From positions 1,860,001 to 1,924,000 of the forward strand of contig NC_015416.1 in the NCBI RefSeq assembly GCF_000204415.1: a stretch of DNA of 64,000 bases. The letters are read 5' to 3'. Made by a program: the position numbers and the translations under genes. The stretch comes from Methanothrix soehngenii GP6. Its GTDB lineage: Archaea > Halobacteriota > Methanosarcinia > Methanotrichales > Methanotrichaceae. The notes under the pieces were generated by a model, which did not search any database, was not told the DNA's origin, and was given only the letters and a program-made list of their open reading frames with translations. Shown piece by piece: positions 1 through 64,000 of the stretch (position 1 is its first letter; each line of letters begins with the position of its first letter).

Positions 1-6
1 GCAGGA

Positions 7-681
7 ATGACAGATTCACAAGCATTCTACTCTGTTCTGTCAAAAAAGGAAAACCGGTATCTGGTACGTGATCTGTGTTGGACGCTGGCCATAGAGGGCA
101 TGGCCACCTATATCCTGTTGCCGAAGGATCCATTGGATTTTGATCGTCTGGTGGAATCCGTTAAGCCTCAACAGGATAAAGCGGACATAGATGTCGTGGT
201 CGGCTCAAAGGGACCAGTTGCTCTTCCTGAAATGTGCAGCGGGCTGCAAGTCCCGTTGGTCGGATTCGATCAGCTCTTCTCATTCGACAGAGATGCCTTC
301 ATCAAATCTATTCCGAGGCCTGAGTCGATTCCCGAAAAGCAGGAGGGGAAGTTCAGAGCTGCCGCCAATGAGCTGTTCGACAGGATCCTGCAAATGGCGG
401 ACAATACTGGAGCCAATGACGAGCACAGGGCGCTGAATTACCTGGCCGTTCGATATCCTGCAATCTATGCCAAGGCGGCAGAGGAGTTCGAGCACAACTT
501 CTCCCTGACAGGGGTAGAAGCCAGGCCATCAAGGCTAAGCGGTGCGCGAAAAATTGTCTCTGTGATCTTCTCCTACACTAACAGGGAAACCGATGTCACT
601 GAGAAGTACTTTGTCCGCGTGGATGTGAGCGAAGAGTTTCCATTCCTGGTCACCAAGATGGCGTCGTACTACGACAGGTGA
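7..681 (+). CDS. PatG C-terminal-domain protein (cyanobactin-maturation type)
   Basis: The 224 residues resemble the C-terminal domain of PatG-type cyanobactin maturation proteins, a domain of unknown catalytic role that follows the subtilisin-like protease in PatG. Visible family features are LCWTLAIEG (about residue 24), YILLPKDPLDFD, DIDVVVGSKGP, FDRDAFIKSIPRPE, NYLAVRYPAIY and the ending FPFLVTKMASYYDR. No Ser-protease motif is present in the visible part. The ATG at 7 has a GGA just before it, but the frame is open to the window edge, so a longer protein with an upstream protease domain cannot be excluded. It lies 25 bp before a Cys-rich 59-codon gene and probably shares its transcript. 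The family call is from memory of PatG sequences. Confidence 0.75.
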   Translation: MTDSQAFYSVLSKKENRYLVRDLCWTLAIEGMATYILLPKDPLDFDRLVESVKPQQDKADIDVVVGSKGPVALPEMCSGLQVPLVGFDQLFSFDRDAFIKSIPRPESIPEKQEGKFRAAANELFDRILQMADNTGANDEHRALNYLAVRYPAIYAKAAEEFEHNFSLTGVEARPSRLSGARKIVSVIFSYTNRETDVTEKYFVRVDVSEEFPFLVTKMASYYDR

Positions 682-706
682 ACAATTTGAAATGAGGTGA
701 AAAGAA

Positions 707-886
707 ATGACATGTTATTGCTGCTATTGGACTAGCACACCATCCGACGGTTGTGTAGGACCTACTTACTGCAGCTTCTACGTGGGTTCAGCATGCTCTG
801 CAGCTCTTTCGGCGTTCAGAGCACAATGTGGTTCCTCTGTACCAGCGTACCAGCATACGTATATAGCTCCTGACTACTACTGCTAG
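707..886 (+). CDS. 59-residue Cys-rich peptide, candidate RiPP precursor
   Basis: Too short for routine gene finding but well supported: a GAGGTGA ribosome binding site at 694-700 sits 6 nt before the ATG, and the gene follows the PatG-like gene by 25 bp. The peptide starts MTCYCCYW and ends YIAPDYYC. It has eight Cys (residues 3, 5, 6, 16, 22, 30, 41, 59) and is rich in Ser, Thr, Tyr, Gly and Ala, with almost no charged residues. It has no signal peptide or membrane segment. Thiazoline/oxazoline-forming or macrocyclised peptides of the cyanobactin type are small, Cys/Ser/Thr-rich and encoded next to PatG relatives, which is why a precursor role is inferred. It has no obvious leader-type acidic helix, so a small metal-binding protein is the alternative. 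Confidence 0.6.
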   Translation: MTCYCCYWTSTPSDGCVGPTYCSFYVGSACSAALSAFRAQCGSSVPAYQHTYIAPDYYC

Positions 887-930
887 TAACTAAGTGTTCC
901 TCAGAATAATATTTTCTATTTTTTTTAATT

Positions 931-1123
931 CTATAATTTACTGTAGTTTCCAAGTTTTTGATTTTGCATACGCAATGCAGTAGAGAGGTAAAGCAAATAT
1001 TATTAAATAGCATGATATTAGCACAAAAAGGATATCTATTACTGGTCAATTATGTGGGAATTGGATTCAGTTTATAAAGTTGGTGGTTGAAATGAAAAAC
1101 TTGGAAAGTACAGTAATTTATGC
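931..1123. repeat. Long inverted repeat flanking a 16-codon ORF
   Basis: The reverse complement of 934-959 matches 1095-1120 at 24 of 26 positions, and similarity continues a few bases beyond. The right arm lies inside a tiny ORF (ATG at 1092, TAA at 1140-1142, peptide MKNLESTVIYAATGGE) with a GGTGG sequence upstream. The left arm read on the minus strand gives a similar peptide string (KNLETTVNY). A transcript would form a stem of about 26 bp with a 135-nt loop that covers the start of the small ORF. It may instead be an inverted duplicate of a gene start. Confidence 0.6.
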
Positions 1124-1220
1124 AGCAACAGGTGGTGAATAATAACATACCATCACGTCTCTCCATAATCAAGTAACTTGACAGATAATATAAAAATAGA
1201 GCTTTTAAGATAGTTACCTC

Positions 1221-2408
1221 TCAATTTACCCTTATCAGCCATGCATCTACGCTTTTGTTACCATATGAAGTAGTACTGCCTTCAATAATATATCCTCCAG
1301 CTTTGGTTTCTTGTATTGAGTAGGCACCATCAGTTCCCTTTCCGCCAAAGGTCGTATTCCATAGTTCGTTGCCATTAGAATCTGTTTTTATTAGCCAAGC
1401 ATTACCCGGGATACGTTTCTCAGGTCCTGAGGTAGTCACTAATAAGCCGTAAGATTCCGTTGAACCTGCGATAATATAGCCACTATCGTTAGTCTGCTGT
1501 ATTGAGAATCCCCAATCATAGCCAGATCCTCCATAGGTTTTATTCCATTGCTCTTTACCAGAGGGGTCGGTCTTTATTACCCAAACGTCCTGTGCGCCTG
1601 CACTAAAAGACTGCGTATCACCTACTAGAATATAGCCGCCATCTTTTGTTTCTCGGACTGCTCTGCAGCCATCCCAGGCTGAACCACCAAATGTCTTTTC
1701 CCATTGTGTGATTCCAGTAGAGTTAGTTTTTATCAGCCAAAAATTACTACTTCCATCAGGGCCATAAGACTCTGTGGGGCCTGTGATGATATATCCACCA
1801 TCGTTTGTCTTATCAACTGCCCAGCCTGCATCATAACCCGGTCCGCCAAAGGTTCTGTTCCATTGCTCTTTACCAGAGGGATCCGTCTTTATCAGCCAGG
1901 CATCTGAATCTCCAGCGCCAAAGGAGCGTGTTAAGCCAGCAATGATATAACCCCCATCATTTGCCTGTAGAACGGATCTACCCTCATCTATATCTCTTCC
2001 GCCAAAGGTTTTATCCCATTGTTTATTTCCAGCAACATCTGTCTTTATTAGCCATGCATCTGAATCCCCGGAGCCATAGGATTTAGTGGCACCCACAGTA
2101 ATGTATCCACCATCTTCTGTCTTCTGAACAGAATACCCGTTATCCTCTTTTGGACCGCCAAAGATCCTATTCCATAGTTCGTTGCCATTGGAATCAGTTT
2201 TTATTAGCCAGGCATCTTCTCTACCAGCACCATATGATTCAGTGCTGCCTACGAGGATATATCCACCATCTTCGGTTTCTTGTGCTTGGCTACCAAGGTC
2301 GATACCCGATCCACCAAAGGTTTTGTTCCATACCTCTTCAGGCTGAGCTGAAGCGCCTAAAATGCCTAGCATCAGCATTGTCAACCCTAATATTAATACT
2401 ATCTTCAA
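1221..2408 (-). CDS. Secreted seven-repeat propeller-like protein
   Basis: 395 residues with an N-terminal signal peptide (LKIVLILGL, then an Ala-rich stretch ending near residue 22). The rest is seven tandem repeats of about 52 residues, each following WNKTFGG...DGGYI..G.T.S(Y/F)G....DAWLIKTD..G. Repeat 6 carries an insertion of about 10 residues (LLVTTSGPEKRIP). Seven units of this kind suggest a seven-bladed beta-propeller, common among secreted proteins of methanogens; the ligand is unknown. The start is TTG at 2406-2408 with GAGGCG upstream. The gene ends on the last repeat with no membrane anchor, so the protein is probably released or bound non-covalently to the cell surface. Confidence 0.85.
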   Translation of the reverse strand: MKIVLILGLTMLMLGILGASAQPEEVWNKTFGGSGIDLGSQAQETEDGGYILVGSTESYGAGREDAWLIKTDSNGNELWNRIFGGPKEDNGYSVQKTEDGGYITVGATKSYGSGDSDAWLIKTDVAGNKQWDKTFGGRDIDEGRSVLQANDGGYIIAGLTRSFGAGDSDAWLIKTDPSGKEQWNRTFGGPGYDAGWAVDKTNDGGYIITGPTESYGPDGSSNFWLIKTNSTGITQWEKTFGGSAWDGCRAVRETKDGGYILVGDTQSFSAGAQDVWVIKTDPSGKEQWNKTYGGSGYDWGFSIQQTNDSGYIIAGSTESYGLLVTTSGPEKRIPGNAWLIKTDSNGNELWNTTFGGKGTDGAYSIQETKAGGYIIEGSTTSYGNKSVDAWLIRVN

Positions 2409-2535
2409 AATATATCGCCTCTTAAATCGGTTGCATTTCTGTGAAATATATTGTGGAAGGCAGCAGTTGCTGTTCCTCTAAGCTTACCTACTGTCTTATA
2501 CGACCCTACTATTCGTTTTATCGCAGTTTTGCTCA

Positions 2536-4158
2536 CTAAGTTTTGCTTATCGGCACTATACTTGGAACTTTATCTATTACCGGCTCCTGCACTTGAGGCG
2601 AAGGCTCGCCCGGCCTCGGGAAGGGTATGTTCTCTACATAGGGCGTACTTCCTAATCCAGTTTTATCCTTTTCAACGCCCTTGTAAGTAGCCCAGAAATT
2701 TCCGTCCCAGATATTGTTGGCAAAGCTGATGTTCATATAGCTGCTCTGTTCGGCATCGACGCCGTTGTAGATGAAGTTATTCTGGGTGACCCTGTTGTTG
2801 TTGCCGGAGACTTTGATGCTGACGATGTTGTTTGCTATCGTATTTCCCGTGAAAGTGTTGTTGCCTCCAGCCTGTATGCCGTATCCTGAATCCGTGATTA
2901 TATTGTTCTCGAATGTGTTGTTACCATCGGATTGCGAGGCATCAATACCCGAAGCAAATAAGTTTTCGCCGAAATACCGTTCGCTCTTGGTTATAATGTT
3001 ATGGTATAGAGTGATGTTACTTGTGCCCGTATCTAGCTTTATTGCTTCCCTGGCGCTTGAACCTCTCAAAGTGTTGTTGGTAATCAGTACATCCTTTGAG
3101 AAGGCAAGAATAATCTGATTAGCCTTTGATCCCTCTATAGTGCTACTGTTTGAGTTGATCGCAAAAATGCCCCCAGCTTCAACCCCTTCGATCCTGGTTT
3201 CTGGGCAGTCAACCAGCCATATATACCCTGCAGTCAGGTTTTCCAAGTGCAACCCTTTCTGATCATGATAGTAGTAGATCTTTTCACCATTTGCTGTGCT
3301 GTTCTTCACCACCGGCGAATAGCTCTCTGGGCTGAATCCCCCGAGGTTTATGCCCTTAAGGTCAACTAAAGTCATATTCTCAAGGGTTGTATTTGAAGAG
3401 AAATCCATCTCCATTGTGGCATTTACTACAGTGCTATTAGTGAATGAGGTATTGATAGGGGTGAAAGCCATAAGCCATCCGTCTTTAACATAGCAGTTCT
3501 CCACAATACAGTTCTTGGGGCTTAATAATACGATCTCATATGCCGATTTACAATCCTTTATCAAGCAGTTCTGGGAAGGAACACTGGTCTCAGGCATAAA
3601 ATCCGTTGTTACCCTAGGGGACGGCATGAGCTCTATCTTTTCTTGAACAAGAATATGCTCGGAGTTGCAGTTCTCGATCAAGCCATTTTTGACGCCATTA
3701 AACATTATGTTCTTGCCCCTATAGTTCGTGATCTGAATATTTTCAGCACTGCTAACGCTAAGACTGCTTCCGCTGCCTGACAGCCTGCAATTCTCTACGC
3801 GAACGTTCTTGGCATCATCAATATTTATTCCGTTTACATCATATAGGCCATAATAATTTCCTGTTAAGTTAGCCATTGTGCAGTTCTTTATCAAGATGTA
3901 GGCATCTGTATTTCTTATCACTATTCCGTTTCCAATATGGTTGTTCAGATTCAAGCCATCGATAATATAAGGGTCATCGGCCGTGCCGCTTCCTTTGAAC
4001 TTCATGAGGTCAGCATTGCTAGAGATGTTTACGTAATCGCTAGCCAGGCGGAAGGTCATCGAATCAACTTTGAATTCTGAGACTCCTGTGCTAATAGCCA
4101 GTCCAATCATGGCGAATAAGCCTAGAAATAATCCTATTTTCTTAGTCAAACTACCCAC
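2536..4158 (-). CDS. NosD-type right-handed beta-helix surface protein
   Basis: 540 residues with a signal peptide or N-terminal anchor (KKIGLFLGLFAMIGLAI). Next comes the typical start of a NosD/parallel beta-helix region (GSGTADDPYIIDGLNL near residue 57), followed by many short helix turns of the types IRNTDAYILIKNCT, NNTLRGS, NNTFENNIITDSGYGI and NNTFTGNTI. Such proteins carry right-handed beta-helices and are usually extracellular carbohydrate-binding or adhesive proteins in methanogens. The C terminus is a Pro-rich tail (FPRPGEPSPQVQEP). The listed GTG start directly abuts a GGAGA motif. The in-frame TTG at 4147-4149 is better spaced from it and may be the true start. Confidence 0.8.
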   Translation of the reverse strand: MGSLTKKIGLFLGLFAMIGLAISTGVSEFKVDSMTFRLASDYVNISSNADLMKFKGSGTADDPYIIDGLNLNNHIGNGIVIRNTDAYILIKNCTMANLTGNYYGLYDVNGINIDDAKNVRVENCRLSGSGSSLSVSSAENIQITNYRGKNIMFNGVKNGLIENCNSEHILVQEKIELMPSPRVTTDFMPETSVPSQNCLIKDCKSAYEIVLLSPKNCIVENCYVKDGWLMAFTPINTSFTNSTVVNATMEMDFSSNTTLENMTLVDLKGINLGGFSPESYSPVVKNSTANGEKIYYYHDQKGLHLENLTAGYIWLVDCPETRIEGVEAGGIFAINSNSSTIEGSKANQIILAFSKDVLITNNTLRGSSAREAIKLDTGTSNITLYHNIITKSERYFGENLFASGIDASQSDGNNTFENNIITDSGYGIQAGGNNTFTGNTIANNIVSIKVSGNNNRVTQNNFIYNGVDAEQSSYMNISFANNIWDGNFWATYKGVEKDKTGLGSTPYVENIPFPRPGEPSPQVQEPVIDKVPSIVPISKT

Positions 4159-4587
4159 TCTCCTTATAAGTCATGGAGTCATATTACTCCTATGTAATGT
4201 GTATATAACATTATGTAATATAAACTTTACTATTAGAAAAAGAATAGCTTTCTCAGGCAATATAGAAAACGGATTTAATTATATTACTACCTTCATAGAT
4301 AGCAATTAATTCTCTAAATGCCTCGGCACGAGCAATTATTTTTCAAATCTCAGCCGACAAACAAAATATATAAAATTAATTAAATATAAAATTTTCAAAC
4401 ATTATCCTCTCAATTGCTGATTAAATACAGGTATTTTTGCTTGGTTCAAGCTAACTTATTGGAATTATACTTACGTAACTTTAAGCTGAACGTAATTTTA
4501 ATATTCTCAAGACTGCATCTATCATTATCAGAATTATAATCCAAAGTTTATGCACTATGTTCGATCCAAAAACGAAAAGGTATATCT
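4159..4587. other. AT-rich divergent intergenic region
   Basis: About 430 bp with no supported gene. It is strongly AT-rich and should hold the promoters of the minus-strand beta-helix gene and of the plus-strand winged-helix gene. An AAAAGG ribosome binding site lies at 4575-4580 before the latter. I see no clear inverted repeat. Confidence 0.5.
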
Positions 4588-4869
4588 ATGAGCGATCTAC
4601 TATCCGATAAAGCTCTTAGTAGCAAAGCACTCAAGGTCCCGGCCTTAAGTAAGAGAACTACTATTATCAGGAATCTTTCTTCGAGGCGTATGACTGTGAC
4701 TGAGCTATCTAGAACCTCTGGCCTTCCAAAATCGACGATCTATGACAATTTGAGCGTATTGGTTAAGGCCGGATTGGTCGTGAAAGAGGACAAAATAAAT
4801 CAATGGGTATATTATGAGCTGACAAAGAAAGGGCACAGATTGGCCGAAGCCATAAAGGCATCGAACTAA
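4588..4869 (+). CDS. Small winged-helix transcriptional regulator
   Basis: 93 residues forming one winged helix-turn-helix of the ArsR/MarR-like type common in archaea. The recognition helix region reads VTELSRTSGLPKSTIYDNLSVL (about 37-58) and the wing reads KEDKINQWVYYELTKKG. No ligand-binding domain or Cys metal site is present, so it probably acts as a small dimeric repressor. The ATG has AAAAGG 7 nt upstream. It is divergent from the beta-helix gene across an AT-rich gap and may control that surface protein; this is inference from position only. Confidence 0.8.
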   Translation: MSDLLSDKALSSKALKVPALSKRTTIIRNLSSRRMTVTELSRTSGLPKSTIYDNLSVLVKAGLVVKEDKINQWVYYELTKKGHRLAEAIKASN

Positions 4870-4904
4870 AATGACGACATATGTCGCCTTCCCATGAAAT
4901 CTGT

Positions 4905-5640
4905 TCAGCTAACATGATTACCCTCCTCTTCAATAGCTCTTTGCTCGTCGATTAGTACAATATACTCCTTCACCAATCGTTCGCTCATCTCAAGTATTCG
5001 AGCAATTTCCAGTGGTTTCATCTTGCCATTCAACATTCTGACTTTCTTAAAGGCCTTGATATATCGATCACATGTCCCCTCTGTATGCTGTGTCGTTCTG
5101 GCAATATGCGGTGCAGGGATACCCCGGAGAAACTTGGCGATAATCACCTGTGTCATTGAAGGTCCAATATCACGTATGGTTCCCCAATATGGCAGGATAA
5201 CCCCCTGCTCCGTCTGATATGCTTTGATGTTCTTGCCTATCGTTCCGGCGCTGACACCGGTCAACTCGGCAACATAGCTTGCGTTAGCACTCCTTTCTGA
5301 GCATACGCTTCCTTCAGCAATCTGGCCACACGATATCTCCTCACTTAATGATGGGAATAGCCATTGGTTTGCATCTGCTTATCCACCTCATGTATTATGG
5401 AGAAGATCGTGGATACCACCCCCATCTTGGCAAGTGTCTTCCTAGGACCTGGCTTTTCATCCATATGTCCTACTTCGAGCTTCCGTTAATCACGCGATAC
5501 TGCTGAAAAATCCGAATCAAGTCTCCGATGAGCATGTCCTGGACGCGATCGCCGCCGACAAATGCATATTGCTCTTCCAAGAGGTGTTTGATTACACCAT
5601 GTATCTCATTCCCAGGAGGTGCGGCTGATGATGTCATTTG
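4905..5640 (-). pseudogene. Broken DUF1670-family gene (copy B)
   Basis: Reading downstream on the minus strand, pieces of one protein appear in successive frames: HGVIKHLLEEQYAFVGG, then DEKPGPRKTLAKMG and FSIIHEVDKQMQ, then RRYRVARLLKEAYAQKG, then an intact 119-codon end (TGVSAGTIGKNIKAY, WGTIRDIGPSM, MSERLVKEY). They match the layout of DUF1670 proteins, helix-turn-helix proteins of unknown function that are abundant in methanogens. Lesions are an apparent frameshift near 5470, an in-frame TAA at 5345-5347 and a frameshift near 5280-5300. The terminal piece (4905-5264) is open and could still be expressed from a TTG, but it is most simply a remnant. Confidence 0.7.
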
Positions 5641-5725
5641 TTGACCCCAAGCCCCTTTTTTTCGAATCGAGCTTTTCAACCGACAATGAGGCGATCTGAG
5701 AGAAGCGATCCGAGCCGACATTTTT

Positions 5726-6000
5726 CTAGGTTTCGTATAACGTGAGATACTCGGTAACAACTTTCTCAGAGGAATTGGTGAGTTCTCTGATTTGGAGGAT
5801 GGAATATCCTTGATTCGAGAGAAGAACAACCTATGAGAAGCCGCTGATGTATCGTTTGATGGACTCACCGGTATGACGAGTTCTCTGTTCGATCTCAGTG
5901 TGTTCGTATCCTTTTAGGAAGAGTTTGATGATATTCATTTTATGGGAGACAGTTGGTCCGATGTCCTGTATCTCGTCACGAGTGGGAACGACCATTGGTC
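5726..6000 (-). pseudogene. C-terminal fragment of a second DUF1670 gene (copy A)
   Basis: The minus strand reads PMVVPTRDEIQDIGPTVSHK, then the segments IIKLFLKGYEHTEIE and HTGESIKRYISGFS. A TAG at 5831-5833 follows and the frame then continues VVLLSNQGYSILQIREL and SEKVVTEYLTLYET, to a stop at 5726-5728. This is a second DUF1670 C-terminal region, related to but distinct from copy B just downstream. The in-frame TAG replaces what is normally a basic residue in the family (GFGR). The 5' part is missing or unrecognisable, so the locus holds two decayed paralogues in tandem. Confidence 0.7.
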
Positions 6001-6225
6001 TTCTTCCAGGCGTTAGTCAGTGATTTGGTGTTCGTTCCCGCAGCAGGCATCATTACACCCGATATCACATATGGGATCCATGATGTTAAATATTGCGACA
6101 TATGGCGGCGATGTAATTGCTGCGAGTATGCTAATTCACCTCTTCAAATGCTTTTTATGAATAAAAATCATTAATTGTAAATTGTGTAGCAATCTTTATT
6201 ATGATGAAATCATCTTAGTCTATCA

Positions 6226-7161
6226 ATGGCTATGCTCGACATAATTGATCTTAAGGCCCATTTCTCCTCCCCAGACGGCCTGGTCAAAGCAGTGAATTCA
6301 GTGGACCTGCAAATAAAAGACAACGAGCGATTGGGGCTGATCGGCGAGACCGGCTGCGGCAAGACTGTGCTTGGCATGTCCATCATCCGCCTGCTGCCCT
6401 CCTCGGCCGGGGTGGAAGGCCAGATAATCTACAATGGACAGGACCTCCTCCATCTGACAGAGGAGGAGATGAGGCAGTTGCGAGGTAGGGAGATCGCCAT
6501 GATCCTGCAGAATCCCACCACCTCCCTCAATCCCGTCTTAAAGGTGGGAGACCAGATCGCTGAGGTGATCAGTCTGCACAAAGGCCTGGGCAAAAAGGAG
6601 GCAAAAGCCAGAGCGGTGCAGATGCTGGAAGCAGCCATGATTCCCGAGGCGGAGAGGAGGGCGGACCAGTATCCCCATGAGCTCTCCGGAGGGATGAAGG
6701 AGAGGGTGATGATCGCCATGGGCCTGGCCAGTCATCCCTCTTTTGTCATCGCCGATGAACCCACCAAGGGGCTTGATGCCCGCACCAAAGCGGAGATCGT
6801 CAACCTGATAAGGGACATGACCACCGGGCGATCGATGCTCATGATCACACACGATCTTGCCGCTGCTGGTGAGATATGCGACCGGATTGCAGTCATGTAT
6901 GCAGGTGAGATTTTGGAGGAGGCTTCGGCAGAGACCATATTGAACGATCCCCAGCACCCCTATACCCAGGGATTCATACGCTCGCTGCCAAGCCGGGGAT
7001 TGCATCCCATATCCGGATCCAGCCCATCCCTCATAGATCCTCCTTCTGGCTGCAGATTCCATCCCCGTTGCCCCTATGCGATGGAGGTCTGCAAGAGCGA
7101 GCATCCCCAGATGATGCGGCTGGAGAACGGGCATTCATCGAGGTGTTTCTTATGCGGCTGA
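6226..7161 (+). CDS. OppD/DppD-type ABC transporter ATPase
   Basis: 311 residues. The ATP-binding protein of a peptide/nickel-type (PepT family) importer. Walker A is GETGCGKT (about residue 41), the Q-loop region is ILQNPTTSLNP, the signature is LSGGMKERV, Walker B is FVIADEP and the H-loop is MITHD. The C-terminal extension with CRFHPRCPYAMEVC is the oligopeptide/dipeptide C-terminal region typical of OppD/NikD. The stop overlaps the start of the next ATPase, so the two are translationally coupled and probably form the heterodimeric motor. No permease or binding protein gene of this family lies in the window. Substrate unknown: peptides, nickel and cobalt are all possible. Confidence 0.88.
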   Translation: MAMLDIIDLKAHFSSPDGLVKAVNSVDLQIKDNERLGLIGETGCGKTVLGMSIIRLLPSSAGVEGQIIYNGQDLLHLTEEEMRQLRGREIAMILQNPTTSLNPVLKVGDQIAEVISLHKGLGKKEAKARAVQMLEAAMIPEAERRADQYPHELSGGMKERVMIAMGLASHPSFVIADEPTKGLDARTKAEIVNLIRDMTTGRSMLMITHDLAAAGEICDRIAVMYAGEILEEASAETILNDPQHPYTQGFIRSLPSRGLHPISGSSPSLIDPPSGCRFHPRCPYAMEVCKSEHPQMMRLENGHSSRCFLCG

Positions 7162-7952
7162 TAGAGGTTCGAGATCTGAGAAAGCATTATTCCTCTGGAT
7201 TGATAAGCAAGCAATGCTCCAGAGCGGTAGATAGCGTTTCATTTCATATCGATCAGGGCGAGACCCTTGGCCTGGTGGGAGAGAGCGGCTGCGGCAAGAC
7301 CACCGTAGGACGGCTGCTACTGCGGCTCATCGAGCCCACATCCGGCAGCATAATCTTTGATAGTAGGGACATAACCAGGCTGAATAGGAAAGAGATGAGA
7401 AAGCTCCGCCCCAGGATGCAGATGATCTTTCAAGATCCCGAGTCATCTCTCAATCCCAGGATGCGCATCGGAGAGAGCATAGCTGAGCCCTTCCGGCTAA
7501 AGCTGCATGGAAAGATGACCAAAATTGAGATCAGAGATCGGGTTTTAGAGCTTGTAGATGTCGTGGGGCTGAATCCAGAGCATATCAACCGCTTTCCTCA
7601 TCAGCTCAGCGGCGGGCAGAACCAGAGAGTAGTCCTGGCCAGAATCCTGGCGATAAATCCGGAGTTCATCGTCGCAGATGAGCCAACCGCCTCGCTGGAT
7701 GTCTCTGTTCAGGCCCAGATATTGAGGCTTATGATGGATCTGAAAAGAAAGTTCTGCCTGACAATGCTCTTCATTTCCCATGATATGGAGGTGGTAAGAC
7801 ATATGAGCGATCGCATTGCCGTTATGAAAGAGGGAAGGATAACGGATGTTGTGCAGCAGACGAGATACAGCAGGGCATCAGATGCCACAGGAGAGAGAAT
7901 TTGTGACCGCATCAAAGGTATCGACCCAGAGCCACTGAGAGCAACAATATGA
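7152..7952 (+). CDS. OppF/DppF-type ABC transporter ATPase
   Basis: 266 residues from the ATG at 7152, which overlaps the end of the upstream ATPase by 10 nt; the longer frame from 7068 would lie inside that gene. Motifs are Walker [11 protein letters not shown]-loop [12 protein letters not shown], signature LSGGQNQRV, Walker B FIVADEP and H-loop FISHD. The C-terminal oligopeptide extension with conserved Cys seen in the partner is absent: the protein stops about 40 residues after the H-loop. NikE-like proteins of this size exist, so it need not be truncated. The 3' end overlaps the convergent minus-strand gene by 41 nt. Confidence 0.87.
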
Positions 7953-9492
7953 TCAGTATCAATAAAATCGATAACCTATGCCCCAGGCCGGATCCGCTCT
8001 CAACCACTCGATGATCAATGCTCCCTGGAATTAGCCGTTCATCATCCCGGTTCTCGCGATCAGGCGATGGATAATCTGCCTGGCCATCTCCCAGATCGCT
8101 CACTTTGGACATTCCACTTCCGCCGGTATCATTCCGGGAAGGATCGGACGGGCTGCTCACCTCCTCTTCCTCCACCGTAACCCGGAGGGCAGAAGTTCTG
8201 GTGCTATAATCATTCCCCCGCACATCCCGATATCTCACCATGGAGGAGGGAATGCTGATTCCATCCGGATCCATCACCCGCAGCCGAATCTTCCGGGCGG
8301 CCTTCTCGCCTGGGGAGAGCATGAAGGATTCATTCAGCTCTCCCGAGATCAGCTCTGCTCCCTGGGGAACCATCTCCGCCATCGTCAGCACCGCTTTTCT
8401 GTTGCCTCGATTCTCCAGCTCCAAAGATATCATCACCTCTTCGCCTGCCTTTACCCTCTTGGGGCTGATGCTTCTCTTGGCATCGATCAAGGGTCCGGTA
8501 ACATCTATCACCGGCCTGTTGGAATGGATGGTGTAAATCCTCTTCCCCATGCGGAACGAGGCTACGGCATCAGGAAGAGAGATGCCCATGGCTGGCTCTA
8601 TGGGCTTGATACAATAGCTGACCGTCTTCGTCTGACCCGGCTCGAGAACGATCTTCCACTGGAGGGTTTCATTGCTGTGAAATTCCTTTCCCGTGGAGTC
8701 GGACAGATCCACGGAAAATGTCCTGTTTCCATAGTTGCTGAGGGAATTGATCACATAGTAGCTTTCAGATAACTCCTGTGTCTCTTCAACCCTCTTGTAA
8801 AGCCGGAGAGGGCCGGATATATGCGCTTTGCCGCCGCCCCATGACTGATGGGAATTTCCATCCGGATCAGTGTATTGAGCATGCACCCTGACCTGCAGAT
8901 CGCCCGCTTCGAGCATATATGGAGCCACCAGATCGATCCTGATGGGATCGGTTTGGGCCGTCTTTTTCTTATCATCCCAGGCGGATCCCGCCAAAAGGCT
9001 TGATATGTTGAACCTCCTGCTGAATATCGGCGGACTGGAATCGACGGTTATCTTCAGGTCTTCTGCATCAACGGCGCCTCGATTCTCCACGGACAGTAGC
9101 ATTTTGATGTCCTCCCCGCCCCGGTAGATATCGTTATCGAAGCTTAAAATCAGAGATATCTCCGGGGCGCTGGGAAGCTGCATTCTCACAATGGCATAAG
9201 GCTCATCCTTGTCCGCTCCCTCTACGATCTTCAGGGCGCTGATCCTCAAGGAATCGTTTATGACGAACCACTCGCCAGCATGAAGAGCCCGGCGAGCAAT
9301 GGGGCGTTCATCCTCCTGCAGCTCCACCAAGACCATGAGCTTCTCCTCCAGGGAGAAGTCGGCCAGGGTCAGGGTGTAGTCCTCCAATGTCAATTGCTCT
9401 TTCCAGTGAAGCTCGCCTGAGACCCCCTGGCCCCAGACTGTTGCCTGAGCGGTGGAGACCGCCAAGATCAGGATCAAAAAGGCTCTGATCAT
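7912..9492 (-). CDS. Membrane-anchored surface protein with CARDB/DUF11-like domains
   Basis: 526 residues. Signal peptide (MIRAFLILILAVSTAQA), a large extracellular part, and a C-terminal anchor helix ([20 protein letters not shown]). Two stretches look like CARDB or DUF11 beta-sandwich modules, RGGEDIKMLLSVENRGAVDA near residue 125 and VKAGEEVMISLELENRGNR near 345; both are cell-adhesion/surface folds. A low-complexity Ser/Asp/Gly linker precedes the anchor. It follows the next upstream gene by 1 nt, so the two form an operon of surface proteins. Substrate or partner unknown. Confidence 0.75.
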   Translation of the reverse strand: MIRAFLILILAVSTAQATVWGQGVSGELHWKEQLTLEDYTLTLADFSLEEKLMVLVELQEDERPIARRALHAGEWFVINDSLRISALKIVEGADKDEPYAIVRMQLPSAPEISLILSFDNDIYRGGEDIKMLLSVENRGAVDAEDLKITVDSSPPIFSRRFNISSLLAGSAWDDKKKTAQTDPIRIDLVAPYMLEAGDLQVRVHAQYTDPDGNSHQSWGGGKAHISGPLRLYKRVEETQELSESYYVINSLSNYGNRTFSVDLSDSTGKEFHSNETLQWKIVLEPGQTKTVSYCIKPIEPAMGISLPDAVASFRMGKRIYTIHSNRPVIDVTGPLIDAKRSISPKRVKAGEEVMISLELENRGNRKAVLTMAEMVPQGAELISGELNESFMLSPGEKAARKIRLRVMDPDGISIPSSMVRYRDVRGNDYSTRTSALRVTVEEEEVSSPSDPSRNDTGGSGMSKVSDLGDGQADYPSPDRENRDDERLIPGSIDHRVVESGSGLGHRLSILLILIILLLSVALGRYL

Positions 9493-9493
9493 C

Positions 9494-10642
9494 TCAATGC
9501 CTTAAGAGCAGATAGATCGTCAGCATGATCAATGCCGCATAGATGTACAATCGATTTCCGTCCTCCAATGAGCCTCCGATCATGGAGTTGGCATTCTTTG
9601 CTGGGGAGCTTTTTCCCCACGAGCTATCCTGCAGAGGGTTATCTGTGCTGGCACTCGATCCAATCCCATACCGGCTTGACGCATCATCTTTCGTCTCAAT
9701 AGCATCGCCCTTTGCTCCCTTCTTCTCATCATCGACCTCTGCAGAGGTACTATCGGTCTTTGAAGAATTCTCGCTGTCATCATCCGGCTCATCGACGGGA
9801 TCCTCTTTGTCGATCTGCTCATCCTTTATGCTCGTTTTTTCATCGCTATCACCAGAGGAGAGATCCTCTGCACCGGAGGAGGCATTCTTAGCCTCAAAGG
9901 ATACCCCTTTGGGGGCATAGAATATGACCACCTCATCGCGCTTTACCATTAGCTTTTTCGTCTTTTCATACTCTATTCTGGTATCATCATCCTGCCATCT
10001 GACCGATAGATTGTGAATGCCCTCTTTGAGCTTTATCGTACCCAGCTCAGCACTGCTCTCCTTTCCCACCTTTTTGCTCTTCTCGAAGCTGCCGTCTGCA
10101 TAGAGAAATGCCTCCAGCTCCCGTGAGTTCTCATTGACCAGATTCACTGTTATCTCAAACTCCTCAGGCTCCTCATTGAGGGTAGTGTAAAGGTTTACCG
10201 ATGTCTCGGCCGTGATATCCTTTGTCTCCTCCACCTCAAAGGAACTCTTCACGTCCTCATCCCACCAGCTTATCTTGAAAGTATGACTCCCCTTCTCCAG
10301 AGGGTAGCTGTCTATCTTTTGATCCGCTCCTGAGGAGATCGACTTGCGGTCTATCAATTCCGAATCTATAAACAGGGAGACATCAAGCTTCTCATTGTCA
10401 TTGTTCGTGATATAGACGTGTACTGGGATTCCTTCTTTTGCCGATGTATTCCCTTCCGTCAAGTTCGATGGTGCAGCATCAGTTGAGAGATTCGTCTCCT
10501 CCCCGCTGGCAAGGCATATCTGGGTGGGAATGATGATTGAAAGCAGAATGCTAGCCCCGAAAAGGGCGGTGAGAATAAAAGCAAATGTTGTATCTCTTCT
10601 CCCAGGCAATGGACTGCACCTCATGTATATCAAATGCGCCAT
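9494..10642 (-). CDS. Acidic membrane-anchored surface protein
   Basis: 382 residues. An N-terminal hydrophobic segment (FILTALFGASILLSIIIP, about 23-40) serves as signal or anchor and a C-terminal helix (LYIYAALIMLTIYLLLRH) ends the protein. Between them are two similar modules with the pattern (V/I)NxxxxxLxVxLFxDxxxxxRKxI...G.H.(F/L).(I/V).W.D, each about 90 residues (HTFKISWWDED and HNLSVRWQDDD), which resemble small Ig-like domains. A very acidic Ser/Asp/Glu-rich linker follows at about 250-340. It is the first gene of a two-gene operon with the CARDB-like protein. An ATG six codons downstream is an alternative start. Confidence 0.7.
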   Translation of the reverse strand: MAHLIYMRCSPLPGRRDTTFAFILTALFGASILLSIIIPTQICLASGEETNLSTDAAPSNLTEGNTSAKEGIPVHVYITNNDNEKLDVSLFIDSELIDRKSISSGADQKIDSYPLEKGSHTFKISWWDEDVKSSFEVEETKDITAETSVNLYTTLNEEPEEFEITVNLVNENSRELEAFLYADGSFEKSKKVGKESSAELGTIKLKEGIHNLSVRWQDDDTRIEYEKTKKLMVKRDEVVIFYAPKGVSFEAKNASSGAEDLSSGDSDEKTSIKDEQIDKEDPVDEPDDDSENSSKTDSTSAEVDDEKKGAKGDAIETKDDASSRYGIGSSASTDNPLQDSSWGKSSPAKNANSMIGGSLEDGNRLYIYAALIMLTIYLLLRH

Positions 10643-10794
10643 GATGCTTTAAATATCATTTGGTAAGCAAAAAATTAAGATTCATGTTAATATTAGTCTA
10701 TTGAATAGATTTTAAATCGGATATTTTATTCCTCATAACGAAAGTATTATCTACGAGAGGTTGAGATAAAGCCATCGAGAGGATGAGATAATTG

Positions 10795-11157
10795 ATGGAT
10801 ACTGCCATCATGCTTTTGGTAGTGGAGGGAGTGCCCTTCCTGGCCCTGGTCTATTATCTGATTCACAAGAAGCAGATGTTCATGCTGGAGAGGGGGATCG
10901 AGAAGAAGGAGGACAGATATGTGAGAGCTGAGCGCAGAATAATCAATGGACTCTTCTTAACCCTGGCCGGATTCTCCATGATCCTGGCACCTCAGTTGGC
11001 ATCCATTGCGGGAATAGAGGCACAGCTATCCTTTGACCTTCTGCTGGTAAGCATGATACTGCTCTGCGCCGGATTGGCCATGCTGATTGGCGGAGAGCTG
11101 CTCAAGTACAGGACCGCCCCGCTTGATGGCTCTGATGGACCGGCAGAGCTGAAATGA
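10795..11157 (+). CDS. Small membrane protein (DUF6249-like layout)
   Basis: About 120 residues with three hydrophobic segments: IMLLVVEGVPFLALVYYLI (5-25), LFLTLAGFSMILAPQLA (about 53-70) and LLLVSMILLCAGLAMLIGG (about 83-101). A basic/acidic loop (KKQMFMLERGIEKKEDRY) lies between the first two. The HKKQMFMLERGI pattern is typical of small archaeal and bacterial membrane proteins of unknown function (DUF6249 type). The ATG at 10795 directly follows an in-frame TTG at 10792, with GAGAGGATGAG upstream. It is divergent from the surface-protein operon. Confidence 0.65.
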   Translation: MDTAIMLLVVEGVPFLALVYYLIHKKQMFMLERGIEKKEDRYVRAERRIINGLFLTLAGFSMILAPQLASIAGIEAQLSFDLLLVSMILLCAGLAMLIGGELLKYRTAPLDGSDGPAELK

Positions 11158-11231
11158 GAGAAGAGAACCAAATCCGCGATCATCGATAAGGGCGCAACAA
11201 TACTGGAAGATCCATAGAAAATACCCCAGAA

Positions 11232-11285
11232 GAGGACACCCTGGCCGCAAGATGTCCTCACTCTTCCTAAACCCATTGCGGCCAG
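11232..11285. other. Pseudoknot-like or switch-like RNA element candidate
   Basis: Two stems share sequence. Arm GAGGACA (11232-11238) pairs with TGTCCTC (11253-11259). The loop between them holds CTGGCCGCAA (11241-11250), which pairs perfectly with TTGCGGCCAG (11276-11285). The result is either an H-type pseudoknot or two alternative hairpins. It lies between the convergent genes ending at 11157 and 11367, so it could be a 3' element, a bidirectional terminator-like structure or a small RNA. The pairing is seen; function is inferred. Confidence 0.5.
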
Positions 11286-11366
11286 GCATCCATAATGGCA
11301 TCTAAACTAGAGGGCTATTAATTCCTGCATACACATGCTGCTTTCTGCTATCATCACCTCCGCACT

Positions 11367-11567
11367 TCACTGACCGGTGTAGATTTTAAGCATCCTGACC
11401 GGCCTTTCCTTCCTGTCCACAATCAGAACATCTTCGCCATTCTCGATTCCCGGATCCGTTGCGATCACTTGCCCGGGGAATAAGCGTCCCCCCCGGGCGA
11501 CAAAAGGCACCGCCGCATCCGAGATCACCACTTTGCTAACCGACGAATCGTTTTTATCACTCCACAT
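11367..11567 (-). CDS. Stand-alone PUA-like domain protein
   Basis: 66 residues. The sequence VVISDAAVPFVARGGRLFPGQVIATDPGI, with ENGEDVLIVD following, resembles the RNA-binding PUA domain found at the C terminus of archaeosine tRNA-ribosyltransferases and other tRNA/rRNA modification enzymes: Ser/Asp start, ARGG turn, then the D..I..GEDVLIVD strand. No catalytic domain is attached, so it may be a separate RNA-binding subunit. The start is ATG at 11565-11567 and the upstream region is AT-rich. Confidence 0.6.
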   Translation of the reverse strand: MWSDKNDSSVSKVVISDAAVPFVARGGRLFPGQVIATDPGIENGEDVLIVDRKERPVRMLKIYTGQ

Positions 11568-12006
11568 TGCACAACCACCTCTATCCTTTATCTGTGATTA
11601 ATAGGGATATAGATCTTATTAAGTAATAAACTTTTTGATTGAATTATTACCATGGTTAAGGGTCCGGCCAAACCGGGCGTCCTCAATATCCCATGCCTCG
11701 ATCTCATCGTCTCTGATCCCCGAATGATGCCGGTTGGAGTATGACAATGGCCCCGGACGAGCTGGCGGCTGCATGCTTAATTTAAACCTGCCAGCTTTTG
11801 AGAGGACGGACCTCGCCAGCAACTTGGCCGCGAGGGGAGAGATATTCAGGCGGGTGCTTGAGAGGCAGCATACTGGCTTAGTGCAAACGTTGGGCTGGCC
11901 GCATGATCTTCATGCTTTTTTTCGGATGTGCAAGCACATAATTATTAACAAAAACGATTTATACTTCGCCTAGTCTTAATAACCACAGTTCATATGAGGA
12001 ATTGAT
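11568..12006. promoter_or_regulatory. btuF-like upstream region with hairpin and palindrome
   Basis: No convincing gene, although short frames are open here. Before the binding-protein gene there is a GCATGA-TCT-TCATGC hairpin (11901-11915) followed by seven T, which looks like a terminator or attenuator. The palindrome TGTGC-AA-GCACA (11927-11938) follows, then a TATA-like TTTATACTT near 11959-11967. The palindrome sits just upstream of the TATA-like sequence, a plausible metal- or corrinoid-responsive operator. A cobalamin riboswitch core was looked for and not seen. Confidence 0.4.
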
Positions 12007-13110
12007 ATGCAAATACGACTGTTTTCCGCGCCTATGGCCCTTTGCCTGATAGCATCTATGCTGATGGCATCGGCATGGGCAGCTGAATATCCCCTGACCA
12101 TCACCGACTCTGCAGGAAGAGAGGTCACCTTCAACCAGCCTATTGAGAGGGTGATCGTCACCAGCTCGGATGCTGCCGAGGCAGTTGTGATGCTGGGAGC
12201 GGCAGATAAGGTGGTAGGAATCTCAGATACAGTGAAGAATAAGGGCTACTACTTCCCCGATCTCAAGGGAAAGCAGAGTGTAGGGAAATGGAATGCTCTG
12301 GACTATGAGATGATCGGCGCGATCGCCAGCGATGGAGAGGATGCCATTGTGCCAGATATCGTGGTCATTGGCTACAGCTATCCGGACAAGAGCTACGGCA
12401 TATACGGCCTGGAGGAGGGACTGGAGCCCTTCGAGAACATCAAGGCGGTAGCGCTGGAGTTCACCAAGCCGCAGAACATGACCCGCGAGATCGAGGTTTT
12501 AGGCCAGATCCTGGGCAAGGAGGAGCAAGCTTCCGATTACATTAGCTGGTATGATGAAAAGATCAACTCTGTCAAGGATGCAGTGGACGGGATGAACTTG
12601 CCCGAGGCATATGTGGAGTGGAGCTCCAGTGGCGGCGATATTTCCACTCTGGGCCCGGGGTCTGCATTTGACCAGGTGCTGAAAGTGGCAAAGGGCTACA
12701 ACATCGCCAGCGCCCTGGAAGAGAGCTATCCAAAGGTGGACTGGGAATGGGTGGTAACAGAAAATCCTGAGATAATCATCGTGAGACAGACCCAACCAGC
12801 AGGACATACCGAGATCGGCTGGGAGTCTGCTCCCTCACAGGAGGCCTCAAAACTGCAGGCTGCGAAGAATGAGCTTCTGGACAGATCAGGAGCAAGCGGA
12901 ACCTCAGCCGCAAAGTCCGACCGGATCTATTTCATAGATTGGGATATCATGAACGGCCTGGACCAGGTGGTGGGCGCGACCTATCTGGCGAAGGTGCTCC
13001 ACCCCGACGTGGATCTCAATCCGGAGGAGGTATACCGCGAATATTTAGAGCGTCTGGGCCTTGAGTATCCCGAGGGAAGGACGATGGTCTATCCGGAGAT
13101 TGAGGATTGA
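12007..13110 (+). CDS. BtuF/FepB-type metal-chelate ABC binding protein
   Basis: 367 residues. Signal peptide ending near ASAWA (residues 16-20). A periplasmic-binding-protein fold of the siderophore/cobalamin (TroA-like, PF01497) class follows: YPLTITDSAGREVTFNQPIERVIV, cited in part here, is the standard opening, and LGAADKVVGISD and PEIIIV are further family strings. It captures an iron siderophore, corrinoid or other metal chelate outside the cell for a BtuCD-type transporter. A terminator follows, so it is transcribed alone, directly ahead of the CobN-type gene. A BtuC-type permease is encoded at 31023. Substrate is inferred from context (CobN), not shown. Confidence 0.85.
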   Translation: MQIRLFSAPMALCLIASMLMASAWAAEYPLTITDSAGREVTFNQPIERVIVTSSDAAEAVVMLGAADKVVGISDTVKNKGYYFPDLKGKQSVGKWNALDYEMIGAIASDGEDAIVPDIVVIGYSYPDKSYGIYGLEEGLEPFENIKAVALEFTKPQNMTREIEVLGQILGKEEQASDYISWYDEKINSVKDAVDGMNLPEAYVEWSSSGGDISTLGPGSAFDQVLKVAKGYNIASALEESYPKVDWEWVVTENPEIIIVRQTQPAGHTEIGWESAPSQEASKLQAAKNELLDRSGASGTSAAKSDRIYFIDWDIMNGLDQVVGATYLAKVLHPDVDLNPEEVYREYLERLGLEYPEGRTMVYPEIED

Positions 13111-13119
13111 TCGCAACAA

Positions 13120-13149
13120 GATGCCTGTGAGGCATCCTTATTCTTTTTT
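13120..13149 (+). terminator. Hairpin plus T-tract after the btuF-like gene
   Basis: GATGCCT (13120-13126) pairs with AGGCATC (13130-13136) around a GTG loop, followed by a T-rich stretch to 13149. It should end the btuF-like transcript, so the downstream cobN-like gene likely has its own promoter in 13150-13253, where ATAGTTATTAATAG is a TATA candidate. Confidence 0.7.
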
Positions 13150-13253
13150 AGATGGGTTTTTATGTTATTTGATCCGAAATAGTTATTAATAGAATACAAG
13201 AAAAACAGAATACATCACACCAAATTGCAATCCCTCAATCGGCAGGTAATCGA

Positions 13254-16200
13254 ATGAAGTTAGTCTCTATAACCTGGAGCAGTGAGCTGCCCCACCTGAT
13301 GCAGGGGGCCAGAGAGCTCTCCTTTAACCTGGAGGCCTGGTCCTATACCCAGCTTGACGATCCCGTCCAACTGGAGAAATGCCTGAAATCACTGAAAAGC
13401 GCTCAGATGGTCCTGATCCATCCATCGAACGACCCCTGCTGGGATGAGATCATTCCCTCCCTCAGCCCCAGCACGCCAGTGATCTCCTTTGGCCGGGACC
13501 CATCGCTCTGGACCGTGGCCAATGTCCCGATGGATACTACCCTGACCGTCAACCGCTATGCCCTGTTCGGCGGGCGGAAGAACTTCAAGAACCTGCTCAA
13601 GTATGCCTGCAACCAGGCCCTGAAGACGAGCTTCCAGCTCGAACCGCCAGAGGAGATCCTCTGGCAGGGGCTCTATCATCCCCGATCTGAGACGGCCTTC
13701 GCAACCGTTGATGAGTACCTGGAATGGTATCAGGGCAAGGAACGATCGTGGGTGGGCCTGATCTTCTCCCGCACCTCCTGGGCAAACGAGGATCTGAAGG
13801 TCGTAGATGCCGCCATACTGGAGCTGGAAAAGGAGTTCGACGTCCTCCCTGCATTCTGTTTCGGCATGGGAGATTCCGATCTGGGCGCCTGGTCCAGCGT
13901 AGAGGTGGCCAAGAGGTTCTTCTCAGGAAGAGTGGAGGCTATAGTCAACCTCCAGCCCATCTTCCGCTCCAGAAACAGCGATGAGGCACTCCAGACCATG
14001 AAAGCCCTGAATGTGCCCATATTCCATCCTGCGGTCGTCTATCATAAGACAGAGGAGGAATGGAAGGATGATGTGCACGGCCTGTCCAGCAGCGAGGTGG
14101 GCTGGTCTGTGGCCATGCCGGAGTTTGAAGGAGTGATAGAGCCTCTGATGATAGGAGCGACGAGCCGCTCTGAGATGGACGGGGCACAGATAGAGAAGCA
14201 TGTGCCCATCCCGGAGAGGGTTTCAAAGCTCGCGAGAAGGGTCAAAAAATGGGTCGCCCTGAAGAACAAGCCGGTATCCGAGCGCCGGGTGGCTTTCATC
14301 CTGCACAACAATCCCTGTGCTTCAGTGGAGGCTTCAGTTGGTGGCGGAGCGCATATCGATACCCTGGAGAGCGTTGCTCGCATCATGGACCGGATGGTCC
14401 AGGCCGGATACTCGCTGCAGAGCCCACCCAAGACGGGAAAGGAGCTGATTGAGACCATCATGGCCAGAAAGGCGATATCGGAGTTTCGCTGGACCTCGAT
14501 CGAGGAGATCATCAAGCGAGGAGGAGCCCTCGCCCTCTTGAGCGAAGAGGAATACCGGCAATGGTTCGACCTGCTATCCCCCGTCGTCCGGGATCAGATG
14601 ATCGAGGCCTGGGGAAGGCCGCCAGGGGAGGAGAAGGACGGAATTCCCGCTGCCATGCTCTATCAGGGGAAGATCGTTATCACTGGGGTGGAATACGGAA
14701 ATGCCCTGGTCTGCACCCAGCCCAAGAGGGGGTGCGCCGGGTCTCGCTGCGATGGCCAGGTCTGCAAGATATTGCACGATCCCCAGGTGCCGCCCACTCA
14801 TCAGTATCTGGCCACCTACCGCTATATCGAGAGCTGCTTTGGCGCAGACCTGATTGTGCATGTAGGAACCCATGGCAACCTGGAGTTTCTGCCCGGAAAG
14901 TCGGTGGGCCTCTCCGCCGACTGCTATCCCGATATCGCGATCGGCGATATGCCGCACCTTTACATCTACAACTCGGACAACCCCCCGGAAGGGACCATAG
15001 CCAAGAGAAGGAGCTATGCCACTTTAGTCGACCACATGCAGGTGGTGATGACTGACTCCGAACTCTATGGAGAGCTTAAAGAGCTGGAGGACAGGATCTC
15101 CGAGTACAGACGGGCGGTCCTCTCGGAGGGCGGAAGAGCCCATGCCCTCGAGCATATCATCCTAAATCTGCTGGAGAAGAGCAACCTGGCAGGCGAGATC
15201 AATCTGAAGAGGCTCATCGCCAGCGGCGCGAGCTTCGAAGAGATCCTGGAGAGGGCACACGACAAGATCTCCCAGCTCTACAATACCCAGATCCCCGACG
15301 GTATGCATATATTCGGAGAGCTTCCCGCGGGCAAGAGAAGAGAGGAGATGATCCGGGCCATTCTCCGGGCTGAGGTGAGAGGAGCTGCTGCCCTCCTGCT
15401 GGGACGGGAGGTCACGGCCAATATCGAGGATCTTAGAGAGTTGGACGGACTGGGTGGGGACCTGGTCCGGGCAATCATAGCCGACAGGAGAGGCAAGATC
15501 GAAGGCCAGGAAAAGAGCAGTATATCGAGACTGCTGGAGGAGCGCTCTATTGGAAAGGAAAGCCCGGCCTTAGACCTCTTGCGAGATCGAATAGAAGAGC
15601 TCAGCTGGAGGATCGAGGAGTCCAGGGAGATGGAAAGCCTATTGAGGGGCTTTTCCGCAGGATTCATCGAGCCAGGACCATCGGGGCTGATGAGCAAGGG
15701 AAAGATCGAGATCCTGCCCACGGGGAGGAACTTCTTCTCCCTGGACCCCTCGGCAGTTCCCACCGAGGCCGCCTGGATGGTGGGACGAAGGCTGGCCGAC
15801 AGCCTGCTGGAGAAGTATGAAAAAGAGCAGGGACGGCTTCCTGAGAACGTGGGGATGTTCTGGATGGCAGGCGATGTGATGTATGCCGATGGGGAGCAGA
15901 TGTCCCAGATGTTCCATCTCATCGGCGTCATGCCGGTCTGGAAGGGGGGGAAGCTGAAGGGCTATGAAGTGATACCTCTCGAGGAACTGGGCCGGCCCAG
16001 GATAGACCTGACCGTGAGGGTCTCAGGCATCACCCGAGACTGCTTTTACAACTGCATTGAGATCATGGACCAGGCCATCTGTGAGGTCGCAGCACTGGAC
16101 GAGCCACAAGATATGAACTTTCTGCATAAGCATGACCTGGAGAACGGATCTCATCATCGCATCTTCGCCAGCCGCCCAGGAACCTATGGCAATGGAGTGA

Positions 16201-16973
16201 ACCTGGCAGTCTATGCCAGCGCCTGGAAAGCGGATAAGGATCTTTCGGACGTGTTCATCTACTGGAATGGTTACGCTTACGGCAAGGGCGTCTTCGGCGA
16301 GGAATCCCAGGATGGTTTGATCAAGCAGCTGAAGAGCGTGGACGTCACCTTCAACAAGACCACCACGGATGAGAAGGATCTGTTCGGCTGCTGCTGTTAC
16401 TTTGGAAACCAGGGAGGTATGACTGCGGCCGCCCGGGAGGTCTCGGGGCACCATGTTGAGGCCTACTATGGTGATACCAGAGATGCCGATCGGGTGGAGG
16501 TTCGCACCCTGAGCGATGAGGTCAGGCGGGTCGTTCGCACCAAACTGCTCAATCCCAAGTGGATCGCGGGGATGAAAAGGCACGGCTATAAGGGAGCAGG
16601 GGACATCTCCAAACGCGTAGGCCGGGTCTACGGCTGGGAGGCGACGACACAAGAGGTGGATGACTGGATATTCGACGACATTGCCCGGACCTTCGTCATG
16701 GACGAGGAGAACCGCAAGTTCTTCCAGGAGAACAATCCCTGGGCGATGGAAGAGATGAGCAGGAGGCTGTTGGAGGCCGAGCAGAGAGGCCTGTGGAAGG
16801 CAGATCCTGAGGTTTTAGATGCCCTCAAGAACCTTTACCTGGAGATCGAGGGCTGGATAGAGGAGAGAATGGGAGACGTGGAGGGCGAGATCCAGGGTGG
16901 ATCGATCGATGTCTTCAATGCCGATGAGGTTCTTGCCTGGAAGAAGAGGATGAGCAAGGTTCTGGGAGATTGA
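13254..16973 (+). CDS. cobN: CobN-type cobaltochelatase/Mg-chelatase large subunit
   Basis: 1239 residues, normal length for CobN/ChlH (usually about 1200-1300). The large subunit binds the tetrapyrrole and inserts the metal, driven by a ChlI/ChlD-type AAA+ motor. Family motifs include FGRDPSLW, EASVGGGAHIDTLESVAR, a Cys-rich stretch GCAGSRCDGQVCK near residue 495, and VHVGTHGNLEFLPGK near 538. ALVCTQPKRG, NPWAMEEMSRRLLEA and PEVLDALKNLYLEIEG mark the conserved C-terminal half. The probable partner is the ChlID-type gene at 28337-30379. In anaerobic methanogens cobalt insertion into sirohydrochlorin is done by CbiX/CfbA, so archaeal CobN may handle another metal or recycle a tetrapyrrole; the substrate is uncertain. 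Confidence 0.9.
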   Translation: MKLVSITWSSELPHLMQGARELSFNLEAWSYTQLDDPVQLEKCLKSLKSAQMVLIHPSNDPCWDEIIPSLSPSTPVISFGRDPSLWTVANVPMDTTLTVNRYALFGGRKNFKNLLKYACNQALKTSFQLEPPEEILWQGLYHPRSETAFATVDEYLEWYQGKERSWVGLIFSRTSWANEDLKVVDAAILELEKEFDVLPAFCFGMGDSDLGAWSSVEVAKRFFSGRVEAIVNLQPIFRSRNSDEALQTMKALNVPIFHPAVVYHKTEEEWKDDVHGLSSSEVGWSVAMPEFEGVIEPLMIGATSRSEMDGAQIEKHVPIPERVSKLARRVKKWVALKNKPVSERRVAFILHNNPCASVEASVGGGAHIDTLESVARIMDRMVQAGYSLQSPPKTGKELIETIMARKAISEFRWTSIEEIIKRGGALALLSEEEYRQWFDLLSPVVRDQMIEAWGRPPGEEKDGIPAAMLYQGKIVITGVEYGNALVCTQPKRGCAGSRCDGQVCKILHDPQVPPTHQYLATYRYIESCFGADLIVHVGTHGNLEFLPGKSVGLSADCYPDIAIGDMPHLYIYNSDNPPEGTIAKRRSYATLVDHMQVVMTDSELYGELKELEDRISEYRRAVLSEGGRAHALEHIILNLLEKSNLAGEINLKRLIASGASFEEILERAHDKISQLYNTQIPDGMHIFGELPAGKRREEMIRAILRAEVRGAAALLLGREVTANIEDLRELDGLGGDLVRAIIADRRGKIEGQEKSSISRLLEERSIGKESPALDLLRDRIEELSWRIEESREMESLLRGFSAGFIEPGPSGLMSKGKIEILPTGRNFFSLDPSAVPTEAAWMVGRRLADSLLEKYEKEQGRLPENVGMFWMAGDVMYADGEQMSQMFHLIGVMPVWKGGKLKGYEVIPLEELGRPRIDLTVRVSGITRDCFYNCIEIMDQAICEVAALDEPQDMNFLHKHDLENGSHHRIFASRPGTYGNGVNLAVYASAWKADKDLSDVFIYWNGYAYGKGVFGEESQDGLIKQLKSVDVTFNKTTTDEKDLFGCCCYFGNQGGMTAAAREVSGHHVEAYYGDTRDADRVEVRTLSDEVRRVVRTKLLNPKWIAGMKRHGYKGAGDISKRVGRVYGWEATTQEVDDWIFDDIARTFVMDEENRKFFQENNPWAMEEMSRRLLEAEQRGLWKADPEVLDALKNLYLEIEGWIEERMGDVEGEIQGGSIDVFNADEVLAWKKRMSKVLGD

Positions 16974-17216
16974 ACCGGGGCCAAGCATAACGATGAACGG
17001 ACTTCTGGTGAGCTTGATTCCTGCAAGGGGGCAGAGGGGGCTTATGCTATCCTATGGGCCGATCTGGCAGCCTTGCATAGGAGCCTTCCCAATTATCTGC
17101 TGGCGAAGGTGGCCGCTCCTCTGCTTTACATCACCGCCTTCTTTTTCGCACTGGGGGCAACATCAGGATGAACCAAGTGAGCTAGCTGGATTACTGGAGA
17201 AGCTTTGAGGAGCCTC
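16974..17216 (+). other. Open frame continuing after the cobN stop
   Basis: Directly after the cobN TGA the same frame stays open to a TGA at about 17169-17171. It reads NDERTSGELDS, then ILWADLAALHRSLPNYLLAK and a hydrophobic end LLYITAFFFALGATSG. That end resembles a membrane segment. There is no clear ribosome binding site or ATG in this frame. It may be a small membrane protein with a TTG start, a decayed tail or chance. Confidence 0.25.
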
Positions 17217-17678
17217 TCATGCTGCTGCAGGATACCCCAGCACCGCTCCCTCGGGATATTCCACTTCCAGGAATTGCTCCAGGTATTCCCGATAGATCTT
17301 CCCGGGATCTATATTCATCTCGGGGTGCAGCCACGCTGCGCAATAGGCGAGGCCCACGATGCCGTCAGGTCCCCAGGCGATCTCAGTGCTCAGCAGATGG
17401 ACCCTGTTGTTCTTCGCCGCATCCAGATTGCTCCATCCCGGACGTTCCTCTAAATAGCCATTCAGGATCTGATCAGCTTCTTTTGTGCTGTTCCAGCCCG
17501 CTTTTCCGCCTCCCGGTGCCAGAAGCTTGATTATGACATCCGGGTTCTCCTTGAGGATCCATTCGCTGTCCAGCTTGGGGTACTCATCGAGATCGCCAGC
17601 AATGTTCCGTCCTCCGGTGGAGCTGCACATCGCATCGCCGCTTGAGCCTCTGCCGTAACTGGAGTTATAGTAGAGATT
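17217..17678 (-). pseudogene. Truncated BtuF-type binding protein remnant
   Basis: The frame covers only the C-terminal lobe of a PF01497 binding protein: RNIAGDLDEYPKLDSEWILK, NPDVIIKL, AAWLHPEMNIDPGKIYREYL and EYPEGAVLGYP. The last strings closely match the end of the intact binding protein at 12007-13110 (VYREYLERLGLEYPEG). The frame is closed by a stop at about 17679, and the signal peptide and N-terminal lobe are absent. It is a decayed paralogue lying convergent to cobN. Confidence 0.75.
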
Positions 17679-17760
17679 TCACCGAATTTTATCTAATGGT
17701 TTATCATGCTCGTGCATGCTCGATAAGCCTACTGCATAGGAGAAACGGGTTTTGGAGAAT

Positions 17761-18057
17761 TCAGATTTCCATCCGCTTGAACTCATCCCGCTCTTCTGGC
17801 GTGAGCATATCCTGCCAGGGAGTAGCCGTCACCAGGTCCACCGCCCTCCCATTGCGTATAGACTTTTCTATCTTGATGAGGCCTTCCTCCTCCAGTCTCT
17901 TTACTGCCCCCCGCGTTTTGCCGGTAGACCAGCCCATCCGTTTTGCCAGCTCATAGACGTTTAAGCTGGGTGCCTCGCTGATCTTTTCGTAGAGGTCCCA
18001 CTCATCGTCCTCGGCTTTTGCCGTCCTGACCAGGGTGGCTTTCTGAATAGACTGCAT
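17761..18057 (-). CDS. Winged-helix regulator, leaderless
   Basis: 98 residues from the ATG at 18055-18057. Winged-helix DNA-binding fold (NVYELAKRMGWSTGKTRGAVKRL, shown in part: AKRMGWSTGKTRGAVK), then a strand and wing (GLIKIEKSIRNGRAVDLV). The frame is open to an earlier ATG at 18081, but I chose 18057 because the TATA-like arm at 18082-18097 lies 25 nt upstream, which predicts a leaderless transcript. This spacing mirrors that of the divergent gene. Probably autoregulatory together with its neighbour. Confidence 0.75.
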   Translation of the reverse strand: MQSIQKATLVRTAKAEDDEWDLYEKISEAPSLNVYELAKRMGWSTGKTRGAVKRLEEEGLIKIEKSIRNGRAVDLVTATPWQDMLTPEERDEFKRMEI

Positions 18058-18081
18058 ATGCAGTCCAATTCTCTTGAACAT

Positions 18082-18149
18082 ATTTAAGCCTTTTGATATA
18101 TGTCATTGCAAAAAATGATATGTCAAATGGTAGATCAAAAGGCTTAAAT
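18082..18149. promoter_or_regulatory. Palindromic double promoter/operator between two regulators
   Basis: A perfect 16-bp inverted repeat: ATTTAAGCCTTTTGAT at 18082-18097 and ATCAAAAGGCTTAAAT at 18134-18149, 36 nt apart. Each arm reads outward as a BRE-like purine stretch plus TATA-like (G)GCTTAAAT. The right arm ends 24 nt before the GTG at 18173; the left arm ends 25 nt after the ATG at 18057. The arms therefore act as symmetric promoters and are likely bound by one or both regulators. Confidence 0.7.
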
Positions 18150-18172
18150 CCAAATATCATATAGTATTATGC

Positions 18173-18421
18173 GTGATAACCGACTTCGAAAGGGCTATTC
18201 TCGTTAAACTGTGCCAGGAGACGGGCATGGCAAAGGCCGCACATTTGCCCGAGCATGTCCTTGTTCGCAGATTCCCCAACCTGGGGCACAGGGTCAAGAA
18301 GGCCCTGGGAAAGTTGGTCAGCAAAGGATATGTCGCCAGGCATCCAACAAGAAATGAGATGACCTATCAGCTCACAGAGCTCGGGATAGAGGAGTGCAGG
18401 CAGATGAAAGAGCGGGCCTGA
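18173..18421 (+). CDS. Small winged-helix regulator, leaderless
   Basis: 82 residues with a GTG start. Helix-turn-helix and wing in FERAILVKLCQETGMAKAAHL, then RVKKALGKLVSKGYVARHP and a wing ending EMTYQLTELGIEECRQMK. Apart from the DNA-binding fold there is no other domain. The GTG lies 24 nt from the palindromic TATA arm, so the message should be leaderless. Divergent partner of the regulator at 17761; the pair shares the palindrome and probably regulates itself. Target genes unknown; the neighbouring decayed binding protein and cobN are candidates. Confidence 0.7.
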   Translation: MITDFERAILVKLCQETGMAKAAHLPEHVLVRRFPNLGHRVKKALGKLVSKGYVARHPTRNEMTYQLTELGIEECRQMKERA

Positions 18422-18837
18422 CCGCGTTTTGAGGGCAATCGCGAAGCTGAGAAAAAGGTTTTTGATTGATCGCTTGCATCTAATCTTAGGGTGTGACCCA
18501 TGAGACGCATGCGACCGAGCAATCGACCGTGTGTGAAGGATGTGTGAGGCCAAAAGGACGAAGCTCATCTTCGCAGTTGTTTGTAAGGCCGGTGGCATGC
18601 ATATAACCCCCGAATTCAAAGACCTGTCCTCCCTGTGGCGGAACTAACTCCCCGTGCAGGCCCACAATGGCCCCAGAATCTGCCGAAGCTGTAGGGAAGA
18701 TCTGAGCAAGTGGCTTGACTGTCTCAAGTTTGGCAATACTGATATATTGAAGTCCTGGTCGTACGTCGCCTTGTCTTCTTCATGCACTTCTCCCCATATG
18801 TCGGCATTGCTTAACATTTTGTCCACTGTGGAGTGGT
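18422..18837. other. Intergenic stretch, no supported gene
   Basis: About 415 bp. Only short frames are open, and none has a ribosome binding site or a recognisable motif. A 65-codon minus frame (18644-18841, TTG start overlapping the stop of the membrane-protein gene) is the only one with sensible context. I see no repeat or terminator. Confidence 0.4.
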
Positions 18838-19755
18838 TCAATCATATGTTTCCTGCCCCTGGCTTATTATCTCGTGCCTTTCCACGATAAAAGCCCCTGG
18901 CTGGCTGCATGAATTTTGATTTTCGCAAGGCTGCCAGTCAAGGCTGATTGCTCCACAGGTGGAGTTACCCCAGAGCTGGATGAATTTTTCTATCGAAATG
19001 GCACCACTTGGCACATAAGATCTTGTTCCGATCTTGCTTGATACTGCAACAACCGTCATGGCATCACGCGTTTTTCCATCTGCTCCGATACCATGTACTT
19101 TAATCGGATATGAACCTGGATTGGGATCATAAAGACCAATTATTACATCAGAAGATTGACCAACCATAATAACGGGCCTAGCTATGCTTGCCGTTACATT
19201 CGCAGGAGGCACTAAATCTAAAAATATTTGATCCTCATATTTCATTAATGGGTTTTTATTTTCAGCGGATATATTTGTATGAATACGAATTAATTCGCCT
19301 CTATGAAAATGATAATCTTCAATGGTGCCATTATTATCTGTGGATGTAAAAGTATAATTTTCTGATATTTCATCATATGTTATATTATAGTACATGGATG
19401 AAAACGATAATTTATAATTACTGGCATCTGGCCCCAAAATCAATGGATACGATGCACCAAACAAAGGGCCAAACAACTGAGATAATGCAACAATAATCGC
19501 TCCCGCAAAAATGATATCAACATTACGTTTCTCTTCCCCTAGAACTCTTTTCGATAAACTTTTAGTTATATAAAATATTAATATACCTATTAAAAATAAT
19601 ATTACAGCTGAAAGAATAAGTGTAAGGAGGAACCACTTTAGCTGCTGCTCAGGCAATAATATATATATATACAGACCAGTAATGCTGCTGCGATAATAGG
19701 AGTGGTAAAGACCCAACCTAAGCGCTGTTGCCACATAATCAGAACCCTTGATCAC
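18838..19755 (-). CDS. Hypothetical membrane protein with external domain
   Basis: 305 residues. Two or three membrane segments near the N terminus: WFLLTLILSAVILFLIGILI (about 40-60) and IIFAGAIIVALSQLFGPLFG (about 82-101). A hydrophilic domain of about 200 residues follows, rich in beta-strand-like sequence (MVGQSSDVIIGLYDPNPGSY, VVAVSSKIGTRSYV, LDWQPCENQNSCSQPG) and probably outside the cell. AT-richer than its neighbours, in keeping with the accessory segment that begins here. I do not recognise the family. Confidence 0.6.
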   Translation of the reverse strand: MIKGSDYVATALRLGLYHSYYRSSITGLYIYILLPEQQLKWFLLTLILSAVILFLIGILIFYITKSLSKRVLGEEKRNVDIIFAGAIIVALSQLFGPLFGASYPLILGPDASNYKLSFSSMYYNITYDEISENYTFTSTDNNGTIEDYHFHRGELIRIHTNISAENKNPLMKYEDQIFLDLVPPANVTASIARPVIMVGQSSDVIIGLYDPNPGSYPIKVHGIGADGKTRDAMTVVAVSSKIGTRSYVPSGAISIEKFIQLWGNSTCGAISLDWQPCENQNSCSQPGAFIVERHEIISQGQETYD

Positions 19756-20106
19756 ATAATCTTTCGAATAGATATCACTTTCCTTTTCATATGGTTGCAG
19801 TTCGATTGGCAGAACAGGAACACGGGCGTGCAGTACTCAATCTCCAAGAAACTAGCTAGCATTCATTCAGAAGCACAAGCATTGCTGAAAGAGAGTTCTG
19901 AAAACTAATAGGAACCCAAAGAGCGGAATAATTGAGTCTAGGCGGGCTTAAACACCGATCCACAGTGTCCTCCTTGAAGGAGCCGATCATATTTGCGATA
20001 GCTTGATTACGCCCAAGCTCGACTCAGAGTCGGGCAAGGACGCAAACAATGCGCTAGTATTTCATACAGCATTCGTTTTATAGAGATCCTGCATCTTAAA
20101 TTCTAA
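19756..20106. other. Intergenic stretch, no supported gene
   Basis: About 350 bp. A 68-codon plus frame overlaps the start of the membrane-protein gene antisense and shows no motif. The rest is low in coding signal. No repeats seen. Confidence 0.4.
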
Positions 20107-20637
20107 TTAGATTAAGCTAGTAGGAAGCACCTTTGAGATCCGGCTCATTTTAAAATTTCCTTTTTCACCATGATATACCCAAGCTCCAAAAATATTCTCC
20201 ACATCGGCATCAAATTTCCCTTTGTATCTTACTGTGTGCCCATAACCTCCTCCGCCATCATAATTTTTATCAAATATAATTTCATTACCATCTATATAGC
20301 CGCTAATATTGGAAATTAAGTATCGGGGGCTGTCTTCCCCATAAACAGTGAGAAATGTGTTGACCTCTTTCATCGTGCCAGACAACCTGTTGCCATCAAA
20401 GACCAGATCTGCCGAAAAAGCTACAGTATTTCTAGATGCGCCACTAATTTGAGAAAGCAATGATTTAAATAATCCCGATTTGTCGTAGGCATATTCTCCA
20501 GTCCATCTTTCCATTTTGGAAACTGAGGAATCGGTGTGTTGATGGGCATCGGATGCTGCACCTAGATTATAGCCACATGACTGACAAAAATTGCTCCCTT
20601 CTTGATACTCAGATCCGCATTTCCAGCAATATGGCAT
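20107..20637 (-). CDS. Zinc-ribbon protein of unknown function
   Basis: 176 residues. An N-terminal zinc ribbon CWKCGSEYQEGSNFCQSCG (Cys4, residues 4-22) precedes a Ser/Thr/His linker. A beta-rich domain then reads WTGEYAYDKSG, VFDGNRLSGTMKEVNTF, YIDGNEIIFDKNYDGGGGYG and GKFDADVENIFGAWVYHGEKG, resembling domains that bind small molecules or measure a barrel-like fold. No membrane segment, so cytoplasmic. Starts with ATG at 20635-20637. Function unknown. Confidence 0.6.
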   Translation of the reverse strand: MPYCWKCGSEYQEGSNFCQSCGYNLGAASDAHQHTDSSVSKMERWTGEYAYDKSGLFKSLLSQISGASRNTVAFSADLVFDGNRLSGTMKEVNTFLTVYGEDSPRYLISNISGYIDGNEIIFDKNYDGGGGYGHTVRYKGKFDADVENIFGAWVYHGEKGNFKMSRISKVLPTSLI

Positions 20638-21002
20638 TGCTCATCACCAAATTATCACTAGTCCTGTGACCTTATATAAATTTGGGTGGCTTTTCGCTGA
20701 ATCTATGTGGGTGGGCCCAGCAGTGATTATGGCATGAAAAAACCTTAAAGCATACTGGTTTTCATGCTTGCGCATGATCCCTGCGTGAGAATCATGAGCT
20801 CTTGAGGTTGGGTAAGGGAATAGCGGTTCACCAATGAGACGTGGAGACACAGGGAAATTGCGATTCAAGTCCATCCATACCAAATAGCGAGGAGCCAAGG
20901 TATTTATCCACGGATGAGAATTGACTCGTGAGGCAGGATAACGGGCTTAACAAATTACAGAAAAATCGGCACGCTACCCAGGGAAGAAGAGAGGACTGTA
21001 AT
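20638..21002. other. Intergenic stretch before the interrupted gene
   Basis: About 365 bp with no supported gene. It holds a GAGG ribosome binding site at 20991-20994 for the interrupted gene that starts at 21003. The other open frames lack motifs. Confidence 0.4.
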
Positions 21003-21051
21003 ATGCCGCTTGGAGAAAGCATTATTCGAAGACTTGCACTCATAAAGTACA

Positions 21052-22509
21052 CATGCGTCTTCGGTTAGCAGATCATTCCTAGCACAATCGTTATAAATGC
21101 ACATTAATTTATCTTCTGAAATAGTTCATCTAATAAGATTTATATGGAATATGTGATACTATATTCAATCCAAGGGATTAGCATGCGAAAAGGAGTATCA
21201 CAAATTGAGAAAGATATAGTCGAGCAAGAACTAACCAGGATGTTTGAATCCAAGTGGATTCGAGATAAAGCAAGAGAGAGCGGATTGATCGAAAGAGAAA
21301 GAAAGATTGATCCAGTGATAATGTTTTGGACTCTCGCTATCGGCTATGGCTCACAGTTGTATCGAACTATAGTGGAGTTGAAACGCGTTTACGAAGTCAG
21401 AGGGAAAGTATCAATTTCAGACAGCAGTTGGCATGATCGTTTCACTCCAGAACTGGTAAAATTTCTCAGAGAATGTGTGATTCACGGCATAGAGCACATT
21501 TCTGAAGAACCCAGTAGGATTTTGGGTGACCGTCTAGCTAGCTTTCGGGATGTAATGATTCAAGATAGCACTATTATTCGGCTTCATAAAAGCCTTGCTG
21601 ATAAGTGGCCAGCCACTCGTTCCCGAAAAGTGGCTGCAGGAGTAAAAGTGGCATTTTTAACAAGTGCCATAGCCAATAGTCCAAAAAGCATTTCGATACT
21701 GCCTGAGAATACCAACGATGTAAAGACCTTAAAAATAGGTCCCTGGGTAAAAGATATAATATTATTAATAGATCTAGGATTTTACAAATATCAACTGTTC
21801 AGCAGGATAGTTGAAAACGGCGGATCCTTTGTCTCTCGCCTCAAGAGCAATGCAAATCCCTTAATAGTAGGAACAAATCAGGTACGCAATACCCGTGGCG
21901 TTGATCTAAACGGGAAACATTTGAAAGATATTAAACTAGAAAAATCCGATGATATTTTTGATGTAAATGTGGAAGTATCATTTGACCGAAGATCCTATCG
22001 CGGCGAGAGCAAAAAAGATAATAAGATATTTAGATTAGTCGCCATTTATAATACCGAAGCAGAAGAACATCACTTTTATCTAACTAATATTTCATCAGAT
22101 ATATTAAATGCTTCAGAGGTTGCAGCGGTTTATTCTGGGAGATGGGAAGTCGAACTCATCTTCAAAGAATTGAAGAGCAGATATGCGCTAGATCAGATAA
22201 CAACAAAGAGCCCATACGCGATTGAGGCCTTAATCTGGGTCTCAATTTTGACGCTTCTTGTCAGCAGAAAATTGTATTCGATAGTGCGAAAACTAAATCC
22301 CGGTGCCAAAATGGTTCGCTTTACTCAATTGAGATGGAGTAACATCTTTGTCCAAAATTCCTCGCATCTATTGTCTGCGATATTGGATTACCTTGGAATA
22401 GAGCATGATTTCTCTACAGTCTTAAATGTGTGTTCAAGTGAGGCACTTGATCCGCATGTCAATAGAGAACGATTCAGGGAGGGATTGTGGTCTTAACCGA
22501 AGACGCATG
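21052..22509 (+). mobile_element. IS4-family insertion sequence with 10-bp target duplication
   Basis: 1458 bp. The terminal inverted repeats are CATGCGTCTTCGGTTA (21052-21067) and its perfect complement (22494-22509). Direct repeats ATAAAGTACA flank it at 21042-21051 and 22510-22519; IS4-family elements make 9-12 bp duplications. One DDE transposase gene fills the element. The intact ends, intact duplication and intact transposase point to a recent insertion. Confidence 0.93.
21183..22496 (+). CDS. IS4-family DDE transposase
   Basis: 437 residues from the ATG at 21183 (MRKGVSQIEKDI); an in-frame ATG at 21144 would add 13 residues. Catalytic triad regions: FRDVMIQDST (first Asp), LLIDLGFYKYQLF (second Asp, about residue 196) and the YREK-like segment YSGRWEVELIFKELKSRY (Glu, about 325). 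Cuts and joins element ends. The stop lies inside the right inverted repeat. All three acidic residues are present, so it is probably active. Confidence 0.93.
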   Translation: MRKGVSQIEKDIVEQELTRMFESKWIRDKARESGLIERERKIDPVIMFWTLAIGYGSQLYRTIVELKRVYEVRGKVSISDSSWHDRFTPELVKFLRECVIHGIEHISEEPSRILGDRLASFRDVMIQDSTIIRLHKSLADKWPATRSRKVAAGVKVAFLTSAIANSPKSISILPENTNDVKTLKIGPWVKDIILLIDLGFYKYQLFSRIVENGGSFVSRLKSNANPLIVGTNQVRNTRGVDLNGKHLKDIKLEKSDDIFDVNVEVSFDRRSYRGESKKDNKIFRLVAIYNTEAEEHHFYLTNISSDILNASEVAAVYSGRWEVELIFKELKSRYALDQITTKSPYAIEALIWVSILTLLVSRKLYSIVRKLNPGAKMVRFTQLRWSNIFVQNSSHLLSAILDYLGIEHDFSTVLNVCSSEALDPHVNRERFREGLWS

Positions 22510-22955
22510 ATAAAGTACATGTATAATATAGGATTACAGCAGTCACATGGGCCTGAGCCTTTATGTTCCATTGCTCTTTTATCATTTCATGATAGCGCAG
22601 AGCTTTTTTTGCATTTATCTTCAGAATACTTGAATTCTGGAGGAAATGATTTAAGTTTTATGAAGTATTTTGATTTTATTAATCAAAAATTGCCAGACGG
22701 AAAAGAGATCGCCCAAAAAGAATCTATGCGCAGATTAAATAAGGCAAGAGTCTCCTTAAAACATAACGGTACGCTGCCCGCAAAGATCGAATTAGACGCA
22801 TTTAGATCTACCATCTCATTTTTTTTTTTTTGAGGAAAATTGCAGATTGATTTTTGGTATGTGTTTAGCACCCACGTGTATCATGGGAATTTAGTGGCAC
22901 CTATTTAGACCAGATAGATTAAATAATATGGCGATAATATCCAATATTTGGGAGT

Positions 22956-23228
22956 ATGCACCAAGATGAAATTATCAAGCAACTTCAGGAACAAAACAAG
23001 CAATTAAAGCTAGAGAACGAGTTGCTTAAGGCCAGAGCAAGTGAAATTGAGCCGCTTAAGGCAAAGATCCGCGAACTTGAAGCCCGATTAGCTCAATATG
23101 AGAATGCACATACTCCACCAAGTCTAAGGCGAGGCCGTAATCGCAAAAAAGATCGAGATACGAACAGTGAAACGGCGGCGACGCACCCCGCTGCAAGCAG
23201 ACGGGGCATCCGAGGCGTCGCCGCATAA
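22956..23228 (+). pseudogene. IS66 transposase, N-terminal part
   Basis: The first roughly 67 codons encode the coiled-coil leader of an IS66 TnpC-type transposase (QLQEQNKQLKLENELLKAR, EPLKAKIRELEARLAQYE) and the start of the Arg-rich region (HTPPSLRRGRNRKKDR). From about 23159 the frame runs into inserted sequence and ends at 23228. A GGGAG ribosome binding site precedes the ATG at 22956. Without the insert it would continue into the downstream frame. Confidence 0.85.
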
Positions 23229-23320
23229 AGATAGTACTACTCGGATCTGATCAAATCCCTAAGTTGGACACGGATGCCCTTTATCCCCGATGCAAGCATC
23301 GGGGTATTGCGGTAAAAAAA
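23159..23320. repeat. Hairpin-rich insert inside the IS66 transposase
   Basis: About 160 bp not expected inside the gene. Hairpin 1: GCGGCGACGC (23175-23184) with GCGTCGCCGC (23215-23224), enclosing an inner hairpin CCCCG-CTGC-AA-GCAG-A-CGGGG. Hairpin 2: the perfect palindrome CCCCGATGC-AA-GCATCGGGG (23285-23304). The layout of a G/C-capped inner hairpin resembles IS200/IS605-derived palindromic elements such as the one at 25055. Insert borders are estimated from where the transposase similarity stops and resumes. Confidence 0.65.
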
Positions 23321-23375
23321 TAATAAAGGAAAACCTGGTCAAAAGGTCGGACATAAAGGCGTAACAAGACCGTTT

Positions 23376-24458
23376 GTGGCTCCAGACCGGCAAGTGGAAG
23401 TTACTATGGATCGCTGTCCCGATTGCGGGGCAGAGCTTGGTTCTCCTTTTCGAATTGATTCCAAGATCGTTGAGGAAATCCCAGAACCTCAGCCGATCAT
23501 GGTTACTGAATACAAAATTGCTCATTACAAATGTCCATGTTGCCTGAAAGAAGTTGCTGCAAAAGACCCAAGCTGTCCGCAAGAAGGCAAATTTGGAAAC
23601 AACGTAATTGCTCTGGCAACGGTGCTCAAATATGAGGATCGGCTGCCTCACAGAAAGATTCACGACGCAATGATGAGGTTGTATAGGCTGAAAATAAGCC
23701 CTGCAACGATATTAGACTTGACCCGTCGCGCTGCAGACGCCATCCAACCCGAATATGATGCAATCTTAAGAAAAATTCGACGCGCTCCGATCCTGTACGT
23801 GGATGAAACAGGAATCCGCGTTCAGGGAGAAATGTGCTGGATCTGGGCATTTACTACGCCATCTGAGACCTTTTTCGTGATTCGAAAGAGCCGAGGCATG
23901 AAGGTTCTGATGGAAGTTTTAACTCGGAGATTTAAGGGAATAATCGTATGTGACGGGTGGAAGCCGTATGCCAGGTTTACAAATCGCATTCAGAGATGTT
24001 GGGCGCATCTACTTCGAGAGTCAAAAGACATTGCAGAGAAGTTCGAGGAAGCTATTCCGTTACATAACGCACTCAAAGAGCTCTACGACCTACTAACCAA
24101 AGCTCTGGAAAACGATCCACCGCCAGAAGTCAGAATGACTTTATGGGAATTGGCGCGAGAAGCGCTTCGGCATTGGATCTCGAAAGAGTATTCTATAGAG
24201 AAAGTTCGAAAGTTCATCGGGAAAATCAATAATGGATTCGAGTATTGGTTCACATTCATCATCAATCCGGGTGTAGAGCCGACTAACAACAGGGCAGAGA
24301 GAGCATTGCGACCACATGTCGTCTTGAGAAAAATCCTGGGCACCCTTCGAAATGATAAAGGAACATCGATTCATGAGCGAATCATGACGACACTGGCAAC
24401 ATGGGGGCAAAAAGGGTTAAATAGCCTACAAATGCTAACCGCAAAGCTGGCATGCTAA
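23376..24458 (+). pseudogene. IS66 transposase, catalytic part
   Basis: 360 residues from GTG at 23376; the frame is open back to about 23313 and contains GKPGQKVGHKGVTRP, the normal continuation of the upstream fragment. Zinc-binding region CPDCGAELG and CPCCLKE. DDE residues: ILYVDETGIRVQG (Asp), IIVCDGWKPYARF (Asp) and NNRAERALRPHVVLRK (Glu). The catalytic core is intact, but the N-terminal coiled coil is separated by the hairpin insert. It could act if expressed as its own polypeptide, and N-terminal function is probably lost. Confidence 0.85.
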
Positions 24459-25054
24459 ACACATACGATTTTTGATGTTGGCTTTTCAGATATTAGCTTG
24501 ATCCATCTGGTTTACTGTCAAAATACCAGAGCAACTCTTGAAGAATCAGAAGAGTTGCTAAAACAGGGGAAAAATGAAGATTCCATGGAATTAGCAGCAG
24601 TTGCATTCTCACAGCTCTTGGACGATTATAAGAATAGAGTCAAGGACAAATTCGACAAATACCCATTTTCATTTAATAGTTCTGTTAGTGGCTCTATTTT
24701 CTTTTCTACCAGTAGCGATTCTGACCTAGCCAGCGACGTGGAGTCTTTCGCATCAGAGGTAAAGAGTGCTTTCTCTGATGTGGATGATTGCATATCTGAG
24801 CTTCAAGACACATTGGAGATCATCAGTATTGGGATTGATTATCGGAAATATATGAAGTTTTATTTATTAACACCTAATGTGAGTAAGGAAAATAGAACTC
24901 ATATGCAACCACAAAAAGTTTATAAAGATTATAATATTTACTATCCTTCAAATAAATCAAAATACACATCTACCAAAGAAGATGCACAATTTTGTATCGA
25001 TTTTATAATTGAAAGCTCAATAATATTACAAGAATTTAATACAACGGGAGTGCG

Positions 25055-25283
25055 GAGGGTCACGAATTCCCCATCCTTTAGGTTGGGGATGAAGTGAACC
25101 CTCGCCTGGATTTCATGTTTTCCTGAGATTGATTAGCTGGCTATAATGCAACCGAACGCTGATACGAGATTATTCTGATGTACAGATCCAGGAAACCGAA
25201 GGTTCGGATGTTTCTGAAATCCGGCTAACCGGGCGCGCGGCCCGAAGCATACCCCATCCCTTTAGGGTGGGGTGGCCGCGCGC
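25055..25283. mobile_element. IS200/IS605-derived hairpin element without a transposase
   Basis: Two nested hairpins bound a 229-bp stretch with no gene. Left: outer arms GAGGGTCAC (25055-25063) and GTGAACCCTC (25094-25103), inner CCCCATCC-TTTA-GGTTGGGG (25069-25088). Right: outer arms GCGCGCGGCC (25233-25242) and GGCCGCGCGC (25274-25283), inner CCCCATCCC-TTTA-GGGTGGGG. The inner motif is the kind found at IS605 ends, as next to tnpB at 63556. T-rich sequence follows, so the right hairpin could also stop transcription. Exact ends are uncertain. Confidence 0.55.
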
Positions 25284-25487
25284 AGTTTGATTTTTTAATA
25301 ATTTTTTATCTTTTTTTTTATTTATTCCATGGATGGAGTGCGCTGAAACTTTCAGTCACAGAAGGAATTGAGATTTTGAGTATTAAAGATCAGCCGCGTC
25401 GCTAACGATTCATTCGTGCTGGCTTCACCCATGTGGACGTACGGCCCTAGTCGATCAGTGTGCGTAATCCAGAAGCAATCAACAATA
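25284..25487. other. AT-rich gap before the csb2 remnant
   Basis: About 200 bp without a gene. T-runs follow the hairpin. A sequence at 25343-25378 with GAAACTTTCAGTC and GGAATTGAG has the flavour of a CRISPR repeat, but it occurs once and has no array. Confidence 0.35.
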
Positions 25488-25810
25488 TTATTCAGATACG
25501 AATAGCCTCAAACCGAAATGTGCATTCAGTCCAAGAGTTACAGGAGCGATGACAGGTTCTTTGAATGTCAGCTCAAATCCACAGCCAATCCGGGCATTTT
25601 TCGTTCTTGCAGTTCCTGCGGAACTCAAGCCATCAGATCCCCTTCGAGTGGAGACCAGCCTGAGAATGATTGAGATATGAACAGGCTTTGGCAACCCATG
25701 GTCCTCGGCTGCTTTGGCTACTTCCTGTTTAAGCCACTCTCCGAACTCTCCTCCCGCCTTGCGATAATGCCTTAGAGGCAGGAAAGGAGTTATACTCTTT
25801 TCACGAGTAC
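25488..25810 (-). pseudogene. Remnant of csb2 (CRISPR-Cas type I-G/I-U)
   Basis: Only the C-terminal part of a Cas5/Cas6-like RAMP protein remains: LPLRHYRKAGGEFGEWLKQE, EDHGLPKPVHISI, GCGFELTFKEPV and the Gly-rich end PVTLGLNAHFGLRLF. Csb2 proteins end in RLxFPEPVxGPxxLGxxxHFGLGLF, and the match includes spacing. The 5' part overlaps the end of the upstream gene in another frame, and no start is recognisable. No other cas gene or array is near, so this is a dead relic. The family call is from memory of Csb2 sequences. Confidence 0.6.
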
Positions 25811-26322
25811 GCCTCCAGAGTCCTCTGCTCTCCGGCCATCCTCGCCTCTGCCTTCCCCCGGCCCTTTGCTCCAGCTGGCTCACTGTAGATGCAGAACACC
25901 CGGTCGGCCAATTCGGTTATCTTCTCCAGGTGGGGATCCAGCGCAGGCGCATAGAGAAGAATGGTTGCCTCTCTGGAGGTCTGCTTGAGGGCCTGGGCCA
26001 GGTAGCCCACCATCTCCTGGGAGTCCTCGTAGAGTAAGGGGTCGTGCTCCACAATCAGGATGCTGTGGTGGTTCTCCTCCAGTATGGTCATGAGCTGGAA
26101 GGAGGTGAAGGCTCGGCGCACTTCCAGCTCGGTGATGTTCCGGTTCAGCCGGCTGAGGATGCGGGAGTAGTTGCCGCTGATGAAGAGGATCTTATAGCGC
26201 TGCAATTCAGGATGGCTGTTGATAGCACCGGCCATCAGCTCCACCGGGGCGACCAGGACGTTGAAGGTCTCGGGGAGGAGGGAGACGGTCGGGCAGAGTT
26301 CGATCTCCATGATGGAGAACAA
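25801..26322 (-). CDS. Hypothetical archaeal protein, RecA/ATPase-like layout
   Basis: 173 residues. Opens MEIELCPTVSLLPETFNVLVAPVE, given here in part as VSLLPETFNVLVAPVE, then YKILFISGNYSRIL, ELEVRRAFTSFQLMTIL, a Walker-B-like strand HSILIVEHDPLLY and EATILLYAPALDP. Alternating hydrophobic strands and helices suggest a Rossmann-type or P-loop-like fold, but a Walker A is not present. A second ATG at 26308-26310 is an equally good start. A MITE lies 78 bp upstream. I recall no named family. Confidence 0.6.
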   Translation of the reverse strand: MFSIMEIELCPTVSLLPETFNVLVAPVELMAGAINSHPELQRYKILFISGNYSRILSRLNRNITELEVRRAFTSFQLMTILEENHHSILIVEHDPLLYEDSQEMVGYLAQALKQTSREATILLYAPALDPHLEKITELADRVFCIYSEPAGAKGRGKAEARMAGEQRTLEAYS

Positions 26323-26399
26323 GGTGCTTCGAGGATATCAGGGCGAGGCAAGGGAGCGGGGCGAAAGCGAAGCCATTTGGCCACACAGTCTCCCATCTG

Positions 26400-26549
26400 G
26401 GTCGTGATCCTAAAATAGGTTGAAGTTTCTGGAACTCGATTACCGATTGCGGTCTCTCGGACACGCCCGAGAGAGGTCATTCTGGGCAAAACAGCATTCA
26501 ATAAATTCTGCGGGAGGCCTAAATACCAACCCATAATTGATTCACGACA
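26400..26549. mobile_element. MITE copy 1
   Basis: About 150 bp, closely similar to 37336-37491 along its whole length. Ends GGTCGTGA... and ...TTCACGAC form short inverted repeats. An internal hairpin TCTCTCGG/CCGAGAGA lies at 26453-26474. No coding capacity. Target duplication not visible here, so this copy is probably older. It lies 78 bp upstream of the start of the minus-strand gene ending at 25801. Confidence 0.75.
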
Positions 26550-26644
26550 AAAGATCTATTATTGTTACCTATTCTAAAAATATTCATAACTCGTCACAAT
26601 AATTTGCCTGAACTATTGTAGATATAAATCTTTCCATAGCTCTG

Positions 26645-27382
26645 CTAAACGCTCATCCTCCTGAGGGCCATCATCCCTCCGCCCAAGAATAACAGAAAGA
26701 AGAGGAAAAGAACCAGGAACGATGACCAGGGAAGAGGCTGGTCCAATGCAGCCGCCCTCAGAAACAGGCTGGAGTGGGTGAGAGGAAGGGCGTACAGCGC
26801 CATCTTCAGCCCGAAGGGAACCTGGGAGACGGAGAAGAAGGTTCCGCCCAGGAATGTCATCGGCATGAGAATCAGGCTGCCAAAGGTGGCCATATCCTCA
26901 TGAGATCGGGCCAGCAGGGCAGCCAGAACACCCAGAAAGGCAAAGGTCAGGCAGCTAAGCAGCAATCCTAATACAAAGGGCAGAGTGATATGGATATGCC
27001 TGGCGATGAGAAAGGCTACGAGCAAGAACGCTACCGAACTCAGTATACCCCTCACCACCCCAATCAGCGCTTTTCCCAAGAGAATGGAGGGCAGTTCCAC
27101 CGGGGCCATGAGGCATTCATCAAAGCTCTTGAAATAGAGGCGATCGACATTGAGCCTGGTGCCGGCTCCATTGAAGCTGGTGGTCATGGCGGTCAGAGCG
27201 ATGATTCCCGGTATCACGAAATCAAGATAGCTGGTTCCGTTCATATCTATCCCGCGACCCAGGCCCCAGCCAAAGGCCACCAGATAGAGAAGCGGGCTCA
27301 TCAGGGTGGTGAGAAGATAGCGAGGCCAGCGCCGCTTGAGTGCTGTCAGGTCCGACCAGAGTATGCTGAAGGCATCGATCAT
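26645..27382 (-). CDS. ABC-2 type exporter permease
   Basis: 245 residues with about six membrane segments of the ABC-2 permease type (PF01061): YLLTTLMSPLLYLVAFGWGL, FVIPGIIALTAMTTSFNG, GVVRGILSSVAFLLVAFLIA, FVLGLLLSCLTFAFLGVLAAL and SFLVLFLFFLLFLGGGMMAL. The SYLDFVIPGIIALT segment is typical of the drug/polyketide exporter permease subgroup. It directly follows its ATPase gene (2-bp gap) and forms an exporter with it. Substrate unknown. Confidence 0.85.
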   Translation of the reverse strand: MIDAFSILWSDLTALKRRWPRYLLTTLMSPLLYLVAFGWGLGRGIDMNGTSYLDFVIPGIIALTAMTTSFNGAGTRLNVDRLYFKSFDECLMAPVELPSILLGKALIGVVRGILSSVAFLLVAFLIARHIHITLPFVLGLLLSCLTFAFLGVLAALLARSHEDMATFGSLILMPMTFLGGTFFSVSQVPFGLKMALYALPLTHSSLFLRAAALDQPLPWSSFLVLFLFFLLFLGGGMMALRRMSV

Positions 27383-27383
27383 G

Positions 27384-28244
27384 CTAGTCTCCCATCACCT
27401 TCTCACCGGTCAGCTCGATGAACACATCCTCCAGGTTGGACTCTCGCATGACCACCCTCTCCGAGCCTGGAAGATCCTGAATAAACCGGGAGGCACTTGA
27501 TCGATCCGGAAAGTAGCGGTAAGTTGTGCCGCACGCCTCCCCCTGCATCTCTACCGCTATCATTCCCAGCCTTTGCCGCAGCTCCAGAGGGCTTCCCAGA
27601 GCTATGAGCCTGCCGTGATGAAGAATTCCAACCCGCTGACACAAGGCCTCGGCCTCTTCGATATAGTGGGTGGTCAAGAAGACCGTCGTGCCTTCCAGGT
27701 TCATCCTGCGGATGAGATCCCAGACCCGGCGTCTGGTTTGAGCGTCCAATCCCACCGTCGGCTCATCCAGGAAGAGGAGCTTGGGCCTGTGGATGAGCGC
27801 CCGGGCTATCATGGCCCTCCTCTTCATTCCCCCAGAGACGCTATCGATGAGCTGATCGGAGTGATCGGACAGCCCCACATAATCGAGCAGTTCCGCGATC
27901 CTCTCCTTTCGTTCCCTGGATTGGAGGTGGTGCAGCCGGGCATGAAGCTCCAGGTTCTCGCCGATGGTCAGGTCCCGGTTCAGGCTCAAGTGCTGCTGAA
28001 CCACGCCAAACTCCGACTTCACCCTGGACGGGTCCTTTGCCACATCGATGCCGTTGATCCGAATCCGTCCGGACGAGGGCTTGGTGAGGGTGGTAAGGAT
28101 GCGAATGGTGGTGGTCTTGCCAGCTCCATTTGGCCCCAAGAAGCCGAAGAGTTCTCCCTGTCCGACCTCAAGATTCAAGTTATCTACTACCTTCTTCCTC
28201 GAGTACTCCTTCTTCAGGCCCGATATCTCGATCATACTGCTCAT
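27384..28244 (-). CDS. ABC-2 exporter ATPase (DrrA-like)
   Basis: 286 residues. Walker A GPNGAGKTT, Q-loop region VQQHLSLNRDLT, signature VSGGMKRRA, Walker B LLFLDEP, D-loop VGLDAQTRR and H-loop FLTTHY. Closest in pattern to the DrrA/NodI exporter ATPases. The C-terminal extension ends GSERVVMRESNLEDVFIELTG, shown in part (ESNLEDVFIELTG). MIEISGLKKEYS begins at the fourth codon, an alternative start (28235). Energises the permease encoded next. Confidence 0.88.
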   Translation of the reverse strand: MSSMIEISGLKKEYSRKKVVDNLNLEVGQGELFGFLGPNGAGKTTTIRILTTLTKPSSGRIRINGIDVAKDPSRVKSEFGVVQQHLSLNRDLTIGENLELHARLHHLQSRERKERIAELLDYVGLSDHSDQLIDSVSGGMKRRAMIARALIHRPKLLFLDEPTVGLDAQTRRRVWDLIRRMNLEGTTVFLTTHYIEEAEALCQRVGILHHGRLIALGSPLELRQRLGMIAVEMQGEACGTTYRYFPDRSSASRFIQDLPGSERVVMRESNLEDVFIELTGEKVMGD

Positions 28245-28336
28245 ATCTATCTGAATTATATTAACCGCATATATTAATTATATATGTTAATTATATTTAT
28301 TAATTCTTTATTTCTATCATCATCTCTATAATAGCA

Positions 28337-30379
28337 TTATGTTGCAGCATATTCATTTATGGTCGCGTCATCGAACAGAAGCTTCTGCTCTTCATCTACG
28401 ATCCTGAGAAGGGACTCCGGGGTTAAGCTGGATAGGGGATAGTACTTTCCCTGACACTGATCCGCGATCTGATGGCAATAGCCTAAACGCATATCCAGGA
28501 AGGAGCTGTCTACGACCTCACTGTCGATGACGATGGTATGGATTCCCAGGTGCTTTATCCGTTCTGAGATCGCCATCAGCTCGTCTTTGATCTTTCCACC
28601 CATTCCCTCATTAGCCCTGCCATCGGATATGAGAACCATCATCAGTTTGCTCTCCTCATCCTTTCTCAGTTCTCCCTGCAAGAGCTGCAATCCGCGGGAG
28701 AGGCCGGCGGATAGAGGTGTCTTGCCCCCGGTGGGAAGCTCTCGCAAGCGGCCAAGGGCCAGATCCACGCTGGTGCAGGGGGGAAGTATGATCTCGGCTT
28801 CCTTTCCTTTGAAGGCTATCATGCCGATCTTGTCTCTCTTCTGGTAGGAGTCCATTAAGAGGGAGAGAACTGCACCCTTGGCGCTCTCCATCCTCTGATT
28901 GGCCCCCATGGATCCGCTGGCATCTACCACGAAGAGGACTACGGCGGAGGTCTTGCCCACTCTCTCCTTCTCCCGTATATCCTCGCCCTTCACGATGATG
29001 GCGTTGGGGCCGGATCTGATCCTTTGATAGGGGGCAGCGGCACGAATGGTGGCATCAATGGCAATATCTTTTCCTTCCTGGGGCATTTTCTGGCGCAGAT
29101 ACCGGCCGCGGTTGCGCAGAGCCAGTGTATTCATCCTCCTGCCGCTGGTCTTGCGGCGGGCGATTCGGTCCCTCTTGCGGGGCATCGTTATGGCACGCAC
29201 ATCGATAGGCGTGCCGATCTCGAATATCCTCTCTTGGGGCTTAGCGGCCTGTTTTTGATCCGTGTCCTTTTGTTCCGACGGCTCCTGTGGTTGTTGCTCA
29301 TTCTTCTTCTGCTGCTCGGGCTTTTGATCCTGATGCTGGTGTTCATGCTGCTTCTGAGACATGGACTTCTCCAGCCGTTCCTTGTTCAGTGTGGGCGGCT
29401 CAAATGGCCTGCTCCTCATCCTATGGGCCAGGGCTAGCTCCATGGCTTTCTTGACATCCTCCTGGTTGACTTCGGTCCTGCCATCGAAGGCGGCGATGGT
29501 CTTGGCGGTTCTGGTGATGACTATCTCCGCTCGGTGTGTCTTGACTCCAAGATCGATGCAGGTGGAAGCGATTAAACGGAGGAAGTCATCGCTCATGCTC
29601 ACCTGACTGAGAAGCTGGCGAGCCCTGGATATCTTCTGTTTCATATCCACCTGTTCTTGTTGCCATTCTTTGGCAAATCCCTTTGGATCAAGGTCAAAAG
29701 CTTCTGCGATCTTGGCGATCTGCATTCTCTGCTCCACGTCCTCAATTCCAGCAACGCTCACCTGTAAGCCGAATCGGTCCAGAAGCTGGGGCCGGATCTC
29801 TCCCTCCTCAGGATTCATCGTCCCCACCAGGATGAATTTGGATGGATGAGCAACGGATACGCCCTCCCGTTCCACAATGTTGACGCCCATGGCCGCAGCA
29901 TCCAGCAGCACATCTGCCACATGATCGTCCAGAAGATTAACCTCGTCAATGTAGAGGATGCCGCGATTAGCGGCTGCGAGAATGCCGGGCTCCAGCGCTT
30001 TTATTCCTTCTTTTATGGCCCGTTCCACGTTCAGCGATCCTACCACCCGATCTTCGGTTGCTCCCAGCGGCAGATCGACTACAGGGGTCTTTTTCTCTAC
30101 TGCTGTGATCTGATTTGATTGGCTCTTCTGGTAGCACAGGTCGCACATATCCTCTGGATTCTCCGGATTGCAGTTGAATGGGCAGTCAGATGCCACCTGA
30201 ATGGTCTCCAACAGATCTGCCAAGGACCTTACTGCTGTGGATTTGGCAGTTCCCTTGTCACCCCGGATCAGGACGCCGCCGATGCGGGGATTGATGGCAT
30301 TCAGAATCAGGGCAAATCTCATGTCGTCCTGCCCTACTATGGATGTAAATGGTATGGTCCTTCTCTTCAAATGGTGCAT
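28337..30379 (-). CDS. ChlI/ChlD-type fused chelatase AAA+ and VWA subunit
   Basis: 680 residues, combining the AAA+ motor (ChlI/BchI-like) and the VWA integrin-like domain (ChlD/BchD/CobT-like). N-terminal half: [10 protein letters not shown], Walker [10 protein letters not shown] (40-48), a Cys cluster (residues 66, 70, 79, 82), [15 protein letters not shown] and Walker B LYIDEV (about 143-148). A Gln/Glu/Lys-rich linker follows at about 345-400. The VWA domain has [13 protein letters not shown] near residue 490 and a second motif near TPLSAG. ATP hydrolysis drives metal insertion by CobN-type large subunits; the likely partner is the CobN at 13254. It is not adjacent, so pairing is inferred. 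Confidence 0.88.
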
Positions 30380-30786
30380 GTAATCGCCTTTTTTATTTAG
30401 CGTATCTCTGACGTATATAAGGCTTATGTCATATTAAAAAGTAAGAAATTTCAAATAATTTTTTAATTAATTGTTACATATAGATCTAAATTTAGTCTTA
30501 TACTATGCGCGAATCTCGAATTAGATCTGATTTCTTATATGAATTCTTCTATGTGATATGCAATGCGCTTGTCAGGGACCAAGGATTTTCGGCTCAAATT
30601 CCAGTCTGATGAGATGATATCGATGAATGCACATATAGAAAAGAGCTTTCTGCTATTTAGAGAATTTCTAGCATACTAATAATTTGCAGTGATATTTGAT
30701 GCCTTCAGCGGATGAACTGGGAGAACAATTGTGATATAGTAATACAATTACCAAAAGACTTATTAATATTGGTATAAACCAGCAAG
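30380..30786. other. AT-rich divergent intergenic region
   Basis: About 400 bp without a supported gene between the minus-strand ChlID gene and the plus-strand permease operon. It should carry both promoters. TATA-like stretches occur near 30412 and 30763-30770 (TTAATATT, GGTATAAACC). Confidence 0.4.
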
Positions 30787-31026
30787 ATGATATCGATGAT
30801 CGAATCAGGAGAGAGTAAGGCTGCCCCTGAAGGCGCAAACCACGATGAGATCAGCCCTGCTGTGGGGCTGCCCAGCAGAAAGAATGAGCCCGATAGAGAT
30901 TTTCCGCCGGCAACGATCATCAAGGGCAATGATTTTGGCCAATCACATCTGAACGGCTATGGTTTGCTCCCGGAATCCAGGGTTGATGCTATAAATAGAG
31001 CCTTCATCTCTTATTCTGAGGCATGA
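30787..31026 (+). CDS. Possible small protein coupled to the BtuC-like permease
   Basis: 79 codons whose TGA overlaps the ATG of the next gene (ATGA), a typical coupling arrangement. The product is hydrophilic with no motif (ESGESKAAPEGANHDEIS, DAINRAFISYSEA). There is no clear ribosome binding site. Its existence as a protein rests mainly on the overlap and on an undisturbed frame; a chance frame is possible. Confidence 0.35.
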   Translation: MISMIESGESKAAPEGANHDEISPAVGLPSRKNEPDRDFPPATIIKGNDFGQSHLNGYGLLPESRVDAINRAFISYSEA

Positions 31027-32147
31027 GGCTGATGTCCGAATCACAAATGAAAGAGAAGCTGGGCGCGGGCCAGAAGACTCAGCCCAGGACGACTGCTGCT
31101 CAGGAGCTGAGGGCGGAGTACCAGAAGTTCATCGGAAGGAAGATGCTCTTTCTCGCTGCTCTTGTCTTAGGCATTGTATTGCTGGCGGGCTATGCTGCCA
31201 CCCGGGGATCGGCGGATATCAGCGTGATGGATGTCTACTCCACTATCCTGGCAAAGTTCTTTCCCCAGTATTTCCAGACCACCTGGTTCTCAGATACCAT
31301 CGTCTGGGGACTGAGGCTGCATAGAATCCTTATGGGGATAGTGGGAGGAATCGGCCTGGCCATCGCCGGAGCGGTCATGCAGGGCATCCTTAAAAATCCC
31401 CTGGCCAGCCCCTTCACCCTGGGCATCTCATCAGCTGCTTCCTTTGGTGCGGCCATGGCCATAATCATGGGGGCGGGGTTCATGGGCGGAGAATGGCTGA
31501 TCATCGGCAATGCCTTTGTTTTCACTCTTCTCGCTGCGGGGGCGGTCTATGGACTGGCAAAATATAAAGGAGTCACACCAGAGACCATGATCCTGGCGGG
31601 AATTGCCATCTCATACCTTTTCAGTGCCATGACCTCATTTCTGCAGTATATCGGCCATGCAGAGCAGGTTCAGGAGGTGGTCTTCTGGTCGATGGGCTCG
31701 CTGGGCCGCTCTTCTTGGGATAAGGTCTGGATAGTCACCGCGGTCATAGCCATCTGCCTTCCCTATCTTATCATCAAATCCTGGGACATAAATGCCATGG
31801 GGGCAGGTGACGAGACCGCCAAGAGCCTGGGGGTGAATGTGGAGAGGACCCGGGTGATCAGCATGATGCTGGTCTCGTTCATAACCGCCTCGGTGATATG
31901 CTTTACTGGCACCATAGGCTTCATCGGTCTGGTCGCTCCTCATATAACCCGGATGGCAATTGGTGGGGATCACAGGTTCCTGCTTCCCGCCTCTGCTCTG
32001 GTGGGGGCGCTGCTTCTCTTAGGAGCTGATACCCTGGCCAGGACCATTCTCGCTCCAGTGATTCTGCCCGTGGGAATAATGACCGCCTTTTTAGGGGTGC
32101 CATTCTTCGTCTACCTCTTCATGCGCAGGAAGAGGGAGTTCTGGTAG
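31023..32147 (+). CDS. BtuC/FecCD-type metal-chelate ABC permease
   Basis: 374 residues with about 10 membrane helices of the FecCD family. After a hydrophilic N-terminal tail of about 40 residues come MLFLAALVLGIVLLAGYAAT, the family string RILMGIVGGIGLAIAGAVMQG (here given in part) and NPLASPFTLGISSAASFGAA, then GTIGFIGLVAPHITRM (the loop contacting the ATPase) and ILPVGIMTAFLGVPFFVYL. It imports corrinoids, siderophores or similar chelates with a BtuF-type binding protein; the intact one at 12007 is the obvious partner. No BtuD-type ATPase gene lies in the window. Confidence 0.88.
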   Translation: MRLMSESQMKEKLGAGQKTQPRTTAAQELRAEYQKFIGRKMLFLAALVLGIVLLAGYAATRGSADISVMDVYSTILAKFFPQYFQTTWFSDTIVWGLRLHRILMGIVGGIGLAIAGAVMQGILKNPLASPFTLGISSAASFGAAMAIIMGAGFMGGEWLIIGNAFVFTLLAAGAVYGLAKYKGVTPETMILAGIAISYLFSAMTSFLQYIGHAEQVQEVVFWSMGSLGRSSWDKVWIVTAVIAICLPYLIIKSWDINAMGAGDETAKSLGVNVERTRVISMMLVSFITASVICFTGTIGFIGLVAPHITRMAIGGDHRFLLPASALVGALLLLGADTLARTILAPVILPVGIMTAFLGVPFFVYLFMRRKREFW

Positions 32148-32181
32148 GCATGCCTGTCCGAAGGATGAAGGATCCAATCGA

Positions 32182-32280
32182 TTATGGGTGCCTCATCTTC
32201 CTTTTTTTCGCCATCGCCTCCTGATCCAGATCGTCAACCGCACCGTCCAGGTTAGCATCAGTCATTGGAATTTCTATCAT
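32182..32280 (-). CDS. Micro-ORF with an EF-hand/dockerin-like loop
   Basis: 32 codons on the minus strand. The string DANLDGAVDDLD fits the 12-residue calcium-binding loop (D-x-N-x-D-G...D) found in dockerins and EF-hands. The rest is a short basic tail. No convincing ribosome binding site; it could be the relic of a dockerin-containing protein. It lies in the 220-bp gap after the BtuC-like gene, which otherwise shows nothing. Confidence 0.22.
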   Translation of the reverse strand: MIEIPMTDANLDGAVDDLDQEAMAKKRKMRHP

Positions 32281-32369
32281 CCAATCCAATTTGGCGATAG
32301 TCCTAAATTCCTATCTAAGTTACTTATATCATGAATAACTAATAGCATATGGCTTAAAGGGTGGTCATA

Positions 32370-32687
32370 ATGAAGAAAGAGGAATTCCTAAAACAGATTG
32401 AAGGATATGCATTCCCTGAAATGTTCAATCAGGACCTTCTCGATCGTGCAGCAGAGATGTTCGGAAAGTGGGGGAAGACCGCTCATCTGGATGAAAAGGA
32501 GCATTTATTCGAGAGCTTTGGACTGAATCCCCTGCCGGAGGACAGCGATGAGATCAAGGAGCAGAAGGCTGCCATCAGACATATCTGTTCCAGGATGATG
32601 GATGCAAGCATCAACCGCAGGGATGCTGCCGATCTCATCCGAAACTTCAATCGAATAAAAGATCCAGGCTACAAGTGGCTGGATTGA
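32370..32687 (+). CDS. Small hypothetical protein, DUF-like
   Basis: 105 residues from ATG at 32370 (KKEEFLKQIEGYAF); GGGTGG lies upstream, better placed than the GTG at 32361. Acidic, helical and soluble: FNQDLLDRAAEMFGKWGKTA, SDEIKEQKAAIRHICSRMMD and NRRDAADLIRNFNRI. I do not recognise the family. It stands between the BtuC-like gene and a methyltransferase and has its own promoter space. Confidence 0.6.
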   Translation: MKKEEFLKQIEGYAFPEMFNQDLLDRAAEMFGKWGKTAHLDEKEHLFESFGLNPLPEDSDEIKEQKAAIRHICSRMMDASINRRDAADLIRNFNRIKDPGYKWLD

Positions 32688-32816
32688 ACTTCAATTTTTT
32701 TAATGCTTCCCTCACCACCTACCACCAGTGATGCCAATCCGGCGGCACGAGGCCGACAAGCTATAAATAGCCCTCATATTCAAGGCCGATAGTTCATTGC
32801 CTGTGAGATCAAAGGG

Positions 32817-33683
32817 ATGTCCAGATCAAATAGCGCTTCTGAGTTTATGAAATATAACTATGGTGAAGATAGGTTATGCCTGGAGAGAGAGGAGCTGGCC
32901 TTCTGGGAGCGACAAAGGAGATGCGGCGACGACTGCGATCTCAAGATGGCCCGCGATCTACCCGATGATACTCCCCAGTTCATATTACGCCTGCAAAGGG
33001 AGTTTGAGGAGAGGGCAACAGCCTTCTCTTTTGCCGGATCAGGTGGCATGGTCCTGGATGCAGGGTGCGGCAATGGGGAGCTGCTAATTGCAGCCCTTGA
33101 GATGGGGATGGCAAAGGAAAATGGGCCCAGGTTCATCGGCATGGACTTCTCTGCCAACATGCTTGGTCGGGCCAGATTCCGCACATCCGGTGATCCGAGG
33201 GCAGCATTTCTTCAGGGAAGCATAACCTCGCTTCCCTTTGTTGATCAGTCATTCGACTGGGTAGTGAGCAGCGGCGTTCTTACCTGTCTTGCCTCTCCAC
33301 AGTCGATGGCAGAGGCCCTGCAGGAGTTCAATCGGGTTCTCCGCCCAGGCGGAGGACTGGTGGTGGATTTCTTCAACCGCCTATCCCATTACACCCTGGC
33401 GAGAAAATATCTATTCGGAGAACGGATAGTTCCGCCGGAGTATCTCTCCTTTTCAGAATTCCAGAATCAATTGGAGAATGCCGGCTTTCAGATCGAAGAG
33501 CATCTCGGTTTCGACTTCAAGCTCTGCCAAGGCTACTTATTTATGAGCCGCTACAGGCCGGTCGTCGATCCGGCTTATCTGCAGGAGCGCATCTCCCAAT
33601 TACTGGAGAAACGGATTGTGCCACTATGGCCCAAGCTAAGTCTTTTCGGATACAGGATATATGTAAGGTGCAAAAAGATATAG
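32817..33683 (+). CDS. Class I SAM-dependent methyltransferase
   Basis: 288 residues. Motif I GMVLDAGCGNGELL (near 78-91), motif II region PRFIGMDFSANML, motif III FDWVVSSGVLTCL and the post motif NRVLRPGGGLVVDFF define a Rossmann-fold SAM methyltransferase of the Methyltransf_11/25 type. An N-terminal extension of about 70 residues precedes it. Substrate unknown; ubiquinone/menaquinone-type or small-molecule enzymes share this layout. The start is ATG at 32817 with a purine-rich site upstream. Confidence 0.8.
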   Translation: MSRSNSASEFMKYNYGEDRLCLEREELAFWERQRRCGDDCDLKMARDLPDDTPQFILRLQREFEERATAFSFAGSGGMVLDAGCGNGELLIAALEMGMAKENGPRFIGMDFSANMLGRARFRTSGDPRAAFLQGSITSLPFVDQSFDWVVSSGVLTCLASPQSMAEALQEFNRVLRPGGGLVVDFFNRLSHYTLARKYLFGERIVPPEYLSFSEFQNQLENAGFQIEEHLGFDFKLCQGYLFMSRYRPVVDPAYLQERISQLLEKRIVPLWPKLSLFGYRIYVRCKKI

Positions 33684-33694
33684 AGTTTTAGCAG

Positions 33695-36121
33695 TCAGTT
33701 CTGCCCTCCGCCCCTCGACCAGCTGCCAATTCCATCGTTTTTGCCAATCGCACTGACATCAGATCTCAAGATCGCTCTCAACTCTTCCAGGTTCACCGGC
33801 TTGCTGATGTAGCCGTCCATTCCCGAATCGATGCATTTCTCCTTGTCACCCTCCATGGCAAATGCGGTGATAGCGATGATCTTTGGCAATGTCGGCCGGG
33901 TTTCTCTGATCTTTCTGGCGGCATCCAGCCCATCCATCTCTGGCATTTGAATGTCCATGAGGATCACATCGTAATCCTGGCGATCCAGGGCGACAAGGAC
34001 CTCCAGGCCATTAGCAGCTACATCAGCGCGATAGCCGAGCTTATGGAGCATCTTTTTAATAACCTTCTGATTGATTATGTTGTCCTCCGCCACCAGTATA
34101 CGTAGAGGACGCTGGGGGCCCATAGAGATGCTGCTCTTCGACCCTTTTGCCAGCTCTCCGGGCGGTGGCGATAACGCTTCCATTGCCTTTATAGTGAAAT
34201 GGAATGTTGATCCCTTGCCCTCCTCTGACTCCGCCCAAATCGAGCCATCCATGAGCTCCACGAGCCTCTTGCTTATTGCCAGGCCCAGGCCCGCGCCACC
34301 ATACCTGCGAGTGGTACAGGGCTCAACCTGGCAGAAGGACTGAAAGAGGCAGTTCATCTTCTCTGCTGGTATTCCGATGCCCGTATCCATAACAGCGAAG
34401 TGGATCTCATGCTCTCTACCCCCCAAATCTCTGCCCGAAACCAGGATCCTGACCTCTCCAGAGCTGGTGAACTTCACCGCATTGCCCAATATGTTGACCA
34501 GTATCTGGCGCAGCCTGGTGGGATCGCTGACAATGGTCTTTGGAATGCTCTCTTCGATATCATATCCCAAGGTCAGGCCCTTTTCCTGGGCAACTGGAGC
34601 CATCAGATCAACAGCATCCTCAATGCTCTTTTTGACATCAAAAGGCTGGACTTCCAGCTCCATCTTGCCGCTATCGATCTTCGAGAAGTCCAGGATATCA
34701 TTGATGATTGCTAAAAGTGCATCTCCACTGCTTCTGATGATCTCCATATGGTCGCGTTGCTCTCTATTCAGGTCCGTGCCCAGGAGAATTCCAGTGAGGC
34801 CGATGACGGCATTCAGAGGGGTTCTGATCTCATGGCTCATATTGGCTAAAAATTCGGATTTTGCGTTGGTTGCCGCCTCTGCCGCCTCCTTGGATCTTCT
34901 CAGATCCTCTTCGATCTTCTTTCGCTCTAAAATATCCTCCTCTAGCTTTCGGTTTGCCGCTTTCAGCATAGCCGTCCTATCCATAACCCTGCTCTCTAGA
35001 TGCTGGTTAAGCCTTCGTACCTCTTCCTCTGCTCTTTTGGATGTCTGGAATAATCTCTCGTTCTCCTTCAGAGCGACGATCTGGCGAATGACTATCAGAC
35101 CTATTATCCCCCCCACAGAATAAGATAGATGAGGCGTGCTTATGGCAAGAGGACGGTCAAAGCTCCAGATAAGGATGATGTATGCGCCAGCAACGAAGAT
35201 GTAAGGGATGTAGTGAGCACCAGGAAACCGCACCATGCCGGAATCAAGAGCATAAGGAGACGCAGAGGATGCAACGGTGCGGGCATAAGCAGGCTCTTCG
35301 GAGGGAACCTTCTGGAATGGAGGTGCATCGCTGGGTGAGGTGCTGGCCTGCAGTATTCCCGCCAGGCCGATCATCGAGTAGGCCATTATCCAGCCCACGT
35401 CCCAAATGCCGCCGGAATCATATATGTTGTTTAATGATTGGTATGCCAGGATGAGATCAGCGATGATCATCACTATCGTTCCCATTACCAGAAGAAGCAC
35501 TGGACCCATCTGCTGAAATCGGATCCGCCGAAGGAGGAGTTCAACCAGCGCTAAGAGAAGCATCAAACCCAAGACGGGATATGCCACGGATAATGCCTGT
35601 GTGCGGAAGATTGCTCCTGCGCTGGACTCGATCGTGGGTGCGATTAAAACCACCCAGAATATTATAACGGAGGCGATGATCACGATCCCTTCATCCAGCA
35701 TGACCTTCAGCCGTTCACTGGAGGTCAGGGATTGGGTAGGCAAGAGGAGAATGCCCGCGATTAATAGGGGGTAATGAATCAGAAATAGCCAGTCTGCCAC
35801 GGATGGGAAGGGTGGCTGATCCAGCACTATCTCAGTATAAGCCCAGGCGATATCACCCAAAGTATGGGCCACCAGGGCAAGGGCAAGAACCGTCCAGGCT
35901 AAACGGACCTGTCTCCCATAGACAGAAGACCTCCTGGCGGCATAAAAAAGGGCTAGTGTGGCCAGAGAATCGACCAGGATCGCCAGCATATCGCTCGCCG
36001 TGATCTGCAGCTCATCTTTTAAGTGGATGCTAAATGAGATTGAGCAGAGGGCAACTATGAAGGCCAGCATCAAGGCCATGTTAAACGGTATGATCGACTT
36101 TATGCATTGATCAGAGATCAT
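33695..36121 (-). CDS. Hybrid sensor histidine kinase with multi-span membrane sensor
   Basis: About 808 residues from ATG at 36121 (GAAGG upstream; an in-frame TTG lies two codons earlier). About 8-9 membrane helices in residues 1-330 form the sensor. A coiled coil ([31 protein letters not shown]) leads to the HisKA domain with H-box [11 protein letters not shown] (about 428), then the HATPase with [19 protein letters not shown] and [13 protein letters not shown]. The C-terminal receiver has [14 protein letters not shown] (Asp about 720) and the K-T pair ([12 protein letters not shown]). It phosphorylates itself and relays to its own receiver. No output regulator is adjacent. Confidence 0.9.
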
Positions 36122-36401
36122 GGGCAAACCTTCATCTTGCGGCTTATCTGTGCATCTCTATTATTGGCCTATCATAATTGTCTTCAGAACCCCTGGTGAA
36201 GATGTATCAATTATTAGCCTTCCTTTTTTCGCAGCCTTTTTCGGCATAATATTGTCTCTGAATGCAGATCAGGTTCTCTAATACTGATAGAAAAAGCTTT
36301 GCATCATTGCCCAGATCAGCACCTATGGCCTTGAGCGGAAATAATAGAAAAATTTAACTATAATGATATGAATTATGGATTGAGCATAAGGGGGATTAAT
36401 T
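36122..36401. other. Divergent promoter gap
   Basis: About 280 bp between the histidine kinase and the secreted protein. A GGGGG ribosome binding site precedes the GTG at 36402. I see no other structure. Confidence 0.35.
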
Positions 36402-37244
36402 GTGAATTATTCGAAGGAGAGAACTCATTGCAGGGCTTTTTTGATATCTGCTCTGCTAATCGCTTTGATTTTCAGTTCGGCTCAGGCCATTACCACTAAG
36501 GACCTCATATTTGCAAAGAGCCCGCAAACAACACAGCCCATTTCGACAGTGGTGGCGGATGCCATGAACCAGGCCCCTGTGGCCAAAGGCCTGACTCCCG
36601 ATCAGGAAGGGCCGCTGACAGCAGGCACACCGGTTGTCTGGACAGGCGATGCCTTTGACTCCGAAGAGGATGAGCTATACTATCAGTTCTGGTTGAACGG
36701 GCCGATGACGGGAAACACCTGGATGCCCATGAACACCTGGAGCAAGAACAATACCTGGACCTGGGAGACCAGCGCCATAGACATTGGCAATAATGTCATC
36801 GATATGCGTATCAGGGATGGACGCCATGCTCCCCCTTGGGGTCATGATGCCCATGTCAGCGCAGAATATATCATCAGCGAGAGTGCTGGCATTGCCGGCA
36901 GCTCGAAATCGAACTCCAAGCCGACTCTGACCAGCATGAAATCTGATAAGCAAACCCCGCAGGATAAGGGCGCCACTATTACCTGGACGGCTAAGGCGAC
37001 AGACCCGGACATGGATACGGTTCTATACCGCTATGTCCTTAAGGGGCCTTCAACAGATGAACAGTGGGTGCCCATGACCGACTGGAGCACGAACGGTGTC
37101 TGGTCCTGGGAAACGAGCACGGGAAAAGCCGGCATATACATGATTGAGGTCTGGATTAGAGACGGATACCATGCAGATGTCGATAATTGGGATGACTCCA
37201 AGAGAACGCCATTTGTCCTGATGCAAAAGGGAATAATCAAGTAA
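36402..37244 (+). CDS. Secreted protein with two Trp-rich tandem domains
   Basis: 280 residues from GTG at 36402 (GGGGG ribosome binding site 7 nt upstream). Signal peptide ending near AQA. Two tandem domains of about 95 residues follow: repeat 1 has TAGTPVVWTGDAFDSEEDELYY, shown as VVWTGDAFDSEEDELYY, then FWLNGPMTGNTWMPM, NTWTWETS and MRIRDGRHA. Repeat 2 has ITWTAKATDPDMDTVLYRYVL, shown as ITWTAKATDPDMD, then WVPMTDWSTN, VWSWETS and VWIRDGYHA. Such Ig-like/three-Y-like modules occur in methanogen surface proteins. No anchor at the C terminus, so probably secreted. Confidence 0.75.
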   Translation: MNYSKERTHCRAFLISALLIALIFSSAQAITTKDLIFAKSPQTTQPISTVVADAMNQAPVAKGLTPDQEGPLTAGTPVVWTGDAFDSEEDELYYQFWLNGPMTGNTWMPMNTWSKNNTWTWETSAIDIGNNVIDMRIRDGRHAPPWGHDAHVSAEYIISESAGIAGSSKSNSKPTLTSMKSDKQTPQDKGATITWTAKATDPDMDTVLYRYVLKGPSTDEQWVPMTDWSTNGVWSWETSTGKAGIYMIEVWIRDGYHADVDNWDDSKRTPFVLMQKGIIK

Positions 37245-37335
37245 TGAATCAAGAATGCTCATTGGACGCCTGCAGATCCAGCTCTGTCTGACTGCTTCTG
37301 CTTGCGCCCCTTTTTTATCTGATTTCTGGCAATTG

Positions 37336-37491
37336 GGTCGTGATCCTAAAATAGGTTGAAGTTTCTAAAACTCGATTAACGATTGCGGTCTCTCGGACGC
37401 GCTCGAGAGAGGACATTCTGGGCAAATCAGCATTCAATGATGCCTAATTCTGCTGCAGGCCTAAATACCAACCCATAATTGATTCACGACC
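37336..37491. mobile_element. MITE copy 2 with 8-bp target duplication
   Basis: 156 bp, starting GGTCGTGATCC and ending ...GATTCACGACC. Inverted terminal match GGTCGTGA/TCACGACC. Direct repeats GGCAATTG at 37328-37335 and 37492-37499 mark the target site. Internal hairpin TCTCTCG/CGAGAGA at 37389-37410. Copy 1 at 26400 is the same element. The transposase that would move it is not in the window; it lies 50 bp upstream of the DPH6-like gene. Confidence 0.85.
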
Positions 37492-37541
37492 GGCAATTGC
37501 TCTCAGGCCATAATTGTGTATCAGATTTGATAGGGAGAGAG

Positions 37542-38210
37542 ATGAATTTGAGAAATGCAGTCGTCTCCTGGACGGGAGGAAAGGATGGATGCTTATCCTG
37601 CTATAAAGCGATGCAAGAGGGATGGCGGGTCAATTATCTTCTCAGCTTCAGGAATATATCACGGATCGGATCTCATGATATAAATCCAGAGCTGATTCTG
37701 GCCCAGTCAGAGGCAATTGGAATTCCACTCATTCATAGGGAATTCACCTCCTATGAGCAGGAGTTCAAGAGGACCATTCTGGATCTTCGCGCCAATGGGG
37801 AGAAGATCGATGGAGCTGTTTTCGGCCATATCCAGACCCACAAAAAATTGGTGGACAGGATCTGTACTAGTTTAAATCTAGATCTACTGCTGCCCCTATG
37901 GCAACAGGATTCGAGGAAGATCTTAAAGGAGATCACAGGTTTGGGCTTTGAGGTGATAGTGATAAGCGTCAAGGATGGCCTCATGGGCAGAGAATGGCTG
38001 GGCAGGAGGATTGATGAAGAATTTTCTGAGGATCTGAAGGATCTGGACCAATCCATTGACCCCTGCGGAGAGAATGGGGAGTTTCACACCATCGTCACAG
38101 ACGGCCCGATCTTCAAGAAGAGGATTATATTGTCCGGAAGCGAGGCGGTATTGAGGGAAGGCTACTGGTTCCTCAACATAAAGGAGTTTTCAATTGAGGA
38201 AAAGTTATGA
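37542..38210 (+). CDS. DPH6-like diphthine-ammonia ligase/ATP pyrophosphatase
   Basis: 222 residues from ATG at 37542 (GGGAGAG upstream). The frame is open earlier, but that part lies inside the MITE. PP-loop-type nucleotide site SWTGGKDGCLSCYKA, and family strings YLLSFRNIS, GAVFGHIQTHKKLVDRI, LPLWQQDSRKI, IDPCGENGEFHTIVTDGP and FKKRII. The archaeal relatives form diphthamide on elongation factor 2 (final amidation with ATP). The PP-loop here reads WTGGKDG rather than SGGKDS, seen in this family. Alternative: a non-diphthamide member of the MJ0570-related group. Confidence 0.8.
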   Translation: MNLRNAVVSWTGGKDGCLSCYKAMQEGWRVNYLLSFRNISRIGSHDINPELILAQSEAIGIPLIHREFTSYEQEFKRTILDLRANGEKIDGAVFGHIQTHKKLVDRICTSLNLDLLLPLWQQDSRKILKEITGLGFEVIVISVKDGLMGREWLGRRIDEEFSEDLKDLDQSIDPCGENGEFHTIVTDGPIFKKRIILSGSEAVLREGYWFLNIKEFSIEEKL

Positions 38211-38468
38211 CGAAGCCCTCATTGAAAGCGTCCCCTCGCATGGGCCCCAGACATGCTTGTTTTATGGGGAACGCCCCTGGCAGCAAATCTCAAGCGATTT
38301 TGCCTGCACAATCTGTTGGATGGAAGAAAAAATCTGCCAAGCAAAATATTTTTAATACTTGCGTGCTACAACACATAATATGCCTGGACTCGCTCATACA
38401 AAGAAAAGGCTAAATATGAATAAACATAACTGCCTTCGCAGACATGTGAGAACAAAGGAGGGTTTAGT
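38211..38468. other. Intergenic gap, no supported gene
   Basis: About 258 bp. A 68-codon frame starts on the ATGA of the previous stop but has a low-complexity basic product and no motif. GGAGG at 38457-38461 is the ribosome binding site of the next gene. Nothing else seen. Confidence 0.35.
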
Positions 38469-39455
38469 ATAAAGAAAGTATTAGTTAAGATAGGATTAGT
38501 ATTAATTTTTCTGCTGCTAATCACAGGAATTACCTGGGCAGGAAAATACGATATGAATCCTGGAAGAGAAGCGATCAAGTATAAGCATGAGATGACCGAT
38601 GATGTAACCGGACAGGGCTTTGCTGTGGAGTATAAGAGTATAAATACAAATAACCTCTCCCTGCTGGAGTACTACCATGGCAGCGGATCCGTGGATATGG
38701 CCGATATACTCAACTCCCAGCAGAAGACCACCAGCGGCTCCTACTACTACCTGGACTACGATGGAACAATGAAGAAAGCATTAAAGGGTGCTAACAGCGT
38801 CGTCAGCTACACCAGGCAGTATGATAATGTCCAGTCGCCTACTACATTTGCCTATGGCACTGGCTGGTATGCCGCGAATCCCATTGAGTACAATTCCCTT
38901 ATCAAGGATAAGACCGAGGCCCGGAGCTATCAAGAGTCTGCGTCAATGCACCGCCAGGTGGAGTATGCTCATGCTCTCAAAGGAGACATTGCTGTGGACA
39001 TCAACTGTACTGGACCCACAGCCGAGACAGATGGCGTGGGCATTCTCAGCATGAAGATCGATGACGATGTTTTTCAGGGTACCCTTCACATAGGTGAGCT
39101 GCTGTTGAGCCCCAATGTGAATCCCAAGGTGGACCCCGAGGGAAAGAAAAAGATTAAGCCAAATACAATTGATCCCATAATCGAGGTTCAAAATGACTAC
39201 ATCGGCAACTTCCAGGTTCAAAAGACGATGAAGCTGGAGATTACCAAGGACAGAGAGACCTCTCAGAAGGACTGGCTCCCCTGCTGCATGGGCGGCTTCT
39301 TCGACCTTCCATCCTATAACTTCAATGTACAGTACGCCAGCTGGAAGGGAATATTCGACTGCTCCTGCCGGGAGGAATCAATCTCCACCATGAAACCAGC
39401 GTGGAACACGACAAAAGCACAGTTCCCCACGCAGGAGTATCAGTTTAAGCCCTGA
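38469..39455 (+). CDS. Secreted hypothetical protein with apparent ATA start
   Basis: 328 residues if translation starts at the ATA at 38469-38471: the frame then reads IKKVLVKIGLVLIFLLLITG, ending in ITWA, a typical signal peptide, with a perfect GGAGG ribosome binding site 7 nt upstream (38457-38461). The first ATG in frame is at 38553, after the signal peptide. The mature protein has beta-rich strings (SGSYYYLDYDGTMKKA, VDINCTGPTAETDGVGIL, WLPCCMGGFFDLPSY) and several Cys near the C terminus. No membrane anchor. Family unknown. Alternatives are a start-codon mutation or a sequencing error. Confidence 0.7.
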   Translation: MKKVLVKIGLVLIFLLLITGITWAGKYDMNPGREAIKYKHEMTDDVTGQGFAVEYKSINTNNLSLLEYYHGSGSVDMADILNSQQKTTSGSYYYLDYDGTMKKALKGANSVVSYTRQYDNVQSPTTFAYGTGWYAANPIEYNSLIKDKTEARSYQESASMHRQVEYAHALKGDIAVDINCTGPTAETDGVGILSMKIDDDVFQGTLHIGELLLSPNVNPKVDPEGKKKIKPNTIDPIIEVQNDYIGNFQVQKTMKLEITKDRETSQKDWLPCCMGGFFDLPSYNFNVQYASWKGIFDCSCREESISTMKPAWNTTKAQFPTQEYQFKP

Positions 39456-39475
39456 AGGGGGCTTAAGCTTTTTTT
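39445..39475 (+). terminator. Terminator overlapping the stop codon
   Basis: TTAAGCCC (39445-39452) pairs with GGGCTTAA (39459-39466) around a 6-nt loop that contains the TGA stop, followed by seven T (39469-39475). Confidence 0.75.
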
Positions 39476-40059
39476 ATAATAGAAATAAAGAAACATACAG
39501 TCAGGGCCCACAATCGATCTGTTGGAGGCAATAGCTAGCTATAGCCCTCTGCCTGCGACCAGTGTTAGAGGCTGAATGCCCACGCTTTGGGCGATGAGGA
39601 GGCCCGCACCGTGGCCATGAATCCGGAAAGATACCAGATCATTTTAATTGCGCCAGCATCTCTTGCCGCATCTTCTGCGGTGGCCGTGGCCGGTGTCATC
39701 GGCCTAGTGGGCTGGTCGTTTACCATATGTTGCGCATGATCTTCTGCTGGATCAGGACACTGAATCCCCTGTCCCTGCCATTTGGCGCCTCCTTTCTGGC
39801 AGTAGTTGACGACTTCGCCTACCTGGGACATCTCTTTGAGCTGCAACATCCCGTCTGGTCTTGGGCGATGTTGGCCTGCATTTGAGAATGGGAGCCATCA
39901 TAATCCTTCTGGGGCCCAATGTCTGCGGCAAGACCACTCGATTGTATAAAGCATGAGGTGATCGATTGATAAAGCAGTGTCCGCCCTTTTTGCTGCAGCC
40001 AACACGCTAGATCGCCACAAAGGATATGCCTGCTGGTGGTAGGCAAAAATCCAAGGCTC
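39476..40059. other. Gap of about 580 bp, no supported gene
   Basis: Overlapping frames are open on both strands (for example 39565-39849 minus) because the sequence is GC-balanced, but none has a motif or ribosome binding site. A plus frame at 39614-39733 would give a 39-residue hydrophobic peptide (ERYQIILIAPASLAA...); weak. A small membrane peptide cannot be excluded. Confidence 0.35.
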
Positions 40060-42324
40060 TCATGCCACCCTATACGGCCAATTGTCTCCCTGGCCGCAGT
40101 TCTCAATGAGAAACACTATCTGGTCCAGCCTCCCAGGAGCCACAGGGTCTCCATCGGCGATGATTGAATCAGGGCAGATCTCAGACTCCATCTTTATATT
40201 GATAGAGCTTGGATCCATTAAAGCATCCTTGACTTTTGCCAGACCGTCACTCAACGGCGACCACTGGATATCCTCCGGCTGCAGATCGGGATTGTTCAGA
40301 GCAGTCCTTGCCTCCTCCAGATAATCATCTTTGAAGTCCTGCTCTCTTTTGATTCCCGTCCAGCTCTCCGGTCCTTTCCTTGCCTCGGCGGGGTTGGCAG
40401 GAAGCCTCGGCGGCTTCATAACTATCTCTGCTGTAGTCTTGCCATTGGTATTGACCGGCTTTATCTGGACAGTGGAATTCCACCAGGGATCTGGTATCAG
40501 GAATGAACTGTCAGAGCTTGCGGCATTCTTGAAGGCATCAAAGAACAGCCTTCCCCAACCGCCATTCCCTTCAGAAAAGTCGATATGCTCCGGCCAGGCG
40601 ATATCCGGAAAGAGGACTCTCCACAGCCTGCGGTAGTGCTTTATAACCAGGTCGTCATCAAGGACTGCGCAATCAAGCTCAGTGTCGCAGGTAAAGGATC
40701 TGCGGTTCAGATTTGCAGAACCGCAGACCAGCAGGCTGAGATCATACATCTGAACCTTGGCATGACAGTAAATGCCTCCTGGAACTCGATTGGGGTGCCA
40801 CAGGTCGTACACAGCCACCCGCTCGAATATGCTCTGACTCTGATCCTTCGAGAGGCCCTCAATCAGGTCGTCGAGGGCCAGCTTTCTTGCATGGTGCTCC
40901 TCAAGCGTATGCTCATCGGCATAGGGCGGAAGAATCAGAATTACGCAGAGTTTTTTTTCTTTATCGCTCTTGATCCTGTGGTTGAGCAACCTGGCCAGCG
41001 GTCCGCTGAAGAAGTATTGATCAAAGATCAAGATCAACTCCTCTGCAGCTTGGCAGGCATTGGATATTCCAGCCATTATGGTAAACTCCCCTCTTAAAAA
41101 CGGTGGCTTATTGCGCTCCGGGCGGAGGGGAATGGTACGCCACATCTGCACTATAGATGAGCCCGCATATTGCTGTTTTTGATCGGACTCCGAGGACACG
41201 GGCAGAGGCAATATCTTTCCGTCCTTGATGGCAGTGTTTGAGCTGAAGATGACCTGACTGTTTAGCAGATGCAAACTGCCCCAAAAACCCGTCTCATAGA
41301 CTCTTCCTCCGTCCTGCCATCTCTCAGAAAACTGCTCTTCCAGAGTTTTGACGATCGGCCCCTCGAGCTTCAGTAGCTGATCATGCCAGATTTGATATTC
41401 ACTCCCGTAGACCTCATTCGGTAGATCCGTTTCCGGAACGGTGGTTCCAGTTGCATCTTTCAGTGCATCATAGATAGCGTCCGGTCCCCTCGGCCATTGA
41501 TAAGCACCGTTTCTGACGGCAATTGCCTCTGACAGCATTTCTCCTGATTGCCAGTCCCCTCCCAGGAACTGAGGCGGATTTAATCCTGCAAGATCGACCA
41601 GATCATCCAGCGAAGCCTTTGGATCGAATTTGTAGAGATGCAATGGGTCTGGCGCGTCCATCCTGGTGAATGCCAGATCCATGCCCCCGCAATATGCCAC
41701 GTTTATGTTGCCCACCCGAATTACTATCATCTTCTGGTGATGAGTAGAGGATACTGGTGGTGCCACCCTCATATCCAGAGCCACAATGCCACGATCTATT
41801 GCACTGGGGTCGTCTCGGCTCAGCCTTTTGCATTCGTTGCTGACAGCATCGGATATGTAATTGTGGTCGCTCATATGCGGGCCGAGCCCCGCAATTATCG
41901 ATGCCTTCATCGGCATCCATAACAGTATCCTGACAGTGATGCCGGATTGCATGAGACGGAGGATCAATCCGATTATGGTCTGATCCTTCACTGCAGAATC
42001 GCTCTCATTCCAGGGCCGGTTCTGGACGATCCAGGGATTGTCTTCCGATAGATCTCTCAAGGGATTAAGCCGCCAGTTTGCGATATAGACGTGCCCTTTC
42101 TTGCCCTGCCGGGCCTGGTCAATTGCTGCCTCCAGGGATTCTCTTATTGATGACATCCCCTCGTATCCGCCAATCAATGGAATTACACGGCAGTTTTCGT
42201 CCCAGGGCTCTCTCTCGCCCTGCCGCATGGCCATGCAGGTTCCGTCTCCCCAGGGGCGGCCACCTCCCTTATCAGAAAATTCTAAAAGCCACTTGCTCGG
42301 ATCAGCCACCATAATATGCCACAC
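40060..42324 (-). CDS. Phospholipase D-like superfamily protein
   Basis: 754 residues. Two HKD-type phosphodiesterase half-sites: HHQKMIVIR (about residue 193, followed by YCGGMDLAF) and CHAKVQMYDLSLLVCGSANLN (about 520; H-x-K-x4-D). Family members hydrolyse phosphodiester bonds of phospholipids or nucleic acids through a covalent histidine intermediate. No signal peptide or membrane segment is clear, so the location is probably cytoplasmic. The C-terminal 150 residues resemble no family I know. The first codon is GTG; the in-frame ATG at 42312 is better spaced from the GGAG site and may be the true start. Confidence 0.8.
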   Translation of the reverse strand: MWHIMVADPSKWLLEFSDKGGGRPWGDGTCMAMRQGEREPWDENCRVIPLIGGYEGMSSIRESLEAAIDQARQGKKGHVYIANWRLNPLRDLSEDNPWIVQNRPWNESDSAVKDQTIIGLILRLMQSGITVRILLWMPMKASIIAGLGPHMSDHNYISDAVSNECKRLSRDDPSAIDRGIVALDMRVAPPVSSTHHQKMIVIRVGNINVAYCGGMDLAFTRMDAPDPLHLYKFDPKASLDDLVDLAGLNPPQFLGGDWQSGEMLSEAIAVRNGAYQWPRGPDAIYDALKDATGTTVPETDLPNEVYGSEYQIWHDQLLKLEGPIVKTLEEQFSERWQDGGRVYETGFWGSLHLLNSQVIFSSNTAIKDGKILPLPVSSESDQKQQYAGSSIVQMWRTIPLRPERNKPPFLRGEFTIMAGISNACQAAEELILIFDQYFFSGPLARLLNHRIKSDKEKKLCVILILPPYADEHTLEEHHARKLALDDLIEGLSKDQSQSIFERVAVYDLWHPNRVPGGIYCHAKVQMYDLSLLVCGSANLNRRSFTCDTELDCAVLDDDLVIKHYRRLWRVLFPDIAWPEHIDFSEGNGGWGRLFFDAFKNAASSDSSFLIPDPWWNSTVQIKPVNTNGKTTAEIVMKPPRLPANPAEARKGPESWTGIKREQDFKDDYLEEARTALNNPDLQPEDIQWSPLSDGLAKVKDALMDPSSINIKMESEICPDSIIADGDPVAPGRLDQIVFLIENCGQGDNWPYRVA

Positions 42325-42799
42325 TCCTGAATGCCAGATGCATTATGCGTTTAATACGATAAATATCTGTGCCGACTATGCCTTCCCCATGGATGCATAA
42401 CGAGATGCAGATGCATACAGATTTTCTGCAAATGAATTATCAGTCTCCGTTACGGCTTCCGTTGCTTACCCCTTTATCGGAGCAATATCAGGCCGCATAA
42501 TAATATTTTTTCAACTAAAATCCACCGCTGTTTGATGCTCTCAACAGCAAATTCTGCGGTATTATGGTTTTCTCCCTGCAATAACTAACAAACCATTTTT
42601 TAAGGCTCTTCGCTATTCAGTATGGGTGAGCTTGAATCGAAAATTCTCTGCATCTTTTGTGCTTCTGTGGTGAACCGCTATGCATTGACCCAAACACCGA
42701 GACACAGAGGAATAGAGGCCATATTCTCTGCCTGAACTCACCAACAAAATTCAGCGAAGAGCCCCCAAGTCCTGCCTGAAGAAATCTTCTCTCTATCCA
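42325..42799. other. Gap of about 475 bp, no supported gene
   Basis: Between the two minus-strand genes. I see no gene, terminator with T-tract or repeat pair. Likely contains the promoter of the phospholipase D-like gene. Confidence 0.35.
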
Positions 42800-43723
42800 T
42801 TAGGGATCGATCCACGTCCCCGCCTTCCCTCCCAACGCCCTCTCCAGTAGCTCGATATTGGTAATCAATGCGGATAGATCGGTGCGCTCGGCGAAGATCG
42901 CCGCTGCTTCCACCTTCGGGCCCATAGAGCCAGGGGGAAACTCTCCCTGAGCCAATAGCCTTCGGGCTCGAGAGGCCTTCATCCTGCCGATTCGCCTCTC
43001 GGATGTGCTGCCAAAACCGGTCGAGACATGGGGCACATCGGTGAGGATGACAAATCTCTCCGCCCTGGTGGCCATTGCCAGCTTGCACGCGGTAAGGTCC
43101 TTATCGATCACCGCCTCGATTCCATGAAGCCCACCGCATTCGTCTCTTATCACCGGTATCCCACCGCCTCCCCCGGCGATAATCAAATGGCCATGGCCCA
43201 CAGCATCCATTATGGTGTGCAGCTCGATTATCTCCTGCGGCCGGGGCGAAGGAACCACCCTTCTCCATCCCTTGCCCGCGGTCTCCAACATTCTCCACCC
43301 CTGAGACTTGACAAGCCCTTCCGCCTCCTCCATGGCATAGTAGGGGCCGACGGGCTTGAAAGGGCTGGCAAAGCCTGGATCATCGGGATCCACCAGGACC
43401 TGAGTCAGCAATGCTGCTATCTCCCTCTCAGGAATCTCGTTTCTCATAGATCGGCAAAGAAGGTAACCAATGCTCCCCTGGGTCTCGGCAACCATGATAT
43501 CAAGAGTCTCGGGCGGTATGCAGTCTTTCGTGGCCTCAATCCGCAGCAGTATCATGCCCACCTGAGGGCCGTTGCCATGAACAAGCACCATTCCCTCTCC
43601 TCGGTCCATAAGCATCCTGACCGCCCGGGCAAATGCTGCTGCGGTTCTCTCTTGAGTTGCGGGATTGTGAGGATCGAGGAGCAGGGCATTTCCGCCAAAG
43701 GCGAGAACTGTCGGTCCTGCCAA
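42800..43723 (-). CDS. arcC: Carbamate kinase
   Basis: 307 residues from TTG at 43721-43723, with GGGGG 7 nt upstream (43731-43735) and only 2 nt after the preceding stop. The track frame runs further upstream but overlaps the previous gene. Amino-acid-kinase motifs: LAFGGNALL, LVHGNGPQVG, PYYAMEEAE, IIAGGGGGIPV, VIDKDLTA, LTDVP and PGSMGPKVEAA. Catalyses carbamoyl phosphate + ADP to carbamate + ATP, or the reverse. Co-transcribed with the cDPG synthetase gene. In methanogens it may supply carbamoyl phosphate or conserve ATP. Confidence 0.88.
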   Translation of the reverse strand: MAGPTVLAFGGNALLLDPHNPATQERTAAAFARAVRMLMDRGEGMVLVHGNGPQVGMILLRIEATKDCIPPETLDIMVAETQGSIGYLLCRSMRNEIPEREIAALLTQVLVDPDDPGFASPFKPVGPYYAMEEAEGLVKSQGWRMLETAGKGWRRVVPSPRPQEIIELHTIMDAVGHGHLIIAGGGGGIPVIRDECGGLHGIEAVIDKDLTACKLAMATRAERFVILTDVPHVSTGFGSTSERRIGRMKASRARRLLAQGEFPPGSMGPKVEAAAIFAERTDLSALITNIELLERALGGKAGTWIDP

Positions 43724-43725
43724 TT

Positions 43726-45102
43726 TCAATCCCCCTTTGATGCGGAGTCTCGCATTGATTTGGATATGGATTTGGATATGAACTCCTCGATCTTCTCCCT
43801 CAAATATGGCCGATCCATGTCCACCAGGTCGTAAAGAATATAGGTGGATGGTTTGTTGATCTGGATGAGCCGGCGCAGGTCTATGGGCGAGGCGATGATC
43901 ACCGAATCGCATTCAGCTTTATTTATAGTCTCTTCCAATTCCTTGATCTGCTGGGGGTAGTAGCCCATGGCCGGAAGAACCCTTCCGATATGTCTGAACT
44001 TCGAGAAGATCTCCTTTAAGGATCCGACGGCATAAGGCCGGGGATCTATGATCTCTGCTGCGTTGTACCTCCTGGCTGCCACCTGGCCGGCACCATAGGC
44101 CATCTCCCCGTGGGTTATGGTCGGACCGTCCTCAACTACTAGCACTCTCTTGCCGGATATTGCTTTAGGATCTTCTGCCGTGACTTCTGATCCGGCCACC
44201 ACCACTCCTGCTTTTGGATTCAGCCTTGACGCATTGGCCTGTATAGTTATGATGTCCTCCTCTGCAGCGGAGTTGGCTTTGTTTATCACAATTAGATCTG
44301 CAGCCAGAAAATTCGTCTCTCCGGGGTAATAGGATATCTCATGCCCTGGTCGGAGAGCATCGGCAACGGTGATCCACAGATCGGGCTTGAAAAATGGGGT
44401 GTCGTTGTTTCCCCCATCCCAGAGAATAACATCCGCTTCCCTCTCCGCCTGATCAAGAATAGTCTGGTAGTCCACTCCTGCATAGACCACTGTGCCCTTG
44501 TCTATATGCCTCTCATACTCCTCCCTTTCCTCGATGGTCAGATCAGCGGCGTTCAGATCCGCCAGAGAGGAGAACCTCTGCACCGCCTGTCGAGCCAAAT
44601 CTCCATAGGGCATGGGATGCCTCACCACAACTGCCTTCAGCCCGGCCTGGGGAATGATGTCTGCAATGTATCTAACAACCTGGCTTTTGCCGGCTCCGGT
44701 TCTCACTGCGCAGACCGCTATCATCAGCTTCTTTGACTTGAGCATAGTATTCCGTCCGCCCAGGAATCCGAAGTCTGTGCCCGTGGCCAGTATCCTCTCT
44801 GCCAGGTGCATCACATCCTCATGGCTCAGGTCGCTGTAGGATAGAATGCATCTGTCCACCCGGCATTTGATGATTATTTCCTCAAGAGCATCCTCCGGCC
44901 AGATGGGAAGGCCAGCCGGATAGAGCTCGCCGCTGAGCTCTGGCGGATAGAGGCGGCAGGCAATATCCGGTATCTGAGCGGCAGTGAATCCCACCACCTC
45001 GAACTGGGGCCTGCTGCGAAAGAATACATTGAAGTTATGGAAGTCTCTGCCTGCCGCCCCGAGGATTAAAATTCGCTCCCTCTTCTTATCTGCTGTATAC
45101 AT
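43726..45102 (-). CDS. Cyclic 2,3-diphosphoglycerate synthetase-like protein
   Basis: 458 residues from ATG at 45100-45102; GGAGGAG lies 4-6 nt upstream, better than the earlier in-frame ATG at 45150. N-terminal strand ILILGAAGRDFHNFN, then a P-loop RTGAGKSQVVRY (about residue 147), ILWDGGNNDTPF, DLIVINKANSA and DGPTITHGEM. This is the family of cyclic 2,3-diphosphoglycerate synthetase of thermophilic methanogens, which closes 2,3-bisphosphoglycerate with ATP to make a compatible solute. Many relatives in mesophiles and bacteria are of uncertain activity. It is translationally coupled to carbamate kinase, an arrangement known in other genomes. Confidence 0.8.
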   Translation of the reverse strand: MYTADKKRERILILGAAGRDFHNFNVFFRSRPQFEVVGFTAAQIPDIACRLYPPELSGELYPAGLPIWPEDALEEIIIKCRVDRCILSYSDLSHEDVMHLAERILATGTDFGFLGGRNTMLKSKKLMIAVCAVRTGAGKSQVVRYIADIIPQAGLKAVVVRHPMPYGDLARQAVQRFSSLADLNAADLTIEEREEYERHIDKGTVVYAGVDYQTILDQAEREADVILWDGGNNDTPFFKPDLWITVADALRPGHEISYYPGETNFLAADLIVINKANSAAEEDIITIQANASRLNPKAGVVVAGSEVTAEDPKAISGKRVLVVEDGPTITHGEMAYGAGQVAARRYNAAEIIDPRPYAVGSLKEIFSKFRHIGRVLPAMGYYPQQIKELEETINKAECDSVIIASPIDLRRLIQINKPSTYILYDLVDMDRPYLREKIEEFISKSISKSMRDSASKGD

Positions 45103-45383
45103 GATCGCTCCTCCATCGATATCTGGTCCAATTTGGCAATACGCGGGCATTATACTGGCATGTTAACAGTAGTAGACGCCTCTTATAAAATATAGGTTTT
45201 TGCTGGCAGCATATGCAATGGCTGGGAAAAGCAGCAGTCCTTAAATTCCCTTTTGGGTGCAGCTGTGTTATGTATATATACCGATTCGCCTTTACTATAT
45301 ACGACTTTATAGCTCTGCATAGCTCAGAGGATAGCAGATAAGCAGAGAGAGAAGAATTTCGATTAGATTAGGAGGTAGGAAAG

Positions 45384-45686
45384 ATGACTGAAAAGAAGCC
45401 TAAACCGATCATATTTGCAGAGGCACTGGACGAAGGCGTCAATTCCGCTTTTGCATCCTTGAGAAATGAGATCATGAAGGACGGTGCGCTATCATCCAAA
45501 GATAAGGCGATCGTCGGACTGGCATGTGCTGTGGCCATTCGATGCGACACCTGTGTCGAGTTTCATAAGAAAGTGGCCAAAATGGCAGGAGTAAGCAAAG
45601 AGGAGATGCTGGAAGCAGCGGCCATTGGGGGACTGGTCCGCCTGGGCTCAGGCTTTGCCACTGCATCCATCATCCTGGATGATTAG
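45384..45686 (+). CDS. AhpD-like carboxymuconolactone decarboxylase-family protein
   Basis: 100 residues. One CMD domain with the redox motif RCDTCVEFH: Cys54-x2-Cys57 and His61, as in AhpD-type peroxidase partners. VGLACAVAI and VSKEEMLEAAAIGGLV are typical family strings. Likely acts as a thiol peroxidase or peroxidase reductant. GGAGGT lies 8 nt before the ATG (45371-45376), an unusually strong ribosome binding site. A TATA-like TACTATATA precedes the transcript region. Its 3' end is overlapped antisense by the open frame after fdhA. Confidence 0.85.
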   Translation: MTEKKPKPIIFAEALDEGVNSAFASLRNEIMKDGALSSKDKAIVGLACAVAIRCDTCVEFHKKVAKMAGVSKEEMLEAAAIGGLVRLGSGFATASIILDD

Positions 45687-45917
45687 GAACCTGATGTCTC
45701 TGATCCCGTACAATAGCCTGGACCCCTTCTGCAGGACGGCGATATCATCGGCTGTCTCAATGTTGTGGGTAACTGACTGTCCCGGGAATGCCGATGACCG
45801 TTTCCCCGTCAGATGGGCGATGGCCCAGAGGGCCCGGAAGGCTCTTTCATCACCAGGCAGGCCAAGATCGCTTTTCAGGAGAGCAGGGAACGATAAAGCG
45901 GCATGAATATCGCCAAA
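45648..45917 (-). other. Open frame directly after the fdhA stop
   Basis: The reading frame of fdhA continues past its TGA for 89 codons to a stop at 45648-45650, reading FGDIHAALSFPALLKSDLG, FRALWAIAHLTGK and TADDIAVLQKGSRLL. It has no ATG and no clear ribosome binding site; it could be a separate short gene using a rare start, a decayed extension, or chance. Confidence 0.22.
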
Positions 45918-47963
45918 TCATCTCCTGGACTCAATTCTGCAGGCGGCCATCTTGTATTCCGGGATCCTGGATACGGGATCAAGGGCGTCGGATGTCAAGA
46001 GGTTGGTCCCGTGATAATGGAAGGGCATGAAGGCCATCCCCGACATGACCCTATCCGAAATTTTTGCCCGGGCCTCCGCCTCCCCCCGGCGGGTTTTCAC
46101 TGCCACCATTTCGCCCTCAGCGATCTTGAGATTTGAGGCATCAACGGGATTGACCTCCACATATAGCTCTGACTCCCGCTCCTGCAGTGACGGGCTGCGC
46201 ATGGTCATCGAGCCGCCATTATAATGAAGCACTATCCTTCCTGTGCTGAGCAGAATGGGATACTCCGGGCTGGTGACCTCTCCGGGAGGAGTGTTTTGCA
46301 GGTCGAAGATCCTCGCCCTGCCGTCTGAGGTGGAGAACCTCTGCAGGTGCAGTATCTCCGTTCCGGGATGCTGCTCATCCGGGCAGGGCCAGAGAACCCC
46401 ACCGACCCTCGATATCCTTTCCTGGCTCATGCCCTTGTATTGGGGCACCAGGCTGCGGATCTCCTCTAACACCTGGGAGGGATTATCATAAGCCATCACT
46501 TCTCCCAGTCCCAGCCGCCTGGCGATCTCGCAGATGATCCAGACTCCCTCTTTTGCCTCCCCCGGAGGCTCTATGGCCCTGTCGATCCATTGCACTCTTC
46601 TCTCCATGGAGGTATAGCTGCCGCTCTTCTCCGCCCAGGCGGCAGCAGGCAGGATGACGTCCGCCATCTTCGCTGTGGGAGTCATGAATATCTCCTGCAC
46701 CACCAGGAAATCCAGGCTCTCCAGAGCGCGGCGGGTCTTATTGACATTGGCGTCGCATACTATCGGATCCTCTCCGGTGATGTAAAGGGCCTTGAGGCGT
46801 CCGTCTATTGCTGCATCGTTCATGTCGGTCGAGGTCAGGCCTGGGCCGAGGGGCAGGTCAGTGGCATTCCAGGCCGCCCGGAAAAACTCAATCGTCTTGG
46901 GATCCACCGATCTCCTGTAGCCAGGATAGAACTCCGGCATTCCCCCCACATCGCAGTTCCCCTGGACATTGTTCTGGCCGCGCATGGGCCAGACTCCGGC
47001 TCCAGGCCTTCCTATCTGGCCGCAGATGAGGGCAATGGTGGCGCAGGTCATAACGTTATCAGTTCCAGAGACGTGCTGGGTGATGCCCATGGAATAGAGC
47101 AGAGCTGAGGCGGAAGACTTTGCATAGACCCTGGCTGCCTTTACGATCTCGGCAACGTCCAGGCCCGTCTTCTCTGCCGCCTCTTCTATTGAGAAAACCG
47201 ACAGGCTCTCTTTGAGCTCTTGGAAGCCGGTGGTGCGGGAGCTAATAAAATCAGCATCTTCCAGACCTTCATCGACGATGACCTTCATCATCCCCCGGAG
47301 AAGATCTATGTCCGATCCAGGATTCAGGCGAAGGTGAATGTCCGCCATCCAGGTGGTGGAGGTGATCCGGGGATCGGCCACAATCACCACTGCCCCATTG
47401 TCCTTTGCCTTCTCTACCCAGCGGGAGACGATTGGATGGGCCTCGGTGAAGTTGGTGCCGATGGCGAAAATGCATTTGGAGTTCTCCAGGTCGAGAAGGT
47501 TGTTGGTCATGGCGCCGGCGCCAAAGGAGGCGCCCAGACCCATCACAGTGGGTGAATGGCAGAGCCTGGCGCAGTTGTCCACGTTGGGCGATCCCAGGAG
47601 CCGGGCCATCTTCTGCATCAGGTAGTTCTCCTCGTTATTGCAGCGGGAGGAGACGAGAAAGCCCAGGGACTTCGGGCCATACCGTTCCAGGTTCCTTGCC
47701 AGACCCTGAGCCACCAGCTCCAGGGCCTCGTCCCAGCTTATGGGAATGAAATCGCTTCCAGACCTTTTCAGGGGATACACGAGGCGTTCCTGGTTATTCA
47801 AAAGCTCCAGAACGGAGTTCCCCTTGGGGCAGAGAGCGCCAACGCAGGTTGGGTGGTCGATCATGTATTTGATGCCTGTTGCTTTGCCCTTCTCGACCTG
47901 GATGAATAGGCCGCAGCCCACAGCACAATAGGGGCACAGGGATGCGATCAGCTTGGTCGACAT
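45918..47963 (-). CDS. fdhA: Formate dehydrogenase alpha (catalytic) subunit
   Basis: 681 residues. [4Fe-4S] site C10-x2-C13-x3-C17-x27-C45, then the molybdopterin fold (FLVSSRCNNEENYLMQK, DNCARLCHSPTVMG). The active-site residue, Cys or selenocysteine in formate dehydrogenases, is Cys135 here. MRGQNNVQGNCDVG, VDPKTIEFF and ILLSTGRIVLHYN mark the bis-MGD domains. Oxidises formate to CO2, passing electrons to F420 or ferredoxin through FdhB, which is not in the window. Starts with ATG. Stand-alone transcription; its TGA is followed by an open frame. Other molybdopterin oxidoreductases are the alternative. Confidence 0.85.
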   Translation of the reverse strand: MSTKLIASLCPYCAVGCGLFIQVEKGKATGIKYMIDHPTCVGALCPKGNSVLELLNNQERLVYPLKRSGSDFIPISWDEALELVAQGLARNLERYGPKSLGFLVSSRCNNEENYLMQKMARLLGSPNVDNCARLCHSPTVMGLGASFGAGAMTNNLLDLENSKCIFAIGTNFTEAHPIVSRWVEKAKDNGAVVIVADPRITSTTWMADIHLRLNPGSDIDLLRGMMKVIVDEGLEDADFISSRTTGFQELKESLSVFSIEEAAEKTGLDVAEIVKAARVYAKSSASALLYSMGITQHVSGTDNVMTCATIALICGQIGRPGAGVWPMRGQNNVQGNCDVGGMPEFYPGYRRSVDPKTIEFFRAAWNATDLPLGPGLTSTDMNDAAIDGRLKALYITGEDPIVCDANVNKTRRALESLDFLVVQEIFMTPTAKMADVILPAAAWAEKSGSYTSMERRVQWIDRAIEPPGEAKEGVWIICEIARRLGLGEVMAYDNPSQVLEEIRSLVPQYKGMSQERISRVGGVLWPCPDEQHPGTEILHLQRFSTSDGRARIFDLQNTPPGEVTSPEYPILLSTGRIVLHYNGGSMTMRSPSLQERESELYVEVNPVDASNLKIAEGEMVAVKTRRGEAEARAKISDRVMSGMAFMPFHYHGTNLLTSDALDPVSRIPEYKMAACRIESRR

Positions 47964-48284
47964 AATAGTGGCACCTCATCCAGAACTGTATTCTTGCGAG
48001 CGTCATTCACAATGGTCAGCATATTCACCATCAGTAGCACCTGCCAGCATATACATTCCGGGTATCTAATATATGAATATATTGCATCAACGCATCAACG
48101 CTGACTGCTATATCTCAGCTCGAACTCTGCATGTTGCAGGCATTGCAGAACCTGGAAGGTAGTATGGATATGGATGGTTTAGTAGTTCGGGCCTTCGGCC
48201 GGATCTATTTTAAATATTGGGAGCCTCAATCGGACCTACATTCCCACAGTCACTTTTAAGCATGCAATGGAGAGGATTTAAAAG
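47964..48284. promoter_or_regulatory. Divergent promoter region, fdhA and nuclease
   Basis: About 320 bp. A TATA-like TTTAAATATT at about 48210-48219 precedes the nuclease gene by about 70 nt, with a second candidate CTTTTAAGC nearer. A purine-rich GGAGAGG lies before its ATG. Nothing else seen. Confidence 0.35.
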
Positions 48285-48869
48285 ATGGCCTTTGAGATTG
48301 AAGGATTAAATTCAATCCCCCTCAGGCCTGCAAGAAAAGGCAAGAATAAGAGCGAGAAGGAGATCAGCGATTTTGCTCAGATCAAGTGCCTCTCCGACCT
48401 GGAGAGGGCTTCAAGAGAGGTAATCTGGCAAAATTTCGAGAAGTTGACCGCTTACATCTTTGAGCAGAATGATTTTTTAGTTGAGATAAATGCGGTGAAA
48501 ACCCATAAGAGAAAACGCAGGCAGTACGATGTTATCGCCCGCAGGATGGACAGTACGATTCTGGTGGAGTGTAAGAAATGGTCAGGCCATCGCTCCCGGT
48601 TATCGGCTCTAAGAAGAGCTATTGAGCAGCATAAGGAACGATGCGAATTCTACCGGACGCTGACGGGAACAGAGGGTATTGCAGTTGTGGTGACTCTGAT
48701 CGAAGAAGAGATAAAATCCTATGAGGGCGTGCCGATGGTGCCCATTTTGAAGCTCAACTCATTCATAAGAGAGATGAAAAGCGGCATCTATGAAGATCAG
48801 AGTCTAGAGCTTCAATGCGATTATCCCGAAGTGTCTGCCCTAAAGGATAATGGGGACGATTCCGATTGA
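48285..48869 (+). CDS. PD-(D/E)XK nuclease-like protein (Mrr/RecB type)
   Basis: 194 residues. The nuclease core is visible: KLTAYIFEQNDFLVEINA, then RRQYDVIARRMDSTILVECKKW, with Asp about 86 and the E-x-K triad in VECKK (about 97-101). The later AIEQHKERC and GIAVVVTLIEEEI helix/strand elements fit the fold. Proteins of this group act as restriction endonucleases, repair nucleases or archaeal Holliday junction-like enzymes. No methyltransferase or other restriction gene is adjacent, so a repair or defence role is open. Starts with ATG. Confidence 0.7.
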   Translation: MAFEIEGLNSIPLRPARKGKNKSEKEISDFAQIKCLSDLERASREVIWQNFEKLTAYIFEQNDFLVEINAVKTHKRKRRQYDVIARRMDSTILVECKKWSGHRSRLSALRRAIEQHKERCEFYRTLTGTEGIAVVVTLIEEEIKSYEGVPMVPILKLNSFIREMKSGIYEDQSLELQCDYPEVSALKDNGDDSD

Positions 48870-48934
48870 AGCTATATGCCAAGAGACCGTTGCCCGATTC
48901 TATTCATCAAATCGATATGATTGGACGATCCTCA

Positions 48935-49420
48935 TCATAGGTTCCGGAGCTGCATAGTAATCGGATAGGAACAATCGCCATCGATGCATATCTGAGGAGA
49001 CATATCGGAACAGCTTCCATCGATGCAGATCGCATTTGCAGGGCAGATATTTCCGCATGCACCACAGTTCAGTGGATCGATGCTGGTGTCAGTGCACTTT
49101 TCATTGCAGACATCCAGGCCCGCCATGCAGGTGCAAACACCTTTGATGCAGACCATTCCTAAAGAGCAGACATTTCCGCACGATCCGCAGTTTTGAGTGT
49201 CTGTCGACAAATCGAAGCAAGTTCCATTGCAGGGGAACATGCCATCCAGACAGCTCATATTGCAGGGCGAGGTGATATTGATGCAGGTTCCGTTGCAGGG
49301 GAACATGTCATCCGGGCAGACTGGACCAGAGGAAGGAGCGGCCAGGCCGTCGGCAGTTGCACAGGCGACAAGAATTAGAATCAATGAGAGCATCAGTATC
49401 ATTGGAGATGAATTAATCAT
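48935..49420 (-). CDS. Secreted Cys-rich repeat protein
   Basis: 161 residues from ATG at 49418-49420; an in-frame GTG lies two codons upstream. Signal peptide (MILMLSLILILVACATA). The rest is Cys-rich with repeats: two MFPCNGTC units, then two NCG(S/A)CGN(V/I)C units with DxxxNCGxCG spacing, and a C-terminal CIDGSC/CIDGDC pair. Regular Cys spacing suggests disulfide-stabilised, stalk-like or EGF-like modules. Function unknown; extracellular. Confidence 0.65.
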   Translation of the reverse strand: MINSSPMILMLSLILILVACATADGLAAPSSGPVCPDDMFPCNGTCINITSPCNMSCLDGMFPCNGTCFDLSTDTQNCGSCGNVCSLGMVCIKGVCTCMAGLDVCNEKCTDTSIDPLNCGACGNICPANAICIDGSCSDMSPQICIDGDCSYPITMQLRNL

Positions 49421-49496
49421 AACCACTCATTTGCATCAATTGTATGTATCATTTTCTCTCATCTACCACTGCTGCAACATCTGGGCTCGAAACAGC

Positions 49497-49796
49497 TCAA
49501 TTGCTGTCCGATCTCACCCTGGACAGCTTTGACTGCATGGAGATCTCCTTGTCCAGGCGCATGTCTATTCTTATAGTGGTGATTATCCTTTTAACCCCCA
49601 TCTGAACGAGCTTATCGTTGGCCTTCTCCATCAGATCGAATAGCTCCTGGAGGCTCTTGCCCTCTACTGCGGTGGACATGGGACCTGGAATGAAGTTCAC
49701 CTCTGCCTCCCCTAAAATATGGTGGATGGCTTTGATGTAGTCTCCTGCGCTGGTCCCCGATCCCATGGGGACCATGGAGAATTCAGCTACTATCAT
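49497..49796 (-). CDS. MTH1187/YkoF-like thiamine-binding protein
   Basis: 99 residues from ATG at 49794-49796 (an earlier in-frame ATG at 49817 is not used by the family). MIVAEFSMVPMGSGTSAGD, IHHILGEAEVNFIPGPMSTA and VQMGVKRIITTIRIDMRLD match the MTH1187 family (UPF0045), which binds thiamine or its precursors and is usually a small homotetrameric protein. A TATA-like CTATATC about 25 nt before the ATG predicts a leaderless transcript. Divergent from the YjbQ-like gene at 49889, another gene linked to thiamine metabolism. Confidence 0.85.
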   Translation of the reverse strand: MIVAEFSMVPMGSGTSAGDYIKAIHHILGEAEVNFIPGPMSTAVEGKSLQELFDLMEKANDKLVQMGVKRIITTIRIDMRLDKEISMQSKLSRVRSDSN

Positions 49797-49888
49797 GATA
49801 ATACTGTAGTACTGCAAGATATAGAAATGTTTTCTAGATGTTAAAGCTCGCTCATGCTCGTAGTTTAATCATCTTGAAAGATCCGTTT

Positions 49889-50353
49889 ATGACCGCAAAT
49901 GAGAAATGCGTGATTCGTCTCTCTGATGAAAGAGGAGCATTGATCGAGACCAGATACATCGAATTTGAGACCGATAAGGGCGAGGTAGTGGATATAACAG
50001 ATGAGGTGCAAAAGAGCCTGGAGAGCACTTCGCTGAAGGCGGGAGCGATGGTGATCTTCGTTCCCGGGGCTACGGGAGCGGTGACCACCATCGAGTATGA
50101 GGACGGTCTGGTGGCGGACCTGGGGGATGCCCTGGAGAGGATTGCGCCACAGAATATCGATTATTCCCATAATCTGCGCTGGCACGATGGCAACGGCCAT
50201 TCTCATATCCGGGCCTCGCTCATTGGACCGAGCCTGATTGTGCCCTTTGCTGCGCGAAGGCTGATTCTGGGCACCTGGCAGCAGATCGTCTTCCTGGAGC
50301 TGGATAACCGCAAACGCCACCGTAAGCTCGTCCTGCAGATGATGGGCGAATAG
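49889..50353 (+). CDS. YjbQ/UPF0047-type secondary thiamin-phosphate synthase
   Basis: 154 residues from ATG at 49889; the frame starts 17 codons earlier, but TTTAAT at 49864-49869, about 23 nt before this ATG, suggests a leaderless start. DITDEVQKSLESTSLKAGAM, VFVPGATGAVTTIEYEDGL (written IFVPGATGAVTTIEYEDG here), HNLRWHDGNGHSHIRASLIG and LGTWQQIVFLELDNRKR are YjbQ family strings. A thiamin phosphate synthase-like activity is reported for the family. It makes a two-gene divergent unit with the thiamine-binding protein at 49497. Confidence 0.85.
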   Translation: MTANEKCVIRLSDERGALIETRYIEFETDKGEVVDITDEVQKSLESTSLKAGAMVIFVPGATGAVTTIEYEDGLVADLGDALERIAPQNIDYSHNLRWHDGNGHSHIRASLIGPSLIVPFAARRLILGTWQQIVFLELDNRKRHRKLVLQMMGE

Positions 50354-50428
50354 TCTGGATCTTGACCTTGCAGGGAATCAGCATAACAGACTGATGAACC
50401 GAGCAAGACCGATAAATTCGCATTATGG

Positions 50429-50986
50429 CTACGATGCCGTTGATGGCCGGAGAATCAACTCCAGCAGCTCTGTCAGCAATCTCCAGAGGCTGGAGTCCGA
50501 AGCCTCCTCAGAGGTTTTTCCCGGAACCACATCCTCGACCTTGATATCCATCCAGGCATATGGATCGAACTCATTGCTCCGGAAATCCTTTATTGTCGCA
50601 TTTCCTGAATCCACCAGCATCTTATTGAAGTTTCTGCCGTCTTCAAGATAGCAGACAGCTATCCATCGACCGTATTCATCCTGGCCGTTCACATCGTCGA
50701 TGTCCAGAGTCACTATATTATCCATGAGCCAGGAGTAGGTGTAGTCTCTTGCCCACTCGCCCTCTTTGCAGGCCCTCTCGCCGTAGAGCTCAGGAGCATC
50801 AAGGTCTGCCAGCCTGATCCTTATCGTATCCTCCTGGATGCGGCCATCATGCTCATCGATCTCGACGTCAAAGGTATCTCCATCTGTAACAAGAACCACT
50901 CTACCTGAAGCCTCATCAGGAGCGCCCGAGGCGAGGGCTATATAGAGCAATAGAATAAGCGTACAGAGGGCTTTTCCCGGTATCAT
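50429..50986 (-). CDS. Secreted staphylococcal-nuclease-like nuclease
   Basis: 185 residues. Signal peptide (ALCTLILLLYIALASGAP). SNase fold: VVLVTDGDTFDVEI, IRIRLADLDAPELYGERACKEG and DEYGRWIAVCYL, with ARDYTYSWLMDN between. The catalytic Arg (IRLADLDAPE), Glu (DAPE) and Arg (EYGRW) are all present, so it should be an active Ca-dependent nuclease, exported from the cell. A second SNase-like protein at 59816-60436 lacks two of these residues. Starts with ATG. Confidence 0.8.
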   Translation of the reverse strand: MIPGKALCTLILLLYIALASGAPDEASGRVVLVTDGDTFDVEIDEHDGRIQEDTIRIRLADLDAPELYGERACKEGEWARDYTYSWLMDNIVTLDIDDVNGQDEYGRWIAVCYLEDGRNFNKMLVDSGNATIKDFRSNEFDPYAWMDIKVEDVVPGKTSEEASDSSLWRLLTELLELILRPSTAS

Positions 50987-51029
50987 GGCTTGTCCATCCT
51001 TTCTGATGCTCTTGTATCTTTCCCCTTAA

Positions 51030-53441
51030 TCACTGGTCCTTGTTCAGGAAACGGGCGATCGGCCGCTTAACAACCTCGGTGGCGATGAGGTAAAGCACAG
51101 CAAGCCCCATGATGAGAGCCAGATGATCTAATGTCGGCATGGTGAACTCAAAGAGAGCGGCAGTCTGAGGAATCAACGGCAATGCGAGGGTGATTACGAA
51201 AGCCAGAGCTGAGATGAGCACAACGATCGGCGCGGGCCAGCCAGCCTTCTCTATCGGCAGCATGGACCGGATGGAGACCATGAGCAACAGCTCGGTGATC
51301 ACGCTGGCGATGAACCAGTTGGTCTGAAGCACTTCAGGCGATATGCGATAGAACAGCGCAAAGTATATGAAATCAAATACGGTGCTGACCAGCCCCAATG
51401 TGATAAAAATAATATAGAGCGACCGGAAGTCGTAGCTCTGCGCCCGTGACACCTCTTTTGCCGAGACCCGGTCAAAGGCTATGGCCATCATCGGGAAATC
51501 CGAGAGGAGGTTGAGGAGCAGAAGCTGTTTTGGCAGCATGGGCAGAAAGGTGATGAACAGCGATCCGATGGCTACGGCATAGAAGTTTCCGAAGTTGGAG
51601 ACAAGGGTCGCCCGGATGTATTTCAGTGTGTTGGCATGCGTCTCCCGCCCGAGGCGTATGCCGTCGACAATGACCCGCAGGTCGTTTTTCACCAGGACTA
51701 TATCGGCAGTCTCACGGGCCACATCTGCCGCCGATTGTACCACCATTGAGACATGGGCCGCCTTCAGCGCTGGGGCATCGTTTATCCCCTCGCCTAAAAA
51801 GCCGACTGTATACTGCTCTTTGAGCTGCGCTATCAGCTGCAACTTCTGCTCGGGAGTGGTGCGAGCGAAGACCCGAATCTTGCCGATACGTTTATGCTGC
51901 TCCTGGGCAGGAAGGGCCAAAAACTCCGCTGCCCGTATAACCTCATCGCTGCTTGATACCAGACCAGCCTCCCTACCCACTGCTTCTGCCACTTTGAGGG
52001 CATCGCCAGTGATGATCGTGATGGCCACATTCAGCTCCCTGGCTAGATCGATGGTCTCGATGGTTGTGTCCTTCAGGTTATCAACAAAGGATACAAAACC
52101 GGCAAATCGAGGTCCACTGCCATCATCATAGCTGACACCCAAAACCCTCCGGCCGTGATTCTCCTCCTCCGCCAGCCATGATCCCAGTCGATCCCTGTTG
52201 ACCAGCCCCTGATCGAAGAAGTACTCCGGGCTGCCCCGGCGGATATGAAGCTGTAAGCCGTCTTTCAGGCTGACTATCGCCCCATTGCTGCGCAGAGCGG
52301 GATCGAATGCCTCCTCCTGCAGAATCCTGAAAGCCTCCAGTTCCTTTCTCTGCTCAGGGGTGAGAGCCTCGTCTGCAGCTCGATCAAACGGCTCTGGACT
52401 GCGCTCTTCAAGGCCGTGAGCAGCCAGACGGGCCAGCAGCAGTGGATGGAAGCGGGAGTCGGGATCCAGGTAATTTCCCTGGTAGACCAGGCGGTTCTCA
52501 GTGATGGTGCCGGTCTTATCAGTGCATAGCAGGTTCACCGATCCCAGATCCTGCACTGAGGAGAGACGTTTGACTATCACGTCGCGTTTGGCCAGCTGGA
52601 GGGCTCCCCGAGAGAGGGAAAACGTCAGGACCAGGGGCAGGGCCTCGGGAATTACCGAGACTGCCAGGGCGATTGCAAATATCAGAAGCTGGGGAATATC
52701 GGTGCTCTTGCCCTCGATCAGCACATTTGCCAGGATGATGAACAGCAGAGTGATGATGGTTGTTCGCAGTATGAAGGTGCTGATGCGGTCGATGCCCTTT
52801 GTAAGCTCGCTTTCCGCCTGAACCTCGGAGGCGGTCTTGGCAATCGCGGCAAAGCGAGTCTTATTGCCGGTTTCAGTGACCAGAGCCAGGGCGTTGCCGC
52901 GCACAATAACCACTCCCTGCAGGAGGCGGTGTTCGTCATCTGCTTCTTGCATTGATGAATCGGCAGCCTGTTTGGATACCGGAATGCTCTCACCTGTAAA
53001 GGTCGTCTCGTCAACCAGCAGATTATGCGCCCTTCGAACTATGGCATCCGCAGGGACTATATCGCCGGACTCCAGGTTCAGTATATCTCCTGGAACGATC
53101 TCAACCACGGGGACCTCTTGATCTTTGCCATCCCGTCGAACGGTTATCGAGCGGACGAAATAGGACTTGAGCTTATCCGCTGCTGCATTTGATTTATACT
53201 CTTGATATAAATTTAAGGCGGTTCCAAGGAATACAAAGAACAGGATAAATGCACCGTCAATCACCTCGCCCAATGCAAAGGTCACCGCTGATGCGGCCAG
53301 GAGCAGCAAGTTGAAGATTCCCGAAAACTGGCGCAGGATGAGCCGAATCAAACGATGTCGAGTCTGGGGTAATGCGTTGGGCCCATATTGGCTTTGGCGC
53401 TCCACCACTTCCTTTGATGTGAGTCCGTCCAGATCATTCAT
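51030..53441 (-). CDS. P-type cation-transporting ATPase (Ca2+/Mg2+ type)
   Basis: 803 residues. N-terminal cytosolic start LTSKEVVERQSQYGPNALP, actuator-domain motif TTFTGES, M4 motif PEALPL, phosphorylation site DKTGTITENRL, hinge LGEGINDAPAL and several C-terminal membrane helices. The order matches type II P-type ATPases. M4 reads PEALP rather than the PEGLP of calcium pumps, so the ion is uncertain (Ca2+, Mg2+ or H+). The hinge reads GEGIND where most have GDGVND. ATG start. It pumps ions out of the cytoplasm, probably against gradients set by the membrane. Confidence 0.85.
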   Translation of the reverse strand: MNDLDGLTSKEVVERQSQYGPNALPQTRHRLIRLILRQFSGIFNLLLLAASAVTFALGEVIDGAFILFFVFLGTALNLYQEYKSNAAADKLKSYFVRSITVRRDGKDQEVPVVEIVPGDILNLESGDIVPADAIVRRAHNLLVDETTFTGESIPVSKQAADSSMQEADDEHRLLQGVVIVRGNALALVTETGNKTRFAAIAKTASEVQAESELTKGIDRISTFILRTTIITLLFIILANVLIEGKSTDIPQLLIFAIALAVSVIPEALPLVLTFSLSRGALQLAKRDVIVKRLSSVQDLGSVNLLCTDKTGTITENRLVYQGNYLDPDSRFHPLLLARLAAHGLEERSPEPFDRAADEALTPEQRKELEAFRILQEEAFDPALRSNGAIVSLKDGLQLHIRRGSPEYFFDQGLVNRDRLGSWLAEEENHGRRVLGVSYDDGSGPRFAGFVSFVDNLKDTTIETIDLARELNVAITIITGDALKVAEAVGREAGLVSSSDEVIRAAEFLALPAQEQHKRIGKIRVFARTTPEQKLQLIAQLKEQYTVGFLGEGINDAPALKAAHVSMVVQSAADVARETADIVLVKNDLRVIVDGIRLGRETHANTLKYIRATLVSNFGNFYAVAIGSLFITFLPMLPKQLLLLNLLSDFPMMAIAFDRVSAKEVSRAQSYDFRSLYIIFITLGLVSTVFDFIYFALFYRISPEVLQTNWFIASVITELLLMVSIRSMLPIEKAGWPAPIVVLISALAFVITLALPLIPQTAALFEFTMPTLDHLALIMGLAVLYLIATEVVKRPIARFLNKDQ

Positions 53442-54139
53442 ATTTTATTCCTTTCTCGCCTCTTGTCGAATGCGATTAAATTACATTGATCACTATTCTG
53501 CTGGATCTGCCCGCAGAGCCTCTCATCCCTTCATCCATCTCTTCCATCATCGGAAGATGCTGCAATAGAAGCCTGGATCAAGTGCTGCTGCCATTTGATT
53601 TTGAAGCGATTGCCCTTGGCTGATCCAACACTTCAGATCTTTTCTGCTTAGATATCTTTGGGTATATCAATCCAATGTACGGGCTCCAGCTTTCTGTAAA
53701 GCTTGATAGATACTGTATTGGCTCAAAAACCTGCTAAGATGAAACAATACTAAAGGAAAAGACGATATCAAAAAAATGTTTTCGCTTGATAAAACGCTCT
53801 TGAAAAAATGGCCGCATAAGATGCAAGCAAAGAAGGGAGAGGAAGGAGGGAGGGGAAAGCCGTTTTAAAATGAAGTGTAAGAGGGGATGTAACGACTTTC
53901 GCCATCATGTATATAGTCGATTGCCGAGATATATAGTTTTCGATATAGGTCCATACTGCACATTCTCATGAATGCCTCCAGGCTTCCTTTCCTTGATCAT
54001 CTGCGCGCTGGGCATCATGGATGCTGGATGACGTCATTAAGGGACGAGCCCAAAAAATTGTGGGGAAGAATATCACACCGGAGTATAAGCTATATTGTCG
54101 GTGTTCGGCCATTAAAAAAAAAGATGCAAAGAGCGATTA
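53442..54139. other. Gap of about 700 bp, no supported gene
   Basis: Before the P-type ATPase start, and after the terminator of the S-layer-type gene. Open frames on the plus strand (for example 53968-54165) lack motifs. The stretch 53821-53870 is purine-rich (GAAGGGAGAGGAAGGAGGGAG). The 53442 side should hold the ATPase promoter. No repeats seen. Confidence 0.4.
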
Positions 54140-54155
54140 TTATCGCCCTTGCATC
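54114..54155 (-). terminator. Terminator of the S-layer-domain gene
   Basis: On the minus strand GATGCAAGGGCGAT pairs with ATCGC-CTTTGCATC around AATA, overlapping the stop codon, followed by nine T (54114-54122 read as A on plus). A strong hairpin plus T-tract. Confidence 0.75.
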
Positions 54156-57100
54156 ATCTTCTTGACCTGCCGCTGTAGCTTATCCAGCTCTCCGGTCTGA
54201 TACAGATAGATTCCTGCCCCGATGGCAATGAGCAAAACGAGGATTAGGCCTATCAGCCAGCTGCTGGTTTGCGCCTCCTCCACATTCACTGTCCCGGTTT
54301 TTCCATTCAGGCTGAACCTATGCAATCCCGTCTCATCCGGATTGTAGCTGAACTGCACCGTGCTGTTCTCGCCCGCCTCTACAGTCACATCCTTGCTCTC
54401 GGCGAGGGTATCGTTTACCATCAGATTAAGGGTGATGGTATCCACCTCGCTGCCCTTGTTATGCACAACAGCCGAGATCTTCATGGACTGCTTGGCATTA
54501 GCCGTCTCGGGCAGAGTCAAGTCCATAACCTCCAATGCCGAGGTCACCATTATCTTCCTGCTGGCGGAACTGTATCCCTCTTTCTCCACCTTCAGGGAAT
54601 GCTCTCCGGTCAAATTGACTGCATAAGTGAAGGTACCCTGAGAGCTGGTGTTTCCTATCTCATTGTCATCCAAGAGGATCTGTGCGCCTGCCACAGGTGT
54701 CTGGTTTATCCCCTCGGTGACGGTTATCAAGAAGTTCTCTCCAGCTGACACCTCCGCCGGGGCATTGAGAATAAGCTGATTGGCCAGTGTGACATTTGCC
54801 CTCTGAGCAGCGGTAAGCTGTGAGGCCTCCTCCACAGTTCTTACCACCATATCGGCGGTAGCATCATTGTAGCCGGTCTTCCTGGCAACAACCTTCACAG
54901 TGCCTGTGCTCTTTGGGATGTAGCTGATCGATCCGGTTGAATCGGTGGTTCCAATGGTGTTGCCATCGATTGAGATCGCTACACCGGATAGGGCTGAAGT
55001 TCCAGAGCGGACGGCAATCTGGGCTGCTTTGTCCACAACCGCACCAGAGACCGTCAAGGACAATGCGGTTCCCTCGCCCGTCTTGGTGGCAATTGGGGCC
55101 AGCAACCTCTTATCGCTGTCTGCGACCTGAATCCTCAGGTTATCCATGATATCGACGTCCTTACCCCTGGACAGGCTTATGGTACCATCATTGGTCAGGG
55201 TTATGCCGTCATAATCCAGGGAATCCACCTTCATCTTACCATGCATCTCCCCTTCTTCAACCGACTCGGGGCTATCGGATATCTGGAATATGGCGTCCAC
55301 GGTGGCGAGGTCTGATTCAGTGCTTCTGAACACGCTCTCGACATGAGCAGAGATGAGTGGAACATCCTTCTCCCCGCCCATATCTATCTTGTATAGGTAA
55401 TTGGACGAACCGTCAGTCGGATCGTTGGATGGAGTGACTACCTTGCTGTCCACCTCATCTCCGTCCTTGGCCAAAGCGAGATAGACCTTATTTCCGTTCA
55501 GGTCCACCTGCTTGATGCGCAGCTCATAGCCCTCCTCCAAAGAGAGGACAGATCCGCTGGCAATGGTGCGGCTGTCGTCGCTGTCCGTCAGGACGCGCCT
55601 CAACTGGCCTTCCCCTATAATGCTGGCCTCATCGGTGAACTCCGTCTCGTCGTTGTAGCCGGCAAAGTACTTGTCCGCCATGAAGCCGATTACATCGTAC
55701 TTCCCCCAATCGCTGAACTCGAACTTCACCGGCTGGGATTTTGTGGAGTATTCCAGGTCGCCCTCTTCGATCTTGCTGCCGCCACTGATCCTCATGGTCA
55801 TGTTCTCAGTGCCGACGTCATCGTCTATGTCATAATAGAATCCCTCGAAGTTGTAAGGATTCCAGGTGAACTCGCTCGTCTCTGATGGATCGATCACTGT
55901 GCCTCTGACATCATAGCTTCCCGTCTTCTTGACCAAGGGGGCAAACCGGAGTTCATCGGCATCGGCAACCAGGAATGAGACATCTCCGAAGATCTCCACT
56001 GTGCTTCCTCTTCTCAGGGTGAGCGAGTCTTCGTTCTCCATCTCGACTCCTTCATCAGATACGCTCTTGACCTCCATCTTGCCATACTTGTCGCCGTCCT
56101 CCACCGAGGCATAGGTATCGGAGATCTGGAAGAGGCCGTCGATGGTCACCAGGGCGGACTCGGTACTGGCAAAGACATTGGAGATATGGGCCAGGATCAG
56201 TGATGTATCCTCTCCGGCAACTTCAACCTCATAATTGTAGGTGGAGCTATCAAGATTGCTTGGGTCTATGACCTTGCTGTCTATCTCATCCCCGTCCTTA
56301 GCTAAAGCCATATAGACCTTATTGCCATCGATATCTATCTGTTTAATGCGTAGCTCATAGCCCTCTTCCAGAGGGAGAACCGATCCGGTGGTTACAGTCT
56401 TCTCCTCGTCGCTGTCGACCAGCACACGCCTTAACTGGCCGTCGTTTATCAGGCTTCTGTCGTCATTGATGAGGTCGCTTGCCTTATAGCCCGCGAAGTA
56501 CTTCTCAGCCATGAAGCCTATGACCTCATACTCTCCCCAGTCATCGAACTCGAAGTCTGTAGCTTCAGGCTTAGTGGAATAAGAGATCTTGCCGGTTTCA
56601 AGGGACCTTTCATTGGGCTCCAGGTCTACTGTGAGCCTTTCTGTGCCCACTTCATTCTCCAGATCGTAGAAGAATCCAGAAAAAGTCTTTGGCGTCCAGG
56701 TGTATTTATATGGACTCTTGCCTTCTCTCCAGATTCTATTATCTCCCTCTTCTATCTCTTCTTCCTCAGCCTCTTCGGATTCTGTCTCGGTCTCATTCTG
56801 CGATTCATTCTCTGCGGTCAGCTCATCAGTTGATTGTTCATCGGTTACATTTTCGGCTGCCTCAGTGGAGGCATCAGCCGCAGAATCAGTGGCTGAAACT
56901 ACCGTTCCTGCTGCAACGTCCTCTGGAGGAGTGACAACCTCGCTTGCGGATCCACCGGAGGAGGTGCCGGAGCTGGCAGCTTCTGCTGGGGTTGTTGCAG
57001 CGCTATCGGTGCTCGCATCTGCGGCGATAGTATCCTGAGAGATCTGGTCTGGAGTGATGATGTCATTAGATGCTGGAGTGGTGGCGCTCCCGCTAGACTC

Positions 57101-57523
57101 CTGCTGAGATGCACTGCTGGTCTGTTCAGCTGGGGGAGCGTTCTGCGAGCTTGATTCCGGTTGTGCAGGCGCAGAAGAGCTCACCTGTGATGTTGTTACA
57201 GTTGCTGCTGCAGGAGCGGTAGCCGCTTGAGTTGCAGGCGCTGCCGAGGCAGATGACGCCTGGGCTGCGGATTGATCTGATGCAGCAGCACCGGTCGGAG
57301 TGCTGCTTTTGCTTCCCAGAGGCTTCAACCCGATGTTTCGTTTAGACAGTGTTTCTGCTGAAATCGACGATTCCTGTGCACTGCTTCCTGAAAGCAGGCT
57401 ATGGCTTATGCTTGGGGCTGCCCCGCTTGATGATTCAGAGGCTTGCGCCAATACATCTGCTGGCAGAGCTGCAGCTAAAACTATGAGAAGCAGACAAACT
57501 CCACCGATCCTGACATAGTCCAT
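54140..57523 (-). CDS. S-layer-domain surface protein with Ser/Ala linker
   Basis: 1127 residues. Signal peptide (RIGGVCLLLIVLAAALPADV), then about 200 residues of Ala/Ser/Thr/Gln-rich low-complexity sequence, likely a glycosylated stalk. Two S-layer duplication domains (PF07752 type) follow at about 275-520 and 553-800, each with W-P-FSGFFYD(L/I), DWGEYEVIGFMAEKYFAGY, LRRVL, EEGYELRIKQ and KVYLALAKDGDE. Then come two PEGA-like/carboxypeptidase-regulatory-like repeats (GTTDSTGSISYIPKSTGTV, GNTSSQGTFTYAVN) and a CARDB-like segment. A C-terminal membrane helix (LIGLILVLLIAIGAGIYLY) and a basic tail anchor it. Cell-envelope structural protein. Confidence 0.85.
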   Translation of the reverse strand: MDYVRIGGVCLLLIVLAAALPADVLAQASESSSGAAPSISHSLLSGSSAQESSISAETLSKRNIGLKPLGSKSSTPTGAAASDQSAAQASSASAAPATQAATAPAAATVTTSQVSSSAPAQPESSSQNAPPAEQTSSASQQESSGSATTPASNDIITPDQISQDTIAADASTDSAATTPAEAASSGTSSGGSASEVVTPPEDVAAGTVVSATDSAADASTEAAENVTDEQSTDELTAENESQNETETESEEAEEEEIEEGDNRIWREGKSPYKYTWTPKTFSGFFYDLENEVGTERLTVDLEPNERSLETGKISYSTKPEATDFEFDDWGEYEVIGFMAEKYFAGYKASDLINDDRSLINDGQLRRVLVDSDEEKTVTTGSVLPLEEGYELRIKQIDIDGNKVYMALAKDGDEIDSKVIDPSNLDSSTYNYEVEVAGEDTSLILAHISNVFASTESALVTIDGLFQISDTYASVEDGDKYGKMEVKSVSDEGVEMENEDSLTLRRGSTVEIFGDVSFLVADADELRFAPLVKKTGSYDVRGTVIDPSETSEFTWNPYNFEGFYYDIDDDVGTENMTMRISGGSKIEEGDLEYSTKSQPVKFEFSDWGKYDVIGFMADKYFAGYNDETEFTDEASIIGEGQLRRVLTDSDDSRTIASGSVLSLEEGYELRIKQVDLNGNKVYLALAKDGDEVDSKVVTPSNDPTDGSSNYLYKIDMGGEKDVPLISAHVESVFRSTESDLATVDAIFQISDSPESVEEGEMHGKMKVDSLDYDGITLTNDGTISLSRGKDVDIMDNLRIQVADSDKRLLAPIATKTGEGTALSLTVSGAVVDKAAQIAVRSGTSALSGVAISIDGNTIGTTDSTGSISYIPKSTGTVKVVARKTGYNDATADMVVRTVEEASQLTAAQRANVTLANQLILNAPAEVSAGENFLITVTEGINQTPVAGAQILLDDNEIGNTSSQGTFTYAVNLTGEHSLKVEKEGYSSASRKIMVTSALEVMDLTLPETANAKQSMKISAVVHNKGSEVDTITLNLMVNDTLAESKDVTVEAGENSTVQFSYNPDETGLHRFSLNGKTGTVNVEEAQTSSWLIGLILVLLIAIGAGIYLYQTGELDKLQRQVKKMMQGR

Positions 57524-57906
57524 GGATATCCTCCCGTACCTGATGCTATATGCCTTTTATCCTAATCAGACTTATTTATTGTTATTAGATTTATATTCCA
57601 ATACATTAATTCAACGAGATCCCAGTCAATACCCTTATTTTGCTGATTTATATTTTCTCTTTTGATCTAATTACATGGCCTCAGATCTTAATGCCTTTTT
57701 TTTGTTATGCCCCTATTAAAGGATGGAAGGACGCTTCACATTTATAAATCTGATTCCGAAAGGGGCATATACAGCTTGAATTCATGTGGCAGGCAAGAGT
57801 TCAATGCAAGAGATCACATCTTCTCTATCCGTTGCTCTTTTATATCTTCAAGTGCTGGCTGACCAGATTGGATATGATAATGATAGATGGATGACAGACA
57901 GGAGCG
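57524..57906. promoter_or_regulatory. Divergent promoter region with inverted repeat
   Basis: About 380 bp. A 9-bp inverted repeat TATGCCCCT (57706-57714) and AGGGGCATA (57761-57769) surrounds a TATA-like TTTATAAATC (57741-57750). A second TATA candidate TTTTATATC lies near 57839. The repeat could be an operator for the exporter or for the S-layer-type gene. Poly-A/T runs also present. No gene seen. Confidence 0.4.
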
Positions 57907-58956
57907 ATGATGGGCAAGGAGTTGGCAAAGGATATCAATCTCGGGGATATGCCCACAAAAGCAGCAGATGATGCGGCAATCTCTGTAAGAGGCCTCACCA
58001 AGAGGTTTGGTGAGACGATCGCTGTAGACAATATAGACCTTCAGATCAGAAAGGGGGAGCTCTTCGGACTTCTGGGCGCCAACGGTGCGGGAAAGAGCAC
58101 CATTATCAAGATGCTGACCACCATGCTCACCCCCACCTCAGGCGAGGCCAGGGTCTGGGGCTACGACATCGTCCGGGAGAGGAACGAGGTGCGATCCTCT
58201 ATCGGGGTCGTCTTTCAGGATCCTGCATTGGATGGCATGCTCACCGGTAGGGAGAACCTGGACTTTCACGGCAGGATGTACGGAATGAACGCTGCCCTCA
58301 GAAAGGCCAGAATCGCCGATGTCCTGGAGCTGGTCGACCTGAAGGAGAAGGCAGACACCAAGATGCAGGACTACTCCGGTGGGATGAAACGCCGGCTGGA
58401 GATCGCCCGGGGGCTGATGCACCGCCCTCATGTCCTGTTTCTAGATGAGCCCACCATCGGCCTTGATGCCCAAACCAGGCGATACATCTGGGAGTACATC
58501 GGCCGCATGAACAAAGAGATGAATGTGACCATGATCCTCACCACTCATTATATGGAGGAGGCGGACTATCTGTGCGATCGGGTCGCCATCATGGACAGCG
58601 GCAGGATCGTGGCCCTGGACAGGCCGGAGAGCCTTAAGGATACCATCGGTTCGGATACCATAACCCTGATGACTGATAGCGGCGGGGACGCCCTCGTCCG
58701 GTCTTTGCAGTCATTCTCCTGGATCAAGTCCATCAGCTCGGATAATGGAAGCATCAAGCTTCATGTTGATCATGCTCAGTCCAGAATAGCAGAAGTGGTG
58801 CTGGAAGCGAGCAGGAACAATGCGGTCATAACCTCTGTCGGTCTGCACAAACCAACGCTGGAGGATGTATTCATCAAATACACTGGCAAGAAGATAAAAG
58901 AGAACGGCGGCAAAGATCGGGGTGCAGATATCGCTCTCCCCAGAGGCGGCAGATGA
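57907..58956 (+). CDS. ABC-2 exporter ATPase (DrrA-like)
   Basis: 349 residues. Walker A GANGAGKST, Q-loop VFQDPALD, signature YSGGMKRRLEIA, Walker B VLFLDEP, D-loop IGLDAQTRR and H-loop TTHYMEEADYL. A DrrA-type extension ends with KPTLEDVFIKYTGKKI and a basic tail. The start could be either ATG of the ATGATG at 57907. The stop overlaps the permease ATG by 4 nt (ATGA), so the two are coupled. A second exporter of this type is at 26645-28244. Confidence 0.88.
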   Translation: MMGKELAKDINLGDMPTKAADDAAISVRGLTKRFGETIAVDNIDLQIRKGELFGLLGANGAGKSTIIKMLTTMLTPTSGEARVWGYDIVRERNEVRSSIGVVFQDPALDGMLTGRENLDFHGRMYGMNAALRKARIADVLELVDLKEKADTKMQDYSGGMKRRLEIARGLMHRPHVLFLDEPTIGLDAQTRRYIWEYIGRMNKEMNVTMILTTHYMEEADYLCDRVAIMDSGRIVALDRPESLKDTIGSDTITLMTDSGGDALVRSLQSFSWIKSISSDNGSIKLHVDHAQSRIAEVVLEASRNNAVITSVGLHKPTLEDVFIKYTGKKIKENGGKDRGADIALPRGGR

Positions 58957-59738
58957 TCGCAGATAAGGTCAAAGGCGATCTGTACGCCATCTATAGCATC
59001 TGGCTTCGGGAGATGCTGCGCTTCTTCCGGCTCAAGAGCCGGCTGTTCGGCTCGGTTGCTTCTCCATTCTTCTTCCTGGCATTTCTGGGGATTGGCTTTA
59101 ACAATATCGGCAGAATTCCTGGAATTCCCGAAGGAGTGAACTACATGAGCTTTCTCACCCCGGGAATCATAGGCATGACCCTGCTCTTCTCGGCGACATT
59201 TGCCGGCCTATCTGTCCTCTGGGACCGGGAGTTTGGCTTCTTGAAGGAGATAATGGTCTCGCCGGTGAGCAGGATAGCGATAGTGTTGGGACGCACCGCT
59301 GGCGGCCTGACCACTGGCATTCTTCAGGCTTTGATCATAATGCTCTCGGGGATACTGCTGGGCATGGGCATTCCCAGCATCCAGGGGCTGATTCTATCCC
59401 TGGTCTTTATGATTCTCATAGCAACGACGTTCATCGGCCTGGGTCTGGCCTTTGCGTCCAAGATGGAGGATATGTCCGGATTCAGCCTGATCATGAACTT
59501 CCTGATATTCCCGCTCTTCTTCCTCTCCGGAGCGCTCTATCCCTTAGACCAGTTCCCGGAGATTATCAAGATCCTGGCTTATTTCAATCCCCTCACCTAT
59601 GGTGTGGATGGACTGAGATACTGCCTGATAGGCATAAGCGCCTTCTCGCCCCTTACTGACTTTGCCGTTCTGGGGGTATGCTGTGCGGCAATGCTGTTCC
59701 TGGGAGCATATCTATTCGAGACCACTGAGGTGAACTGA
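58953..59738 (+). CDS. ABC-2 exporter permease
   Basis: 261 residues with about six membrane helices: FGSVASPFFFLAFLGIGF, FLTPGIIGMTLLFSATFAGL, LTTGILQALIIMLSGILLGM, LILSLVFMILIATTFIGLGL, IMNFLIFPLFFLSGALYPL and FAVLGVCCAAMLFLGAYLF. NYMSFLTPGIIGMT and RDREFGFLKE-type strings are typical of ABC-2 permeases. Functions with the preceding ATPase as a drug, lipid or polysaccharide exporter; substrate unknown. Confidence 0.88.
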   Translation: MIADKVKGDLYAIYSIWLREMLRFFRLKSRLFGSVASPFFFLAFLGIGFNNIGRIPGIPEGVNYMSFLTPGIIGMTLLFSATFAGLSVLWDREFGFLKEIMVSPVSRIAIVLGRTAGGLTTGILQALIIMLSGILLGMGIPSIQGLILSLVFMILIATTFIGLGLAFASKMEDMSGFSLIMNFLIFPLFFLSGALYPLDQFPEIIKILAYFNPLTYGVDGLRYCLIGISAFSPLTDFAVLGVCCAAMLFLGAYLFETTEVN

Positions 59739-59742
59739 TCTG

Positions 59743-59788
59743 GATTAGTCAACCACTGCGTTCTTAAGGGCGCGGCAGTTGACTAATC
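59743..59788. terminator. Hairpin between convergent genes
   Basis: Perfect 11-bp arms GATTAGTCAAC (59743-59753) and GTTGACTAATC (59778-59788) around a 24-nt loop, between the permease end (59738) and the convergent SNase-like gene end (59816). No T-tract, so its role as a terminator is only likely. Confidence 0.45.
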
Positions 59789-59815
59789 TATGCCGGGCTT
59801 GCATCTGTACCCAGC

Positions 59816-60436
59816 TTATGCGCGATAACCGATGTTGATCCGGCCGGCGTTGCTCTCCATGTCCAGAACGCTGCTTTTGCTCGCGCTGTTCTGGCTTTCG
59901 GATGATGCCTTCGGACTTGTCATAATCTCCTTATATTTTGATATATTCCCCTTCGATCCCTGGGGAATGGGATCCTCCCACCAGGCAGATGAGTTAAACT
60001 CATTATTGCCGTCCTCCGCAAGATCGGCATGGCCATCGTCCACTAGCATTCTGTTCACTGGAGGCCATATCGGACGGTAGCGGGAATCTATGAGATAGAT
60101 TACGCAGACCATCTGCCCCCATTCATTGCGGCCTAGAGTGCTGTTCTCATCGATATCGATATAAACGATCTGATCCTTCAGCAATAGATCAGCCGCTTTT
60201 CGGGCCGCCTTTCCCTGCGGGGTCACTGTGGATGGAGCGGCAATATCCGCCAGCCTCACGCTGTCCACCCCTGTAGTCCTGGGATCATTGATCACCATCT
60301 CTATTCCCAGTGAGTCTGCGCTGATCACGCTCACAATTCGCCCTACTGCTTCATCGGGGACGGCCAGAGCACCAGGATTAAACGCCTCAAAGATCACTAT
60401 TATCATGATCGATAAAATTGCCAGCTTCAGATTCAT
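59816..60436 (-). CDS. SNase-like protein, probable pseudoenzyme
   Basis: 206 residues. Signal peptide (LAILSIMIIVIFEAFNPGALA), then the SNase scaffold: GRIVSVISADSLGIEMVI, VDSVRLADIAAPSTVTPQGKAAR, QIVYIDIDENSTLGRNEWGQM and VNRMLVDDGHADL. Compared with the active paralogue at 50429, the catalytic Glu (DAPE) is Ser (AAPS) and the second Arg (EYGRW) is Gln (EWGQM). It should fold but not cleave by the standard mechanism; a binding role is inferred. Ser-rich C terminus. Confidence 0.7.
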   Translation of the reverse strand: MNLKLAILSIMIIVIFEAFNPGALAVPDEAVGRIVSVISADSLGIEMVINDPRTTGVDSVRLADIAAPSTVTPQGKAARKAADLLLKDQIVYIDIDENSTLGRNEWGQMVCVIYLIDSRYRPIWPPVNRMLVDDGHADLAEDGNNEFNSSAWWEDPIPQGSKGNISKYKEIMTSPKASSESQNSASKSSVLDMESNAGRINIGYRA

Positions 60437-60544
60437 AGCAACCTCTGCATGATTTGCGATCTTGCCTCAACCATACAAGTATAAAGGATAAATCCTCTCC
60501 TCGACAGGATAGTATGAACAAGAGGAGTAGCTAGGAGAGATCGG

Positions 60545-61612
60545 ATGACAATCAAGGTGAGCATAGCGACATTCAACCTCATGAGCCTGGACGACCGGCC
60601 AGATAGAAGCCCCAGCCTGGATGAACGCATACCAGTCCTTCGGCCTCAGCTCATCCGATTGGACGCTGACATTCTCTGCCTGCAAGAGATCTGCGCCCAG
60701 CACGAGCGTAACGGGAGGCCTCGCCTGGAGGCTTTGGACCGCCTCTTAGAAGGAACTCCCTATGAGAGCTTCAATAGGGCCTCAACCGTGGACCGGGATG
60801 GAAATTACCTTAGCCATCACAATCTGGTCATCCTCAGCCGTTTCGATATCATGGAGCAGCATCAATATCAGCATGAGTATGCCCCCTCGCCGAGCTACAA
60901 GAAGGTCACTGCCCTGCCCGAGGAGCTGGAGGCACGGGAGATCTCCTGGGAGAGGCCCATTCTCCACGCAAAGGTCAGGCTGCCCAATGGAGCGGTTCTG
61001 GATGTGATCAACCTGCACCTCAAATCCCGCCGGCCGACCAACATCCAGGGTCATAAGCTAAGCGAGAGAACCTGGAAGACGGCATTCGGCTGGGCAGAAG
61101 GGGTCTTCATATCCAGCATGAAACGCATTGGCCAGGCTCTTGAGACTCGCATTCTGATAGACAATCTATTCGATGACAATCGCTGTGCTCTCATTGCCGT
61201 CTGCGGGGATTTCAACGAGGAGTTCGATGAAGTCTCCATAGAGGCTATCCGGGGTGACGTGGAGAACACGGGGAACATGGACCTGGCCATGAGGGTCATG
61301 GTGCCAACAGAGAGAAACATTCCCGAGCCCGCACGCTATTCTCTTCTGCATAACGGCAAGGGCAAGATGCTGGACCATATTCTGGTATCAAGGACGATGC
61401 TCGCCTTCTTCAAGGGCTCTGAGGTGCACAACGAGCTCTTGCATGATGAATCCATAGTCTTTGCTCCCAAGATCTTCTATCCCGAGTCCGATCATGCCCC
61501 GGTGATCGCCCGCTTTGAGCTGCCGGAATCGGATATTAGATGGTCCACCACGACAAGCGTCTTGAGAAGGGAGAGAGGCAGAGACAAGAGCCATCGATCA
61601 AGATACAAGTGA
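60545..61612 (+). CDS. EEP-superfamily endonuclease/phosphatase-like protein
   Basis: 355 residues. Endonuclease/exonuclease/phosphatase fold: VSIATFNLMSLDDRPD at the start, DADILCLQEICAQ (catalytic Glu, about residue 45), LDVINLHLKS, CGDFNEEFDE (about 221) and ESDHAPVIARFEL (Asp-His, about 316). It hydrolyses phosphate esters of DNA, RNA or lipids with Mg2+. No signal peptide, so cytoplasmic. ATG start; convergent in layout with the SNase-like gene 108 bp away on the other strand. Confidence 0.8.
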   Translation: MTIKVSIATFNLMSLDDRPDRSPSLDERIPVLRPQLIRLDADILCLQEICAQHERNGRPRLEALDRLLEGTPYESFNRASTVDRDGNYLSHHNLVILSRFDIMEQHQYQHEYAPSPSYKKVTALPEELEAREISWERPILHAKVRLPNGAVLDVINLHLKSRRPTNIQGHKLSERTWKTAFGWAEGVFISSMKRIGQALETRILIDNLFDDNRCALIAVCGDFNEEFDEVSIEAIRGDVENTGNMDLAMRVMVPTERNIPEPARYSLLHNGKGKMLDHILVSRTMLAFFKGSEVHNELLHDESIVFAPKIFYPESDHAPVIARFELPESDIRWSTTTSVLRRERGRDKSHRSRYK

Positions 61613-61624
61613 GATAAAAAAATT

Positions 61625-62143
61625 ATGAGCAAAAAGAGCGGCGGGATCCTGCCTTTCAGGTTTCAAGATAGCCATCTTGAGGTCTTGCTCGTCCATCCCG
61701 GTGGGCCCTTGTGGGCAGGGAAGGACGAGGGGGCCTGGTCTATATCCAAAGGCCTTTTCGAGGAGAACGAGAGCCCCCTGGATGCAGCAAGAAGGGAGTT
61801 TAAAGAAGAGACTGGCTTTGAGGTTGAAGGGATTTTCATAGAGCTGGGAAGGATAAAGCAGCCCAGCGGAAAGATCGTTTTTGCCTGGGCAGTAGAAAAG
61901 GACCTGGATGAGAGGAGGATTGTGAGCAATAATTTCATGCTTGAGTGGCCCAGGAGATCAGGGATAATGCGGGAGTTTCCCGAGATCGACAGGGCAGGAT
62001 GGTTTGATGTCGAGTCTGCCCGGAAAAAGATCCACAAAGGGCAGCAGGATTTCATCGACCGGCTGCTGCATGCCCTGGATCACCCAGATGTGCATCATCC
62101 CGAAATTGATCAGGATGAGTTCATCTCTCAAGAGCGCTCTTGA
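61625..62143 (+). CDS. Nudix hydrolase
   Basis: 172 residues. Nudix box G-x5-E-x7-REFKEETGFE-x2-G: GLFEENESPLDAARREFKEE (about 44-63), then TGFEVEG. Cleaves nucleoside diphosphate derivatives. The N-terminal FRFQDSHLEVLLVHPGGP string occurs in MutT/DNA-repair-type members. It starts 12 bp after the EEP-family gene, so the two may be an operon. Its 3' end overlaps the convergent mfnB by 23 nt. Confidence 0.88.
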   Translation: MSKKSGGILPFRFQDSHLEVLLVHPGGPLWAGKDEGAWSISKGLFEENESPLDAARREFKEETGFEVEGIFIELGRIKQPSGKIVFAWAVEKDLDERRIVSNNFMLEWPRRSGIMREFPEIDRAGWFDVESARKKIHKGQQDFIDRLLHALDHPDVHHPEIDQDEFISQERS

Positions 62144-62825
62144 CCTTCACCACCAGTTCTTCTTTCACCGCACTCCTGCGGTCTCCCCCGCAGACGATGC
62201 CCCGCACGCCGATGATGTCCGGCTGCAGGCGCAAGAGCGTTTCCAGATGAGGAAATCCGATGCTGCCAGCCAGGGCAACCTCCAGATCATTGCTATGGCC
62301 AAGCTCAATGAAATCCGCCAAGTCCTTCTCGCCCATGAAGTCGAATGTCGGCTTTCCATCCTTTATGGCGGTGTCCACCATCACCACATCTGCCCCTGCC
62401 TCAGAGGCGGCTGCGGGCAGGAGCATGGGAGATATGCTTCCAACACGAAGGTAGTCAGAGTAGCCTGAAGCCACCACCTTCTTCTTTGGATCGAGGTCTT
62501 TTACCGCTCGTACGATGGCTTTGAGCATCTCCTCTGCCTGATCACATGTTTTCACTCCCAATAGGCCCGCTTTGACGTAATCCGCGCCTGAGGACGCTGC
62601 GCCCAAAGCTGCCAGGCTCGCTGTTCCCGGCTTGAACTCCATGTCGCCGATGGTCGCACTTACCGGCACCTTGCCTCTTGCCAGGTCTGCTACCGAGCGT
62701 ATGACCCAGGGGAAGTTCGCACCTAGGGATCCCTCTTTGGGGTTCTTCACATCCAAAATATCAGCGCCGCCCGCCAGTGCAGCATGCGCCTCTTCCATGT
62801 TCATGGGGCTGACCAATAATCTCAT
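62121..62825 (-). CDS. mfnB: (5-formylfuran-3-yl)methyl phosphate synthase
   Basis: 234 residues. Uses two glyceraldehyde-3-phosphate molecules to make the furan precursor of methanofuran, the first C1 carrier of methanogenesis. Family strings LLVSPMNMEEAHAALAGGAD, DVKNPKEGSLGANFPWVI and GSISPMLLPAAASEAGAD. Lys27 and Lys155 match the catalytic lysines of the Methanocaldococcus jannaschii enzyme (numbering and identity fit). Divergent from the HisA-like gene 26 bp away. Confidence 0.9.
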   Translation of the reverse strand: MRLLVSPMNMEEAHAALAGGADILDVKNPKEGSLGANFPWVIRSVADLARGKVPVSATIGDMEFKPGTASLAALGAASSGADYVKAGLLGVKTCDQAEEMLKAIVRAVKDLDPKKKVVASGYSDYLRVGSISPMLLPAAASEAGADVVMVDTAIKDGKPTFDFMGEKDLADFIELGHSNDLEVALAGSIGFPHLETLLRLQPDIIGVRGIVCGGDRRSAVKEELVVKVKSALER

Positions 62826-62851
62826 ATTCTCTCAATCCCGATTGGGCAAAT

Positions 62852-63541
62852 GTGAAATGCATCTTCGTCTTCGATATACTTAATGGTGCTGTTGTTCATG
62901 CCCTGCGGGGAGAGCGCAGCCGCTATAAGCCTGTTGCTGAATTCAGCCAGGTAATAGAATCCTCCGACCCCCTGCTGATTATGGATGAGCTTCGGCCGGT
63001 TCAGGTATATGTAGCAGACCTGGATATGATCATGGGCCGGGGAAATAATATGGAGCTGATCCAGGAGATATCCAAGCGGGCAAAGACAATGGCGGACACT
63101 GGCGCCTCTAGATCAAGCGATCTGGATCTCCTTCCTCCATCCGTTATCCCGGTTCTGGGGACGGAGACGGCCTCCATCTCCCTGATAGAGGAGGTCTCAG
63201 GCCAAAGGAGGACGATAGCCAGCCTGGATATGTCGAAGCGCAGGGTCCTGTCAAGGGATAAGGCCATGGCGGATCGTAGCCCTCTGGAGGTTCTGGAGGA
63301 GCTGAATCATATCGACCTGGAGGGAGTGATAATCATGGAGCTAGATCGGATAGGGACCTGTGCCGGTCTGGATGGGGAGTTTTTAGAGAAAGCCAGGGCT
63401 CGAAGCCGCCATCCTCTGATCCTGGGGGGTGGGGTAAAGGATGAGATGGATCTGGAGGCTCTGGAAAAGGTCGGCTTTTCCGGGGCTTTGGTGGCCACGG
63501 CGGTTCATAATGGAATGATTCCTCGGAAAAGGATACAGTGA
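62852..63541 (+). CDS. HisA-like protein (MJ1427-related)
   Basis: 229 residues. A TIM-barrel protein of the HisA/HisF superfamily: FVFDILNGAVVHALRGERSRY near the start corresponds to the HisA opening (PAIDLKGG...VRL), then VQVYVADLDMIMG, LDMSKRRVLSRD, VIIMELDRIGTCAG and PLILGGGVKDEMDLE, the last matching HisA GGI. Archaeal members adjacent to mfnB are thought to act in cofactor biosynthesis (methanofuran/methanopterin) rather than histidine; this is from family knowledge and context. The start is ATG at 62852. Confidence 0.8.
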   Translation: MKCIFVFDILNGAVVHALRGERSRYKPVAEFSQVIESSDPLLIMDELRPVQVYVADLDMIMGRGNNMELIQEISKRAKTMADTGASRSSDLDLLPPSVIPVLGTETASISLIEEVSGQRRTIASLDMSKRRVLSRDKAMADRSPLEVLEELNHIDLEGVIIMELDRIGTCAGLDGEFLEKARARSRHPLILGGGVKDEMDLEALEKVGFSGALVATAVHNGMIPRKRIQ

Positions 63542-63555
63542 AAGAAGTGACTGCT

Positions 63556-63575
63556 CCCCGCCCTAAAGAGCGGGG
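63556..63575. repeat. IS200/IS605 right-end hairpin
   Basis: CCCCGC-CCTAAAGA-GCGGGG, a subterminal palindrome typical of IS605-family right ends. It overlaps the tnpB stop (TAG at about 63563) and lies 15 bp after the HisA-like gene. Confidence 0.7.
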
Positions 63576-64000
63576 CTTCCACGGCTTCCTGTGCCGACAG
63601 ATTGCAATCCCAATCTGAGAATATTTATCGCTGCGTTCCAATCCCGGTCCCTCGACAGCCCGCACTGAGTGCAGTTATGGACTCTATCAGACAGCGACTT
63701 TTCAATGAGAGTACCACACCTGGAACACATCTTAGACGTATTCCTTGGATCTACCAGGACCACCACCGAACCGGCACTTGCAGCCTTGTAAGAGGTTAAA
63801 GTCACTAGCATGGTCCAAGCTACGTCTGAGATGCTTTTAGCCAGGCAATGATTATGAACCATGCCTTTGATGTTAAGATCTTCAAAAGCTATTAGACCAA
63901 ATCTATCTACCAAGTTATGACTAACCTGATGGGCAAACTCATATCGCTTGTTAGCTATCCGCTCATGGACTCGCTCAACAACCTTAAGAGCTTTCTTGCG
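63563..64000 (-). CDS. tnpB: IS605-family TnpB, 5' end beyond the window
   Basis: The frame stays open to the window edge, so only the C-terminal 145 codons are visible. KALKVVERVHERIANKRYEF, LIAFEDLNIKGMVHN, a zinc finger CSRCG...CTQCG and DRDWNAAINI are conserved TnpB elements, with RuvC-type acidic residues in FEDLN and DRDWN. TnpB is an RNA-guided nuclease that helps the element persist. It ends on the right-end hairpin. No tnpA seen inside the window. Confidence 0.88.
   Translation of the reverse strand, partial: RKKALKVVERVHERIANKRYEFAHQVSHNLVDRFGLIAFEDLNIKGMVHNHCLAKSISDVAWTMLVTLTSYKAASAGSVVVLVDPRNTSKMCSRCGTLIEKSLSDRVHNCTQCGLSRDRDWNAAINILRLGLQSVGTGSRGSPAL

Follow-up and report, generated by a model that had tools for sequence, protein, structure and literature searches.

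A predicted secreted-protein gene of Methanothrix soehngenii GP6 probably starts with AUA, a codon that recurs at start positions in Methanotrichaceae

Organization of the locus

The window analyzed in this study is a 64,000-nt stretch of the genome of Methanothrix soehngenii GP6 (3,026,645 bases, two contigs). The gene of interest, referred to below as the window gene, has as its neighbors a diphthamide-synthase-type gene (37479-38210) and a PLD-domain gene located on the opposite strand. The following features were distinguished (evidence in brackets):

38410..38417, plus strand: TATA-like box CTAAATAT (direct read)
38416..38472, plus strand: chance-like upstream ORF of 18 codons, ending in a TAA that overlaps the ATA (ATAA) (start survey of family rows)
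38457..38461, plus strand: Shine-Dalgarno (SD) sequence GGAGG, with a spacer of 7 nt to the ATA (direct read)
38469..38471, plus strand: predicted ATA start codon (alignment with ortholog start codons)
38469..39455, plus strand: predicted gene of a 328-aa secreted protein (ORF, orthologs, and paralogs in the family)
38469..38540, plus strand: signal peptide of 24 residues (sequence; model helix 2-22; hydrophobic ortholog N-termini)
38553..38555, plus strand: ATG, the first canonical codon in frame, 28 codons past the ATA and beyond the signal peptide (frame scan)

The sequence around the ATA reads ...gagaacaaaGGAGGgtttagtATAaagaaagta... The initial annotation of this DNA had pointed to a perfect GGAGG 7 nt ahead of an ATA at 38469, to a signal peptide encoded by the codons that follow it and to the only in-frame ATG as lying past that signal peptide. 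All three claims were borne out: the first by direct reading, the second by the signal-peptide character of residues 1-24 (IKKVLVKIGLVLIFLLLITGITWA) together with a helix spanning residues 2-22 of the predicted structure, and the third by the position of ATG 38553. The reading frame is open for 13 codons upstream of the ATA and downstream as far as the stop codon (39453-39455); in the open frame 5' of the ATA and in the first codons of the gene, no in-frame ATG, GTG or TTG precedes ATG 38553. The cleavage site of the signal peptide would be placed after WA. Judging from the TATA-like box, the transcript would begin approximately 25 nt past it, leaving a 5' leader of about 30 nt; in the orthologs, a similar ATTAAATATTA is located about as far upstream. 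The ATG of the 18-codon upstream ORF sits within the TATA-like box, and this ORF is therefore probably untranscribed; its frame is not conserved in the ATG orthologs.

A gene caller restricted to ATG, GTG and TTG would pick ATG 38553, the first canonical in-frame start, which is preceded by a weak AGGA 8 nt upstream, and the product would then be a protein without a signal peptide. Such a start is highly improbable, considering that the orthologs start with signal peptides (hydrophobic N-termini equivalent to that of the window protein were found in them), that this ATG lies past the conserved cleavage region, and that the perfect SD sequence precedes the ATA instead.

Searches for the function of the window protein gave no Pfam family match, no NCBIfam match above the cut-off (with a single sub-threshold match) and no PDB sequence match. 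Its predicted structure is beta-rich (mean pLDDT 76.9), and a Foldseek search with this model yielded nothing at E <= 0.001, the weak hits having a meaningless TM-score of ~0.1. The major sheath protein MspA (60.9 kDa), considered as a possible identity, is too large for 328 aa and was set apart by size alone.

Start codons of the orthologs

Fifty genomes of the family were searched with the window protein and its paralog; together with extra regions, this gave a family set of 123 rows. Repeated entries (L002, L030, L031 and L032, equal to L039, L044, L047 and L042) were left out of the family table. A start was assigned in 102 of the 123 rows, while the 21 unassigned ones comprise 8 of the 44 rows of clade A, to which the window gene belongs, and 13 of the 79 rows of the paralogous clade B. 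Rows L038 and L115 were scored as ACG despite an ATG two codons downstream. Most of the assigned rows have a GGAGG-type site at the homologous place, with a spacing of 6-8 nt.

The homologous codon in clade A (44 rows, 36 assigned) is ATG in 29 cases, ATA in three and TTG in two, and two rows were mis-picked. By these counts ATG is usual at the start of the window gene and ATA is the exception. Since most orthologs have ATG at this place, the ATA position is that of the start codon, and a change from ATG to ATA would have occurred in the window lineage. On the terms of the initial annotation, which had set the codon of relatives as the test of its proposal, 29 ATG rows out of 36 formally speak against an AUA start; we read them as marking the start position and, together with the ATA rows, as pointing to a repeated ATG-to-ATA change.

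The three ATA rows (the window gene, L005 and L016) lie on separate branches of a 34-row tree, in which L005 is sister to the ATG row L008 with support of 100/100 and the end branch of the window-gene row (L001) is long (0.63). The window genome shares the ATA with just two other genomes, and the codon is not inherited clade-wide. For the ATA rows, pairwise and partly saturated estimates of dN vs. dS are 0.241 vs. 1.34 (L001-L007), 0.085 vs. 0.836 (L005-L008) and 0.215 vs. 2.73 (L016-L011). With pairwise dN far below dS, the window gene appears to be under purifying selection despite its ATA. The pattern suggests that ATG changed repeatedly to ATA in genes that remained intact, which would amount to three AUG-to-AUA changes in a small clade.

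Conserved ATA of cbiG within cbiF

The first codons of cbiG overlap the end of cbiF (TP_methylase), which encodes Arg-Ser-His-Leu-Tyr there in a different frame and ends 16-31 nt past the cbiG ATA. The start-position codon of cbiG takes its first base from the wobble position of the cbiF leucine codon and its other two from the beginning of the tyrosine codon, and as a consequence of this coding constraint it must be NTA and never ATG. ATA was found in all 49 genomes with a match (50 searched), in each case with GGAGG 8 nt ahead, so that the leucine wobble base, which is free with respect to cbiF, is A in 49/49. Across 47 cbiF rows (L199 and L210, whose cbiF frame is short, were left out), the wobble base was compared in the 16 conserved leucine columns: it is the same in every row solely in the column at the cbiG ATA and varies in the other 15. 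Leucine codons ending in A are a minority in cbiF, and the AGG within the cbiG SD sequence is likewise invariant in the 47 rows. Selection beyond the coding of cbiF looks to be keeping AUA at the start of cbiG, and we regard this gene as the strongest case of an AUA start. The cbiF-cbiG overlap constitutes an experiment-free comparative test, in which selection on the start codon can be read from a single synonymous base.

No in-frame canonical start occurs upstream of the ATA in 43 of the 49 cbiG rows, while the other six have one; 33 of the 49 have none either upstream or within at least 20 codons downstream, and in seven a canonical codon lies 5-6 codons downstream of the ATA. A CbiF-CbiG fusion produced by frameshifting, instead of a separate cbiG start, is conceivable, but a slippery sequence was not seen.

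A search of named genomes returned the motif in 40/40 Methanotrichaceae-type records (L244-L283), which are largely the same genomes repeated. Ten outgroup rows, eight of them named as Methanomicrobiales groups, have the same overlap with wobble C (eight rows) or G (two rows) and an ATG two codons on. In a further outgroup, a euryarchaeal record with 41% identity (L287, ~1450-1510), cbiF and cbiG are joined in this way too, with ATA and, five codons later, a TTG; the AUA form may predate the family or have arisen twice.

These observations bear on the possibility that the change from ATG to ATA broke the start of the window gene, leaving it silent or nearly so and on the way to becoming a pseudogene. 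The ATG of most orthologs and the long end branch of L001 would fit such a course, which we nevertheless consider unlikely: the 328-aa ORF is intact and its SD sequence retained, dN is well below dS in all three ATA rows (pairwise, partly saturated values that are also compatible with a recent loss in the window strain), the identical change is found on three separate branches, and the AUA of cbiG appears to be maintained by selection. As to the mutated start named in the initial annotation, the ATG of most relatives indicates a change of ATG to ATA in the lineage, but not a loss of translation.

Screens of genome samples and fdhC

A sample of the window genome (G000; 864 kb, 659 gene calls) was screened for non-canonical codons preceded by GGAGG at a distance of 5-9 nt, on condition that the frame held no canonical start upstream and that the nearest one downstream was 10 or more codons away. 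Of the 28 positions returned, eight, distributed over five loci, scored positive for coding over the stretch reaching to the following canonical start. ATA was in register at three of these five loci: the window gene, cbiG and the formate/nitrite transporter gene fdhC. Both fdhC and cbiG have the arrangement GGAGG-8 nt-ATA and lack a canonical start upstream. Inside genes, ATA accounts for 22 of the 1171 codons that follow GGAGG; measured against this figure, ATA at three of five loci exceeds chance, in a comparison made post hoc.

The homologous codon of fdhC was compared in 24 rows (a fragment, L193, was left out): ATG is present in 19, while the other five carry ATA, CTG, ATT, TTG and GTG, respectively. 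In the ATA and ATT rows a canonical start is missing both upstream and over 22 codons downstream. The CTG of L178 was rejected as a forced start, since in-frame GTG and TTG codons lie upstream of it.

In an SD test of the 864-kb sample, ATG (60 observed vs. 11.2 expected) and TTG (18 vs. 5.0) were enriched; the enrichment of ACG was weak (5 vs. 1.8), and neither ATA (6 vs. 4.0) nor CTG (7 vs. 6.2) was clearly enriched. Genome-wide relaxed initiation was rejected on these grounds, and the unremarkable values of ATA and CTG also count against an AUA start of the window gene.

The same screen gave the ATA of cbiG and one CTG in a genome of the same family (G063, 337 genes), and one ATT in a genome of another family (G049, 300 genes); in both genomes it also matched codons other than near-cognates. 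A higher rate of near-cognate codons in the family than elsewhere is not supported, the G049 control having a candidate too. Individual loci were also recorded: (i) L387 of G049 (minus strand, 8261), with GGAGG-7 nt-ATT ahead of a coding frame that has its next canonical start 52 codons later, possibly an AUU start outside the family; (ii) L413 of G063 (plus strand, 9884), with GGAGG-7 nt-CTG ahead of a 283-codon frame and the next canonical start 29 codons on; (iii) L141 of the window genome (minus strand, near 1031), a frame directly after a stop codon, with GGAGGGAAAGAAT ACG and an ATG 8 codons on, a possible ACG start; and (iv) L159 of the window genome (plus strand, from 9691), an ABC-transporter-like coding frame without a canonical start for 38 codons and with no clear SD sequence.

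The initial annotation had also allowed for an assembly error. A wrong base call, with G as the true base at 38471, would match the ATG of most relatives; it is most unlikely, because ATA occupies the same place in two other assemblies and because ATA starts are found in two further genes of the window genome, one of them common to 49 genomes. The ATA in two other genomes, the intact ORF with dN lower than dS, and the cbiG ATA in 49/49 together make an error confined to a single genome unlikely.

Near-cognate codons in the paralog clade

The paralogous clade B, represented by one copy in the window genome (L002/L039), carries CTG at the homologous position in 39 rows, drawn from six genera (L126 was left out of this count), and never any other leucine codon in these; within the signal peptides of the CTG rows, CTG makes up 24 of 153 leucine codons. 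A canonical in-frame start is absent upstream in 21 of the 39 rows, and in five of these 21, 8 or more codons pass before one appears downstream. The remaining starts of clade B are TTG (18 assigned, some doubtful) and ACG (six). The ACG paralogs (L089, L091, L092, L096, L098 and L101) have GGAGG-7 nt-ACG and were not counted as forced because each also has an in-frame TTG upstream. From the row counts of CTG, TTG, ACG and ATA it follows that a near-cognate codon at this place is common in the family.

Two upstream elements accompany clade B loci. A 21-nt element, ATCAACAGATTAAAATAGGTG, lies ~60-95 nt upstream of the CTG in L039 and at other clade B loci, and near some rows of other genera too; with up to 2 mismatches it occurs as one copy per genome in 19 of the 41 genomes searched, and it is probably a conserved promoter or regulator site. 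An inverted repeat, TTGACCTTC...GAAGGTCAA, is located ~15-55 nt upstream of the ACG in the six ACG paralogs; its first bases form the in-frame TTG, a possible real start of these genes.

The contexts of these codons might also point to termination-reinitiation, whereby a ribosome finishing an upstream frame, whose stop codon overlaps the start, would resume translation at the near-cognate codon. In the family set, an A follows the codon in 3/3 ATA and 40/40 CTG rows, giving ATAA or CTGA, many members of the CTG clade have a short ATGGAGGGATTGATCTGA frame, and the end of cbiF falls 16-31 nt past the cbiG ATA. However, the A is accounted for by codon 2, which in most rows encodes a Lys or Arg belonging to the signal peptide. 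Moreover, the upstream ATG of the window lies inside the TATA-like box, several CTG rows (L055, L057 and L061) have no upstream ATG, and the ACG and fdhC cases occur without such an overlap. We therefore hold reinitiation to be improbable as the main mechanism. It could contribute, most plausibly in cbiG, where coupling to cbiF is plausible and would fit an AUA start; it is not needed for the window gene.

Initiation machinery

The initiator of the window genome is an ordinary tRNA-Met(CAT) with the anticodon arm GGGCTCATAACCC, and the initiator tRNAs of five relatives are alike. A 13-base initiator-tRNA pattern was matched in 55 of 60 genomes, although some of the matches (L346, L351 and L352) are not tRNAs. 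The initiation factor aIF1 was found in 59 of 60 genomes, and its loop 1 resembles that of other families (readable at 26 of 30 loci). An initiator tRNA or aIF1 altered in the lineage was rejected, as both look normal. According to the part of the work on Sulfolobus and Pyrococcus drawn on here, aIF1 disfavors non-AUG codons (PMC6237735); given this, the presence of an ordinary aIF1 in the family of the window genome counts against an AUA start.

Discussion

In our best reading, gene 38469-39455 is very probably translated from a functional AUA start codon, as had been proposed in the initial annotation; the alignment of ortholog starts, dN lower than dS and the cbiG ATA in 49/49 genomes all support this. 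After a change of AUG to AUA in the window lineage, the strong SD sequence (GGAGG, 7 nt) would set the AUA in the ribosomal P site, where the ordinary initiator Met-tRNA would recognize it in spite of a C-A mismatch in the third position; Met would be the first residue of the protein, ahead of a normal signal peptide. We propose that the AUA is tolerated because the SD sequence is strong. Parallels within the family would be AUA in cbiG, AUA or AUU in some fdhC genes and CUG in the paralog clade; in cbiG the overlap with cbiF would rule out AUG in place, with selection keeping the AUA. The sequence, the alignment of ortholog starts, the recurrence of the codon, its conservation and the synonymous constraint in cbiF are direct observations. 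From them we infer initiation at AUA, decoding by the initiator tRNA, Met as the first residue and the yield of protein.

For Methanotrichaceae as a whole, sequence comparison makes it likely that AUA is a working and selectively maintained start codon, used family-wide in cbiG as the overlap forbids AUG, and reached repeatedly elsewhere with strong SD sequences, beside CUG and AUU. The archaeal start repertoire would then extend past ATG, GTG and TTG, and standard annotation would truncate N-termini such as those with signal peptides. If true, a conserved AUA start would provide a natural setting in which to examine the handling of mismatched start codons by archaeal initiation (aIF1, SD strength), and it would mean that annotation confined to three codons puts starts in the wrong place and conceals signal peptides. 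Some archaeal genes may thus start in ways that annotation software disallows.

A search of titles and abstracts of open-access literature found no report of an archaeal AUA start, and a tuberculosis study, in the passage concerned, refers to AUA generally as a rare start (PMC9094748). The relevant part of a 2020 review names AUG, GUG and UUG only as archaeal start codons (PMC7531240). The initiation described there resembles that considered here in being SD-led and in relying on Met-tRNAi, aIF1, aIF1A and aIF2; it differs in its codons, since AUA, and by alignment also CUG and AUU, stand at start positions in the present data. A study of start-codon switches in 36 triplets of prokaryotes gives, in the figures drawn on here, two changes to CUG and one to AUU for 61,358 ancestral AUG codons, and the term AUA is absent from its text (PMC5622118). 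Like the present analysis it counts start-codon changes between close relatives, whereas here three AUG-to-AUA changes would fall in one small clade.

The cbiF-cbiG overlap of Methanomicrobiales (rows L288-L318) shares with that of Methanotrichaceae the gene order and a CbiF ending in R-S-x-L-Y; in the former, cbiG begins at an ATG located two codons farther on and the wobble base is C or G, whereas the latter lack such an ATG and have A at the wobble position. In Escherichia coli, infC and pcnB start with AUU. These genes likewise have, as their start, a codon one base off AUG with an SD sequence; in contrast to them, the cases described here involve an archaeal ribosome with its factors and AUA rather than AUU, they give no sign of autoregulation by an initiation factor, and the codon of cbiG is fixed by the overlapping gene.
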